A stretch of DNA of 47,220 bases, from assembly GCF_009498735.1 (NCBI RefSeq), contig NZ_ML762426.1, positions 198,955 to 246,174 of the forward strand, written 5' to 3'. This document shows, piece after piece, positions 1 through 47,220 of this stretch; positions within the stretch are counted from its first letter, which is position 1, and every line of letters begins with the position of its first letter. Position numbers and translations under genes: made by a program. The notes beneath the pieces are model-generated. The model did no database searches. It saw only the letters and a program-made list of their open reading frames with translations, and was not told the DNA's origin. The stretch is from Gracilibacillus oryzae. GTDB taxonomy: Bacteria; Bacillota; Bacilli; Bacillales; Amphibacillaceae.

Positions 1-117
1 GCGTTTATCCTATCAAAACTTCTGCAAGGGAGTGCAGATATGATAGTTAGAAGCGGTTATCCTATCAAAACTTCTGCAAGGCAGTGCAGATATGATAGTT
101 GAAGCAGTTAACCTATC
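1..117. repeat. 52-bp tandem hairpin repeat, array A
   Basis: Two complete copies begin at 9 and 61, and a decayed third begins at 112. The spacing is 52 and then 51 bases. Each copy starts CCTATCAAAAC and contains nested inverted repeats: CTATCA pairs with TGATAG, and inside it TCTGCA pairs with TGCAGA. Copies are joined by a GAAGC-GTTA linker. The array probably continues to the left of the window, because bases 1-8 match the linker. It shares its opening with the array at 19105 and its period with the arrays at 23543 and 47049. Confidence 0.85.
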
Positions 118-168
118 ATGTCTTATCACAAAACAGTTGTTTTAGCGGATTAGAATAAAGTATTTACC

Positions 169-194
169 AGACGGTCGAATGGATCGTCTTTTTT
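169..194 (+). terminator. Rho-independent terminator
   Basis: An 8-bp stem (AGACGGTC with GATCGTCT, one G-U pair) and a 5-base loop are followed by a run of T. It would end a plus-strand transcript entering from the left of the window, past the repeat array. Confidence 0.7.
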
Positions 195-271
195 ATAAGG
201 ACAATAACATTTATGGAATATTATGTTAGGATAGAGGGAAGGAAAAATATTAACACAGAAAGGTGATTCCA

Positions 272-460
272 TTGACTAAACATTCTTATGATTCTGAGAA
301 ACCTATCAATGATGCCACCGACCACCTGCGACAGCATCAGGGACTGCCGGCAAAAAGAGGAGGAAAACTTCCTGTTCCGATAAAGGTTCTTGGCTTTATC
401 TTATTTGGCGTTTTCGGTATCATTTCTATTATTGGAGTAATTGTTAGTTTGCTAAACTAG
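272..460 (+). CDS. small single-pass membrane protein
   Basis: This gene encodes 62 residues. A polar N-terminal half (about 35 residues, rich in charged residues and Gln) is followed by a lysine-proline stretch and one hydrophobic segment reaching almost to the C-terminus. The TTG at 272 is chosen because an AAAGGTGA ribosome binding site lies just upstream. The in-frame GTG at 263 would overlap that site. The next gene begins 10 bases after the stop, so the two are probably co-transcribed. I do not recognise a family, and the function is unknown. Confidence 0.6.
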   Translation: MTKHSYDSEKPINDATDHLRQHQGLPAKRGGKLPVPIKVLGFILFGVFGIISIIGVIVSLLN

Positions 461-470
461 GGGGATTCAG

Positions 471-878
471 GTGATTAAACGAAAATTGTTGATGACATTG
501 GTAGCGTCTCCACTTTCCATGTTCGTTATTGTTGCAGCCTTTTTTGATGTATGGCAATGGCCTCTCGGAATGTTGATGCTGACAGGAATCGGTGTCCTTA
601 TGGCATCCCCATACATTTTACTGTACGGGGTTCCTGTGAGTTTTTTCTCCGACTTTATAAGTAAGCGTTTCATCGGGAGGGTGCGTATGCTGATCGCTTT
701 TCTTGTGCATATTCTGTTTGCATTCCTATTTGGTTTGATCGGTGTACTAAACAATAATATTCCTTTGTTGGGATTAGAAGTCGATGCAGGGATTGTATTT
801 GCCGTGATAGTAGCATTTTTCTTCTGGTTAGTTGATGAGTTATTAAGAATAAAGTTAAAAAATATACGGAGGGATTAG
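471..878 (+). CDS. multi-pass membrane protein, paralogue of the gene at 36720
   Basis: This gene encodes 135 residues with about four hydrophobic segments and starts with GTG. The central motif YGVPVSFFSDFISKRF is nearly repeated (YGVPVTFFSDFVTKRF) in the protein encoded at 36720-37088. The motif is followed in both by a hydrophobic segment containing HxLF, and the C-terminal ends are similar (FFFWLVDELL against FFFGAIDEIL). Two copies in 36 kb show a family expanded in this genome, but I do not know its function. It lies 10 bases after a small membrane gene and abuts the next start, so a three-gene operon is likely. Confidence 0.7.
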   Translation: MIKRKLLMTLVASPLSMFVIVAAFFDVWQWPLGMLMLTGIGVLMASPYILLYGVPVSFFSDFISKRFIGRVRMLIAFLVHILFAFLFGLIGVLNNNIPLLGLEVDAGIVFAVIVAFFFWLVDELLRIKLKNIRRD

Positions 879-1199
879 ATGGTCCGCAAAATATTTGGAT
901 GGACTGGCGCGGTATTTTTTCTTGCAGCGATTATTAGTGGGATTGCTGGTGTGAGGGTATATGGATCAGAGTTGTTTGTTTTTTACGGGCTTGGATTGAT
1001 TGGCTTTGTTTGGAGTATTGCTGGCCGGTTTTGGAAGGTAGCAAAACCTGTGCCAGAAACTCCACTGTTTCGAGCTGTGGAAAGAGTCAGTTTTTATGGG
1101 AATTTAGTAATTACTGTTTTCTTTTTTCCGCCGTTGTTAATGTTGTGGGGGACATTGTTAGATTGGTTAATCGCTTGGTTGAAGGGGATGTTAGAATGA
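879..1199 (+). CDS. membrane protein of unknown function
   Basis: This gene encodes 106 residues with about three hydrophobic segments (near residues 8-24, 30-48 and 72-98). The ATG directly follows the previous stop codon and has a CGGAGGG ribosome binding site inside the end of that gene, so translation is probably coupled. The charged loop between segments two and three carries KxAKPxPETP. I recognise no family. It is a likely operon partner of the genes at 272 and 471. Confidence 0.65.
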   Translation: MVRKIFGWTGAVFFLAAIISGIAGVRVYGSELFVFYGLGLIGFVWSIAGRFWKVAKPVPETPLFRAVERVSFYGNLVITVFFFPPLLMLWGTLLDWLIAWLKGMLE

Positions 1200-1234
1200 A
1201 AGTGGCAGGGACTTATATGTTTTGAGTATTTAAC

Positions 1235-1360
1235 ATGTTTCTGGAAGTCTTCTGGTTAATTACAGATGTTGGTGGTTCGAACATGGAAATTTTCTATGTA
1301 TTTTCTTTAGTTGTTGGCGCAACTGGACTGAAACTGTACAGTGATCATCCAAGAAATTAG
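1235..1360 (+). CDS. possible very small membrane protein
   Basis: This open frame of 41 residues has a hydrophobic middle and a polar end (SDHPRN). No clear ribosome binding site precedes 1235. An internal ATG at about 1283 follows a GGTGG and would leave 25 residues. It could be a remnant. The only support is its position between real genes and its hydrophobic character. Confidence 0.25.
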   Translation: MFLEVFWLITDVGGSNMEIFYVFSLVVGATGLKLYSDHPRN

Positions 1361-1419
1361 ACGATTGGATGAAACTTTCTCCAGGTATCTTTCGTATTCA
1401 AAAGTATGGAGGCGATAAA

Positions 1420-1608
1420 ATGAACAAAGAGAAAGAAACACCTGAAGAAAGAAGAGAGAGAATGAGACAGGAAGAATTAAAGCAGCCCTCCAGCAGTGTG
1501 CATGGCAGTGGATTACAGGATTTAGTCGGCGGTATTGGTTGGAAAGGCACTTTCATTATTATTATTGTAATTATTGCAGCATTTATTATTTATCAAGTAT
1601 TTTTCTAG
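1420..1608 (+). CDS. DUF6366-family small membrane protein
   Basis: This gene encodes 62 residues. The N-terminus is strongly charged (MNKEKETPEERRERMRQEEL), the middle is LQDLVGGIGWKGT, and one C-terminal transmembrane segment is rich in isoleucine. This layout, with the ETPEERRERMRQEE start and the GG-GWKGT turn, is that of the Bacillaceae DUF6366 family as I recall it. The function of that family is unknown. The start at 1420 is supported by GGAGG eight bases upstream. An in-frame start at 1369 would lack a binding site. Confidence 0.75.
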   Translation: MNKEKETPEERRERMRQEELKQPSSSVHGSGLQDLVGGIGWKGTFIIIIVIIAAFIIYQVFF

Positions 1609-1668
1609 ATAGAAGACAAACACCTAATGAAAAATAGAAAATAAGATAGGATAAAGGGGAAAATACGA

Positions 1669-2187
1669 ATGTTTTACGATTTGCAAGGGGAAGCAAAAAT
1701 GGCACCAATTGTGGGCATGTTATATTCCATGGTTAAAGAAAATACGGAAAGACTGCAATGGATCACAAGTGGAATGATTCAGCAGGAAGTCGATTACAAG
1801 GGACCTAACCAAGAGTATAATAGTACGGCACAATTAATCAGACACCTTACATATGTTGATATTAATTGGGTGTATCGCATCAAAGACCAGCCAATTCCCA
1901 AGTCTCTAAAACAAAAATACGGACCAATGTTAGATAAGAACAACCGACTTCCCATGGTTCAAGGAGTGTCATTAAACAGCCTCATATCAGATTATCAATC
2001 AGTTATATCATTGTTAGCTGAAACGTGTATACAATTATCGGATAATGAACTAGAGAAAGTTGTGACATTTGGGCATGAAAATGAAAAGCAAGCAACGATT
2101 CGGTGGGGATTATGGCATATGGCTGATCACAACCGCTATCATCAGGCTCATATTAATCAACTTAGAAAGTGGTATGGGAAGGGATGA
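1669..2187 (+). CDS. DinB-family protein
   Basis: This gene encodes 172 residues with the helical layout of DinB/YfiT-like proteins. A long first helix is followed by a conserved His in LIRHLTYVDINW, and near the C-terminus by two His in WHMADHNRYHQAH. These three histidines are the usual divalent-metal ligands of the family. Related proteins act as metal-dependent thiol transferases or have no assigned reaction, so the substrate cannot be named. The stop overlaps the next start (TGATG), implying co-expression with the kinase-like gene. The start has an AAAGGGGAA ribosome binding site. Confidence 0.8.
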   Translation: MFYDLQGEAKMAPIVGMLYSMVKENTERLQWITSGMIQQEVDYKGPNQEYNSTAQLIRHLTYVDINWVYRIKDQPIPKSLKQKYGPMLDKNNRLPMVQGVSLNSLISDYQSVISLLAETCIQLSDNELEKVVTFGHENEKQATIRWGLWHMADHNRYHQAHINQLRKWYGKG

Positions 2188-2984
2188 TGAATACTATGAA
2201 ATATGATATAAACTTAGGTTCACCCATAGCAAAAGGGAATACAGCAGAAATCTATCTATGTAAGGACTGCATTGTCAAGGTTTTTAACGATTGTTTACCA
2301 GATACAGAGTCCTCCTATGAAGCTGATAAACAAACATATGCCTATTCATGCGGACTGGCTGTGCCTAAAGTGTTTGATGTGACGAAGATCAATGGCAAAC
2401 AAGCGATTGTAATGGAATATATCAAAGGAAAGACTCTAGGAGAGTTATTATTAGAAGATAGGGAAAATGCGGAATATTATTTATCTCTCTCCGTTGATAT
2501 TCAACAAAAATTGCATCAGATTATTCCAGATAACCTTGAATCAATGCAGGAAAAGCTTCAACATCAAATCGAGAGATCTCCTCTCGTGGGAAAATGGAAT
2601 AAAAATTATCTAATAAAAAAATTGCATGCACTGACATATGAAAACAGACTCTGTCATGGGGATTTTCACTTGTTTAATTTGATTATGACAGACACTGGAG
2701 TTTCGATAATTTATTGGGTGGATTCCACTGCAGGAGATATCCGCGCAGATATTTACCGTTCCTATCTGCTTTACTCCCAATTTTCAGCGGAATTAGCGGA
2801 GATGTATCTGCAAATCTATTGTGAAAAAAGCGGATTACTAAAGACCGAAATTTTGCAATGGGCTCCAATTATAGCTGGAGCAAGGTCAGCTGAAGGTGTG
2901 TCATCAGGCAATTCGAAACTGCTTTTGGATATTATCCATCATTATTCTCCTATAAAAGATTATAATTGGGAGGTCAGGCTGTGA
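2187..2984 (+). CDS. aminoglycoside-phosphotransferase-fold kinase-like protein
   Basis: This gene encodes 265 residues. The N-lobe has a glycine-rich turn (SPIAKGNTAEIY), a Lys in CIVKVF and the hinge VMEYIKGKTLGELL. The C-lobe has the catalytic Brenner motif HGDFHLFNLI with Asp and Asn present. The following metal-binding motif, normally I-D-W in this family, reads IIYWVDSTAGD, so the usual Asp is Tyr. A single base change (GAT to TAT) would explain this. It may be inactive, or the Asp two residues later may take over. The substrate is unknown. ATG 2187 is chosen because it overlaps the previous stop. ATG 2196 is also possible. Confidence 0.8.
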   Translation: MNTMKYDINLGSPIAKGNTAEIYLCKDCIVKVFNDCLPDTESSYEADKQTYAYSCGLAVPKVFDVTKINGKQAIVMEYIKGKTLGELLLEDRENAEYYLSLSVDIQQKLHQIIPDNLESMQEKLQHQIERSPLVGKWNKNYLIKKLHALTYENRLCHGDFHLFNLIMTDTGVSIIYWVDSTAGDIRADIYRSYLLYSQFSAELAEMYLQIYCEKSGLLKTEILQWAPIIAGARSAEGVSSGNSKLLLDIIHHYSPIKDYNWEVRL

Positions 2985-3136
2985 AGGCAGCTGAGATAAA
3001 GAGGAAATTATTTAAGTCTGCAACCATTTTTGAGACAGCGCCGGCTTTTGAATTGGATGCTCTGCCAAAAGATCCAGCGCTTGGATTTATTTTTACCAAA
3101 TATATACTCATTACCTGTAAAGGGGCGTGCTATTAA
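2981..3136 (+). CDS. short ORF resembling the N-terminus of a pyridoxamine-phosphate-oxidase-like protein
   Basis: This ORF encodes 51 residues starting at GTG, with an excellent GGGAGGT ribosome binding site, and overlaps the previous stop by four bases. The pattern EIKRKLFKS...F....FELDALPKDPA resembles the first 40 residues of pyridoxamine-phosphate-oxidase-type flavoproteins (EI-+-L ... F-----LP-DP). That family should continue for more than 150 residues, with DPxxLFxxW and EPHAM motifs that I cannot find in any frame downstream. It is most likely a gene whose 3' part was lost. Family assignment is tentative. Confidence 0.4.
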   Translation: MKAAEIKRKLFKSATIFETAPAFELDALPKDPALGFIFTKYILITCKGACY

Positions 3137-3391
3137 ACGATCAATTGCTTAGTTAAGAATATCGCAAAAAGGTGATCATGGAAGTTTCTATGGGTATGGA
3201 AGCAGGAAAGAAAAGGAGAATGAGTAAATTAGTAAATAACATGTAATAGGCTATGACCTTGTGTAAGCTTCCTTTTAGCTTTTTATCCTAATGAGGAACT
3301 CAAGGTTGTTGTTTGTTCAAATACATCGAGGGGGTGCTGTGTGATGATGGAGTCTATAGAAAGAAATCAAATGGAAGTTTTGAAAAAAACA
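3137..3391. other. gap without a convincing gene
   Basis: About 250 bases. A 22-codon frame (3178-3246) follows an AAAAGGTG binding-site-like sequence, and another short frame near 3343 runs into the terminator. Both are too short and featureless to call. The stretch may hold the decayed remainder of the truncated gene just upstream. Confidence 0.4.
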
Positions 3392-3425
3392 AAAAAAAAA
3401 CCAACCATTCTCAGCAAATAGTTGG
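3392..3425 (-). terminator. terminator of the sigma/anti-sigma operon
   Basis: Read on the minus strand, CCAAC and GTTGG pair, extended inward by three more pairs after a mismatch. A run of nine T follows. It lies 14 bases past the stop of the anti-sigma gene. Confidence 0.7.
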
Positions 3426-3438
3426 CTCCTCCAAATCA

Positions 3439-5028
3439 CTATTTAAGTTTCACTATTTCTGACCGATCTTCATAAATGGAATAGAGAAAGACATGTAAGG
3501 TAAGATCTTGTTCATTAATATCAGTAAATGTCTCTACTTGTTTATTGCTTCCATTTAATCCGTCATTAGAGCGACTATCAGCGAAAATTCTCTTATCACC
3601 TTCATAAATCACACTTTGCGAAATAAGAGCAAATCGATTATCTTCACTTCTTGATTCGACAGTTAAGCTGCTACCATCAAGATAATACGTAAATTCAACT
3701 GGATATCCATTCACTTTCGTTTCCACTGTTTTTGGTTCATTCGAAATGTTCTCCAACAGAACCTTGTCTTGCTCAGAACCTTCATAAGAGACTTTAGCAT
3801 CTTCTAAAGCGAGTGAAATGGATTGTTCATCTATATCATTTAACACACTTTCCGTTTCAAAAGTTAAGTAATCCTCTCCAGAAAAATAACCATCCCATTC
3901 TTGATCACCGATCTGCAGTTTCATTGTATTGTAATTGACAAAAACTTCTTTACTAATGATCTTCTCCTCATCATAATAAAGTCTGGCTTCAGTTAGAGTA
4001 ATCGCTAATTCTGTAAATTGAAGCAAGCGGCTTCCTAGTTCTACTTCTTCATCGACATCCATCACAAAGGTAGATTTTTGGGCAAGGTCATGATTGTATA
4101 CAAAATCCACTGACCATGATGCCGGGTGATAGGCTAAAGTATCCTGGTACTCTAATGATAGATCCAGTTCATTGATTTTATCTTGAGCGATTTGTAGAGA
4201 TTCTCCAATCTTTATCACATTTGGTTCAGGTCGTTTATATACAACACGTGAACTCTCCACAGTTTCCCCATTAAGTTGAAAATTTAAGTTGGCAAAATCC
4301 GTTTCGTTTAGTTCATCTAATTCAATTAGATAATGTAATTGATAGATACCATTACTATGATCATTATTTAGAATGTTTATTTGTGAGATCCCATCTTTTT
4401 TAATGGGGATTGAGGTCATATTTACAACTTGATCATCAGATAAATCTATTTTCTTAATTTCGAACTCCTGCAAGCCTGAGAGGTTAAGGGTAACAGACTC
4501 ATCTGCTTGAATTTCTTTCTCTGTATGAAGGAAGCCTACAATTTTTCCAGCACTTTCTTCATATACAGCAGTTGCCTCTAAAGTTGTTTCACTTCCATCC
4601 GGATTAACAAGCGTCGCCTGATCAAATTGGGCTGCGCTGACATCTTGGCTGTGTTCCTTTTCTAAACTGAAATTAATCGTTGTTCCATTTCGATCTGTCA
4701 CTACATTGTGAACAGTTAAAGTTCCTAAATCATTTTCGCTTGTTTGATTAATCTCTTGTCCAAATCCATTCTCTAATGATGTGATGACACCTGGTCGATT
4801 CACTTTATGCATCCAGTCCATAATTTCGCTAGAGTATGCAGCTATAACTGGTGTTGAGGTAAGAACAATTGCGAATATAATCGCAGGGATAGCTACTTTT
4901 AATTTCTTACTGGACCGTTCTTTTTTCTGTTGTTTAATCAGTATTTTATTCCACATATCATCCTCCTCAGGTATATGATGATCATCTTTTTTTACATGCT
5001 TTTTAAAAATATCTGAGAGATTATTCAA
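3439..5028 (-). CDS. membrane anti-sigma factor with DUF4179-type extracellular region
   Basis: This gene encodes 529 residues. A cytoplasmic N-terminal part of about 44 residues, expected to bind the sigma factor, is followed by one transmembrane segment (about 46-66, ending PVIAAY). A long extracellular region, largely beta in character, follows; its first part (about 85-180, NQTSENDLGTLTVHNVVTD) matches the DUF4179 pattern. It starts at TTG 5028, eight bases inside the end of the ECF sigma gene, with GGAGGAG five bases upstream, so the two are translationally coupled. Inference: it holds the partner sigma at the membrane until an envelope signal. The signal is not evident. Confidence 0.85.
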   Translation of the reverse strand: MNNLSDIFKKHVKKDDHHIPEEDDMWNKILIKQQKKERSSKKLKVAIPAIIFAIVLTSTPVIAAYSSEIMDWMHKVNRPGVITSLENGFGQEINQTSENDLGTLTVHNVVTDRNGTTINFSLEKEHSQDVSAAQFDQATLVNPDGSETTLEATAVYEESAGKIVGFLHTEKEIQADESVTLNLSGLQEFEIKKIDLSDDQVVNMTSIPIKKDGISQINILNNDHSNGIYQLHYLIELDELNETDFANLNFQLNGETVESSRVVYKRPEPNVIKIGESLQIAQDKINELDLSLEYQDTLAYHPASWSVDFVYNHDLAQKSTFVMDVDEEVELGSRLLQFTELAITLTEARLYYDEEKIISKEVFVNYNTMKLQIGDQEWDGYFSGEDYLTFETESVLNDIDEQSISLALEDAKVSYEGSEQDKVLLENISNEPKTVETKVNGYPVEFTYYLDGSSLTVESRSEDNRFALISQSVIYEGDKRIFADSRSNDGLNGSNKQVETFTDINEQDLTLHVFLYSIYEDRSEIVKLK

Positions 5029-5539
5029 AGCTACTCCTCCATTCTAGAAAAAAGTTTTTGTCGTCTTGAAACAGTGTTTTGATTAATTTTTTTCCTTTGA
5101 AATGTCTCGATTTAACTGTTCCTTCAGGGATCTTTAGAATTTCTGCTATTTCTTTATCTTTACATTCATGCACATATTTCAATATCATGACTTTCCTGAT
5201 TCGAACAGGCAGTTTTTTCATCAGTTCGGCTAGTTCACTTCTATGTTCACTAGTTTCTATTGCTGGCTTATTTTTAAAAGGTAAGAGCTGAACCGTATCT
5301 TTTACAATCATTCTGTTACTTTTCTTCAAGTAGTTTCGTGACATATTCATCGCAATACTGAGCAGCCAGGATTTCTGATTTTCGATCGACTGAAAATCTG
5401 CAGTTAGCGCTTTTGCAAAAACCTCCTGGCAAAGATCTTCTGCATCATGTGTATTGTGAACCAAATAATTGCATGCACGAAAGACGTCTTTATAATATTT
5501 TTGGAATAATGCTTTTGCGTTAGTGACCTGTTCCATCAT
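5021..5539 (-). CDS. ECF RNA polymerase sigma factor
   Basis: This gene encodes 172 residues. Region 2 includes NTHDAEDLCQEVFAKAL (about 30-46), with the DAEDLxQExF motif of sigma-70 region 2. Region 4 includes KYVHECKDKEIAEILKIPEG followed by TVKSRHFKGKKLIK (about 122-156), the helix-turn-helix for the -35 element. The length is typical for an ECF sigma. The start has AAAGGAGGTGG just upstream; ATG 5536 would give slightly better spacing. The gene overlaps its anti-sigma. ECF sigmas usually drive their own operon, but I could not identify a convincing autoregulatory promoter upstream. Confidence 0.93.
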   Translation of the reverse strand: MMEQVTNAKALFQKYYKDVFRACNYLVHNTHDAEDLCQEVFAKALTADFQSIENQKSWLLSIAMNMSRNYLKKSNRMIVKDTVQLLPFKNKPAIETSEHRSELAELMKKLPVRIRKVMILKYVHECKDKEIAEILKIPEGTVKSRHFKGKKLIKTLFQDDKNFFLEWRSSFE

Positions 5540-5644
5540 TCCACCTCCTTTTTTTGTATCTACACTAGTAACAATTTCTTATGGCAAATAGTTCACTTTA
5601 AAAAAAATGTTCTAAACAGAAGATGTAATTTCCATTTTAAATAA

Positions 5645-5667
5645 GCCTCTCAACCAATGTGAGAGGC
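5645..5667 (-). terminator. hairpin between methyltransferase and sigma operon
   Basis: A perfect 8-bp stem, GCCTCTCA with TGAGAGGC, has a 7-base loop. On the minus strand it is followed by a broken T-rich tail. It lies 16 bases past the methyltransferase stop, so it probably ends that transcript. The tail is weak. Confidence 0.55.
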
Positions 5668-5682
5668 TCAATAAGTCGGATT

Positions 5683-6597
5683 TTATTTTTTTACAGCGTG
5701 GATGTAATGAATTGTCTCGAAAGCAGTTAAGTAATCTGTTCTGTTTGAAAAGAATTGTTCATTAATTTTGGTCGGTGTTAAATGTTCATAGACTAGCAGA
5801 CCAGCACTTTCTAGCATTTTCTCGATTTCTGTAAAAGTAAAACTAGATTTCATCGGTTCCCCGCTGGCCGCAGCCATTTTTACCATATTATCCACTCTGT
5901 TGTATTTTCCTTTTTCTGTAAATAAGGTTTCATCTGCATAATCGAAAACAATGGAACTGCCTGAAGGAACATTAGTAAACAAGTGATAAATCAGGTTTTT
6001 ATTCTGTTCTTTGGTTAAATAATAGGAAACGCCCAACAGGCTGAAGAATGTTTTGTTGTTGGCAAAACCTTGATCTGTAAGGGACTTGTAGGAAAATGTA
6101 TCGGTAAAATCAGTAGGAATAAAATGAATATTTCCTGGGACATGAAGTTTGTTATCGTTTATTCTTTGCTGTTTCATTTTCTGTGTTGCTGGATGATCCA
6201 GTTCGTATATTGCTAAGCTATTTTCAGATTCAGGGTATCGAAAGGCAAATGTATCTAACCCTGCACCAAGGATAACGTACTGCTTTACCCCTAATTTTTG
6301 TTCATGCAGCAACACTTTCTCACAGTAAGCAGCACGTGCTAAAGGTGTCGGGGAAAGCTGGACTTGCACAATCCATTTTAATATTTCCTCAGGATTTTCT
6401 TTCCACTTATGGGCGATTTCCTGGTTGAAAAATGGGATCCCATCTATCATACTTTTACTGATAGACTTGAATTCTTCTTGAGAAATGAATTCTTCTGCAA
6501 GAAAATCGTCAAAAATCTTCGGTGAATCATTTTTACTGTGATAGGCTCGGACAAACGCTGATACAAGAGAAGTCATGCTGGACTCGTTCTTTTTCAT
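5683..6597 (-). CDS. SAM-dependent methyltransferase, leucine-carboxyl-methyltransferase-like family
   Basis: This gene encodes 304 residues. The SAM site reads YVILGAGLDTFAFR (about 115-128), the hallmark of the LCM/PPM1-type class I methyltransferases, followed by an acidic YELDHPATQ that would contact the ribose. Bacterial members of this fold often methylate carboxyl groups or polyketide intermediates, so the substrate cannot be predicted. The start at 6597 is chosen because GGAGGAATTTGAT precedes it. The frame is open further upstream but runs through the promoter. The gene has its own sigma-A-like promoter and a palindrome in the leader. Confidence 0.85.
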   Translation of the reverse strand: MKKNESSMTSLVSAFVRAYHSKNDSPKIFDDFLAEEFISQEEFKSISKSMIDGIPFFNQEIAHKWKENPEEILKWIVQVQLSPTPLARAAYCEKVLLHEQKLGVKQYVILGAGLDTFAFRYPESENSLAIYELDHPATQKMKQQRINDNKLHVPGNIHFIPTDFTDTFSYKSLTDQGFANNKTFFSLLGVSYYLTKEQNKNLIYHLFTNVPSGSSIVFDYADETLFTEKGKYNRVDNMVKMAAASGEPMKSSFTFTEIEKMLESAGLLVYEHLTPTKINEQFFSNRTDYLTAFETIHYIHAVKK

Positions 6598-6621
6598 ATC
6601 AAATTCCTCCATAAAAAAATA

Positions 6622-6643
6622 GATTCCCCCGGCCGGGAGAATC
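6622..6643. promoter_or_regulatory. 22-base near-perfect palindrome in the methyltransferase leader
   Basis: GATTC and GAATC flank a CCCGGCCGGG centre, with one mismatched position pair. It lies about 25-45 bases downstream of the predicted start point of the minus-strand promoter and just before the ribosome binding site. It could be a repressor operator or a GC-rich leader hairpin. In this AT-rich DNA it stands out. Confidence 0.55.
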
Positions 6644-6673
6644 TTATAATAACAGTAAAAATGGTTTATGTGA

Positions 6674-6702
6674 ATAATAGCACAATTGAATTTTTTTGTC
6701 AA
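6674..6702 (-). promoter_or_regulatory. sigma-A-type promoter for the methyltransferase
   Basis: On the minus strand, TTGACA (6702-6697) and TATTAT (6679-6674) are separated by exactly 17 bases. The -35 is perfect and the -10 matches five of six. It reads toward the methyltransferase start at 6597. Confidence 0.8.
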
Positions 6703-6790
6703 ATCTTTTGATTGGATAATTCAGGAAGGAAAGTTAATAGATTATAAGTATGAGAAATGCTATGTTAATTATAAGAAAGTGGGGAATATT

Positions 6791-7630
6791 ATGACCTTAA
6801 AGTCGAGACTTAAGCGATGTGATTTGGATGCAGATAACGATAAGCTGGATCTGTTGATAGAGGAGATGCTGAACAACATTGGATCAACAGATTCGGAATT
6901 GCGAGATCAATTAATTTATCAGACTTTTGGTAATTTGATCATGGAAAATTATTTGAGCAAAGAACAGGAGATCCATATATTAGAGGGTTGCAGAAAAAGG
7001 CTATTCTATCAGATAGGTGTGAAAAACGATGATTCTGTTTTTACACGTTCTTTTTCAGCATTGGTGATTGTTCTTATTCTGGAAAAAGATACGGTAAACC
7101 GGAACCTAGCTGATGAACTTGTTCTGAAGGTAATCGAAGACAGCATTTGCTATGTAAAGTTGGAAGAAGATGTGCGGGGTTTTGTCCAGGATAAGGGGTG
7201 GGCACACAGTGTTGCCCATGGAGCGGATTTATTAACAGCAGCAGTGAATCATCCCTGTTTTACGATTGGTTATACTTCAGAATGTCTTGATGCTTTGAAA
7301 GCAGCTTTATTCAAGCAAAAAGAAAATAATCTTCCTTTTATTGATGATGAAGACGAGCGGCTTGTTTTTGTAATGGAAGCCCTGATAACGAAAGGGGCGA
7401 GTGAGGATAAGCTTATTTCATGGATAAAAGAAATTTCTGAAACATTACATCACTTTTTGGAGTCAGAAGATTTTTATCCTGGTTTTTTGATGAAAAAGTC
7501 TGATGTTATTCATTTTTTCCGATCATGTTATTTCCGGTTATTATACAAGAATCAATTTCCTGAACTGACAAGGAGTATTGCCTGTGTGCTGGAACAGTGG
7601 CATATGAGACTTTATCAGTCAAATGATTAA
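6791..7630 (+). CDS. DUF2785-family protein
   Basis: This gene encodes 279 residues, largely helical. The central segment DKGWAHSVAHGADLLTAAV matches the DUF2785 hallmark (G-W-A-H-S-x-A-H-x-A-D). The role of that family is unknown; the paired histidines suggest metal or ligand binding. ATG 6791 is preferred to the open frame from 6686, because AAGTGGGGA lies eight bases before it and the earlier start would sit inside the divergent promoter. A terminator follows the stop. Confidence 0.8.
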   Translation: MTLKSRLKRCDLDADNDKLDLLIEEMLNNIGSTDSELRDQLIYQTFGNLIMENYLSKEQEIHILEGCRKRLFYQIGVKNDDSVFTRSFSALVIVLILEKDTVNRNLADELVLKVIEDSICYVKLEEDVRGFVQDKGWAHSVAHGADLLTAAVNHPCFTIGYTSECLDALKAALFKQKENNLPFIDDEDERLVFVMEALITKGASEDKLISWIKEISETLHHFLESEDFYPGFLMKKSDVIHFFRSCYFRLLYKNQFPELTRSIACVLEQWHMRLYQSND

Positions 7631-7653
7631 AAAAGTGTTTTCAGATGTAGTAG

Positions 7654-7685
7654 AACCATTCAAGCTTTAGTGCTGAATGGTTTTT
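7654..7685 (+). terminator. terminator overlapping the 3' end of the MFS gene
   Basis: AACCATTCA pairs with TGAATGGTT across an 11-base loop, followed by TTTTT. It ends the plus-strand DUF2785 transcript and lies partly inside the last codons of the convergent MFS gene. Confidence 0.75.
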
Positions 7686-8911
7686 ACTGTTTCCATATAA
7701 TGTTTTCCAGAAGGATAGAAACTGATGATAAGTAGCATAACAGAAAATAATACCATGAAAATTACGCCGATCATCACAGTCATCTGAATAGATATAAATT
7801 GAGTGGCAATTCCCATCAAGCCAGTTGCTATGATGGTGATAAATGCTTCCATCAGTCCATAAATACTGCCAACCCTCCCGATCATTTCTGTGGGGATATT
7901 GTTCTGATAAAAAGTAAGAAACCCTGTGTTGGAAAAAGAAAGGAAAAAAGCCAAAATAAAAAATCCGCTACCTGCCATAAACAATGTTTCTGAAATGGCG
8001 TAAATCACATATCCTGATGAAACAAACATTGTTCCAAGACCAATTAACCATGTTATTGGCACATGTTTGACAATAATAGAATTGAGAACAGCACCTGAGA
8101 GAATTCCTGCACCTGCAATAGAGACTAACAGCCCATACTCACTATCTTTTAATAGCAAAACTTCCTTCGCAAAAGCTGCTTCCAAAGAATCAACCGCACT
8201 TGCCATAACCACCATCACAAAACTAAATAATCCATATACAATCAGTACATACCGATTTTTGCTGCTGTATTGCACAACAACTTCCCAATCTTTTCTTAAA
8301 AGCGCGATCGATACTTTTTCAAATGGAATGGTGTTGTTTTTCGTTTCTACATTTGGCATAAAGCATGTGATCGTACCAGAAATGAATAATGCAAGTACAT
8401 TTACATAGATGGCAATTACAGGTGTACCAATCAGAAATAAGAATCCCGCAATAGCTGGCCCAAGTAAGAATGCACCTGATGTTAATACACTATGAAGAGA
8501 ATTAAATTGTTTTCTGTCTTTTTCAGGTATCAGTTTTGTGAGATAACTTATGCTTGCAGGCTCAAACAAGGCACTGGCCATGTTAATCATAAAGACTATC
8601 AGATAGATAAAAAGTATCGACGGGAAAGCAGGCAATAACATAATAAGAACAGCTCGCACCATATCTAAGAAAATCATCAGCTTACGTTTGTTTATGCGGT
8701 CGACAAGACTGCCTGCCCAAAAGTTTGTAAAGAGAGCAGCAAGTGGTTTCATGATATACAATCCGGAAACCGCAAGAGGTGATCCAGTCATATCCAGAAC
8801 GATTAGGTTGAGCGCAATAAAGTAGACCCATTCTCCAATATTGGATATACCAATTCCAAAGAGTAAAATAAAACGATACTTCCATATTGTCTTCTTCTCT
8901 TTCCAATTCAT
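7667..8911 (-). CDS. MFS transporter, DHA3/macrolide-efflux-like
   Basis: This gene encodes 414 residues with about 12 transmembrane segments. The N-terminal half has the MFS signature between TM2 and TM3 (AGSLVDRINKRKLMIFLDMVR, shortened here as GSLVDRINKRK). The sequence around residues 15-30 (GIGISNIGEWVYFIALNL) is typical of DHA3-type drug or siderophore exporters such as MefA and EntS relatives. The start has AGGGAGGG six bases upstream. A T-box leader lies upstream on the same strand, so expression should respond to an uncharged tRNA, which is unusual for this exporter class. The substrate is unknown. Confidence 0.85.
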   Translation of the reverse strand: MNWKEKKTIWKYRFILLFGIGISNIGEWVYFIALNLIVLDMTGSPLAVSGLYIMKPLAALFTNFWAGSLVDRINKRKLMIFLDMVRAVLIMLLPAFPSILFIYLIVFMINMASALFEPASISYLTKLIPEKDRKQFNSLHSVLTSGAFLLGPAIAGFLFLIGTPVIAIYVNVLALFISGTITCFMPNVETKNNTIPFEKVSIALLRKDWEVVVQYSSKNRYVLIVYGLFSFVMVVMASAVDSLEAAFAKEVLLLKDSEYGLLVSIAGAGILSGAVLNSIIVKHVPITWLIGLGTMFVSSGYVIYAISETLFMAGSGFFILAFFLSFSNTGFLTFYQNNIPTEMIGRVGSIYGLMEAFITIIATGLMGIATQFISIQMTVMIGVIFMVLFSVMLLIISFYPSGKHYMETVKTIQH

Positions 8912-8941
8912 GTAATTCCCTCCCTTGTTTTTTTAAACAAT

Positions 8942-9212
8942 AAAAAAATCCCGCTCCCCAAGACTTTAAGCCTTGGGGGCGAGATTGTATCTGAATCGCG
9001 GTGCCACCCCAGTTTGTGAATATGTCGCCATATTAACCTCTTCAAGTACAGCAACAGCTTTACTCTAGCTCAATAACAGGAGCTCCTGTCACACTATCAT
9101 TCTCTAAATCCAGTGTGAAACTCTGAGGCTTGGTTCAATAAAATCATTCATGCTTCTTTTCAGCTGCCGAAGCTCTCTGTTATGAATTCTTTCTATCTAC
9201 TCTTCTCTTCAT
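8942..9212 (-). promoter_or_regulatory. T-box riboswitch leader upstream of the MFS transporter
   Basis: On the minus strand, the conserved T-box core TGGGGTGGCACCGCG (9011-8997) is followed by a strong terminator. Its GC-rich stem around CCCCAAG/CTTGGGG spans 8986-8947, with a T run at 8948-8942. Upstream are a Stem I-like distal hairpin (GCTTC...GAAGC), the AGAGAGC element, an AGTA motif in the specifier-loop region, and a further hairpin (CACACT...AGTGTG). Uncharged tRNA binding should favour the antiterminator and allow transcription into the MFS gene. I could not fix the specifier codon: GAACCAAGC offers AAC, ACC, CCA or CAA. Confidence 0.9.
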
Positions 9213-9342
9213 TGTCAATTACTATTTAATTTTATCTAGATTATCATTTGGAATAGGTATTGTAAATAAGTTTTCGTAACTTTTCTCCCCACAAACCGTC
9301 TAATTGATTAAGATTGCAACAATATGGGGAGGCAATGCAGTT

Positions 9343-10008
9343 GTGAAAAAACAGTGGGTGTCTATACTGCTGGTTATGTGGATTGGTATATTCATATTTC
9401 CGCTCAGTGCGAAAGCTTTAAGTTGTGAAGAAGTAAGAGAACCTGTTATTGATCATTATGATCTCGCTGTTATTGGAAGTGTTCTGGATGTGAATGACTT
9501 TACAGGATTAGATATATTTTTTCAGCAAGAGGAGCCGTTTCGCTATGTATGGCTGGAAGCAGAGAAAAGCTGGAAGCAGGGTGTTCCGTCACAGCTGACT
9601 TTTACTGCTGATTTCACCTGGGGAACGGATTTTGAAAAAGGACAGAAATACCTCATTTATCTTAATGAGGAGAATGGAGAATATCAGAACAGTCCATGCA
9701 GCCCTGTCCAAAAAGTGGAGGAGGATGTGGAAATAAAGGGCAATGAAGCATTGTTCCCAGATGAAGAGGGTACAGTTGGATGGAAAAACTGGCTCACATT
9801 TCAGGCAGATATTATTGGAATAAGTGGGCTGATTATTTTCGGCTTGGCGGTTATTCTGGGAATTGTTATAGTAAGAAGAAAAAAGAATGAGGTGACGCCT
9901 GTGAAAGGACAGCGAAAAAGCAAAATAATTGTGATTACTTTGTTTTTCGCCTGCAGTTTCTCTTTTGTTTTGCTATGGCTGTATTTGTACGTAATGTCTG
10001 GCACTTAA
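9343..10008 (+). CDS. exported membrane-anchored protein, NTR/TIMP-like N-terminal domain
   Basis: This gene encodes 221 residues. A signal peptide ends near SAKA|LSC. An extracellular domain of about 120 residues follows, with cysteines in LSCEEV and SPCSP and the pattern FEKGQKYLIYLN. That combination resembles the OB-fold NTR/TIMP-like proteins common in Bacillaceae. Two C-terminal hydrophobic segments (about 157-177 and 197-219) flank a basic stretch, RRKKNE. GTG 9343 is selected because GGGGAGG lies ten bases upstream and the signal peptide begins there. An out-of-frame ATG at 9335 was ignored. Function is unknown. Confidence 0.6.
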   Translation: MKKQWVSILLVMWIGIFIFPLSAKALSCEEVREPVIDHYDLAVIGSVLDVNDFTGLDIFFQQEEPFRYVWLEAEKSWKQGVPSQLTFTADFTWGTDFEKGQKYLIYLNEENGEYQNSPCSPVQKVEEDVEIKGNEALFPDEEGTVGWKNWLTFQADIIGISGLIIFGLAVILGIVIVRRKKNEVTPVKGQRKSKIIVITLFFACSFSFVLLWLYLYVMSGT

Positions 10009-10541
10009 TTACTTGTAGTAATCCAAAAACGGTTCACAACATTAGCATCATCCGTCATAAAGTCATCATCCTGTATTCCACCATTTTTCAGAATCGTTTT
10101 CTTTGAACCAATATTTGTCTCAACACAAACAACCAAGACTTTTCCCAATCCTAGTTCTTTTGTTTTTTCTAATGCTAATGATAAAAGTGTTGTGGCATAA
10201 CCCTTGCGTCTTTCTGATGGTCTGATTCCATAGCCGATATGACCGCCAGACTGGAATAGCTGGTATGTTAGACGATGCCGGATATTTACAACACCAAGCA
10301 CTTCTTTGTCTTCATTCACTAACCAATAGGTTGAATCAGGCACCCAGTTTTCCGGCAGATTCTCACCACGTTCTGATTGATAGAGTGATTCAAGCATTTT
10401 TTCGAAATGGGAAGGATCCTTGCCGATTACCCATGGCACCATAGTTTCACCGCTGTCCTTCCACTCCTGATAAAAGGAAAGGTATGCTGTTTTATATTCG
10501 ATGGTTGGTTTAATTAGATATAGTTTCTGCAAAATTCCCAC
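10005..10541 (-). CDS. GNAT-family N-acetyltransferase
   Basis: This gene encodes 178 residues. The acetyl-CoA-binding motif A reads GYGIRPSERRKGYATTLLSLAL (the core is RRKGYA), after the beta strand HIGYGIRP. The C-terminal VETNIGSKKTILKNGG fits the family's motif B. The acceptor is unknown. It overlaps the upstream hydrolase gene by 32 bases, so the two form an operon. GTG 10541 is the longest start. TTG 10532, with AGGTGG four to five bases ahead, may be the real one. It converges with the NTR-like gene, and the two stops overlap by four bases. Confidence 0.85.
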   Translation of the reverse strand: MGILQKLYLIKPTIEYKTAYLSFYQEWKDSGETMVPWVIGKDPSHFEKMLESLYQSERGENLPENWVPDSTYWLVNEDKEVLGVVNIRHRLTYQLFQSGGHIGYGIRPSERRKGYATTLLSLALEKTKELGLGKVLVVCVETNIGSKKTILKNGGIQDDDFMTDDANVVNRFWITTSN

Positions 10542-11400
10542 CTGCCTGTTTCTTAAGAAAATTGATTAAAATACGATCTGTCTCTCTGGCTGTATTACCA
10601 AGCCAAATCAAATGGCCCCATGAATCCACTATATGCAGTTCTGAGCTTGAGATAAGTTTATGAGCCAACTCTGGGTGCTCAGGCGGAACCGACCCATCAT
10701 GTTTACTGTGCATAATAAGAGTGGGGCACTTCACTGCATGCAAATCTTCTGTTGTGATTGTATTCACTTGTTCTAAATCGATGAAAAAACCATGGCCTGA
10801 ACGTTGGCGGTTGTTCATTTTCCTGATTTCTTCCACATCTGTCTCACTGAATTTTGCCTTTGCATCGCGGAATTTAAGCAGACTGAATGATGGGAACATT
10901 TGTCTGAAAATAAAGCCGGGGAAGATGTTATTCATTGTCGCAATCATTTTCCATGTGTATTTCTCTGTTTTGGGATGGAACAAAACTCTCGCTGCTTTAT
11001 ATTCCATATCTTTTGGGGTGAGCCATTCTTTTGTAACAGCTGATTGTAATGTGAGCGTTCGGACATATTCCGGATAGTGTGCTGCAAAATAAATACCGCT
11101 TGGCCCGCCTGCTGATATCGCTAAAACATGTACCTGCTCTATTTGTAAATAGTCTAATAATTTTTTGTAGTGTTCACATGCTGTTGCCAGATTTTCTCCG
11201 ATTTGCTGTGAAGTTTTGCCATAACCAGCTCGTGAAGGGGTAATAATTGAGAATCCTGCTTCCACTAGCGCATTATAGCCAAATTCCTCCGAGCAATTGG
11301 AATGCCCGCCATGAAATAAAAGAATCGGCTCACCTTCTCCAATAATAGAGTATTCAAGCGTAAATTGATCCATTGTGAATGTTGCGACTTTTCTATTCAT
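10510..11400 (-). CDS. alpha/beta hydrolase
   Basis: This gene encodes 296 residues with the usual alpha/beta-hydrolase landmarks. They are the oxyanion-hole HGG (about 30), the nucleophile elbow AISAGG (Ser near 96, with Ala for the first Gly), the acid in HSKHDGSVP (about 235) and the His in SWGHLIW (about 262). A helical cap lies between. The substrate is unknown. An AAGGGAG-type ribosome binding site precedes ATG 11400. It is the first gene of a two-gene minus-strand unit with the GNAT. Confidence 0.88.
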   Translation of the reverse strand: MNRKVATFTMDQFTLEYSIIGEGEPILLFHGGHSNCSEEFGYNALVEAGFSIITPSRAGYGKTSQQIGENLATACEHYKKLLDYLQIEQVHVLAISAGGPSGIYFAAHYPEYVRTLTLQSAVTKEWLTPKDMEYKAARVLFHPKTEKYTWKMIATMNNIFPGFIFRQMFPSFSLLKFRDAKAKFSETDVEEIRKMNNRQRSGHGFFIDLEQVNTITTEDLHAVKCPTLIMHSKHDGSVPPEHPELAHKLISSSELHIVDSWGHLIWLGNTARETDRILINFLKKQAGGNFAETISN

Positions 11401-11558
11401 CCCTTTTCTCCCTTGAATTTTTTTATTTTCATAATATCATAGTTTGTTATTGAAAAATAGATGGTTTCCTGTAGAGTTAATTTATGGAATAATTGAGAGT
11501 GAACGTAGTAACGGTTGGTAAACACAGAATATTGGGAAAAAATTGTGAGGTGCGATAA

Positions 11559-11981
11559 ATGGAGAAGTGGCGAGGTTCGGCAGGTGTATGTATAAATGAA
11601 AGCGGTAAATTACTGATGGTCTTACAGGGGAAACCTGATGAGAGGAAGACATGGTCAGTACCATCAGGCGGATGCGAAGGGGAAGAAACTTTTGCAGCAT
11701 GCTGTGTTAGAGAAGTCTGGGAAGAGACAGGGTATATGGTGGAGATGGAAGAAAAAATAAAAGTCAAAAATGGCAGTAATCCAAACATTCCTATTGATTA
11801 TGAAGTACATTATTTTTCAGTCAAAATTATTGGTGGGAAAATGCAGATTCAAGATCCTGATAAGTTAATTCATGAAATCGCATGGAAAACAATGGATGAA
11901 ATAAAAGAATTAGAGTTGAGTTTTCCTGAGGATTTGGAATTTTTGGCAGAATGGATGTTACAGAATTCGATCACCAGTTAA
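11559..11981 (+). CDS. Nudix hydrolase
   Basis: This gene encodes 140 residues. The Nudix box is complete (G-x5-E-x7-REVWEETGY, about residues 37-59), with its metal-binding REVWEE core. Family members cleave nucleoside-diphosphate-linked compounds, so the substrate is unknown. The start has TGAGGTG seven bases ahead. The membrane gene beginning at 12005 follows closely. It is the first of three plus-strand Nudix genes within 5 kb. Confidence 0.9.
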   Translation: MEKWRGSAGVCINESGKLLMVLQGKPDERKTWSVPSGGCEGEETFAACCVREVWEETGYMVEMEEKIKVKNGSNPNIPIDYEVHYFSVKIIGGKMQIQDPDKLIHEIAWKTMDEIKELELSFPEDLEFLAEWMLQNSITS

Positions 11982-12004
11982 AAGCTATGGGGAATGGAGA
12001 AAAT

Positions 12005-12271
12005 ATGAGATTACTAATCAAGTCAGTAATTTGTTCCATCGTTATTCATGTGGTAGTTATTGCAATAGTTATAGCAATCATACAATTGTTTCATCGTAAA
12101 AATACGATCCCGCCAGATATTTCTGCTCGTTATGAAAATGTGGAGATACTTCAAAGCGAGGTAGCATTTGGATTCTCTTTTTCACCAATGATTATTTGTC
12201 TTTCGTTCACTCTGATTTCATTTTTAAGTTGGCTGGTATTTAAGATGTTACAGAATTCTAACGTAGCATAA
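12005..12271 (+). CDS. two-pass small membrane protein
   Basis: This gene encodes 88 residues with hydrophobic segments near residues 5-28 and 57-80, and a polar loop between them containing RYENVEILQ. ATG 12005 is preferred because GGAG lies six bases before it. The in-frame ATG at 11951 would overlap the Nudix gene by 31 bases and add a polar head without a binding site. No family was recognised. Confidence 0.6.
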   Translation: MRLLIKSVICSIVIHVVVIAIVIAIIQLFHRKNTIPPDISARYENVEILQSEVAFGFSFSPMIICLSFTLISFLSWLVFKMLQNSNVA

Positions 12272-12299
12272 ATAGACTCTTATCATAGGGGGAAAAAGT

Positions 12300-12740
12300 A
12301 TGGGTTATGTAGAAGATCTGCGTAAAGTTGTTGGCAATCAACCAGTAATACTTGTTGGAGTTGCGGTTGGAGTGGTTAATGAGAACGGGGAAATTTTGTT
12401 ACAAAAGCGATCAGATGGACGTTGGGGTGTTCCGGGAGGATTTATGGAATTAGGTGAGAGTGCTGAAGAAGCTGGAAGAAGAGAAGTATTTGAGGAAACT
12501 GGATTAGAAATTGGTGAGATGGAACTCGTAAATGTGATGTCAGGTGAACAGTATCTTGTTAGATTACCAAATGGTGACGAATTTTTTCCTGTAACGATCG
12601 TCTATCTTTCGAAAGAGATAAAAGTTGGTGAACTAAAACCAGATGGAGTGGAATCTTTAGAAGTAAATTTCTTCTCAATGAAGGAATTGCCAGATGAGTT
12701 GAATCCACTGATAAAAAATTTGATCCATCAATATTTGTGA
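12300..12740 (+). CDS. Nudix hydrolase
   Basis: This gene encodes 146 residues. The motif WGVPGGFMELGESAEEAG leads into RREVFEETGLEIG, a full Nudix box at about 45-70. The N-terminal VGVAVGVVNENGEILLQKRSDG is typical of the ADP-ribose/NTP-pyrophosphatase-like group. AGGGGGAAA precedes the start. The nucleotidyltransferase gene begins 14 bases after its stop, so they may share a transcript. Confidence 0.9.
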   Translation: MGYVEDLRKVVGNQPVILVGVAVGVVNENGEILLQKRSDGRWGVPGGFMELGESAEEAGRREVFEETGLEIGEMELVNVMSGEQYLVRLPNGDEFFPVTIVYLSKEIKVGELKPDGVESLEVNFFSMKELPDELNPLIKNLIHQYL

Positions 12741-12754
12741 TAGGAGGAAATAGC

Positions 12755-13486
12755 ATGGGGAATAAATTACCGGCTTGTGATGCTGCAAAGCGATTTATCG
12801 AAGAATTTTTTCCGACTTGTCAAGCAGCAGTTCTCGCTGGAAGTGTTGTTAGAGGAGAAGCTACGGAAACATCCGATTTGGATATTGTTATTTTTGATAA
12901 CAAGATTGACTCATCTTATCGGGAATCATTAGTGGAGTTCGGCTGGCCGATCGAGATTTTTGTACATAATCTTTCTTCATATCAACACTTTTTTAAAATG
13001 GATTATCAAAGCGCCAAGCCCTCCATGCAGCGAATGGTTGCAGAAGGTATTGTGTTAAGAGATGAGGGAATATTACCATCAATTAAAGCAGAAGCGGAAC
13101 AAATGCTGGAAAAAGGTCCAGAGAGCTGGACGGAAGAAACGATAACATTGAAACGTTATTTTCTCACCGATATGCTGGATGATTTTATTGGCTGTGATAG
13201 GCGTGCGGAGGAAATATTCATTGCAGGAGAGTTGGCGCAACAGTTGCATGAGTTTGTGCTGCGAACGAACAATTGCTGGATAGGTTCTTCGAAATGGATT
13301 GTTCGCGCGTTACGTCAGTATGATCCTGTTATTACGGAAAAATTCGTGGAGGCATTTGATTGTTATTACAGGACAGGTGAAAAAGACAAGGTTGTTCGGT
13401 TGTGTGATCAAGTGTTGGCGCCATATGGCGGAAGGTTATTTGACGGGTTTTCTTTAGGGAAAAAGTCAGATAAAGGGGAAGGATAA
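12755..13486 (+). CDS. nucleotidyltransferase-domain protein
   Basis: This gene encodes 243 residues. The N-terminal motif GSVVRGEATETSDLDIVIF (about 31-49) is the GS-x-RG...SDxDxx signature of the minimal nucleotidyltransferase fold, with both metal-binding Asp present. The helical C-terminal part (about 110-235) contains VRALRQYDP. Such proteins adenylylate small molecules, including antibiotics, or other acceptors, and nothing here identifies the substrate. ATG 12755 has TAGGAGGAAA immediately upstream. The frameshifted hydrolase gene begins three bases after the stop. Confidence 0.85.
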   Translation: MGNKLPACDAAKRFIEEFFPTCQAAVLAGSVVRGEATETSDLDIVIFDNKIDSSYRESLVEFGWPIEIFVHNLSSYQHFFKMDYQSAKPSMQRMVAEGIVLRDEGILPSIKAEAEQMLEKGPESWTEETITLKRYFLTDMLDDFIGCDRRAEEIFIAGELAQQLHEFVLRTNNCWIGSSKWIVRALRQYDPVITEKFVEAFDCYYRTGEKDKVVRLCDQVLAPYGGRLFDGFSLGKKSDKGEG

Positions 13487-13488
13487 AT

Positions 13489-14196
13489 ATGGGGCATTTA
13501 TTGCCAACTTTGCTGCATTTTTTGATGGGTGTATGTATCTGTTTCCTTCTCTTCAACCAGGAAATCAGATCAAAGAAAAAGCGTTTCATCATATTTCTCT
13601 TTGGCGGAACCTGTGCGATTGCACCAGATATTCCTAAGTATTTCGGCGACTTCTTTGGTCACTCCATTCTTGCTGTACCTCTATTTGGTTTATTATTTTC
13701 AGCAGTCTTCTACATCTTCATCAAAGAATTTTCACTTCTAAAAACCTGGCTGATTTTTTTCTATAACTGTATTGTCTGGACAAATACTAATCGATTATCT
13801 TGGAAACGGGGCAGCATTTCTTTATCCGTTTATAAAAAGGGAGATTGACTTTCATATTATTGACAGCACAGATTATATTATCATCATAACTCTGCTGATT
13901 ACGTCTTGACCGGATTTTTCTCAAAAAAAGGGAGAGCAATTATTTTAACAGGTACCATCATTATCTGCTCCTATCTTGCCGTTTTAGCCATTTCCAAGTT
14001 TCAATTAGAATACAGCTTAAAAAGTGAGTATGATGAGAATAAAATTGAACTCTTGCAGACATATCCAAGTGAGCGACATGGTTTCGCTATGTGGGATTTT
14101 CATGTGAGAACAAAGGAGATTTGGGTAAATGGCTATTCGCCGATGTACAACACAGAACTCCATATTGAAACTGAACGGAAAGTAGATTTTAACTAA
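13489..14196 (+). pseudogene. metal-dependent-hydrolase-like (YdjM type) membrane protein, two frame disruptions
   Basis: The frame begins MGHLLPTLLHF with GGGGAAGG upstream and reads GGTCAIAPDIPKYFGDFFGHS. At the T7 run 13754-13760 removing one T switches to a frame reading LSGQILIDYLGNGAAFLYPF and IKREIDFHIIDSTD, which stops at 13907. Near 13900-13906 a second, opposite shift restores the first frame, giving LTGFFSKKGRAIILTGT and the C-terminal WVNGYSPMYN. Joined, the three pieces form one protein of about 235 residues with the layout of YdjM-type membrane-bound hydrolases. It is either a decayed gene or two sequencing indels. Confidence 0.72.
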
Positions 14197-14217
14197 TACA
14201 CTGAACGGAGGATTAAG

Positions 14218-14688
14218 ATGCATCTAACCATTGAGAAAATGGATGAAAATGCAGCTGGAGAAATAACTGGCTGGAGATATGAAGAACCTTACGATTTTTA
14301 TAATCATAAAGATGAAGAAACGGGTGAACTGCTGGAAGGCTCCTATCGAGCGATTATGGATGAACATGGTGATCTTGTCGGGTTTTTATGTACTGGAACT
14401 TCTGCCCAAATACCGGCTGGACATAAAATTGGTGCCTATAATGAGAACTGTGTCGATATCGGCTTGGGAATGGCACCAGCGTTCACGGGGAAAGGGAATG
14501 GTTATGCTTTTTGTACCTTTATCATTGAGTATATCCAGCAACAGTATCCAGATGTTTCCTTAAGATTATCTGTTGCAACGTTTAATCGAAGGGCGATTCA
14601 TTTATATCACAAACTTGGATTTGTGAAAAAGGGGAGAATTTCAACTGAAACGGCAGATTTTATGACAATGGTGAGAAGGGGAAGGTGA
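14218..14688 (+). CDS. GNAT-family N-acetyltransferase
   Basis: This gene encodes 156 residues. The N-terminus (LTIEKMDE...GWRYEEPYDFY) is that of a common Bacillaceae GNAT group. Motif A is VDIGLGMAPAFTGKGNGYAF (about 80-99), and motif B is LSVATFNRRAIHLYHKLGF. The acceptor is unknown. ACGGAGG lies seven bases before the start. It is the first intact gene after the frameshifted hydrolase. Confidence 0.88.
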   Translation: MHLTIEKMDENAAGEITGWRYEEPYDFYNHKDEETGELLEGSYRAIMDEHGDLVGFLCTGTSAQIPAGHKIGAYNENCVDIGLGMAPAFTGKGNGYAFCTFIIEYIQQQYPDVSLRLSVATFNRRAIHLYHKLGFVKKGRISTETADFMTMVRRGR

Positions 14689-14777
14689 TCTTACATTTTG
14701 AAGTGTTGCCAAGCGATCTTTTAGGACCCCAAAGATGCAGAGCAACCATACCAGCAAACTAAAAGGTGGGAAAATAA

Positions 14778-15173
14778 TTGTATAAGTTTTATATTGCTTC
14801 AGGCTTCAAGAACATAGAGAATGTTCGTCATGTTAGCGATAAGCTAAAAGACGCTGGTTTTATTCAAACATATGATTGGACCCAAAATCAAAGGGCCACA
14901 ACAATTGAGGATTTAAAAGAAATAGGAACACTAGAAAAAAATGCAGTAATGGAAGCAGATTTTTTCATTATCTTATTACCAGCAGGGAAAAGCAGTCATA
15001 TTGAACTTGGGATGGCACTAGGGCTGGGAAAAAGAATATATCTGTACTCAGAAAACGCTGAATATAATCATTTCGAGACTACCAGTACGTTTTATCATTT
15101 ACCTGAAGTTAATAGATATAATGGATCCATTGATGGATTGGTTGCAACTTTAAAAAGAAATGCAGGCTTATAG
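14778..15173 (+). CDS. nucleoside 2-deoxyribosyltransferase-like protein
   Basis: This gene encodes 131 residues starting at TTG, with AAAAGGTGGG nine bases upstream. It has the fold signature of the deoxyribosyltransferase/YtoQ-like family: an opening beta strand FYIASGF, the acidic ADFFIILLPAGKSSHIELGMALGLGK segment (core SSHIELGMALG, Glu as the likely nucleophile position) and YLYSEN. True enzymes exchange bases on 2'-deoxyribose, but many homologues are uncharacterised, so the reaction is not certain. Confidence 0.75.
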   Translation: MYKFYIASGFKNIENVRHVSDKLKDAGFIQTYDWTQNQRATTIEDLKEIGTLEKNAVMEADFFIILLPAGKSSHIELGMALGLGKRIYLYSENAEYNHFETTSTFYHLPEVNRYNGSIDGLVATLKRNAGL

Positions 15174-15339
15174 GACTGCTACGGTGATCTGATGACCATA
15201 AAATCATAGCTCGGGTGTTACCGGCCTTTTTTTAGCGGGTAATGTTTAGAAGGAAGAGTTTTTTTCATAAAAAACAGGTATGAAAGCAGGATTTTAACTA
15301 AACTTATTGAAGGATATTAAGTGAAAAGGTGGGGATCCA

Positions 15340-15696
15340 ATGATTTACCGCAGAAAAACGTATCAGATTGACCGGAGTGTGCTGGCAAGTTTTAACGAAC
15401 ATTTTAACAAAACGCTTTTGCCGACCCAGCTTAAGTATGGTGCCAGACTAGTTGGCAGGTGGATGACAAAAGAGAAGGACGGGATTGTTGAGATTTTTGC
15501 CATTTGGCAATATGACAGTTATGAAGATTATGAAGAGATTGAGAAAAATGTAAAAAGTGATAAAGAACATGTGGATCTTGTAAAAAGCTGGTATAAAAAA
15601 ATGGGCGGGAAAGAGAAATTGAAAGAAGTATTTTTGGAAATTGAACAGGATTTTATTGAATCAACTGTTCCGCCAGAGAAAACAATTTGCGATTAA
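15340..15696 (+). CDS. NIPSNAP-family protein
   Basis: This gene encodes 118 residues with a ferredoxin-like alpha/beta layout. The start MIYRRKTYQI, the middle LLPTQLKYGARLVGRWMT and IFAIWQYDSYEDYEEIE match NIPSNAP-type dimeric alpha/beta barrel proteins. The bacterial function is unknown. AAAAGGTGGGG precedes the ATG. It is followed 30 bases later by a Nudix gene. Confidence 0.75.
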   Translation: MIYRRKTYQIDRSVLASFNEHFNKTLLPTQLKYGARLVGRWMTKEKDGIVEIFAIWQYDSYEDYEEIEKNVKSDKEHVDLVKSWYKKMGGKEKLKEVFLEIEQDFIESTVPPEKTICD

Positions 15697-15725
15697 AGCT
15701 TGAGCAGTAGGGATGTGGAATAAAT

Positions 15726-16211
15726 TTGAGTATGAAAAAATATCATCGAGCTTTTGGCGTTTATGGCATATTAATTGAGGAAGGCAGGTTATTAGTGATT
15801 AAGAAAAATGCTGGTCCTTATATTAATCGCTTTGACCTGCCTGGAGGAAGTCTGGAAGATGGAGAAGGTTTAGCTGAAGCGATGAAAAGAGAATCTCTTG
15901 AAGAAACCGGTCTGGAAATTGAAATTAAGGACAATATTGGTGTGGTAGACTTCAAGCTTCCCTGGATGTGGGGAGAGTATACAGATGTCCATCATATTGC
16001 TGTTTATTATACGGTGAAGAAGGTTGGAGGAAAGCTTAGTGTACCCGAACAATTCGATGGGCAAGATTCGCTTGGTGCGATATGGGTCTCTGAGCATGAT
16101 GTATCATTGGAAAATGCTTCTCCATTAGTGCTGAAGACGTTTGAATGGTTTAGAACGAAAAAATTAGGCATAGATTCAGAGATTTATGAAGAGTGGACAG
16201 TCTTGGAATAA
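15726..16211 (+). CDS. Nudix hydrolase
   Basis: This gene encodes 161 residues. The box is GGSLEDGEGLAEAMKRESLEETGLEIE (about 38-64; the core is RESLEETGL, with Ser in place of the usual hydrophobic or charged residue). The N-terminal HRAFGVYGILIEEGRLLVIKK is typical. TTG 15726 lies eight bases after AGGGATGTGG. ATG 15732 is an alternative. It is followed 13 bases later by the frameshifted GNAT gene. Confidence 0.88.
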   Translation: MSMKKYHRAFGVYGILIEEGRLLVIKKNAGPYINRFDLPGGSLEDGEGLAEAMKRESLEETGLEIEIKDNIGVVDFKLPWMWGEYTDVHHIAVYYTVKKVGGKLSVPEQFDGQDSLGAIWVSEHDVSLENASPLVLKTFEWFRTKKLGIDSEIYEEWTVLE

Positions 16212-16224
16212 CGGGGGGGAATTT

Positions 16225-17021
16225 ATGGGCATTACTCAGTTAACAATTGCTAATCATGATGAGGTTCTCAGACTTTTTGGCTCTGAAATAGATAATTATC
16301 ATTTTATTATCAATGATTTAACTGTTAACCATTATGTCGGTGATCAATTTAGGTATTTGGGGAGTATGAAGAGGGAGTATTAGTATCAATCGTCCTGAAT
16401 AATTTTGGCAATATCACTTATTATTCCAGACAAGATAGAAAGATAGATGCATATAGTGACCTGTTAAAAACATTATCGTTCCATAAGTTGTCTGGACCAG
16501 CGGCTTTCATTCAAAAGTTTATCCCCTATGTTGATGTGAAAAGAAACAGGAAATCCCATCTTGGTGTTGTTAAGAAACTATCAACGAATAGAAAATACCC
16601 GGAATTAGAGGTGAAACTCGTCCGATCTGACGAAGAAATTGGCATGCAGTATGATTTGTTTCACTTAACTGACGAATTTACTGGCAGTTTACCGGAAAAG
16701 AAAGCGGATTATATCAGAATGGAAAGTGAGAGATTGAAGGCGACTAATGATCGCACAGCATATGTAAGTATTGATAATAAAATGGCAGCATCTTGTGCTA
16801 CGATTAGAGAAGGGATAAAGAGCGCGATCATTATTGGTGTTTTCACGAATCCTGAATATCGCGGCAGAGGATTTGGAACGGAAGTCTTAACAGGGTTATT
16901 TGATATGCTTTTACAAGAGGGCAAATATCCTTATCTTTTTTATAGTAATCCTGTGGCACGGAAGGTTTATAAGAAGATAGGGATGACAGAGATATGTGAA
17001 TGGTGTGTGTTGGAGGTTTAG
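16225..17021 (+). pseudogene. GNAT-family acetyltransferase with one frameshift
   Basis: ATG 16225 follows a run of seven G. The first frame reads to QFRYLG and then stops at 16383. Adding one T at about 16354-16358 (TATTTGGGG) joins it to a frame reading GEYEEGVLVSIVLNNFGNIT, which runs unbroken to 17021. The C-terminal half holds a clear GNAT motif A (GVFTNPEYRGRGFGTEVLTG) and ends YKKIGMTEICEW. The intact product would be about 265 residues with a non-catalytic N-terminal half. The full downstream frame argues for a recent event or a sequencing error. Confidence 0.8.
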
Positions 17022-17057
17022 ATACAGGTAAAATATCTATTATGGAGGGATCTGATT

Positions 17058-17366
17058 ATGGATTTGTTCCAAACATTGATTATCGCACTCAACATCTTGA
17101 TGTTAATCGGAATTATCGTCTCGGTTATGAAGCGAAGGCAAAATAAACATGCTGCTGCATCTTATGATTTATTCACCGCACATTTTGTATTGTTAGCGGC
17201 TGCGGGATCTGGATTTTTATTGGCAATGCGTACTTATTTTTTTCACAATATTGAACCAGTTGGCCAGATTTATTCGACAGGTTTTGTATGGATCATTAGT
17301 GTTATCTGTTTGTTTTTAGGGATTGTAAAGACGAAAGGCAAAAATAAAGAGGAAGATCGTCTATGA
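17058..17366 (+). CDS. three-pass membrane protein
   Basis: This gene encodes 102 residues with hydrophobic segments near 5-24, 40-58 and 74-90. Basic clusters (KRRQNK, KTKGKNK) lie on what should be the cytoplasmic side. ATGGAGGG precedes the start. The next gene begins inside its stop codon (ATGA overlap), so the two are co-translated. No family was recognised. Confidence 0.65.
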   Translation: MDLFQTLIIALNILMLIGIIVSVMKRRQNKHAAASYDLFTAHFVLLAAAGSGFLLAMRTYFFHNIEPVGQIYSTGFVWIISVICLFLGIVKTKGKNKEEDRL

Positions 17367-17848
17367 GAAAACTTCCGGTATTAATATTTATTATTCTGTT
17401 GTTTGGTTGCAGTAACGAAATGGCTGATAAGGAAAGATTAACAATCATTGAAGATAAGAGCCGTATGGTTTATATAGAAAGTGAAGATATATTAGCTCCA
17501 CAAGTATGCTTGGAAAATCAGCAAAACAAAGAGACTGTGAAACCTTATCTGGTGACTTTTGAACTTACAAAAGATCTTGAAGCTATAGTAGATCAGTCAT
17601 ATTATGAGCCGATTGACAGTCGGAGTATATTTAATGGAGAGATAAACTTCCCCGCAGATGTCCCTTTTTTTTGCACAGGCAGCAATTTTATCGTAACTGA
17701 AGAAGTGACCCGGAATAACTTAGAGGCAATGATGAAAGAGGGTGCGTTTACGGCAATCATTACAGAGTTAAATGGTGATGTGATAACCTCCCTTCCTATT
17801 GAAAAATTGATGATTGGCAAGCCAGAAGGTACAGAAGTGAAACCATAG
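17363..17848 (+). CDS. lipoprotein of unknown function
   Basis: This gene encodes 161 residues. The signal peptide ends with a clear lipobox, LFGC, so the mature protein should begin at the lipidated Cys (residue 16). The mature part is acidic with no recognised domain. Two more cysteines (QVCLE, FFCTG) could form a disulfide. It is translationally coupled to the membrane protein before it, which may be its partner. Confidence 0.7.
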   Translation: MRKLPVLIFIILLFGCSNEMADKERLTIIEDKSRMVYIESEDILAPQVCLENQQNKETVKPYLVTFELTKDLEAIVDQSYYEPIDSRSIFNGEINFPADVPFFCTGSNFIVTEEVTRNNLEAMMKEGAFTAIITELNGDVITSLPIEKLMIGKPEGTEVKP

Positions 17849-17918
17849 CAAGGTCAAAGAATGGAATTACTTTCGTTATGTTAATTATGTAAATTTTTCT
17901 AGGTCATCAATCACTAAC

Positions 17919-17947
17919 TTGTTTACCGATTCGTAATATAGTATAGA
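17919..17947 (+). promoter_or_regulatory. possible promoter for the exported phosphatase gene
   Basis: TTGTTT and TATAGA are 17 bases apart, about 150 bases before the next gene. Both elements are only partial matches, and the AT-rich stretch 17849-18097 offers other weak candidates. Confidence 0.3.
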
Positions 17948-18097
17948 ACGATTTTCCCCTTTTTTCCTAGAGATCCTTGTTGTGGAAGAACTCTTTCTAT
18001 TAAAAACTGTTGTAATATATACTAAACTTCTCTTTAATACAGCGTTAACATTTCCCCTATATACTTTTTATTGTACATAAAAAAGGAGGAATGGTTA

Positions 18098-19006
18098 ATG
18101 AAAAAAGTATTACAGTCGGTTTTTGTCTTGACAGTGGTAACAGTGTTGGTAAGCAGTGCTTTTGCGAGCGCATCAACAGTGCAGGCGTCCGGAAAACCGG
18201 ACAAAGCGGAGGAAGTTGATTTACAGGTGATGGCCTTTAATTTAAGGTATCTGAATGACAGTGATCCATCACCACACACATGGGCAGAACGAGTTCCTGC
18301 AATTAAAAAACTCATCCGCCAGCACAAACCTGATATTATCGGCACACAGGAAGTTGTCTATCAGCAGCTTCAGGATCTGGAAACGAATCTGAAAAATTAC
18401 AGCTGGATTGGGTTAGGGCGTGAAGGTGGAAGCAATGGCGAATACTCCGCAATTTTTTATAATGACAAGCAATATTCCCCGCTTGAATATGATCATTTCT
18501 GGTTATCTGATACTCCTGCAGTAATCGGCTCCGCAACTTGGGGTAATACAATTCCGCGTATGGTAACATGGGCAAAGTTCCTCGATAAGAAAAGTCAGCA
18601 AAGCTTTTATGTTATCAATACTCATTTTGACCACAGATCAGAAAATGCGAGAGAAAAGAGTGCAGAATTGATTGTGGAAAAAATCCAGGACTTTGATCCA
18701 GAACTTCCGATTCTTTTGACAGGCGATTTTAATGCAAGCCCGGAAAGCGCTCCCCACACAGCTTTAACAAGTGAAAATGCTTTCGATGACCTGTGGAACA
18801 CGGCAGATGTCAGAATCAATGAAAATCTGGGAACATTCAATGGCTTCGATGATCCTACTGGTGGCGGGCCTGAAAAACGAATTGACTGGGTGCTTGCGAA
18901 AGGAAACATAGAGACACATTCGATTGAAATTATAAATGATGAGAAAAAAGGACAATTCCCTAGTGATCACTATCCTGTTATGGCAGATGTGACGTTGTCT
19001 TACTGA
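18098..19006 (+). CDS. exported endonuclease/exonuclease/phosphatase-family protein
   Basis: This gene encodes 302 residues. A signal peptide ends near VQA|SG. The catalytic series of the EEP fold is all present: Asn in MAFNLRY, Glu in IGTQEV, His in VINTHFDH, Asp and Asn in LTGDFNASPES, Asp in KRIDWVL and the final SDHYPVM. It should hydrolyse phosphodiester or phosphomonoester bonds outside the cell, but nucleic acid versus small substrates cannot be decided. AAAGGAGGA lies seven bases before ATG 18098. It stands alone between its own leader and a terminator-like hairpin. Confidence 0.88.
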   Translation: MKKVLQSVFVLTVVTVLVSSAFASASTVQASGKPDKAEEVDLQVMAFNLRYLNDSDPSPHTWAERVPAIKKLIRQHKPDIIGTQEVVYQQLQDLETNLKNYSWIGLGREGGSNGEYSAIFYNDKQYSPLEYDHFWLSDTPAVIGSATWGNTIPRMVTWAKFLDKKSQQSFYVINTHFDHRSENAREKSAELIVEKIQDFDPELPILLTGDFNASPESAPHTALTSENAFDDLWNTADVRINENLGTFNGFDDPTGGGPEKRIDWVLAKGNIETHSIEIINDEKKGQFPSDHYPVMADVTLSY

Positions 19007-19017
19007 TTATTTGTCTG

Positions 19018-19056
19018 GGCTGTTGAGAGAATAAACTCTTGACAGCCTATTATATT
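19018..19056 (+). terminator. terminator-like hairpin after the EEP gene
   Basis: GGCTGTTGAGAG pairs with CTCTTGACAGCC (12 positions, two G-U or mismatched), with a 6-base loop. The tail TATTATATT is AT-rich rather than a pure T run. Confidence 0.6.
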
Positions 19057-19104
19057 AGCAATGTGTAAGTGATACAATGATGAAACTTTTTAGAAAGAGT
19101 GTAT

Positions 19105-19250
19105 CCTATCAAAACGAGGAGGTTCCGAGTACGTTTTGATAAGAAAAAGCGATAAACCTATCAAAACAAGTATCCGCCGGGACAGATGTGATAGGAAAAA
19201 GCGATAAACCTATCAAAACAAGTGATCGTCAGGATAGTTTTGATAGGAAA
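19105..19250. repeat. 52-bp tandem hairpin repeat, array B
   Basis: Three copies begin at 19105, 19157 and 19209, exactly 52 bases apart. Each has a left arm CCTATCAAAAC and a right arm GTTTTGATAGG or a near variant. The third copy is a perfect 11-bp inverted repeat, and the second keeps only seven arm pairs. The 17-20 base core between the arms is different in every copy, while the linker GAAAAAGCGATAAA is constant. It lies in the convergent gap between the EEP gene and a minus-strand lipoprotein gene. Confidence 0.9.
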
Positions 19251-19292
19251 CCGAGCCTGCAGAATGAAAAATAGGTTGGAAGTGTCACAATG

Positions 19293-19700
19293 CTAAAAAC
19301 CGACATCTGGTTTATTTTTATGCTGAAAGCTGTTTTGGTATATATCGAAAAATTTGGAAATTTCCACACCTTGTTGTTGAATAGTTGAGTCGGAAGTAGT
19401 TAGTTGCCAGGCATATGCAAAATACTGTTTATAGTTATTATGACTGACAGGCTCCAATTCAAATTCCTCCGCTGTTGCTTCAAAGCCGGCTTGATAATCC
19501 ACTTTCGCCTGCTGTAAAGCTTTCTCCGTATTTTTGAAAATAGGCATTCCTTCGACATTTGCTCCAATTTCATATGCTGTTTTGTTAGTAAATTCACTGC
19601 TTAATTGACTGGTATCATAGTCATCAACGACTGTTGATAAAGACTGGTTACCACAGGAAATCAACAACATAATGGAAAAGAGAATAGGCAGAATCTTCAT
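19293..19700 (-). CDS. small lipoprotein
   Basis: This gene encodes 135 residues. The signal peptide ends in the lipobox LISC, so lipidation is expected at Cys 16. The mature part is mostly helical and Gln-rich (EKALQQAKVDYQAGFEATAEEF), with no recognised domain. AAGGAGGAC precedes the start. No terminator was found after the stop; the gene ends 43 bases from the repeat array. Confidence 0.65.
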   Translation of the reverse strand: MKILPILFSIMLLISCGNQSLSTVVDDYDTSQLSSEFTNKTAYEIGANVEGMPIFKNTEKALQQAKVDYQAGFEATAEEFELEPVSHNNYKQYFAYAWQLTTSDSTIQQQGVEISKFFDIYQNSFQHKNKPDVGF

Positions 19701-19860
19701 CTATGTCCTCCTTTTTGAGATATATTAGCTATTCTATATAGACGTATGACGGCAAAATATGTTACAAAATAATGGTAACAAAATAAAGGTATTTTCAAGA
19801 ACGTATCGAAATAGTATTGGAGATAATTCAATATTGGGAATGAAAGTGGGGGTGTACCTG

Positions 19861-20940
19861 ATGTTTTACCAACACATTACGAAACATCTCAATATAAAAT
19901 ATCCAATCATCCAGGCACCAATGGCTGGTGGTGTGACAACATCCAAATTAGTGGCAGAGGTTTCCAATGCCGGTGGGCTTGGAATGATTGGGGCAGGTTA
20001 TATGCCACCAGAGAAAATCAGAGAACAGATCAGAGAGATCAAACAATTGACAGATCGCCCGTTTGGTATCAATCTTTTTGTTCCGAATGAGTTTCATATC
20101 TCAGAAAGTGTAGTCGAATTAGCCGACAAACTGCTGCAGCCGATTCGTGCACAACTGAATATACAGAAAAAAGATCAGCTGGAAATTCCGGATTATGAGA
20201 GCGTTTTAGAAAACTTTCTAGCGCAAGTTCAGGTAGTAGTGGAAGAAAAAGTGTCTGTTTGTTCATTTACATTTGGAATCCCATCTGATGAAATAATAGA
20301 ACAGTTGAAACAGCATAACATTGTCCTTATCGGCACTGCCACAACGGTGAAAGAAGCTGTGGAAAATGAACGGGCAGGAATGGATTGTGTCGTGGTTCAG
20401 GGCAGTGAAGCTGGAGGGCATCGCGGAAATTTTCTCAGCAAAGATGACGAATGTGTTGTTGGCTTGATGTCACTTGTTCCACAGGTTGTTGATAATATAA
20501 AAATTCCTGTTATTGCAGCTGGTGGAATTATGGATGGCAGAGGACTAATGGCAGCACAGTGTTTAGGAGCACAGGCAGTTCAGATGGGTACAGCTTTTTT
20601 GACATGTGAAGAGAGTGGGGCACACTCGATACATAAAGAAGCAGTTCTAGATGCTGCTGGGGAGGAAACAGTCTTAACTCGGACGTTTTCAGGAAAATGG
20701 GCGCGCGGTTTGAAAAATGATTATATCTCGCTATTCCAGGAATATGAGAATTTTTTTCCGACGTTTCCAGTTCAGAATAAATTGACACAAGATATCAGAA
20801 AAGCTGCTGCTGCTCAAAATAATAAAGCCTTTATGTCGCTATGGTCTGGACAAAGCACAGGTTTAGCCAAAGCGCAAACTGTTCGATCATTGGTGGATAA
20901 TATCGTATCTCAAGCCGAAAAAATAAAGAAGGGAGAATAA
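19861..20940 (+). CDS. nitronate monooxygenase
   Basis: This gene encodes 359 residues. The flavin TIM barrel of the NMO/2-nitropropane dioxygenase family is clear: YPIIQAPMAGGVTT at the start, SNAGGLGMIGAGY, VVQGSEAGGHRG with the catalytic His, PVIAAGGIMDGRG and GAQAVQMGTAFLTCEES. It oxidises alkyl nitronates to carbonyl compounds and nitrite, protecting against toxic nitronates such as propionate-3-nitronate. ATG 19861 follows GTGGGGG at eight bases. ATG 19840 would add seven residues. The next gene starts two bases after the stop. Confidence 0.9.
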   Translation: MFYQHITKHLNIKYPIIQAPMAGGVTTSKLVAEVSNAGGLGMIGAGYMPPEKIREQIREIKQLTDRPFGINLFVPNEFHISESVVELADKLLQPIRAQLNIQKKDQLEIPDYESVLENFLAQVQVVVEEKVSVCSFTFGIPSDEIIEQLKQHNIVLIGTATTVKEAVENERAGMDCVVVQGSEAGGHRGNFLSKDDECVVGLMSLVPQVVDNIKIPVIAAGGIMDGRGLMAAQCLGAQAVQMGTAFLTCEESGAHSIHKEAVLDAAGEETVLTRTFSGKWARGLKNDYISLFQEYENFFPTFPVQNKLTQDIRKAAAAQNNKAFMSLWSGQSTGLAKAQTVRSLVDNIVSQAEKIKKGE

Positions 20941-20941
20941 A

Positions 20942-21241
20942 ATGAAGAAAATCGTTTGTTGTGCTGTTCTTTTTGTTTCCTTGCTTTTGGTTAATGTTGC
21001 TGACTTGAAGAGTGAATCACCACAGTTGTTGGATAAGCATATTTTTGAACCTGTTCCTTCTGACAAAGAAAAGCAGAAGAAAGAGAAAGAATTGGAAGAG
21101 TTCCTTGCCAAAGAAGTCAAGCCGAACAGTCTTTTACCATTGCCTGATCCAGGTGAAAAGATGATTTTGCAAGGGATGCCTTTGCCAAATGGGGAGAAGG
21201 CAGAGGTTGAAAAGATTCAAACTGAGGAGGAGAATCGATGA
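20942..21241 (+). CDS. small exported protein of unknown function
   Basis: This gene encodes 99 residues. A hydrophobic N-terminal signal (about 1-20) is followed by a charged mature part with a Lys/Glu-rich helix (KEKQKKEKELEEFLAKE) and a proline-rich end. It overlaps the next gene by four bases (ATGA) and follows the monooxygenase gene by one base. It is therefore in an operon with both, but its link to nitronate metabolism is unknown. Confidence 0.6.
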   Translation: MKKIVCCAVLFVSLLLVNVADLKSESPQLLDKHIFEPVPSDKEKQKKEKELEEFLAKEVKPNSLLPLPDPGEKMILQGMPLPNGEKAEVEKIQTEEENR

Positions 21242-22146
21242 AACAAAACATTGTTCCACATTTATGGTATGACAAGGAAGCACGGGAGGCTGCTGAGTTT
21301 TATGTATCAGTCTTTCCAGAGTCCAAGATTACAAATTTGAAAACAATCCATGACACCCCATCTGGTGATGCAGAGGAAGTAGCTTTTGAACTATGGGGAC
21401 AGAGTTTTATGGCAATTAGCGCAGGCCCTTATTTTTCATTGAATCCTTCGATTTCGTTTATGGTAAATTTCGATCCAGCGAGGGATAAGAATGCTGCTCA
21501 AATGATAGAGGAGGTTTGGCACAAGTTGTCTGAAGGCGGGAAAGTATTAATGCCATTTGATACCTATCCATTCAGTGAGAAATATGGCTGGATTCAAGAT
21601 AAATATGGTTTGACATGGCAGTTAATTCTTACCAATCCAGAAGGGGAAGAAAGACCGACTATCATGCCTTCTGTTATGTTTGTCGGGGAAAACTGCGGCA
21701 ATGCGGAAGAGGCGGTGAATTTTTATTTATCCGTATTCTCAGATGCAAAGAATGGAGAAATAGCTCGCTATCCTGCAGGCATAGAACCTGACAAAGAAGG
21801 GACAGTCATGTTTTCAGATTTTATGCTGGAGGATCAATGGTTTGTGGCAATGGACAGTGCTCAGGATCACCGTTTCCAATTCAATGAAGCCGTCTCGTTC
21901 ATGGTATTTTGTGATACCCAGGAAAAGCTTGATAACTATTGGGAAAAGCTGTCCGCAGTTCCGGAAGCAGAGCAATGTGGGTGGCTGAAGGATAAATACG
22001 GCATCTCATGGCAAATTGTACCGAGTGAGATGGATGAAATGATGCGTGAGGGCAATCCTGATCAAATCTTACGTGTTACACAAGCAACACTTCAAATGAA
22101 AAAGCTCGATATTAACGAATTACGGAAAGCATACAAAGGAATGTGA
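21238..22146 (+). CDS. VOC-superfamily PhnB-like protein, two domains
   Basis: This gene encodes 302 residues made of two repeats of the PhnB/3-demethylubiquinone-methyltransferase-like fold (about 1-140 and 142-290). Each opens with a strand and EAAEFYVSVFPES or EEAVNFYLSVFSD. Each closes with YGWIQDKYGLTWQL or CGWLKDKYGISWQI. Despite the family's old name, these are glyoxalase-fold proteins without proven methyltransferase activity. It is translationally coupled to the upstream small exported protein. Confidence 0.85.
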   Translation: MKQNIVPHLWYDKEAREAAEFYVSVFPESKITNLKTIHDTPSGDAEEVAFELWGQSFMAISAGPYFSLNPSISFMVNFDPARDKNAAQMIEEVWHKLSEGGKVLMPFDTYPFSEKYGWIQDKYGLTWQLILTNPEGEERPTIMPSVMFVGENCGNAEEAVNFYLSVFSDAKNGEIARYPAGIEPDKEGTVMFSDFMLEDQWFVAMDSAQDHRFQFNEAVSFMVFCDTQEKLDNYWEKLSAVPEAEQCGWLKDKYGISWQIVPSEMDEMMREGNPDQILRVTQATLQMKKLDINELRKAYKGM

Positions 22147-22161
22147 TAAGGAGACCGGCGG

Positions 22162-22710
22162 ATGAAGAACAAAATTCATATATTAGGAGCGTCAGGTGCA
22201 GGAACCTCAACACTTGGGGCAGCTTTATCTAACGTGTTGCCACACATCTATCTTGATACAGATGATTATTTCTGGAAAACAAAGTTTACAGAACAGAGAA
22301 CAATTCCTGAACGAAGGCAGATGCTTGAAAACGACCTGTCTTTTAATGAAAAAGTGGTTCTTTCCGGCGCGGTTTGCGGATGGGGAGATGATTTTGGCGA
22401 ATTCTTCGATCTTGTAGTTTTCTTATGGATACCTCAAGATTTAAGGTTAGAAAGACTGAAGGAGAGAGAATTCGAGCGCTATGGTGAGGAAATATTAGCT
22501 GGTGGCAGCAGATATGAGCAATCGAAGACATTTCTGGAGTGGGCAGCTTTGTATGATACAGCAGGGATGGAAGTTCGCAGTAAAACGTTGCACGAGCATT
22601 GGATGGCAGACTTGGCATGCCCGATTTTAAGATTAGAGGGAGATTATACGGTGGAGGAGCGGGTGGAAGCAGTGCAAAAATATTTAAATGCTGATGGCGT
22701 AAAGTTATAG
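22162..22710 (+). CDS. P-loop adenylate-kinase-like ATPase
   Basis: This gene encodes 182 residues. The P-loop GASGAGTSTLG (about 9-19) has Thr where Walker A normally has Lys. This GxGTST form recurs in a known group of kinase-like Firmicute proteins, so it is not evidence of decay. LDTDDYFW supplies the acidic residues after the loop, and LWIPQDLRLERLKERE resembles the lid of nucleotide kinases. The substrate is unknown. AAGGAGA precedes the start, and a strong terminator follows. It is last in the operon beginning with the monooxygenase. Confidence 0.8.
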   Translation: MKNKIHILGASGAGTSTLGAALSNVLPHIYLDTDDYFWKTKFTEQRTIPERRQMLENDLSFNEKVVLSGAVCGWGDDFGEFFDLVVFLWIPQDLRLERLKEREFERYGEEILAGGSRYEQSKTFLEWAALYDTAGMEVRSKTLHEHWMADLACPILRLEGDYTVEERVEAVQKYLNADGVKL

Positions 22711-22717
22711 GGTGCAG

Positions 22718-22755
22718 AAAACGCTTGGAAGGGAACGGTATCCAAGCGTTTTTTT
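22718..22755 (+). terminator. strong rho-independent terminator
   Basis: AAACGCTTGGA pairs with TCCAAGCGTTT across an 11-base loop and runs into TTTTTTT. It ends the monooxygenase-to-kinase operon. Confidence 0.9.
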
Positions 22756-22762
22756 GGGCCCA

Positions 22763-23398
22763 TTATTCAACTTCAATTACAATTTCACTTGTATCAAGCT
22801 GTAGCCGTTTTTTTAATTCATCTGAAATTTGAAAGGAAATCTGCTCACCTGCTTTGGCATTGGTTGTTTTAAAGCCCCGTGAGGAATTAACCGTCCCATC
22901 TGTTCCTGCTGGAGACCAACCGGCGCTATCAAAATTTAAGATTTGGTCGATATAATCTCCACTGATTTTCCCTTTTTCTGACCATTCAGGCTGCAGAAAT
23001 TCATATCCCATACTCTTTTCTGATAATAAAATCTCTATCTCTCCTGAGGGTACAGTGATTTTCCCGCTTTGTGGAATGGATTCTCCGTTCACCTGTAACT
23101 CATAAATGAACTGGGCCTGGGCAAAGGCCAACATCTCTTCATCTGAAAGACTTCCAGAAAGTGTATTGATGACAGAGATTAAATATTGGTTTTGCTCTTT
23201 CAACGATTCTGTTTGTGTTTGGAGTGACTCTATTTCAGTGGTGTAGTCTGTGATTTTTTGTTCCAGTTTGTTTACGTTATTTTCTTTTTCTGTATTTTGT
23301 GTTTGTTGTATCTCTGGGGCTGGGGTGTTGGTGCAACCGAGTAAAATGACACTGATGCATAGAAAAAAGATGACCAATGGTTTTTTATTTCTTTTCAT
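22763..23398 (-). CDS. lipoprotein with coiled coil
   Basis: This gene encodes 211 residues. Lipobox LLGC gives a lipidated Cys near residue 22. A Gln/Asn-rich linker leads to a coiled coil (about 40-75, KLEQKITDYTTEIESLQTQ and on). After it comes a domain of about 120 residues with beta character that I do not recognise. The start at 23398 is taken as the beginning of the signal peptide, with GGGAGG 11 bases upstream. An in-frame ATG sits 18 bases earlier. It converges with the P-loop gene at the strong terminator. Confidence 0.7.
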   Translation of the reverse strand: MKRNKKPLVIFFLCISVILLGCTNTPAPEIQQTQNTEKENNVNKLEQKITDYTTEIESLQTQTESLKEQNQYLISVINTLSGSLSDEEMLAFAQAQFIYELQVNGESIPQSGKITVPSGEIEILLSEKSMGYEFLQPEWSEKGKISGDYIDQILNFDSAGWSPAGTDGTVNSSRGFKTTNAKAGEQISFQISDELKKRLQLDTSEIVIEVE

Positions 23399-23542
23399 GT
23401 GTTCATAACCTCCCATTCGGTAATGCGCTTTCATGGAGTTAACTTATTTATATCATAAGAATATATTTTAGATCAACCTGATTTTTCCAAAATATATGGT
23501 GGAGTATATCTGTTTGGGTTCCGGATAGCATTGATTGTATTC

Positions 23543-23855
23543 ATGAAGGCGTCATAACATCAAAAGTGGCAGGAGTCATGGGAGTTATGCAGTTATGAAG
23601 GCGTCATAGCATCAAAAGCGGCAGAAGCCATGGAAGTTATGCAGTTATGAAGGCGTCATAGCATCAAAAGTGCCGGTAGTCAGAGGGGTTATGCAGTTAT
23701 GAAGGCGTCATAACATCAAAAGTGGCAGGAGTCATGGGAGTTATGCAGTTATGAAGGCGTCATAGCATCAAAAGTGCCGGTAGTCATGGGAGTTATGCAG
23801 TTATGAAGGCGTCATAACATCAAAAGTGCCGGTAGTCAGAGGAGTTATGCATTTA
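23543..23855. repeat. 52-bp tandem hairpin repeat, array C
   Basis: Six copies begin at 23543, 23595, 23647, 23699, 23751 and 23803, all exactly 52 bases apart. The arms are CATAAC and GTTATG, separated by about 25 bases. In three copies the left arm is CATAGC, which still pairs with GTTATG through a G-U pair. The linker reads AGTTATGAAGGCGT. Cores vary in blocks (GTGGCAGGAGTCATGGGA against GTGCCGGTAGTCAGAGGA). The array lies between two same-strand genes, upstream of the lipoprotein and downstream of the DUF4179-like gene and its terminator. Confidence 0.95.
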
Positions 23856-23930
23856 TAAAACCAAACTGTCATGCTCACATATATAATAGAAGCTATATAT
23901 GCTTTCTGCCATTCGTGAATTTTCTCAGCC

Positions 23931-23970
23931 AAAAAAGAAAACTGCCTCATAAGTTAAATATGAAGCAGTT
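23931..23970 (-). terminator. terminator of the secreted DUF4179-like gene
   Basis: On the minus strand AACTGC pairs with GCAGTT and is followed by TTCTTTTTT. It lies 14 bases past the stop. Confidence 0.75.
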
Positions 23971-23983
23971 CCTTAATCTTATA

Positions 23984-25240
23984 CTAAAACCCATCTAACG
24001 GGATAGTATACTGAAGTTTTTCAAATACCTCTGGATATGGATACAGCCATGAAGCTACCTTGAGTGGGCTGGATTCAATACCTGTGACAGGGAATTCTGC
24101 AATGTAAGTATTATGCAGACCGACTGGTTTTACTTTGCCTAACAGATTGCGAACAATATAGACAGATGACACATTTTTATGGGAATTATTTTCTAACCAA
24201 ATATTATTACCTGGATATACCTGGGAGATTGGATATTTCAAATGGTCTTCATAGGTAACGATCGTTTTATCATCTTTATATTCTATATCTGTAATTAGCA
24301 GGCTGCCGATCTCTCCTTGACTTAAAGTGATAGGTAATTCTTTCGGATCCAACTTTTCTGATGACTTTGTTAAAGTTTGATAAAATTCTGCGTCTATATG
24401 AGGACTGAATGTGAGTTGACTGACGCCATCTTCTGGTAATGCGAATTTGAAAAAGTATTCAGTGGTTACCGTATTATCCTCTTGATTAATCTGTGAAATT
24501 GATGATTGATATCCAGTAAATAATTCTAAAGCATCACCATTGTCCGTGATTAAATTGAATGCCACCATATCTGCATTTGTTAAACTTCTTTCCTCAGTGA
24601 AATTCACGGAAACCTCTGCATCGTTCCATTTAATATGATGGAGCTCGAGTTTTACATCTCCTTCTTTTTTTGCTGCATTATCAATTTTTATTACATTATT
24701 GTCTGCTTCCTTAACTGGCATTTTAAAATTCCAATATCCTTTTGTGTTCATCACCTGATTGAAAGTCATTTCAAAAACCTCGTTATTTGAGATTTTAGTA
24801 TTTGGGTGAACCTTCAATATCATTGCGACCTTCTTATCGGACACTTTTTCATACCATAATGAACTTGCGAAATTTATCGTTTTACCATTATATTTGATAT
24901 GTGGTCTCCCTAAATACCGAAAAGGCTCTGCGATCAAGTTATTTTCCGTAGACTCTTCGTTGGTAAATTTTTTCTTACTTTCAACAGTCATCGAGTAGCT
25001 CAATTCATTGTCAAAATAATAAATTTCGTTTAGAGTTACTGTGATACCATTATCAGTTACACTTTGATTCAGCTTTTCCGTTAGATTTTTTTTGCTGGCA
25101 GTCATTAATTGTCTGTAAATAGAGTTTTCGAATATAGTTGATCGGTCTTGCAATTCCTCTTGGGCATTGGCAGGAAAGATGACTAAGCCTGATAGGATTA
25201 TCACGAAACTTATGATTGTTAATCTCTTTCTGAAAATCAT
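23984..25240 (-). CDS. secreted DUF4179-like protein without a membrane anchor
   Basis: This gene encodes 418 residues. A signal peptide ends near PANA|QE. The rest has beta-rich character. The segment LNQSVTDNGITVTLNEIYYF (about 57-76) matches the start of the DUF4179 region of anti-sigma factors, and the C-terminal half resembles the extracellular part of the anti-sigma protein encoded at 3439. It has no cytoplasmic sigma-binding head and no second transmembrane segment, so it cannot itself be an anti-sigma factor. Function is unknown. It has its own terminator, with AAGGGGG before the start. Confidence 0.65.
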   Translation of the reverse strand: MIFRKRLTIISFVIILSGLVIFPANAQEELQDRSTIFENSIYRQLMTASKKNLTEKLNQSVTDNGITVTLNEIYYFDNELSYSMTVESKKKFTNEESTENNLIAEPFRYLGRPHIKYNGKTINFASSLWYEKVSDKKVAMILKVHPNTKISNNEVFEMTFNQVMNTKGYWNFKMPVKEADNNVIKIDNAAKKEGDVKLELHHIKWNDAEVSVNFTEERSLTNADMVAFNLITDNGDALELFTGYQSSISQINQEDNTVTTEYFFKFALPEDGVSQLTFSPHIDAEFYQTLTKSSEKLDPKELPITLSQGEIGSLLITDIEYKDDKTIVTYEDHLKYPISQVYPGNNIWLENNSHKNVSSVYIVRNLLGKVKPVGLHNTYIAEFPVTGIESSPLKVASWLYPYPEVFEKLQYTIPLDGF

Positions 25241-25401
25241 TCCAATTCCCCCTTTTTTATCAATTAAGTTAGTTTATACAAATTTAAGTCACCTATTCGA
25301 TAAATAGGGAAATATCCGATTTGGAAGCATTCAAATGATTTTAATGTTATAATAGATTTTTCACTTGGGAAAAAATCTTAAAATGTGAGTAGGTGAATGA
25401 C

Positions 25402-25800
25402 ATGATTGAAATAAAAACATCTGAATTAAGTGATGGAGAATTCAATAGAGGCGTGTTTGCTGTTCGCGATATTAAAAAAGGGGAGCTTATTCATGAAGCA
25501 CCTGTTATTTCTTATCCAAATGAAGAGCATGAACACATTGAGAAGACCTTACTCGCTGATTATGCTTTTGAGTATGGCATAAATCATTCTGCTATCCTGC
25601 TTGGTTATGGCATGCTGTTTAACCATTCATATGAGCCGAATGCCAATTATGAAATTAATTTTGATAATCACACGTTCGAATTTTATGCTTACACAGATAT
25701 AAAAGCTGGTGATGAAATATTGATCAACTATAACGGTGATGTGGATATTCAGGATCCGCTCTGGTTTGATCAGGAAGATAAGGAAGAGAAAGACCTTTAA
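25402..25800 (+). CDS. SET-domain protein
   Basis: This gene encodes 132 residues. The SET-fold landmarks are GRGVFA (here NRGVFAVRDIKKGE), the N-H-S motif NHSYEPNANY (about 76-85) and the closing DIKAGDEILINYNG. In eukaryotic enzymes the NHSC Cys binds zinc in a post-SET context, and here it is Tyr, as in other short bacterial members. The fold predicts SAM-dependent lysine methylation of a protein, with target unknown. GTAGGTGA lies seven bases before ATG 25402. The stop lies inside a terminator stem. Confidence 0.85.
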   Translation: MIEIKTSELSDGEFNRGVFAVRDIKKGELIHEAPVISYPNEEHEHIEKTLLADYAFEYGINHSAILLGYGMLFNHSYEPNANYEINFDNHTFEFYAYTDIKAGDEILINYNGDVDIQDPLWFDQEDKEEKDL

Positions 25801-25821
25801 TTCATATTAGAGGTCTTTTTT
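25790..25821 (+). terminator. terminator after the SET gene
   Basis: AAGACCT pairs with AGGTCTT across a 14-base loop, then TTTTT. The left arm includes the last codons of the SET gene. Confidence 0.75.
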
Positions 25822-25874
25822 CTATAAAGAAATATGTTATGATAAAATGGATATATTGACCATTTAAGGTAATT

Positions 25875-26408
25875 ATGAAAACACATGCTGATTGGAGTCC
25901 CGTCACAATGAAAAGTATCAAAACACTGCTTTTCCTTGTATTAGCAGCTTATATACTTATTATTACCGATTTGATTCTATTCAAATATACTAGTTTAGAA
26001 ACGTTTGTACAACGTTTTCATCTAGACTTCCAGGATAATCTCTTCCACTGGCAATCACACAATTTTATCCCATTGAATACGATCAGCTATTATCTGTTCC
26101 AATCCGAGCTTTCTTTTTCAATAAGATTCCGAAATCTTTTCGGGAATTTTGCTGGTTTTATCCCGTTTGGCTTTCTATTTCCACTCATTTTCATCAAATT
26201 TCAAAGTTTGAAAAATATTATGTTCGCCACATTTTGTTTAAGCCTGCTTTTTGAGCTAGTCCAACTTGTTTTTGGATTAGGTACATTTGATGTGGATGAT
26301 TTAATCTTGAATACACTTGGCGGAGTGTTTGGTTATTTTCTGCTGTTTTTGTATCTCTTATTCAAGAAATCTATTAAAAAAAGTACTCTCAGAAAAGGGG
26401 GAGGATGA
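25875..26408 (+). CDS. VanZ-family membrane protein
   Basis: This gene encodes 177 residues with about five hydrophobic segments. The VanZ pattern is visible in HNFIPLNTISYY, NLFGNFAGFIPFGFLFPL (about 90-107) and the C-terminal FELVQLVFGLGTFDVDDLILNTLGG. VanZ itself gives low-level teicoplanin resistance, but most family members have no known role. The stop overlaps the next gene (ATGA), so they are coupled. Confidence 0.88.
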   Translation: MKTHADWSPVTMKSIKTLLFLVLAAYILIITDLILFKYTSLETFVQRFHLDFQDNLFHWQSHNFIPLNTISYYLFQSELSFSIRFRNLFGNFAGFIPFGFLFPLIFIKFQSLKNIMFATFCLSLLFELVQLVFGLGTFDVDDLILNTLGGVFGYFLLFLYLLFKKSIKKSTLRKGGG

Positions 26409-26767
26409 TGGGGTTTTCTGTAATTCTATTAGGGATGGTCTTGGTTGTGCTGCTTGCAGTGTCTGTAATTGCATTCATTATCGTGCAGACATTTGGGAAT
26501 GGAGCAGCACCTCTTAAACTGTCTTATATCTCTTTTGGATTACTGGTTATGCAATGGATCTTATTTTTGACCGATTTTTATGCAATCTTTCCAAATGAAA
26601 TAGGAGACGTTGTATTTATGCCCGCATGGTTTATTGCATGTGGATTCGGCGCCATAGCTATCATTCGGGAATGGAAGAATAACTCGGCAGTTGCAGTGGT
26701 TTTGGCAGTTTTGACAGGATTAAGTTTTATTATGGCGGTCTTTATTAATGGAATTGGGAATATGTAG
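26405..26767 (+). CDS. four-pass membrane protein
   Basis: This gene encodes 120 residues with hydrophobic segments near 5-27, 38-55, 66-82 and 93-114. It starts within the stop of the VanZ gene, with GGGGGAGG upstream. ATG 26408 is equally possible. No family was recognised. It is probably the second gene of a VanZ operon that continues into the methyltransferase 12 bases later. Confidence 0.65.
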   Translation: MMGFSVILLGMVLVVLLAVSVIAFIIVQTFGNGAAPLKLSYISFGLLVMQWILFLTDFYAIFPNEIGDVVFMPAWFIACGFGAIAIIREWKNNSAVAVVLAVLTGLSFIMAVFINGIGNM

Positions 26768-26779
26768 GAGGAGAAAAGG

Positions 26780-27513
26780 ATGAAACAGAATATCTATGAT
26801 AATGAGACATTTTTTCAGGAATATAAAAGATTGAGAAACAGCGGCATTTCATACAATGACTTTGTAGAACAGCCTGCGATCCATCACTTTTGCCTTCACT
26901 TGCTGACAAAACGGTACTGGATTTAGGCTGTGGCTTTGGACATTTTGCCAGATCCTGTATTGATCAAGGTGCAGCAAAGGTGGTTGGGATCGATATTTCC
27001 AGCAATATGATTACATATGCAGAGACAGAAAACAGCCATCAGAATATTGAGTATATTTGTGCCCCGATTGAAGAGGCAGACTTAGGTGAAAGAAAGTTTG
27101 ACCTGATTGTCAGTTCATTGGCAATTCACTATATCAAAGATTACGATCGTGTTGTTAAGAAAATCTATCATTTATTAAGACAACATGGTGAGTTTATTTT
27201 TTCTATCGAACATCCGATAGTTACTGCACGAAAAGGGATGGGTAATTGGGTGAAGGATAAAGATGGGGAGAAGTTGCATTGGGCTGTAGATCACTATCAG
27301 CTAGAAGGTGAACGCGGGAGGCACTGGGTGATTGATGGAGTGATCACTTATCACCGGACAATATCAACGTTAGTCAACACATTAATTGAGAACGGATTCA
27401 TTTTAGAAAAGATAGTCGAACCACAATCAACTGATTATGGATTAGAGCAGATGCCGAAATTGATCAATGAACAAAGAAGGCCTTCTTTTCTTGTGATCAA
27501 ATCAAAGAGGTGA
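26780..27513 (+). pseudogene. class I SAM methyltransferase with one frameshift
   Basis: ATG 26780 has GGAGGAGAAAAGG upstream and reads NIYDNETFFQEYKRLR and DFVEQPAIHHF, a typical N-terminus of the family, then stops at about 26927. Restoring one T in the run 26888-26891 joins it to LPSLADKTVLDLGCGFGHFA, whose DLGCGFGHF is motif I for SAM binding. That frame is open to 27513. The intact product would be about 244 residues. The next gene follows with a ribosome binding site inside its end. A TTG start at 26890 could yield only a shortened protein. Confidence 0.85.
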
Positions 27514-27518
27514 ATTAT

Positions 27519-28577
27519 ATGGAGCAATTGGAAAAGAGAAACCAGCAGTTAATTGATATTGTGATAGAGAAAGTACAGCAGGATTACGCGGAAGACATTG
27601 ATTTAATCGGTGTTTACGGATCTTTCATTACAGGGGATTATCATGAAAGGTCAGACTTGGACCTGCTAGTTGTTTTAAATAATGATAAAGGATATGGCTT
27701 TTCCACTTGTTTTATCTTACATGAAATTGGTTATGATTTATATGGTTCCACATGGTCGAAGCTTGAGGATATTGCTACATTTGATCATACTTTTACGGCA
27801 GAATTGATTGACGCAGAGATCGTGTATTATCGGAACAAGGAAAGTATGGAAAGGTTCCAACAGTTGCAACAGCAGGCGCTTGATATCATCAACAGTCCAA
27901 TGACACCTGATATGGTTCAAAAGGCAAAGAAACATTTGGATGACGGAATCCTTGCTTATGGAAAAATGATGTTGGCAGAAGACATTGGGGCAGTAAGAAT
28001 GGCATTAGGTGATGTAGTATATTATTCGTTTAATGTGATCAGTCTGCTGAATCACAGTTATTATAAATATGGAGTGAAGCGGCAGCTGGAGGAAGCGGTT
28101 GCGATGGCATACGTTCCTGAAAACCTGAGAACACAAATAGATGAATTTTTGCAGGCAGAATCTGTTAAGAAGATTAAGGATAATGCAGGAAAGTTAATCA
28201 AAAGTGTGAAGAAACTGTATGAGGAAATTGCAGCGGAGACAATTCCGAAACTTGAGCCGACAAAAGAAAAACTGCGAGGAACTTATGAAGAAATATGGTC
28301 GAATTGGTACAATAAAGTGCTCTATGCAGCAGAACAAAAAGATACTTTACTGGCATTCTCTGCTGGTGTGAGTTGTCAGGATTTTTATGATGAGATGCAT
28401 AATAATTGTGGAACAGTGCGCATTAATTTAATGCAGCATTTTGAGCAGTGTGATCTTGGCAGTTTTGCGGCTGCTTTTGAGAATGCGATGAATCAATACA
28501 AGATGGAGTATGACAAGGTTGGACTCAAGGTGCGGAAATATGACTCTGTTGCTGCGCTTAGGGCGGGCTATCTTTAG
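27519..28577 (+). CDS. nucleotidyltransferase-domain protein with helical C-terminal region
   Basis: This gene encodes 352 residues. The N-terminal motif is GVYGSFITGDYHERSDLDLLVV (core GSFITGDYHERSDLDL, about 34-49), with both metal-binding Asp. The remainder (about 120-350) is helical and may carry the acceptor-binding part, resembling nucleotidyltransferases fused to HEPN- or kanamycin-NTase-like helices. Substrate is unknown. GAGGTGA lies eight bases before ATG 27519, inside the end of the methyltransferase frame. Confidence 0.85.
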   Translation: MEQLEKRNQQLIDIVIEKVQQDYAEDIDLIGVYGSFITGDYHERSDLDLLVVLNNDKGYGFSTCFILHEIGYDLYGSTWSKLEDIATFDHTFTAELIDAEIVYYRNKESMERFQQLQQQALDIINSPMTPDMVQKAKKHLDDGILAYGKMMLAEDIGAVRMALGDVVYYSFNVISLLNHSYYKYGVKRQLEEAVAMAYVPENLRTQIDEFLQAESVKKIKDNAGKLIKSVKKLYEEIAAETIPKLEPTKEKLRGTYEEIWSNWYNKVLYAAEQKDTLLAFSAGVSCQDFYDEMHNNCGTVRINLMQHFEQCDLGSFAAAFENAMNQYKMEYDKVGLKVRKYDSVAALRAGYL

Positions 28578-28628
28578 AGGGTTTATACAAGGAAATAAAT
28601 CATCAATTATAAGAAAGGTGGTTAAAAA

Positions 28629-29126
28629 ATGGCCCAGTTAGCTTTTAGTAATTATTTCTTTTTTGCAGTTGTACTTGTTTTTGCCATTTACATCTCATAC
28701 TCCATATTAAGAAGGTTTGTTGAGAGGAATGAGAAGGATTTTACAAGGGAAGAAGGACAGAGTAGTGGGGATATTAAGTGGAAATCTATTTTTGCCTTCT
28801 TAAGTGCGGCAATGGTTGCCAGTTTTCTTTACTTAATGAATAACGATCAATCAGACGCTATCATTTTTTTCGTAATATTCTTCCTGTTTGGATTAACATC
28901 AGAGAGGAGACGCGAGCCAAGTCCCAGCCCATCAACGACTGATAAAATTATTAATTCCATTGTTTATGCAGTTATAATATGTTTCTTTATATTTATCACC
29001 TTTACCTCGACTGCCGGTATGGTCAGTAAGATTGGTGCCTGGGTGATTTTTCTTCTTACTTTTATAGTTAGAAAAATGGAAAAGAAGTATTTGATTTCAG
29101 ATAATACGAACAGTCATGGTATATAG
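28629..29126 (+). CDS. membrane protein of unknown function
   Basis: This gene encodes 165 residues with about four hydrophobic segments (about 7-25, 55-72, 78-92 and 110-140). A basic, serine-proline-rich loop (SERRREPSPSPSTTDK) lies between the third and fourth. GAAAGGTGG precedes the start. No family was recognised, and it stands alone. Confidence 0.6.
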   Translation: MAQLAFSNYFFFAVVLVFAIYISYSILRRFVERNEKDFTREEGQSSGDIKWKSIFAFLSAAMVASFLYLMNNDQSDAIIFFVIFFLFGLTSERRREPSPSPSTTDKIINSIVYAVIICFFIFITFTSTAGMVSKIGAWVIFLLTFIVRKMEKKYLISDNTNSHGI

Positions 29127-29399
29127 ACAGGGGAAAGTGTTGCTTATCTTAAAAAAGATATTAATCTAGTTCAATGAGAAAAGTCAGTTATATTTAAGAA
29201 GATAACAAGAGGAATTTTTGTAATGGCTATTGAGATTTTTTCAGGCTTTCAGCAATATAAAAAATGAGTATGTTAGAAAATGAATGGAAAGAAATAAATT
29301 AAGGGAACATTTAGTACAAACAAGGGTGAAAGTTAATCAACCGCAGACTTAACTTACAAAAATTCTGAGAATATCAGACCTTCAGGAGTTGAATTCAAC

Positions 29400-29957
29400 T
29401 TGACTAATTTATATTTTGTTAGGCATGCACACTCTATTTATACACCAGATGAATTAAATAGGCCGTTGTCGGAAAGAGGTTTCATTGATGCTGCACAAGT
29501 TACGAATCTATTAGAAAAAGAAGAAATTAATATGGTTGTTTCAAGTCCATATAAACGTGCTGTACAAACGGTCGAAGGCATAGCTAAATACATAAATAGG
29601 AACATTGAAATAATAGACGGCTTGAAAGAACGTACGTTAACCAAAGACCCTGCCGCAGATTTTACTTTTGCAATTACAAAAGTATGGGAAGATTTCAGCT
29701 TTTCGTGGAAAGGTGGAGAATCTAACCTTGTTGCACAAAAAAGAGGTGTGGATGCTACTTATGATATTTTAGAGAGGTACAAAGACGAAAATGTTGTTAT
29801 CGGCACACATGGAAATTTGATGGTTCTAATCATGAACTTCTTTGACAATCAATATGATTTTTCTTTCTGGAAAAATCTCGATATGCCTGATATATATAAA
29901 TTAACGTTTGATGGCAAGGCCTTAATAAATGTAGAAAGATTATGGGAAAGAAACTAA
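29400..29957 (+). CDS. histidine phosphatase-family protein
   Basis: This gene encodes 185 residues starting at TTG. The catalytic motif is YFVRHAHSIY (RHA in place of the common RHG), supported by VVSSPYKRAVQTVEGI with the second conserved Arg and by VIGTHGNLM with the second His. Its size fits the phosphoglycerate-mutase-like phosphatases of broad specificity. CAGGAG lies 14 bases before TTG 29400, which is somewhat long. The preceding 270 bases hold no gene I can support. Confidence 0.85.
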   Translation: MTNLYFVRHAHSIYTPDELNRPLSERGFIDAAQVTNLLEKEEINMVVSSPYKRAVQTVEGIAKYINRNIEIIDGLKERTLTKDPAADFTFAITKVWEDFSFSWKGGESNLVAQKRGVDATYDILERYKDENVVIGTHGNLMVLIMNFFDNQYDFSFWKNLDMPDIYKLTFDGKALINVERLWERN

Positions 29958-30030
29958 TATTATTTTTCAATTAGAGATATGTCCAGAGAAAAATATGATG
30001 AAAATTAATTAGCAGGAGGCAGTGATTATA

Positions 30031-30510
30031 ATGCCAATTAAAAATCTTAAAACCAATGAATCTCATGAATTAGAAGGAGTAGCCTACTTAGAATTATTTG
30101 ATCAGAATATTAAGGTATACATAGATCAAGAATCGGATATTGAATACGCGGAATTATGTATAACATACTTAAACACTATGCATGCGGGACTAATTGATGA
30201 AATTTGTAAAGCATCTATTAGATACTGTAATGAATTTCTTGATGATATTGGAGAAGATGTTATAAAATTTTCTAAACCGACAGATGTTCTAGCTTGTATT
30301 ACACCAAATACTATATGTATTCCGAACCCTGAAGATAAAACTCAACCTGTCATAGATTTGGAACTACTTTGCACATGGGAAGAAGAACATGGGATGGAAT
30401 GGGTCATTCGAAATGGAAAAGTTATGTATGTCGGACCTTATAATGGGATAAACCCTTATGGAAATTGTGATATGGGAGAAGATTGGAATTATGCTCAAGG
30501 TCTATTATAA
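30031..30510 (+). CDS. immunity-like/DUF6985-like protein
   Basis: This gene encodes 159 residues, acidic, with no signal or membrane segment. The C-terminal pattern LLCTWEEEHGMEWVIRNGKV followed by YVGPYNG resembles small cytosolic proteins of the DUF6985/immunity-like type found beside polymorphic toxins, as far as I can recall. ATG 30031 is chosen with AGCAGGAGG 11 bases upstream; GTG 30022 is too close to that site. No toxin gene is adjacent, so the assignment is tentative. It is followed 46 bases later by another cytosolic unknown. Confidence 0.5.
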   Translation: MPIKNLKTNESHELEGVAYLELFDQNIKVYIDQESDIEYAELCITYLNTMHAGLIDEICKASIRYCNEFLDDIGEDVIKFSKPTDVLACITPNTICIPNPEDKTQPVIDLELLCTWEEEHGMEWVIRNGKVMYVGPYNGINPYGNCDMGEDWNYAQGLL

Positions 30511-30556
30511 TTTCATTATGCATATTAGGATGTTCTAGCAGGAAAGGAAATAACAA

Positions 30557-31018
30557 ATGAAATATTTAGTAGATGAAGACCACTGGGATTTAGCTGGTTA
30601 TGCAGCAGAGAAGCAGAAACTATTAACTAGATTTAATCAGGAAACAGCAAATTTTTTAAAAAATAATTCATTTCATGATGGTAAAGTAGTATCGATTAAT
30701 ATTATGAATCAGGAAAATGGAACTACCAAAGACCCGACCACAATTAAAATGGATATCGAGCATTATAGCGGTGAATTATATGAAATTCAGTGGAAAAATG
30801 TCCGTAAGTTTATGATGGATTATGATATAACCCGAAATGTTTACGCGAATAACCCGCATGAGATTGTATTTGGCGGAAGGAGGGGTCTTGATGAATGGGG
30901 CTATGATGAGATCCTTTCATTGAGTAAGAAAAAACTGCAGCATGAAATTTTTTTGTTCTCGCAAACAACTATCATTATCCATTGCTCGAATATTAAAATC
31001 AGGAAAATAAAGGCTTAG
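30557..31018 (+). CDS. cytosolic protein of unknown function
   Basis: This gene encodes 153 residues with alpha/beta character. FHDGKVVSINIMNQ, a central TTIKMDIEHYSGELYEI and the end DEWGYDEILSLSKKKLQHEI are notable. The HDG...D pattern of strands recalls immunity-type proteins of polymorphic toxin loci, but I cannot name a family. AGGAAAGGA precedes the start. It is probably co-transcribed with the gene at 30031. Confidence 0.5.
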   Translation: MKYLVDEDHWDLAGYAAEKQKLLTRFNQETANFLKNNSFHDGKVVSINIMNQENGTTKDPTTIKMDIEHYSGELYEIQWKNVRKFMMDYDITRNVYANNPHEIVFGGRRGLDEWGYDEILSLSKKKLQHEIFLFSQTTIIIHCSNIKIRKIKA

Positions 31019-31053
31019 CCTAAATATGGTAATAAAGAAGGGGTATTTGTGTG

Positions 31054-31503
31054 ATGAATAAATTCTTAATATTATTGATAGGTACATATTTCCTGGCATT
31101 TGTATTTAACTTTATGCCTGCGCTGAAGCACCCTGATTTAGATATGGGTATTCTCAACGTCCTTGTAACGGTATTGTTTATGTTTTTGTTACTAATGTAC
31201 ACTAAAAAAGGCAATAGGTTCTTGAAGTTATTTTCTGTATTCGGCGTTATCTCCAGTGTAATTGTATTTATTATAGCAACATTTGAACACACAATGATTG
31301 GGAACGGTATTTTTGATATCAGTGCAACAATGCAGTATCCCTTTTATCTAATCTTTATTACACCTTTATTTGGCGGTAATATCCTATTTGATCTAAGTTA
31401 TAGTTTTTACTCCCTCTTAATGTCATTGTTTTATGGAGTGGTATTCGTTCTAACAGCTTATTCAAAGAAAGAACATGCAAAATCTGTTGCTTCATTTTCC
31501 TAA
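31054..31503 (+). CDS. four-pass membrane protein
   Basis: This gene encodes 149 residues with hydrophobic segments near 4-22, 32-50, 62-80 and 105-140. GAAGGGG lies about 12 bases before ATG 31054; GTG 31051 is the alternative. No family was recognised. Confidence 0.6.
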   Translation: MNKFLILLIGTYFLAFVFNFMPALKHPDLDMGILNVLVTVLFMFLLLMYTKKGNRFLKLFSVFGVISSVIVFIIATFEHTMIGNGIFDISATMQYPFYLIFITPLFGGNILFDLSYSFYSLLMSLFYGVVFVLTAYSKKEHAKSVASFS

Positions 31504-31641
31504 TTAACAAGGCAATCAATAATTGTATTCTCCTTTTTGAAAGGCTTATGCAATTTTACGTTATTATTGAACGATGATTTTAAGCATGGCAGAATTGTTA
31601 AATAAGCAGAAAGTAATCAATGATAAGAAAGGCGGTTACTG

Positions 31642-32127
31642 ATGAAGGTGTCACTTATTCACATAGGTTATTTCGTTGCATTAATTATCCTCTCTGTCGT
31701 ATCCTTTTTCGTCTTGCTTGGTGCAGGATTTGCGGGTCATCTCAATACATTAGTTTTATGTATCCCGCTTATTCTTAGCGTGTTATGGCTTTGTGATTAT
31801 ATCTGGCGAATTTTCAGTGTGAATACAGATAAAATCAGGCTGATTCGGCCGGCTAAGAATTGGGCATTTATCAGTTTATTTCTATCAGGAGTTTTTACAG
31901 TATATAGTCTGTTTCTAACAACTTTAACTCCATCACCGACAGAAACTGCTCCTGTATGGATGTTTCTAGGGACACCTCTTATTCTGCTTCTCATTTGGTA
32001 TTGGCTGCTTTATAGATACCTAAAGAACATAAACCATTTCTCTCAACAGGTTTTGTGTACGGTATTGTTTATCATCTCCTTGATATATTCTTATCAGATT
32101 TTTAAGTTTATTATTTTGAATACATAA
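31642..32127 (+). CDS. four-pass membrane protein
   Basis: This gene encodes 161 residues with hydrophobic segments near 8-28, 32-50, 70-90, 105-122 and 135-158. A basic loop (NTDKIRLIRPAKN) sits after the second. GAAAGGCGG lies before the ATG. It converges with the exporter gene, and the terminator between them reads the other way. No family was recognised. Confidence 0.6.
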   Translation: MKVSLIHIGYFVALIILSVVSFFVLLGAGFAGHLNTLVLCIPLILSVLWLCDYIWRIFSVNTDKIRLIRPAKNWAFISLFLSGVFTVYSLFLTTLTPSPTETAPVWMFLGTPLILLLIWYWLLYRYLKNINHFSQQVLCTVLFIISLIYSYQIFKFIILNT

Positions 32128-32133
32128 AGAGCC

Positions 32134-32159
32134 AAAAAGGACCAGATTTTATCTGATCC
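32134..32159 (-). terminator. terminator of the aromatic acid exporter gene
   Basis: On the minus strand GGATCAGAT pairs with ATCTGGTCC (one mismatch) around a short loop and is followed by TTTTT. Confidence 0.75.
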
Positions 32160-32177
32160 CTCTGTCTTGCAATGTTA

Positions 32178-33209
32178 TTAATTTTCTTTCGGTTTTTGGT
32201 ATTGATCAATCAGTTTCTCCAACTTCTCTAAATGAAAGGAATAATCAATAATGGATGAAGCAATGATCATATGGCGAAGTTGCTGCTCTTTATTCAGGTG
32301 ATAGAATTCTAGAACCTGATCATAGAATTTATCTTTCTCCTTTAAAATATCTTTTTCACTTCTCTCATGCTCCAGTTTGATTTTACCAGAGTATTTAAGC
32401 AGCAAGTATTCATGATATTTGATTAGTTCTTCCAGCTGATGGTCAAATATTTTACTTTCATCTTTCAACGATTTGCTTTGAAAATAGTGTTCCTCAATAT
32501 TATCTAAAAGCTGATTGCCTTCTTGTAAGACCTTAAGCATTTGTTTGAATAAGATGATTTCTCTTACATTCAATCGTTTTGTCTTACCAAACTTCACTCT
32601 TTCTTCATCAAACATTTTGAATTGGTCTTCTAATTTTACCAGGTCCTTTTTAAACTTATCATTGATTTCCTGATAGGATGTTTCTTTCATTTCATTTGAG
32701 ATCACTGTCCTCAAGAGGAGTGACATATTCTGAAATGTGTTGTTAACATCCTGAATAAATTTCTTTTTGTATTTCGGCGGAAAGATAAATATATTTACTA
32801 TCACGGCAGTGCAGGTCCCGATTAAAATGACGAGAAATCTTTCTAAAGCAAAATCATAGTTTTCCCCACCGGTTGCACTCATAATTGCTAAAATGGTAAC
32901 TAGTGTTAAAGGTATGGTATTTTCCATCTTTAATTTAATGTTTACAGCAATCATTATTGTAATAACAAGTCCTATACTGATAGCATTTACTCCAAAGAAA
33001 TAAATGAAAAACAAGGAAATCGATGCACCTAATGTATTGGTGATGATTTGATCAGATAATTGCTTCCATGTTCGGTAAACGGAAGGCTGGACAGCGAGGA
33101 TGGCAGCAACGCCTGCAAACACATAGTTCTCCATCCCAAAGAGCATACAGATATATATCGATAATGTAACTGCTAAACCAGTTTTTAGAATTCTAGGGCC
33201 AAAAGTAAT
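32178..33209 (-). CDS. aromatic acid exporter-family (FUSC/ArAE-like) membrane protein
   Basis: With the start proposed here it encodes 343 residues. An N-terminal membrane domain of about 150 residues contains MENYVFAGVAAILAVQPSVYRTW, shortened to VFAGVAAILAVQPSVYR, a hallmark of the ArAE_1/DUF939 group. A long cytosolic helical domain follows. Family members begin about 20 residues before the first ATG (33146). The frame is open there and reads GPRILKTGLAVTLSIYI, but contains no ATG, GTG or TTG. An ATT at 33209 lies six bases after AAGGGGGAG and is the most likely start, or a mutated ATG. Substrate is unknown. Confidence 0.8.
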   Translation of the reverse strand: MTFGPRILKTGLAVTLSIYICMLFGMENYVFAGVAAILAVQPSVYRTWKQLSDQIITNTLGASISLFFIYFFGVNAISIGLVITIMIAVNIKLKMENTIPLTLVTILAIMSATGGENYDFALERFLVILIGTCTAVIVNIFIFPPKYKKKFIQDVNNTFQNMSLLLRTVISNEMKETSYQEINDKFKKDLVKLEDQFKMFDEERVKFGKTKRLNVREIILFKQMLKVLQEGNQLLDNIEEHYFQSKSLKDESKIFDHQLEELIKYHEYLLLKYSGKIKLEHERSEKDILKEKDKFYDQVLEFYHLNKEQQLRHMIIASSIIDYSFHLEKLEKLIDQYQKPKEN

Positions 33210-33224
33210 CTGGATCTCCCCCTT

Positions 33225-33511
33225 GTGTATATGTAAGATACTTTCTAGTAAGTTATCGATTCTATTTAATACAAAATAAACTCATTAGTCAACAATTTCT
33301 ATCATTATGGATAGTGGCTTTTACAATAGCATACGTAAATCCTCGTTATTTCAGATGTGATTTTTCTGTAAAAGAGATAGAAAAAAGCCATTGATTACTA
33401 AATGGTCTTTATCTGTACCACAAACGTACCCTCTTACATTAATTGTTTGTAAAACGAACTGATGCAGCGGTTTATCAACATGCATACCTGTCTGCTTCCC
33501 AAATAAAATTT
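33225..33511. other. intergenic stretch between two minus-strand genes
   Basis: AT-rich, with no gene. It holds the terminator of the S66 peptidase (33381-33408) and should hold the promoter of the exporter, but I cannot point to a clean -35/-10 pair. Confidence 0.4.
33381..33408 (-). terminator. terminator of the S66 peptidase gene
   Basis: On the minus strand CCATT pairs with AATGG, with outer AG/CT pairs, an 8-base loop, and then TTTTTT. It lies about 105 bases past the peptidase stop. Confidence 0.6.
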
Positions 33512-34525
33512 TCAATTAAAGGTTTGCAATACAGTGCCACGTCCTTTATCCAATTCGATTTCAGCATAAGCTCCGTTTATAAAAGTAATTTGTGGTGGTA
33601 CGTGACCACAATCAATATCGTATAAGACAGGAATTTGAAGCTCTTCCGAAAGGTCTATATAAACATCTTCAACTGTATAATTTGTAACAGGCGTATTAGC
33701 TGAACTTCTACCAAACAAAATGCCGCTGCAATTGTCGAACCAGCCAGATAATTTCATTTGGACAAGAGATCGACGTAGATCAGTTGTTGATAACTCACAG
33801 TTTTCTAGAAACCAAATGACAGAATCTCCTTTAATATGCCTCTCTTCAAAATTATGAACATCCCCATATGGTGTACCAGCTAAATGCCTTATTGTGTCAA
33901 TACATCCACCGAGTAGACGTCCTTGTAATTTAACTTTATCGCTCACAGTTGATTTCCAGTAAGTTTGCTCTGTCAGATTGAAAATAAAAGGAGTTGGTTT
34001 ATCAAATTGCCATTCCTTTTGATATCTATCTGATGAATGCTGGAGGATTGATTCTCGTTCCTTAGTAGCCAAAACTGATTGCCACATTGCTGTCGTATCA
34101 TCTGAATACTCACCTCTTAAATCTACCAAATTAGTTCCGTGAGCAGTAGCAATACCAGTTTTCAATGTGATTGCTAACAACAGTAAACTAATATCAGAAT
34201 AGCCTAACACCCACTTATTCTGTATATTATCAAAGTCAATATATTCAAGGATCTCAATAAGCAGTTCTCCGCCCCAGGGAGGAATAATAAGTTGAATATT
34301 ATCATTAATCATCATTTCATTAAATTCTTCTGCACGCTTTTTTGCAGACGCAGACTTTGCCTTATCCTGAGTCCAGGCAGTTTCACCACTGATGATGTTA
34401 AAACCTTTCTTTTCCATACTTTTCATTGCAGAATGCAACAATTTATGTAATTCACCTGGAACCCCGGATGATGGTGCAGTTACCCCTATTGTTGCACCTG
34501 TTTCTAAGAATGGATACTTTATCAT
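33512..34525 (-). CDS. S66-family peptidase (LD-carboxypeptidase/MccF-like)
   Basis: This gene encodes 337 residues. The triad of the serine peptidase family S66 is visible: Ser in VLGYSDISLL (about 110), Glu in WFLENCELST (about 235) and His in DIDCGHVPPQ (about 305). TIGVTAPSSGVP is the usual opening. Members trim tetrapeptides of peptidoglycan or cleave microcin C-type aminoacyl-nucleotides. The MccF-like length and the lack of a signal peptide favour a cytosolic detoxifying role. ATG 34525 has AGGGAGATGG upstream and is preferred to the open frame from 34564. Confidence 0.88.
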   Translation of the reverse strand: MIKYPFLETGATIGVTAPSSGVPGELHKLLHSAMKSMEKKGFNIISGETAWTQDKAKSASAKKRAEEFNEMMINDNIQLIIPPWGGELLIEILEYIDFDNIQNKWVLGYSDISLLLLAITLKTGIATAHGTNLVDLRGEYSDDTTAMWQSVLATKERESILQHSSDRYQKEWQFDKPTPFIFNLTEQTYWKSTVSDKVKLQGRLLGGCIDTIRHLAGTPYGDVHNFEERHIKGDSVIWFLENCELSTTDLRRSLVQMKLSGWFDNCSGILFGRSSANTPVTNYTVEDVYIDLSEELQIPVLYDIDCGHVPPQITFINGAYAEIELDKGRGTVLQTFN

Positions 34526-34779
34526 ATTTGACCATCTCCCTAAGTTTTTGTAATATCTTAACATTAAACTTAAGTTAAGGAAACTTGTTATTGACTAGCT
34601 TTCGATGGATATTTGAGTTGTAAATCACAATTGTTTTGGTTTTTTTATATAATAAATGGAATATTATGTTATTATTGAATTGGAGATGATGAGTTAAGCG
34701 GGCAGGACTTTAGAAGGAAAACATGCGATGTTTTTATAACAATCCACTTTGAAGCCAGCAATATTAGGAGGAAACTAAG

Positions 34780-35232
34780 TTGATAATCGAAAGAGTTGCA
34801 TCCCTCGAGGAGTATAATTTGGATTTACTCATAGATGACAGTATATCAGAGGGTTACAAATTTATAAATAGACTTGTTGATGAATATACATCTGGTAACA
34901 ACAAATTTGATAAAACCGGTGAGTCACTTTATGTTGCTAAAATAGGTGGCGAGGTTGTTGGAATTGGAGGTTTGAATATTGATCCATATCTTAACCTTCC
35001 CGATGTAGGGCGAGTAAGGCATCTTTATGTTTTGCGTAAGAACAGAGGTGTTGGTTTAGGGAAAGAATTGCTGAACACAATCATTGCTGAAGCAAAGGGG
35101 AATTTCAGGACAATAAGGTTATCCTCTACTGATGATCCAGCTGCTCAACAATTATACATAGCATGTGGATTCTCGAAAGTGGAAGGAATCTATAAGGCTA
35201 GTCACATATTGGAAATATCAAAAAGTTGGTAA
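34780..35232 (+). CDS. GNAT-family N-acetyltransferase
   Basis: This gene encodes 150 residues starting at TTG, with TAGGAGGAAA seven bases upstream. The motif A region RVRHLYVLRKNRGVGLGKELL (core RKNRGVGLGKELL) is followed by FRTIRLSSTDDPAAQQLYIACGF. This is a small stand-alone acetyltransferase, and the acceptor is unknown. Confidence 0.88.
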   Translation: MIIERVASLEEYNLDLLIDDSISEGYKFINRLVDEYTSGNNKFDKTGESLYVAKIGGEVVGIGGLNIDPYLNLPDVGRVRHLYVLRKNRGVGLGKELLNTIIAEAKGNFRTIRLSSTDDPAAQQLYIACGFSKVEGIYKASHILEISKSW

Positions 35233-35313
35233 TGAGTGAAAGACAGGGAGAGATGAAAGGACGGCATTTGAGAATAGGTTGAAGAATGAAATCCAATTAA
35301 AAAGGGAGACAAA

Positions 35314-35763
35314 ATGAAAACACAAAATAATAATGGTTTTGAATTTCTTGATTTCCACTTAATAGAAGAAGCTGAAATATATAATTATCACAGATTGGCT
35401 GGTTCATATGCCGTAATAAAATGTAATGGTAAGTATCTTTTATGTTATAACATTTTAAGAAAACAATGGGAACTGCCAGCTGGACGAAGGGAAGCGAATG
35501 AAACCCCAAAGGATTGTGCAATAAGAGAACTTTATGAAGAAACTGGCCAAAGTGTAACCAAATTAGAATTTAAAGGATTATTAAAAGTAAAAAATTTATT
35601 CCTTGAAGACATTAAGTATAACCCAGTTTATTTTGCAACTATAGAAAAACTCCAGCCGTTTATAGAAAATAAAGAAACATCTGATATACAGTTATGGGAT
35701 CAAAAGCAAGAGATCGGAGATATTGATGCAGTGGATATGAAAATATTAGATTATATAAATTAA
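35314..35763 (+). CDS. Nudix hydrolase
   Basis: This gene encodes 149 residues. The Nudix box is G-RREANETPKDCA leading into IRELYEETGQS (about 53-75), with the RELYEE metal-binding core intact. AAAAGGGAG precedes the start. It is the fourth Nudix gene of the window. The 218 bases after it contain nothing I can support apart from AT-rich promoter-like sequence before the next gene. Confidence 0.88.
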   Translation: MKTQNNNGFEFLDFHLIEEAEIYNYHRLAGSYAVIKCNGKYLLCYNILRKQWELPAGRREANETPKDCAIRELYEETGQSVTKLEFKGLLKVKNLFLEDIKYNPVYFATIEKLQPFIENKETSDIQLWDQKQEIGDIDAVDMKILDYIN

Positions 35764-35981
35764 GTTGTACGTTTTTTATAAAGTGAACAGAACCGTATAA
35801 TAATAAACTAGCATTTCTTCCATAGTAATTTTGTATTTTTATAGTACGAATAGTGGACATTTATGCCCGGATACTTGATGATCTGTATTACTTATACTTA
35901 GTTTGATAGATTAGTATGTAAAGTAAAGTGTGTATAATGGTATGCAAAATGGCAATTTCATTAAATTGGGATTGAGGTGAA

Positions 35982-36299
35982 ATGAAAATGTTAAGCAGGA
36001 TTAAGGAAAAGTATAGAGAAAGTAATAAGATATTTTTATTTCTTAAGCTTATTATAAGTGCATTTGCCATTTACTTTGCTATCAGAATTTTATTTATTTC
36101 TGTTTCAGGGCTGGTAAGTTCGAATCCTTCAAATGATTTCCCCAAATTATTAATTTTTGGTATGTTGTTTTGCTTGGGATTATCTAATACTGTTCAGCTT
36201 GTTGAAATGTCAGTTACCAAGAAGAAAGAACATTTCACAATTTTACTAATTTCTACAATTTTTACTTTTGGTGTGTCCGTGTATATTTTATGGTTATGA
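35982..36299 (+). CDS. three-pass membrane protein, possibly DUF3953-like
   Basis: This gene encodes 105 residues. A basic N-terminus (MKMLSRIKEKYRESNK) precedes three hydrophobic segments (about 20-42, 52-70 and 82-104). TGAGGTGAA lies just before the ATG. The arrangement and the SNKIFLFLKLIISAFAIYFA segment recall small Bacillaceae DUF3953-type proteins, but I am unsure. Confidence 0.55.
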   Translation: MKMLSRIKEKYRESNKIFLFLKLIISAFAIYFAIRILFISVSGLVSSNPSNDFPKLLIFGMLFCLGLSNTVQLVEMSVTKKKEHFTILLISTIFTFGVSVYILWL

Positions 36300-36394
36300 A
36301 TCATAATAAAATTGGATCCATTTCTTTGGGCAGGATTGCTGCTTAGAGGTAACTATTAAAATCTCGACTGCTTCAAATCTTAGGGGGTAAAAGA

Positions 36395-36565
36395 TTGGAA
36401 TTAAAACTTGAATATTATGTTTTAGCATTACTTATCATATCGTTTGGATTTTTCTTTATTGTTGTTACGTTATTAGGGGGAACAGATCAAGCGTATAGAG
36501 ATGTACTCCTTACCATCGCAGTGGTCCATTTTGTTATGTCAAAACTTATAACCTTAAAAAGATAA
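36395..36565 (+). CDS. 56-residue membrane protein
   Basis: This gene starts with TTG, with TAGGGGG eight bases upstream. It reads ELKLEYYVLALLIISFGFFF at the N-terminus, one clear transmembrane segment. A second weaker segment (TIAVVHFVMSKLI) and a basic end, LKR, follow. The strong binding site and the hydrophobic profile support a real small protein. No family was recognised. Confidence 0.6.
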   Translation: MELKLEYYVLALLIISFGFFFIVVTLLGGTDQAYRDVLLTIAVVHFVMSKLITLKR

Positions 36566-36719
36566 ATAAAGAAAATAGAGTATTTCGGGTGCTAGTTTGC
36601 CAGTTCAAATTTGAAGATAATTTCGAGTAAAATGCGTGACAATGTTAGCGTTTACTGTTTCATTTTTTGACGGTCAGTCACGGCAGTATATTTACCTGAA
36701 TAGACAGAGGGGTGATTTT

Positions 36720-37088
36720 GTGATTATAAGGAAAACGATGACTACTATACTCGCTACTTTTATTTCTATGACCATTCTATCAATCTTTATATTTGGTGAA
36801 ATTGGTGCGGATCTGTTTCAAGTGGTTTTATTTTCAAGTATGGTTTTTTCTCCATTTATTTTGTTTTATGGTGTACCAGTAACATTCTTTTCTGACTTTG
36901 TTACTAAGCGGTTTTCAGGAGCTAGAAGAGTTTTATTGGCGATGGTTATTCATGTACTGTTCGGAATCATATTTGCGTTTCTATTCACATTATTAGGCGA
37001 TCCCAGCGAGGGCGAATTTTTAGTAATGTTTTTTGTTGGAGCTACAACAGTTGCCTTTTTCTTTGGTGCAATAGATGAAATATTATGA
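36720..37088 (+). CDS. multi-pass membrane protein, paralogue of the gene at 471
   Basis: This gene encodes 122 residues starting at GTG, with GAGGGGTGA upstream. About four hydrophobic segments are present, and the central motif YGVPVTFFSDFVTKRF is shared with the protein encoded at 471-878, as is the C-terminal FFFGAIDEIL. In both places the gene is flanked by other small membrane-protein genes, but those neighbours do not look related. An in-frame ATG at 36636 lacks a binding site. Confidence 0.7.
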   Translation: MIIRKTMTTILATFISMTILSIFIFGEIGADLFQVVLFSSMVFSPFILFYGVPVTFFSDFVTKRFSGARRVLLAMVIHVLFGIIFAFLFTLLGDPSEGEFLVMFFVGATTVAFFFGAIDEIL

Positions 37089-37112
37089 CGGTCATTAAAA
37101 GATAAGAAAGTT

Positions 37113-37394
37113 ATGAAATATCAAATCTCCAAGTCAAATAAGTGGAAATTCTGGCTAATTAGTTTCTTGATTTTATTTCTAATTATTGGTCTGGCTTTTA
37201 CCTTGCAAACTTTAATAGAAGCTGAAATTTACAATAGACAAAATGTTAATTGGGATGGAGTTATTTTATTTAATATTCTCTATTCATTAGGTTTGGCTTT
37301 AATTCTGTCACCAATTGGTTATGTTGGCATTAAAGCACTATATTATAAGAGAAATAATAAAAACGGTGTTGATTTATCACGAATTAAAACATAA
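37113..37394 (+). CDS. two-pass membrane protein
   Basis: This gene encodes 93 residues with hydrophobic segments near 13-34 and 48-75 and basic ends. It starts 25 bases after the paralogue gene, with AAGAAAG as a modest binding site. No family was recognised. After it, 37395-37616 holds a 30-codon frame near 37413 that lacks any start codon, and nothing else. Confidence 0.5.
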   Translation: MKYQISKSNKWKFWLISFLILFLIIGLAFTLQTLIEAEIYNRQNVNWDGVILFNILYSLGLALILSPIGYVGIKALYYKRNNKNGVDLSRIKT

Positions 37395-37616
37395 GAAGGG
37401 AGCATTTCTAATTAAAAGTATTATTATTTGATGGTGGTTCAACATACTCCATTTTAACAGAGGAACAAACTAGCCAGTTGAAAAGGATTTTAGAACAGTA
37501 GGTTTACCTTTTAGTAAAAAGATCTAATTAATTTCCGAAAACTTATTAAAAAAAACATAACACGAACATATATTCTTGTTATAATAAAAATAAATAAGTT
37601 GATGAGGGAGCATAAT

Positions 37617-38647
37617 ATGAGACTGAAAAATATTGATATAGAAGAAAGAATGAAGCATTATCGTGTAAAAGGGATATGTATGGCATTCATTGAAAATGGT
37701 CAGATCAGCGGAACAGAAATTATGGATTGCTGGAAGTGGAAAGTGAGAGAACTGTAAAGGACCATTCGATCTTCAGTGCGTGCTCCATTAGCAAATTTCT
37801 AACGGGACTGCTTGCTGTGAAGCTGACAGAGGATGGAATGCTTGATTTAGATGAAAATGTTAACGAAAAGCTTGTAACATGGAAAGTGCCTGAAAATGAA
37901 TTCACCATACATAAGAAAGTTACATTAAGAAGCCTGCTGTGCCACCAATCTGGAATCAAGGATCCTGAAGGGAGCTTTTCTCGCTTACAACCAGATGCTG
38001 GCATTCCTTCCATGATTGAATTGTTAGAGGGAAAAACGGTTTATTGTAAAGTTCCGATGGAAGTACAGTGTGAACCGGAGAGTGAATTTCATTATAGTGA
38101 TGCTGGCTTTTGTATTATCCAGCAATTGATTGAAGATGTCACGAAAAAGCCGTTTGATCAAGTGGCAGATGAGCTTATATTTAAGCCATTGGTTATGGAG
38201 AACAGTCATCTGAGCCTGTCTAAAGTGGATGATGGAGATCTGGCTTGTGGTCATAATAAAAATGGGGAAAAGATTGATGGAAAATACCCTCTCTACCCTA
38301 ATCCAGCGGCTTCGGGATTATGGACGACTTCATTGGATTTAGCGTCATTAGTTGTCGAGCTCATGGATGCTCTGAATGGCGAAAGCAAAATTGGCATTTC
38401 AGCAGAATTGACGCAAGAAATCATCACACCTCCATTCGGCAAAAGCTGGACTGGTTTAGGTGTTTTTTTAGAGAAAGACGAGACCAAATTAGAGATTACC
38501 TCAATGGGGTGGGGAGCAGGCTTCCAATCAATGCTGGCTGCATATCCGCACTCTGGTAAAGGTGCTGTCATCATGACAAATGCGGAATTAGGCGTGCATC
38601 AATTGGATGGGATTATAGGAGAGATATATCGGTCGATGATTTTATAA
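37617..38647 (+). pseudogene. serine beta-lactamase-like hydrolase with one frameshift
   Basis: ATG 37617 has GAGGGAG upstream and reads IEERMKHYRVKGICMAFIEN, a normal opening for class C-type serine hydrolases, then stops at about 37756. Restoring one T near 37720 joins it to GLLEVESERTVKDHSIFSAC, followed by SISKFLTG. This contains the S-x-x-K catalytic motif (SISK). YSDAGFCIIQQL matches the Tyr motif. The frame is then open to 38647. The intact protein would be about 343 residues, a penicillin-binding-protein-like hydrolase without a signal peptide. Confidence 0.82.
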
Positions 38648-38689
38648 ACATTTGAAAATATCATGGTTGAACTATCTTACACATACCTA

Positions 38690-38905
38690 TCATTCCGCTT
38701 TATGCTCAAGCTGTCGCGCTTGGTTTCTGCTTTTTATATACCGAACCAGAGAAAAAGTTCCCCAGACAAAACCTATTATATTCACTATAATTAAGTATGT
38801 ACTAAAGTCATTTCTCAAGTTCATTAAAAACAGTGTTAACAAAAAGATAATATAAAAATATATGCTGGAAATGACAAAGAAATACTTATCAAAAAATCTC
38901 TTCAT
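38690..38905 (-). CDS. small two-pass membrane protein
   Basis: This gene encodes 71 residues. MKRFFDKYFFVISSIYFYII begins the first hydrophobic segment; a second spans about 38-56, followed by a basic tail. TAAGGATG lies a few bases before the chosen ATG, and ATG 38914 is the alternative. Nothing competes on the other strand. No family was recognised. Confidence 0.5.
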   Translation of the reverse strand: MKRFFDKYFFVISSIYFYIIFLLTLFLMNLRNDFSTYLIIVNIIGFVWGTFSLVRYIKSRNQARQLEHKAE

Positions 38906-39396
38906 ACATAACATCCTTAATTTTTAATTTCATGATACAAAAAATGATAATATATGTAAATCTTTTTTGATTTTCTACACAAATTCTTTACAAAAGTAGC
39001 AACTGGTATTGTCTAATGAATTTTTTCTAGGTAAATACGAATAGTAGAGATTATGTGTTGAGAATCAAAATGGGAAGAGGAAATGCCCTCCAGAGGCCTT
39101 TTCTCTTTTTTGTTAGTTCAAATCTATCAGCGAGCGTGTATTCCTGCAAAATCACTCTATTAATTGTTCTGGCAACCTTCATTCTATCTGAGTAGTAGGT
39201 ATTTATTACTTTAACTCACGAATAGTTTTCGATGTTGTGTATTAATTCCTATATAATAATACCCATTTAGTCACAAATAGGGTAAATATTTACAAAATGT
39301 TTATATAAAAACAGGTTCTACTTAATAATAGCTTCTTAGAATAGAAGGTGGGATTTACTAAGTTAAATCTTAATTTATATTTTAGGAGGTTAGAAG
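38906..39396. other. long AT-rich leader region before the 2137-residue surface enzyme
   Basis: About 490 bases without an ORF I can support. It contains an isolated plus-strand terminator at 39077-39111 and then about 285 bases leading to AGGAGG at 39385. Several TATAAT-like boxes occur (for example near 39252), but no clear paired promoter. Confidence 0.5.
39077..39111 (+). terminator. isolated plus-strand terminator
   Basis: GAGGAAATGCC pairs with GGCCTTTTCTC (one mismatch, one G-U), with a 7-base loop, followed by TTTTTT. The nearest plus-strand gene ends 430 bases upstream, with a minus-strand gene between. It may therefore end a small RNA or an attenuated leader transcript. Confidence 0.65.
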
Positions 39397-42300
39397 ATGG
39401 ATCTTAAACTAACCAAGGTTGGGAGGAACAAGAGGAAAAAGGGAAAGGCACTATACATACTTCTTATTTTTGCACTAGTGTTTTCTTCTTTTGGCCAAAT
39501 CGCTGCCGCTCCACTTCCGGAAACGGAGTATGGCACAGTCTTGGACACACGACAGGTGGAACTGGTTCCTGATGTGAATTATTCGTGGCGTAATATGGAA
39601 ACAGAGCATGGATTACAGAAAATGCACATGGTGGAGTTTGACCCTGCAAATGAACATCTAGAATTGCAGGGAGGGACGAGCAAGGGAAAAGTGCGTGGTT
39701 TTCAACAATTGACCGGCATGGCAGAAAATGTTGATGCACCGGGCAATCGTGTTATCTCTGGGATTAATGGTGATTTTTATGAAGTGGCAACAGGTATACC
39801 AAATGGGATGTTTATCAATAATGGCGAAATCTGGAACACAGCAAACTCTGATAACCGCTATGCATTTGGGATTACAGAAGATGGAAGAAGTGTATATGGA
39901 CAACCGAATAAGCATCTGACAAAGGAATTGCTGATTAACGGTCAAACACACAAAATTAACCATATCAATCGTTCGCGTGGAGATAATCAGCTTGTCTTGT
40001 ATACGGATAAATATTTCACTTCTACCCAAACGAATGGCAGTGGAGATGAAGTTATTGTAAAAATCGTATCAGGTAACGTGAAAAGTGGCGAAACTTTGGT
40101 AATGGAAGTTGTGGAAGTTAAGAAAGATCAAGGGAATACGAAACTTGTTGAAGGACATGCTGTATTGTCTGCTAGCGGCACAGCAAGAAACGCCTTAGCA
40201 GGCCTAAAAGCTGGAGACCAGATCGAAGCAAGTTTTCAATTTGAAGCTCCATGGGATGAAGTAGTGACAGCAATCGGTGGTTCTGCCATGCTTGTTGAAG
40301 ATGGTGTGGCAAACACAGATGCAACCAATGGGGTACACCCCCGCAGTGCAATCGGTACGAAAGCAGATGGGTCCATTGTTATGTTCGAAGTGGATGGACG
40401 TCAGCCTGGATTTAGTGAAGGATTAGGACTTGGAGATCTTGCGCAAGTAATGAAGGATTTAGGTGTCGAAAATGCGATTAATTTAGATGGCGGTGGATCG
40501 TCAACTTTTATTGGAAGAATGCCTGGTGATACATCTGTGCAAATGTTAAACAGCGGTTCAGATGGCGGGGAACGTAGTAATGCGAACGGATTGCTGCTCG
40601 TTAGTACAGCGCAGGAAACAAATGTAGCGGAAAAGTTGGTCATTGACCCTTCATTTGAGCGGATTTTAGCTGGATCAAGTCTTCCGTTAGAAGCATCTGC
40701 TGTTGACAGTAATGGACATGCTGTTTCATTTGATGGAGAGTTAAACTGGAGTGTTGCTGAAGGACTTGGTTCTATAGCAAACGGGCAGTTTACAGCAACT
40801 GACAAGTCAGCTGCAGGAGAAATTCGCGTATCATCAGCAAATGTAAACGATGGAGTGGCAACTGTTGAAGTTGTCGACCAATTAACAGATTTACAGTTGG
40901 AAACAGCGGAAATGGCAGTTATGCCTGGTGAGTCAGTTAAATTGGATGTTACTGCATTAAGAAATGGACAAGTCATTCAGTCGGATGCAGGCCAGTTTGA
41001 CTGGAAGGTTGAAGGGGATATAGGTTCGATAACTGACGCAGGTGTTTTTACAGCTACTGAGCAAGATGCAGTAGAGGGAAAAATTATTGTAAGCTATGGC
41101 GATATTGTGACTGAAATGAGCATTAATGTTGGGATGCCGCCAGTGGCAGTGGAAGATTTTGATGGTTTTAAAGAAGAATTTGTATTTACTGATCGTTATT
41201 ACACTCAGTCTGGGGCGGCATATGCATCCGTAAACGCTGGATTGGAATCGAATCCGGATTACGTCCGTTCAGGTGATCATTCCCTGCGTCTTGACTATGA
41301 TTTTAGAGGGAAAACAGGAACATCGGGAGCCTACTTGACAGTAAGAGGAACTAGCAATCGACTAGAGATTCCAGGTTACCCGACAAAGTTAGGTATGTGG
41401 GTCTATGGTGATGGCCAAGGACACTGGTTGCGCGCTCAGTTACGTGATGGTGATAACAACGCCGTTCCGGTGAATTTAACTGGCAGCAATCCAGGAGTAG
41501 ACTGGGTTGGCTGGCGATATGTTGAGGCGAGCATTCCGCAAGGCCGTCCATTGCCACTGTCGATTGATATGCCAGTTCGTTACATGGAAACAAGTAATAA
41601 TAATAAAACAGCTGGAACTTTGTATGTTGATGATATTCGCGTAATGTACGGGGAAGTGGAAGAAGACCGTGAGCCGCCGGTTATCCGTGATATTTATCCA
41701 GCTGCCAACGAAACGATTGATACAAATATGCCAACAATTCAGGTATTTGCCGAGGACGCGCATTATGATCCAGAGCTGCATCCTGCCAATACTTTAATCA
41801 ATCCTGATAAAATCCGGATGTATGTGGATGGTGAACAAGTGGAGCCTGCATTGTATCCACTTAATGGACAAATCAGCTATACACCAGAGGAGAGCCTGAG
41901 TGACGGTATTCACCATGTTAAGCTTGCGGTACGCGACATGTCTGAGAATGAGACCATTCATGAATGGCAGTTTAATGTCGATACCGGCTCATCAAAATTT
42001 AGTTACACTACTCCAGAAAATGTGTATGCGGGCCATACTTATACTGTCGACATTACAGCAAATCAGGTTGAAAGATTGAGTGGTGGTCATTTAGCTTTCC
42101 AATTTGATCCGAATCAAACGGAAAATTGGTCAGTTTCACCGCATTCTTTGCTTGCAGAAGGTCAAGTAAGCAGCGAAATGGATCAGAATGGGCTAGTTAA
42201 GGTTATGTTTGAAAACCTGGAGAATCAGAGTTTAACAGATGAAGATATACTTGCACAGATTCACTATACGGTTAAAGGTGCGGCTGCAGGAACAAATCAG

Positions 42301-45300
42301 ATTCAGTTCGTTTCTGGAGATATGCTGCAAGTCGGAGGTTCCGAACCGCAAAGCTATGCAGGTGAAAATCTTGCATCACAAATTGGCCATGAGCTTAGCC
42401 TCGAGTGGGATAACCAATATGCACAAGGGCAGACGACAACTTTTACAGTGAAGGATGAACAAGGACAGCCTGTTGCTGGTGCAGCTTTGTATGCGAACGG
42501 TGAGCGTGTTGGTGATGAAAGTGTAGTAACTGATGAGAACGGATTGCTGCAAACAGCGTTATTAACGCAAGAAGTAACAACACACAGTATTCAGGCAGTG
42601 GAAGGCATCCGTCACAGTCAATTGCAAGAGTTTGAGATTTCTGAACTTTCGGGAAATATGGAACCATACAATATTAGTGTTGCGATGGGTGTGGAACCTG
42701 CAACGGAGAGAAAATTCAACTGGAATACTCACCCTGAGATTGATAATACTGTTGTAGAAGTTGTGAAAACAGAAGAGTTTACTAGTTTTGATGCAGAAAA
42801 TGTAATAATGTATCGAGGATCCAACTATTCGTACAATACAACATTAGGTGGAACGATCCGTGTTCATAAAGCAAGTGTGGACGGTCTGGAATCAGGAACT
42901 TCTTACACGTACAGAGTAGGAGATGGAGAAGGGTATTACAGTCAGACAGGTACATTTACAACAGCACCTGCTGCTGGTAATGAAACAAAATTCTTGGTGT
43001 TTGGTGATTCACAGGCTGGTTCACTGGAAACTTTCCAATTATGGGGAAATACGTTGGACCAAGCGATGAACAATAATCCGGACAGTGAATTCATTCTTCA
43101 TATGGGCGATATGGTCGACCATGGCCATAACGAACAGCAATGGAACTGGTGGTTTGAAACAGCACAGGAACATTTGCTTCACACAACGGTTCAAACGGTT
43201 GTAGGGAATCATGAAGTGACAGGAACTCGGATGAATGAAGATTATTTGGCACACTACAACAATCCCAGTACAAGTGCTCCTAATGAAGCGTTGGACGGAA
43301 CAGTTTATTCATTTAATTATAACAACATTCATTTTGTTTTCTTAAACAGTGAATATGATTATGCAGCACAGGGTGAATGGCTGCGCAATGACCTTGCTCA
43401 AAGTGATAAGGATTGGACAGTAGCCGTATTCCACCGCAGCCCATATGGCAGTACTTATGTAACAGAAGCTGTACAGGAACACTGGGTACCTGTCTTTGAT
43501 GAGTTTGGGGTTGATCTTGTTCTGAATGGCCATGATCATATCTATTTAAGGTCCCATCCAATGAAAGGTGGCCAGCAGGTTGCCGAAGGAGAAGGTACTA
43601 CTTATATGACGCCTGGTGCGACAGGAAATAAATTCTATGGTCTTACAGAATATCCTTGGCAAAAGATTGTCGATGACGAGAATACTCAAATGTACTCGTC
43701 TGTAGAAGTGAATGGAGAAAATCTTCATGTTATAACAAAAACAGTTGGTGGCAGAACAGTGGATGAATTTAACCTAACACCACTTGATAAGCCGCATGCT
43801 GATGAAGAAGTTTTACCAGATTCTATTACACTTAATAAAACAGAAGTAGAGTTAGCAGTAGGCGAGAGCGAACAACTTGAGGCAACAGTTTTACCGGAAG
43901 ATGCTTCGGAAAAGAGTGTAGAGTGGAGTGTTATTGATGAATCGCCAGTGGTAAGTGTTTCTGCTGAAGGAAAGATTACAGCCCTTGCTGCTGGGGAAGC
44001 GACAGTGAGAGTCACAAGCCAAACGAATCCAGACATTTTTGCAGAAGCAGTGATTCGCGTAACAGAAGATACTGGCGGAGAAGAACCAACAGAGCCTTCT
44101 ATTACTCTTAACAAAACAGAAGTAGATTTACTCGTAGGAGAAAGTGAACAGATATTAGTAACAGTTTTACCGGAAAATGATACTGACAAAGAAGTAGAGT
44201 GGAGCGTTGTTGGTGAATCTCCAGTGGTAAGTGTATCTCAAGATGGAATGATAGAGGCACTTACGACAGGTGAAGCAACAGTGAGAGTGGCACTCAAAGG
44301 GAATCCAGAAATATATGCAGAAGCAGTGATACGCGTAACAGAGGATACTGGGGGAGAAGAACCAACAGAGCCGTCTATTACTCTTAACAAAACAGAAGTA
44401 GATTTACTTGTAGGTGAAAGTGAACAGTTAGAGGCCACAATTTCAGCGGAAGATGCTGCAGACAAAGAAGTAGATTGGAGCATAGTTGGCGAGTCTCCAG
44501 TGGTAAGTGTATCTCAAGATGGGATGGTTAAGGCACTTGCAGTAGGTGAAGCAACAGTGAGAGTGGCACTCAAAGCGAATCCAGAAGTATATGCGGAGGC
44601 AGTGATTCGCGTAACAGAGGATACTGGTGTAGAAGAACCAACAGAGCCAGAATCTATCAAACTTAATAAAAATTCATTAGATTTAACAGTAGGAGAAAGT
44701 GAACAGATTTTAGCAACTATTTTACCTGAAAATACTACAGATAAGGGAGTAGAGTGGAGTGTTGTTGACCAGCCTTCTGTAGTGAGTATCAATGCAGACG
44801 GAGAAGTTACAGCACTTGCAATGGGAGATGCAACAGTAAGAGCAACAAGCACGGCGAATCCAGAAGTTTTCGCAGACGCAGTGATTCATGTAACAGAAGA
44901 TGGTAGTGAAGAGGAACCTTCTGATGTGACAGCACAGTTTACAGGTCCTGATCAAGTCCAAGCTGGGGATGAACTCACTTTACTTTATGGACTAAAAGGG
45001 ATAAACGGGCAGCTTCCTGCTCAGCATGTTACGATTCATTATGACGAAGCGCAACTTACCTTTGAAGGTTTTGCAGAAACAGCAGAGAAGGAAGGATTCA
45101 GCATCTTATCTCACGAGCATACACCTGGTGAAATCCAATTTGTCGCTGTAGATCAGTCAGAAGATGCAGAGGCCTTAAATGAAGCATTACAAAAGTTAAC
45201 TTTCCGTGCGAATGAAACAGCTGAATCAGGCATTACGGAAATTAACTTGGATGATGTGCTGATGGAAAATGAGAATGGGGAAGAAGTCCGTATACCAGGT

Positions 45301-45810
45301 ATGACTTTCGCAGTTACCATTCAAGTTGACGATAAAGCGGAAATAAACGATTTAATTGCAGAAGCACTCAGGTTGCATGACAACACCCAAGAAGGAAATG
45401 ATCCTGGAGAGTATGAACAAGGATCGAAAGAGAAACTGATGGAAGCAATCAAAGCAGCACAGCTTGTAGCAGATGACAGCACTGCAACAAACGAAGAATT
45501 AAATCAGGCGGTTAACAAGCTTACAGAAGCAATTCACGAATATCGGAATGCAGCAAATCCTTCACGCCCTGATGAAGACGATGATGATAATAATGATGGA
45601 GGATCGAACCAGCCTAGTGACCCTGAGCCAAATGAGCCTGAAGAAGAACCAGAATATACGGTAGGTGATTTGGATGAAGTATCGAACACTTATGGTATTA
45701 CAAGGGATCATCCAGATTGGGAAGAATATGAAGAACTTGATTTTAACGACGATGGAGAAATTGGGTTAGAAGATCTTGTGCATATGGCCCGTCATATCCT
45801 GAAAGATTGA
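39397..45810 (+). CDS. 2137-residue exported multidomain enzyme: phosphodiester glycosidase + metallophosphatase, cohesins and dockerin-like C-terminus
   Basis: The signal peptide is 1-38 (IAAA|P). Residues 90-405 form a phosphodiester glycosidase (NAGPA-like) domain with GINGDFYEV (122-130) and NLDGGGSSTF (362-371). Then come two Ig-like domains (409-580), a carbohydrate-binding-like jelly roll (585-758), a cohesin-like domain (866-1000) and an Ig-like domain. A purple-acid-phosphatase-type unit follows (1090-1440) with FGDSQ (1203), GDMVDHG (1237), GNHE (1270), H1346 and GHDH (1378). After it are four BIG2 repeats (1476-1837), a second cohesin-like domain (1847-1978), a FIVAR domain (1980-2055), an acidic linker and a dockerin-like end (2087-2137) with the calcium loop DFNDDGEIGLED (2115-2126). 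AGGAGG precedes the ATG. It likely removes sugar from phosphodiesters and then phosphate outside the cell. Confidence 0.88.
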   Translation: MDLKLTKVGRNKRKKGKALYILLIFALVFSSFGQIAAAPLPETEYGTVLDTRQVELVPDVNYSWRNMETEHGLQKMHMVEFDPANEHLELQGGTSKGKVRGFQQLTGMAENVDAPGNRVISGINGDFYEVATGIPNGMFINNGEIWNTANSDNRYAFGITEDGRSVYGQPNKHLTKELLINGQTHKINHINRSRGDNQLVLYTDKYFTSTQTNGSGDEVIVKIVSGNVKSGETLVMEVVEVKKDQGNTKLVEGHAVLSASGTARNALAGLKAGDQIEASFQFEAPWDEVVTAIGGSAMLVEDGVANTDATNGVHPRSAIGTKADGSIVMFEVDGRQPGFSEGLGLGDLAQVMKDLGVENAINLDGGGSSTFIGRMPGDTSVQMLNSGSDGGERSNANGLLLVSTAQETNVAEKLVIDPSFERILAGSSLPLEASAVDSNGHAVSFDGELNWSVAEGLGSIANGQFTATDKSAAGEIRVSSANVNDGVATVEVVDQLTDLQLETAEMAVMPGESVKLDVTALRNGQVIQSDAGQFDWKVEGDIGSITDAGVFTATEQDAVEGKIIVSYGDIVTEMSINVGMPPVAVEDFDGFKEEFVFTDRYYTQSGAAYASVNAGLESNPDYVRSGDHSLRLDYDFRGKTGTSGAYLTVRGTSNRLEIPGYPTKLGMWVYGDGQGHWLRAQLRDGDNNAVPVNLTGSNPGVDWVGWRYVEASIPQGRPLPLSIDMPVRYMETSNNNKTAGTLYVDDIRVMYGEVEEDREPPVIRDIYPAANETIDTNMPTIQVFAEDAHYDPELHPANTLINPDKIRMYVDGEQVEPALYPLNGQISYTPEESLSDGIHHVKLAVRDMSENETIHEWQFNVDTGSSKFSYTTPENVYAGHTYTVDITANQVERLSGGHLAFQFDPNQTENWSVSPHSLLAEGQVSSEMDQNGLVKVMFENLENQSLTDEDILAQIHYTVKGAAAGTNQIQFVSGDMLQVGGSEPQSYAGENLASQIGHELSLEWDNQYAQGQTTTFTVKDEQGQPVAGAALYANGERVGDESVVTDENGLLQTALLTQEVTTHSIQAVEGIRHSQLQEFEISELSGNMEPYNISVAMGVEPATERKFNWNTHPEIDNTVVEVVKTEEFTSFDAENVIMYRGSNYSYNTTLGGTIRVHKASVDGLESGTSYTYRVGDGEGYYSQTGTFTTAPAAGNETKFLVFGDSQAGSLETFQLWGNTLDQAMNNNPDSEFILHMGDMVDHGHNEQQWNWWFETAQEHLLHTTVQTVVGNHEVTGTRMNEDYLAHYNNPSTSAPNEALDGTVYSFNYNNIHFVFLNSEYDYAAQGEWLRNDLAQSDKDWTVAVFHRSPYGSTYVTEAVQEHWVPVFDEFGVDLVLNGHDHIYLRSHPMKGGQQVAEGEGTTYMTPGATGNKFYGLTEYPWQKIVDDENTQMYSSVEVNGENLHVITKTVGGRTVDEFNLTPLDKPHADEEVLPDSITLNKTEVELAVGESEQLEATVLPEDASEKSVEWSVIDESPVVSVSAEGKITALAAGEATVRVTSQTNPDIFAEAVIRVTEDTGGEEPTEPSITLNKTEVDLLVGESEQILVTVLPENDTDKEVEWSVVGESPVVSVSQDGMIEALTTGEATVRVALKGNPEIYAEAVIRVTEDTGGEEPTEPSITLNKTEVDLLVGESEQLEATISAEDAADKEVDWSIVGESPVVSVSQDGMVKALAVGEATVRVALKANPEVYAEAVIRVTEDTGVEEPTEPESIKLNKNSLDLTVGESEQILATILPENTTDKGVEWSVVDQPSVVSINADGEVTALAMGDATVRATSTANPEVFADAVIHVTEDGSEEEPSDVTAQFTGPDQVQAGDELTLLYGLKGINGQLPAQHVTIHYDEAQLTFEGFAETAEKEGFSILSHEHTPGEIQFVAVDQSEDAEALNEALQKLTFRANETAESGITEINLDDVLMENENGEEVRIPGMTFAVTIQVDDKAEINDLIAEALRLHDNTQEGNDPGEYEQGSKEKLMEAIKAAQLVADDSTATNEELNQAVNKLTEAIHEYRNAANPSRPDEDDDDNNDGGSNQPSDPEPNEPEEEPEYTVGDLDEVSNTYGITRDHPDWEEYEELDFNDDGEIGLEDLVHMARHILKD
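43822..44930 (+). repeat. four tandem BIG2-encoding repeats inside the surface enzyme gene
   Basis: Units begin at 43822, 44098, 44374 and 44653, giving periods of 276, 276 and 279 bases (92-93 codons). Each encodes an Ig-like fold starting S-I-x-LNK and ending AEAVIRVTEDTG. Units two and three are nearly identical in DNA over long stretches (for example VGESPVVSVSQDGM), indicating recent duplication or gene conversion. They act as a spacer between the phosphatase and the second cohesin. Confidence 0.9.
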
Positions 45811-45815
45811 TTCAG

Positions 45816-45853
45816 AACGGGAGCGGCTGTAATAGCCTCCCTCCCGTTTATTT
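45816..45853 (+). terminator. terminator between the surface enzyme and the SLH-cohesin gene
   Basis: AACGGGAG pairs with CTCCCGTT, with a further GGCT/AGCC pairing inside, followed by a TTTATTTCTT tail. The imperfect tail could allow readthrough into the gene starting 25 bases later. Confidence 0.7.
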
Positions 45854-45877
45854 CTTAGTTGGAAAGGAGCGTTTATT

Positions 45878-46957
45878 GTGAAACAAAAATCTATATTCTC
45901 ATCGATACTATTCAGCTTTCTTCTGCTTTTCATTCTGCCATTTGGGTCAGTCTCAGCGGCTGCATCATTTGATTGGAAAACAGATGCAGAAGAAGTTATT
46001 ATTGACGAGGAATTTACTGTTGAGATTAATGGCCAGGACTTGGACGATATTTACGGATACGAGATTTTGCTTGAATATGATCCACAATACTTCCAATTTG
46101 TAGAGGCAGACAGCAGCTTATCTGATCAGATGTTTCATATTGAGGGAGAGAACGGAAATCAACAAATATTGTTAGGTACAAAAATTGGAGAAGTAAGTGG
46201 AGATAACGGGGACCTTGAGCTGATTAAGATTGTGTTTAAAGCTTTGAAGGAAACCGATGGAAGTGAAATGACATTAAAAAGTATTAAAGTGGCGGACTCA
46301 CAGGCAGAATCGGAGTTTTATGAGTTGAATAAGGAGCTAAGTCTTGTTGTTACTGAGGAAAAGCCAGCAGAGGAAGTACCAGTGGAGGAAGAGCCGGTTG
46401 AAGAGGAACCAGCCGTACCAACTGCTGAATTTACAGATATTGATGGCCATTGGGCGGAAGCAAAAATCGGTCGTGCGGTAGAACTGGGAATGATTCAAGG
46501 TTATGGCGATGGAACATTCCGTGCAGATAACAAGGTGTCCCGTGATGAGTTTGCGGTTATGCTGCAAGCAATACAACAGTATGATACTAATCCTGGAAAT
46601 GTAGAGTTGCCAGCAGATTATAACAGCATTGGTCCATGGGCAAGAGATGCAGTCATTGCTTTGATGGGAGAAGGAATTCTTTCAGGCTATGATGATGGTA
46701 CTTTCCGTCCTGAACAATCTCTTCGCCGCAACGAACTTGCGACAATTTTAGCTGCTACCCTTGATTTGGATGTTTCTGAATGGATCGAACCAGATTATAA
46801 AGACGCAGAGGATATTCCAGCATGGGCTGCACCTTCTATCGGCGCTGCTAGTGATGCCGGCTTACTGCATGGTCGTGACGGTGGCTATTTTATGCCAAAT
46901 GAAACAACTACACGTGCTGAGGCAGTTCAAGTTCTGTTGACAATTTATGATTATTAA
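45878..46957 (+). CDS. surface anchor: cohesin-like domain + three SLH domains
   Basis: This gene encodes 359 residues starting at GTG, with GGAAAGGAG eight bases upstream. A signal peptide ends about residue 27 (SVSA|AAS). A cohesin-like domain (about 29-157) follows, with strands such as VEINGQDLDDIYGYEILLEY and PQYFQFVEAD. Next is a Pro/Glu linker (158-183). Three SLH domains (about 186-230, 247-292 and 305-359) carry the conserved GYGDGTFRADN, GYDDGTFRPEQ and GRDGGYFMPN turns with TRAE/SRDE-type residues. SLH domains bind pyruvylated secondary cell wall polymer, and cohesins bind dockerins. It is therefore the expected wall anchor for the dockerin-bearing enzyme encoded just upstream. A terminator follows. 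Confidence 0.9.
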   Translation: MKQKSIFSSILFSFLLLFILPFGSVSAAASFDWKTDAEEVIIDEEFTVEINGQDLDDIYGYEILLEYDPQYFQFVEADSSLSDQMFHIEGENGNQQILLGTKIGEVSGDNGDLELIKIVFKALKETDGSEMTLKSIKVADSQAESEFYELNKELSLVVTEEKPAEEVPVEEEPVEEEPAVPTAEFTDIDGHWAEAKIGRAVELGMIQGYGDGTFRADNKVSRDEFAVMLQAIQQYDTNPGNVELPADYNSIGPWARDAVIALMGEGILSGYDDGTFRPEQSLRRNELATILAATLDLDVSEWIEPDYKDAEDIPAWAAPSIGAASDAGLLHGRDGGYFMPNETTTRAEAVQVLLTIYDY

Positions 46958-46972
46958 AAATTATATTAAAAA

Positions 46973-47002
46973 AAGAGCAAGCTGTTAAGGCTTGTTCTTT
47001 TT
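46973..47002 (+). terminator. terminator after the SLH-cohesin gene
   Basis: AAGAGCAAGC pairs with GCTTGTTCTT (one G-U) around a 7-base loop and ends in TTTTT. It closes the surface locus, and the repeat array follows. Confidence 0.85.
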
Positions 47003-47020
47003 GTTATAAGGAAAGATGGA

Positions 47021-47220
47021 CTGGCTCCTGCTAATCTGAAGATAAACAGGAAAAGTAGGAGAAGAAGCCAGCGGATTTCCTGTTAATCCGGAGATAAAGA
47101 GGAAAAGTAGGAGAAGAAGCCAGCAGATTTCCTGTTAATCCGGAGATAAACAGGAAAAGTAGGAGAAGAAGCCAGCGGATTTCCTGTTAATCCGGAGATA
47201 AAGAGGAAAAGTAGGAGAAG
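47021..47220. repeat. 52-bp tandem hairpin repeat, array D (runs off the window)
   Basis: A degenerate first copy (from 47021) leads to copies starting at 47049, 47101, 47153 and 47205, exactly 52 bases apart. Arms are ACAGGAAA and TTTCCTGT, a perfect 8-bp inverted repeat in alternate copies. The others have AGAGGAAA with one mismatch. The linker TAATCCGGAGATAA resembles the GCGATAAA linker of array B. The array is cut off by the end of the window. Confidence 0.93.

Follow-up and report, generated by a model that had tools for sequence, protein, structure and literature searches.

Pairing of cohesins with dockerins is best known from complexes that digest cellulose. In Gracilibacillus oryzae a giant exported enzyme with a dockerin-like end is followed by a gene for a signal peptide, a cohesin and three SLH domains, which raises the question of how this enzyme is held at the cell surface and whether the two products form a pair. 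The locus was analyzed within a window (the whole stretch of 47,220 nucleotides; GCF_009498735.1, NZ_ML762426.1, 198,955-246,174 of the forward strand), and all positions below are window positions. A preliminary description had seen in it a minimal, cellulosome-like pair of a Bacillaceae with a phosphodiester/phosphate enzyme as cargo.

Domain organization of the enzyme and its neighbor

Both genes are intact reading frames on the same strand (Table 1), and their domains were largely as first described: the enzyme is exported and ends in a dockerin-like tail with the loop DFNDDGEIGLED beginning at residue 2115 (45739), and the next gene carries a Pfam cohesin and three Pfam SLH stretches. Within the enzyme Pfam names NAGPA, Pur_ac_phosph_N, Metallophos, four Big_2 and, weakly, FIVAR. 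The NAGPA domain has its conserved NLDGGGS motif, as NLDGGGSS at 40480 (residue 362), and the calcineurin-like domain has all five metal-site motifs (residues 1202, 1237, 1270, 1344 and 1378), the key columns of which are invariant across the 8 rows of alignment A1. In family proteins of at least 1400 residues the NAGPA motif was present in 71/75, and GNH[ED] and GHDHxY in 75/75. The enzyme is predicted to strip phosphate off sugars, probably by attacking a sugar-phosphodiester polymer in two steps: the NAGPA domain would cut a sugar-1-phosphate diester and the phosphatase-like domain would then release the exposed phosphate.

Table 1. Features of the two-gene locus, in window positions
Feature	Position	Strand	Basis
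Exported NAGPA-phosphoesterase-dockerin enzyme gene, 2137 aa	39397..45810	+	ORF, Pfam
Enzyme signal peptide, about residues 1-38	39397..39510	+	by-eye reading
NAGPA phosphodiester glycosidase domain, best stretch residues 248-401	40138..40599	+	PF09992 E 4.5e-35
Inner cohesin-like domain of enzyme	42004..42315	+	PF00963 38.1 bits, over Pfam cut-off
Purple acid phosphatase N-terminal domain and calcineurin-like phosphoesterase, residues 1090-1383	42664..43545	+	PF16656, PF00149
Four Big_2 Ig-like domains, about residues 1476-1828	43822..44880	+	PF02368 E 4.9e-49, 4 stretches
Second cohesin-like domain of enzyme, beside FIVAR and dockerin	44929..45279	+	PF00963 39.9 bits, over cut-off
FIVAR-like domain, residues 1994-2047	45376..45537	+	PF07554 22-26 bits, below 29.2 cut-off
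C-terminal dockerin-like domain, about residues 2083-2137, first loop degenerate	45643..45807	+	alignment A2
Intact second calcium loop DFNDDGEIGLED, residues 2115-2126	45739..45774	+	sequence
Stable RNA hairpin between genes, then T-rich stretch	45815..45849	+	fold -20 kcal/mol, z -4.4
SLH-cohesin wall anchor gene (predicted), 359 aa, GTG start	45878..46957	+	ORF, Pfam
Anchor signal peptide, about residues 1-27	45878..45958	+	by-eye reading
Anchor cohesin, about residues 29-145	45962..46312	+	PF00963 31.6 bits (cut-off 24.1), residues 42-142; alignment A4
Three anchor SLH domains	46424..46954	+	PF00395 118 bits, 3 stretches

The preliminary description left out the enzyme's two cohesin-fold domains, the degenerate first calcium loop of the tail, and a larger Paenibacillus system of which the window pair is an outlier. 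By blastp the inner cohesin-like domain is also present in dockerin-less relatives of the enzyme. The second gene product unites signal peptide (read by eye), cohesin and SLH domains in one protein, as is expected of an SLH-anchoring cohesin protein. Recent fission of an enzyme with SLH domains in cis was rejected as its origin, since the closest matches of its SLH part lie in other SLH-cohesin genes. The hairpin between the two genes makes their co-transcription uncertain.

We propose that the enzyme is docked noncovalently onto a wall anchor with one cohesin, in place of fused SLH domains, and consider this likely. Both products would be exported, the wall polymer would hold the small protein by its SLH domains, and the single cohesin of this protein would capture the C-terminal dockerin of the enzyme. 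The NAGPA-phosphoesterase would then be displayed in trans on the cell wall, with docking taking over from the same-polypeptide SLH domains found in most Paenibacillaceae relatives.

Nature of the C-terminal tail

Two calcium loops characterize a type I dockerin; in the window tail the second is intact and the first is degenerate. Pfam Dockerin_1 was absent from the tail at E<=10 in the search of its own genome and at E<=0.01 in a scan of tails. Alignment to the tails of homologs is the basis of the assignment. The tail of the orthologous P. phyllosphaerae enzyme reaches 29.4 bits (Pfam dockerin cut-off 22.9), and the window tail is 48% identical to it (E 1.5e-12, blastp of fetched ORFs). Dockerin_1 matches 27/34 dockerin tails at E<=0.01. 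When the window tail was searched by sequence against the Protein Data Bank, cellulosomal dockerins came out at the top, weakly (2mte, E 0.0042; 1daq, E 0.0046), with EF-hand proteins ranking beside them. As a single tblastn query against 398 genomes of the phylum the window dockerin found only itself, an insensitive search for which profile A2 was substituted; A2, in which the window is one row, also finds the tail in its own genome. Weaker A2 matches were seen in seven other family genomes; on translation six were a different segment, internal or stopless within the locus, and the seventh (G143) starts 84 residues before its stop. The first description of a dockerin-like end holds, with one loop degenerate and the tail outside the Pfam model.

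These shortcomings, and the fact that calmodulins score against A2 as well as the NagH dockerin does, would also fit a simple EF-hand, or a calcium module with a structural role, with the SLH-cohesin a separate surface protein and the two genes neighbors only through clustering of surface genes. The 27 Pfam-recognized tails speak against this, as do the gene neighborhood and joint occurrence described below and the separation of dockerin from SLH in the 80 enzyme-family loci, and we regard it as very improbable.

Dockerin and SLH-cohesin genes occur together

Profile searches covered 51 genomes, those of 50 of the 80 enzyme loci described below and G000; six of them supplied the profiles. A strong anchor-cohesin match (E<=1e-15, a cut chosen after a gap was visible in the match list) was found in 20 genomes, all 20 of which had dockerins, while 9 had dockerins only and 22 had neither (Fisher p 1.7e-7, or 6.8e-6 without the six profile-supplying genomes, both uncorrected). 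The genomes are related to one another. SLH domains were checked in the loci that were read, which include none from G584; the G578 match is a 1629-residue protein.

Among 33 SLH-cohesin loci that were read, 26 adjoin a gene with a dockerin, 25 of them identified by script and L227 by inspection, as compared to 0.27 expected under uniform placement. Two of these loci (L099, L101) entered the count via their dockerin enzyme, and without them it is 24/31; twelve regions were drawn from earlier matches and 20 more are part of the A4 match list, picked with the dockerin list in view and one adjacency (G565) already noticed. Five of the remaining loci are without a nearby dockerin gene, one has it two genes off and one has a masked neighbor. 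A further candidate, L216, was rejected as it had no cohesin by profile A4. The 25 scripted pairs comprise 20 on the same strand, 18 of them with the dockerin gene upstream, and 5 on opposite strands, which therefore cannot form one operon. Three Paenibacillus genomes likewise have a single dockerin and a single anchor cohesin; in these the two genes are adjacent (L217-L219), and the pair is retained with a dockerin even more degenerate than that of the window.

The cargo is more varied than the window alone suggested. Out of 16 annotated Paenibacillus dockerin proteins, 8 carry a glycoside hydrolase or lyase domain, 2 belong to the same NAGPA-phosphoesterase family as the window enzyme, and in 6 no catalytic domain was recognised. 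Phosphodiester/phosphate cargo, as first described, thus applies to the window pair, but such pairs are confined neither to this cargo nor to the G. oryzae genome.

The dockerin could also bind the second cohesin of the enzyme that carries it, or of another enzyme molecule, giving closed dimers or chains, with the SLH-cohesin protein as first link or unrelated. This is favored by the position of that cohesin next to FIVAR and dockerin, by the presence of a Pfam cohesin in roughly the final 235 residues of 22/34 dockerin tails, and by comparable numbers of cohesins and dockerins matched in each of five Paenibacillus genomes (25/21, 9/6, 101/93, 121/115 and 42/39, counted at different E cut-offs and with the two largest dockerin counts as lower bounds). 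In addition, enzyme-borne cohesins of Clostridium perfringens join cohesin-dockerin complexes, according to excerpts of PMC12997984. Against it, dockerins are tied to SLH-cohesin genes by neighborhood, anchor genes also accompany cargo that has no Pfam cohesin (L217, L220), the window genome has four cohesins to one dockerin, and the closest relative retains the second cohesin yet has neither dockerin nor anchor. We therefore find self-binding unlikely, though it is the most serious competitor of docking onto the SLH-cohesin protein.

Predicted wall attachment within the enzyme family

The enzyme family was found at 223 loci, of which 80 were kept: 51 with SLH, 5 with dockerin, 3 with LPxTG, 19 with other ends and 2 too short to use. 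Paenibacillaceae relatives mostly carry SLH in cis, and an ORF scan of the 80 loci found no case of SLH and dockerin in the same ORF. Conservation of the gene pair in relatives had been set beforehand as a test, and it came out for the pair. An SLH-cohesin gene (343/352 aa) lies directly 3' of 2/5 dockerin enzymes, in P. sp. MAHUQ-63 and P. sedimenti, and a full-length SLH-cohesin gene is present in 5/5 genomes with dockerin-bearing family enzymes. None was found in the other 78/80 loci by the ORF scan, which could miss one, as the ORF filter dropped the SLH-cohesin gene of L227 for an antisense ORF. The type of anchor has been swapped within the family: dockerin tails sit at three places in the enzyme tree (made without the short L133 and L149; rows L062 and L154 are one protein), and the starred branches force at least three changes, which could represent a single gain plus two losses.

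The pair in its own genome and in G. lacisalsi

Profiles A2 (dockerin) and A4 (anchor cohesin) each match once in the G. oryzae genome; the search for further dockerin genes thus returned a single dockerin, and PF00404 adds none over its cut-off. One match per profile, recurrent neighbors elsewhere and the lack of both dockerin and anchor in the closest relative support the minimal pair of the preliminary description. Cohesins match four times in three ORFs, and the only two-cohesin ORF is the enzyme itself. A separate scaffoldin with at least two cohesins was absent from the Pfam cohesin search of this genome, and the sole dockerin sits on a NAGPA-phosphoesterase, not on a plant cell wall glycanase. 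Because of the single dockerin and the lack of a separate multi-cohesin scaffoldin we rejected a cellulosome proper; of the term cellulosome-like the docking principle holds, but not the rest, since the sole two-cohesin protein is the enzyme.

CsaB serves the SLH anchoring route by pyruvylation of the wall polymer. The G. oryzae CsaB scores 259.7 bits with TIGR03609 (cut-off 213.1), and other SLH proteins are also encoded. In G. lacisalsi (G028), the closest relative, the CsaB match is partial and below cut-off (67.3 bits), the enzyme is 77% identical but without dockerin, and the genome is without anchor. CsaB tracks SLH imperfectly, as G022 and G034 have SLH matches yet no CsaB over cut-off. 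The G. lacisalsi enzyme keeps a second cohesin 59% identical to that of the window, and downstream of it no convincing remnant of dockerin or anchor was detected (best E 0.49).

The pair could be a decayed import from Paenibacillaceae, with a degenerating dockerin and its anchoring use lost. In the tree the window enzyme falls within the Paenibacillaceae rows, its first calcium loop is degenerate, the sister species is without dockerin, and downstream there are 52-bp tandem repeats and an ORF resembling a transposase. Both reading frames are nevertheless intact, CsaB exceeds its cut-off alongside other SLH proteins, and the three one-dockerin/one-anchor Paenibacillus genomes keep the pair with a more degenerate dockerin, so that a functional pair is preferred and decay appears quite improbable.

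Comparison with known systems

No description of this enzyme and anchor pair was found in the literature searched. The X82 cohesin and FIVAR-dockerin enzymes of C. perfringens (NagJ, NagH; PDB 2ozn, 2jnk; second-hand account in excerpts of PMC12997984) likewise carry both modules on large multidomain enzymes. The best PDB match of the enzyme tail is the NagH FIVAR-dockerin (2jnk, E 1e-5), via the FIVAR-like region, and the best natural match of the anchor cohesin is the NagJ cohesin (2w1n, E 3e-4), one designed protein scoring higher. NagJ was absent from the PDB matches of profile A4 at E<=0.01, and the anchor cohesin is thus not assigned to the NagJ type. In C. perfringens the cohesins are on enzymes, whereas here a separate SLH protein bears one as predicted wall anchor, and the cargo is a phosphodiester/phosphate enzyme.

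Acetivibrio SLH-anchoring scaffoldins also combine cohesin and SLH for wall display via docking (excerpts of PMC11557425), and A4 matches cellulosomal cohesins in the PDB (3l8q, E 4e-5; 5g5d, E 0.002). Unlike in those cellulosomes, the search of the G. oryzae genome yielded no separate scaffoldin with several cohesins, and the sole dockerin belongs to a protein other than a cellulase. The forespore protein ShfP of B. subtilis and related calcineurin-like surface phosphoesterases share the extracellular calcineurin-like domain with FN3/Pur_ac_phosph_N; the fusions named in the excerpts of PMC11488536 include NAGPA and SLH but not dockerin or cohesin. Paenibacillus curdlanolyticus B-6 has a multienzyme complex with an SLH protein, S1; this is described in excerpts of PMC6823336 as without cohesin, and the major xylanase as without dockerin.

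Docking as a possible alternative to fusion

We tentatively suggest that Bacilli, chiefly Paenibacillus, use docking without a dedicated scaffoldin, in which SLH proteins with a single cohesin would serve as sockets for up to about 90-115 dockerin domains per genome. Many dockerin proteins bear their own cohesin, and enzymes may therefore chain onto each other. The window would then hold a reduced, one-enzyme version that moved into Gracilibacillus with a phosphate-releasing enzyme. Such a docking system in Paenibacillus, resting largely on single-cohesin anchors, could be passed over by a survey from 2024 that covered 305,693 genomes, since this required a protein with at least two cohesins (excerpts of PMC11557425).

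If our reading is correct, the one-dockerin/one-anchor genomes hold a minimal pair and natural surface display tool, which in G. oryzae has cargo aimed at phosphate, not cellulose. Noncovalent docking would be interchangeable with fused wall-binding domains: members of this one family are equipped with SLH domains in cis, with a sortase signal or, at three places in the tree, with a dockerin. Fusing and docking are not strictly exclusive, as L232 unites cohesin, SLH and dockerin in one protein of 1629 aa.

Organization of the gene pair

The preliminary description placed an SLH-cohesin gene directly after the gene of a large exported enzyme, and this arrangement was borne out in the 4.63 Mb genome G000, of which the window covers C3:198955-246174: the two genes lie on the same strand with 67 bases between them. 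The enzyme carries Pfam matches to NAGPA, Pur_ac_phosph_N, Metallophos and four Big_2 domains, with weaker matches to Big_13, Big_1 and FIVAR, while the anchor has one cohesin and three SLH domains; signal peptides of both were assigned by eye. The hairpin in the intergenic region is possibly a terminator, or an attenuator setting the enzyme:anchor ratio. The coordinates, including those of tandem repeats and a transposase-like ORF downstream, are collected in the table. Since the genome also encodes a second, smaller NAGPA-like protein with SLH domains fused in cis, both modes of anchoring seem to be in use in this organism.

Coordinates of the gene pair and of features in the same and related genomes
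Feature	Location	Strand	Description
Enzyme gene	window 39397-45810	+	ORF, 2137 residues
Anchor gene	window 45878-46957	+	ORF, 359 residues
Hairpin between the genes	window 45815-45849		-20 kcal/mol, z -4.4; T-rich 3' side
Tandem-repeat arrays 3' of anchor gene	L040:1981-2585 (window 47026 onward, past window end)		two arrays, 52-bp unit, 3.8 and 6 copies
Transposase-like ORF	L040:3312-4073		after the arrays; by eye
Second NAGPA-like protein	L067:4483-6219 (window genome G000, contig C14)		578 aa, SLH in cis
Large exported cohesin protein	L039:7418-10741 (G000, contig C1)		rhamnogalacturonan-lyase-like by eye; no dockerin of our profile type
P. solani cohesin-SLH-dockerin protein	L232:8889-13775		further dockerin gene alongside
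Paenibacillus dockerin proteins	L217:10018-13662; L220:10080-13463		both dockerin loops degenerate; tails of L218 and L219 near-identical

The dockerin tail of the enzyme

The enzyme had been described as ending in a dockerin-like segment. Its second calcium loop (residues 2115-2126) is kept and the tail aligns with 19 homologous tails, all sharing invariant D10, L11, Y18, G19, W27, D34 and A50, but the first loop is lost and the Pfam dockerin model does not match the window tail. The closest sequence among the fetched ORFs was the tail of the orthologous Paenibacillus phyllosphaerae enzyme (48% identity, E 1.5e-12), which is a dockerin by Pfam (29.4 bits). When 34 tails including that of the window were scanned at E<=0.01, Dockerin_1 was found in 27, Cohesin in 22 and FIVAR in 15. 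In a Protein Data Bank search with the window tail alone, cellulosomal dockerins ranked first (E 0.004-0.005), followed by EF-hand proteins; the dockerin profile also matched calmodulins, with the FIVAR-dockerin of C. perfringens NagH scoring similarly. Sequence alone does not separate a dockerin from an EF-hand here, and it is the genomic evidence that decides.

Pairing of SLH-cohesin and dockerin genes in relatives

Co-occurrence was analyzed in 51 genomes, those of 50 of the 80 enzyme-family loci plus that of the window. Dockerins (E<=1e-5) were present in 29 of them, and every one of the 20 genomes with a strong match to the anchor cohesin (E<=1e-15) was among these. Fisher p is 1.7e-7 and, when the six genomes behind the profiles are removed, 6.8e-6, in both cases ignoring kinship. 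The gene pair also recurs: in 26 of 33 SLH-cohesin loci (25 by script, L227 by eye) a dockerin gene was the immediate neighbour, where uniform placement with a gene every kilobase predicts 0.27; with L099 and L101 removed, both entered through their dockerin enzyme, the count is 24/31. The dockerin gene is two genes off in L212, no dockerin gene was found near SLH-cohesin in L207, L208, L222, L233 and L236, and in L224 the neighbour is masked. Twenty of the 25 scripted pairs are same-strand and five opposite-strand. In 18 of the same-strand pairs the dockerin gene is upstream, and in 17 the gap is <=122 bases; gaps were taken from longest-ORF starts, which leaves overlaps uncertain. The L232 entry among the 25 is one P. 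solani protein, of 1629 residues, that combines anchor-type cohesin, SLH and dockerin. Three genomes besides that of the window (L217-L219, close relatives) have a single dockerin and a single match to the anchor cohesin, and in each the two are neighbours.

Anchoring modes within the enzyme family

A scan of a one-genome-per-species collection with the middle part of the enzyme gave 223 relatives. Among the best 80 of these, 51 have SLH domains, 5 a dockerin tail and 3 LPxTG, 19 are other, and two were too short for use; the anchor is exchanged on an otherwise related enzyme. No ORF in these 80 loci combines SLH with a dockerin. The NAGPA-phosphoesterase-dockerin gene of P. sp. MAHUQ-63 and that of P. 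sedimenti each have an SLH-cohesin gene directly 3', and the remaining three dockerin-enzyme genomes have full-length SLH-cohesin genes elsewhere. In a tree of 86 rows, which includes seven added LPxTG relatives from the window's family (one identical to an existing row), the six dockerin enzymes including that of the window occupy three places; given the starred branches, the dockerin tail must have changed at least three times, by gain or by loss.

The closest relative of the window enzyme is that of Gracilibacillus lacisalsi (same genus; Bacillaceae in NCBI taxonomy). Both fall within Paenibacillaceae, adjoining P. tarimensis and P. sambharensis (both SLH in cis), a placement that fits transfer of the window enzyme from that family. 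The G. lacisalsi enzyme ends after FIVAR, with no clear dockerin or anchor remnant 3' of it, and searches of the genome gave no SLH-cohesin relative. CsaB, which prepares the wall polymer so that SLH can bind, is over the cut-off in the window genome and below it in G. lacisalsi; the cut-off is an imperfect marker, as SLH matches without a CsaB over it occur in two further genomes of the genus.

Probable docking on the wall

We consider it probable that the enzyme dockerin docks into the SLH-cohesin anchor, and would thereby plug the enzyme into the wall; the five opposite-strand pairs, L232 and the CsaB exceptions count slightly against this. Possibly, the large exported cohesin protein is another socket for the single dockerin of the genome. 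Alternatively, the dockerin may bind the second cohesin of its own enzyme or that of another copy, forming chains or dimers. The main support for such chains is the near-equal cohesin/dockerin counts in five Paenibacillus genomes (25/21, 9/6, 101/93, 121/115 and 42/39, where the largest dockerin counts are minimum values), but a search of the whole window genome gave four cohesin-fold domains (two in the enzyme, one in the anchor, one in the L039 protein) against one dockerin, and we regard chain formation as rather unlikely.

The enzyme probably acts in two steps, its NAGPA domain uncapping a putative sugar-phosphodiester and its phosphatase-like domain then dephosphorylating it. Among 75 family proteins of >=1400 residues the NAGPA motif is present in 71, and GNH[ED] and GHDHxY in all 75; this joint retention fits the two-step scheme.

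Cargo and known systems

Sixteen Paenibacillus dockerin proteins were annotated: eight with a glycoside hydrolase or lyase domain (GHL10, GH2, GH10, GH43, GH101, GH30, arabinofuranosidase and PL8), two NAGPA-phosphoesterases and six with no recognised catalytic domain, among them those of L217 and L220 (DUF6359 and DUF5689). In passages of the ShfP study, NAGPA and SLH fusions of calcineurin-like phosphoesterases are named and teichoic acid or similar is proposed as target of ShfP (PMC11488536). Passages of a 2024 survey give as criterion one protein with >=2 cohesins plus one dockerin-bearing glycoside hydrolase, with Paenibacillus guangzhouensis one of four genomes barely meeting it (PMC11557425). 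Among the matches listed, none dealt with SLH-cohesin anchors and dockerin enzymes in Bacillales, as judged by titles and the opening of abstracts, an absence that is not proof since subscription journals were mostly outside the scope. P. aceris and P. planticolens (L102/L104; G558, G559), with at least 93 and at least 115 dockerin-profile matches and 101 and 121 Pfam cohesins, reach numbers comparable to those of the largest cellulosome systems; the survey mentions a genome with 79 cohesins (PMC11557425).
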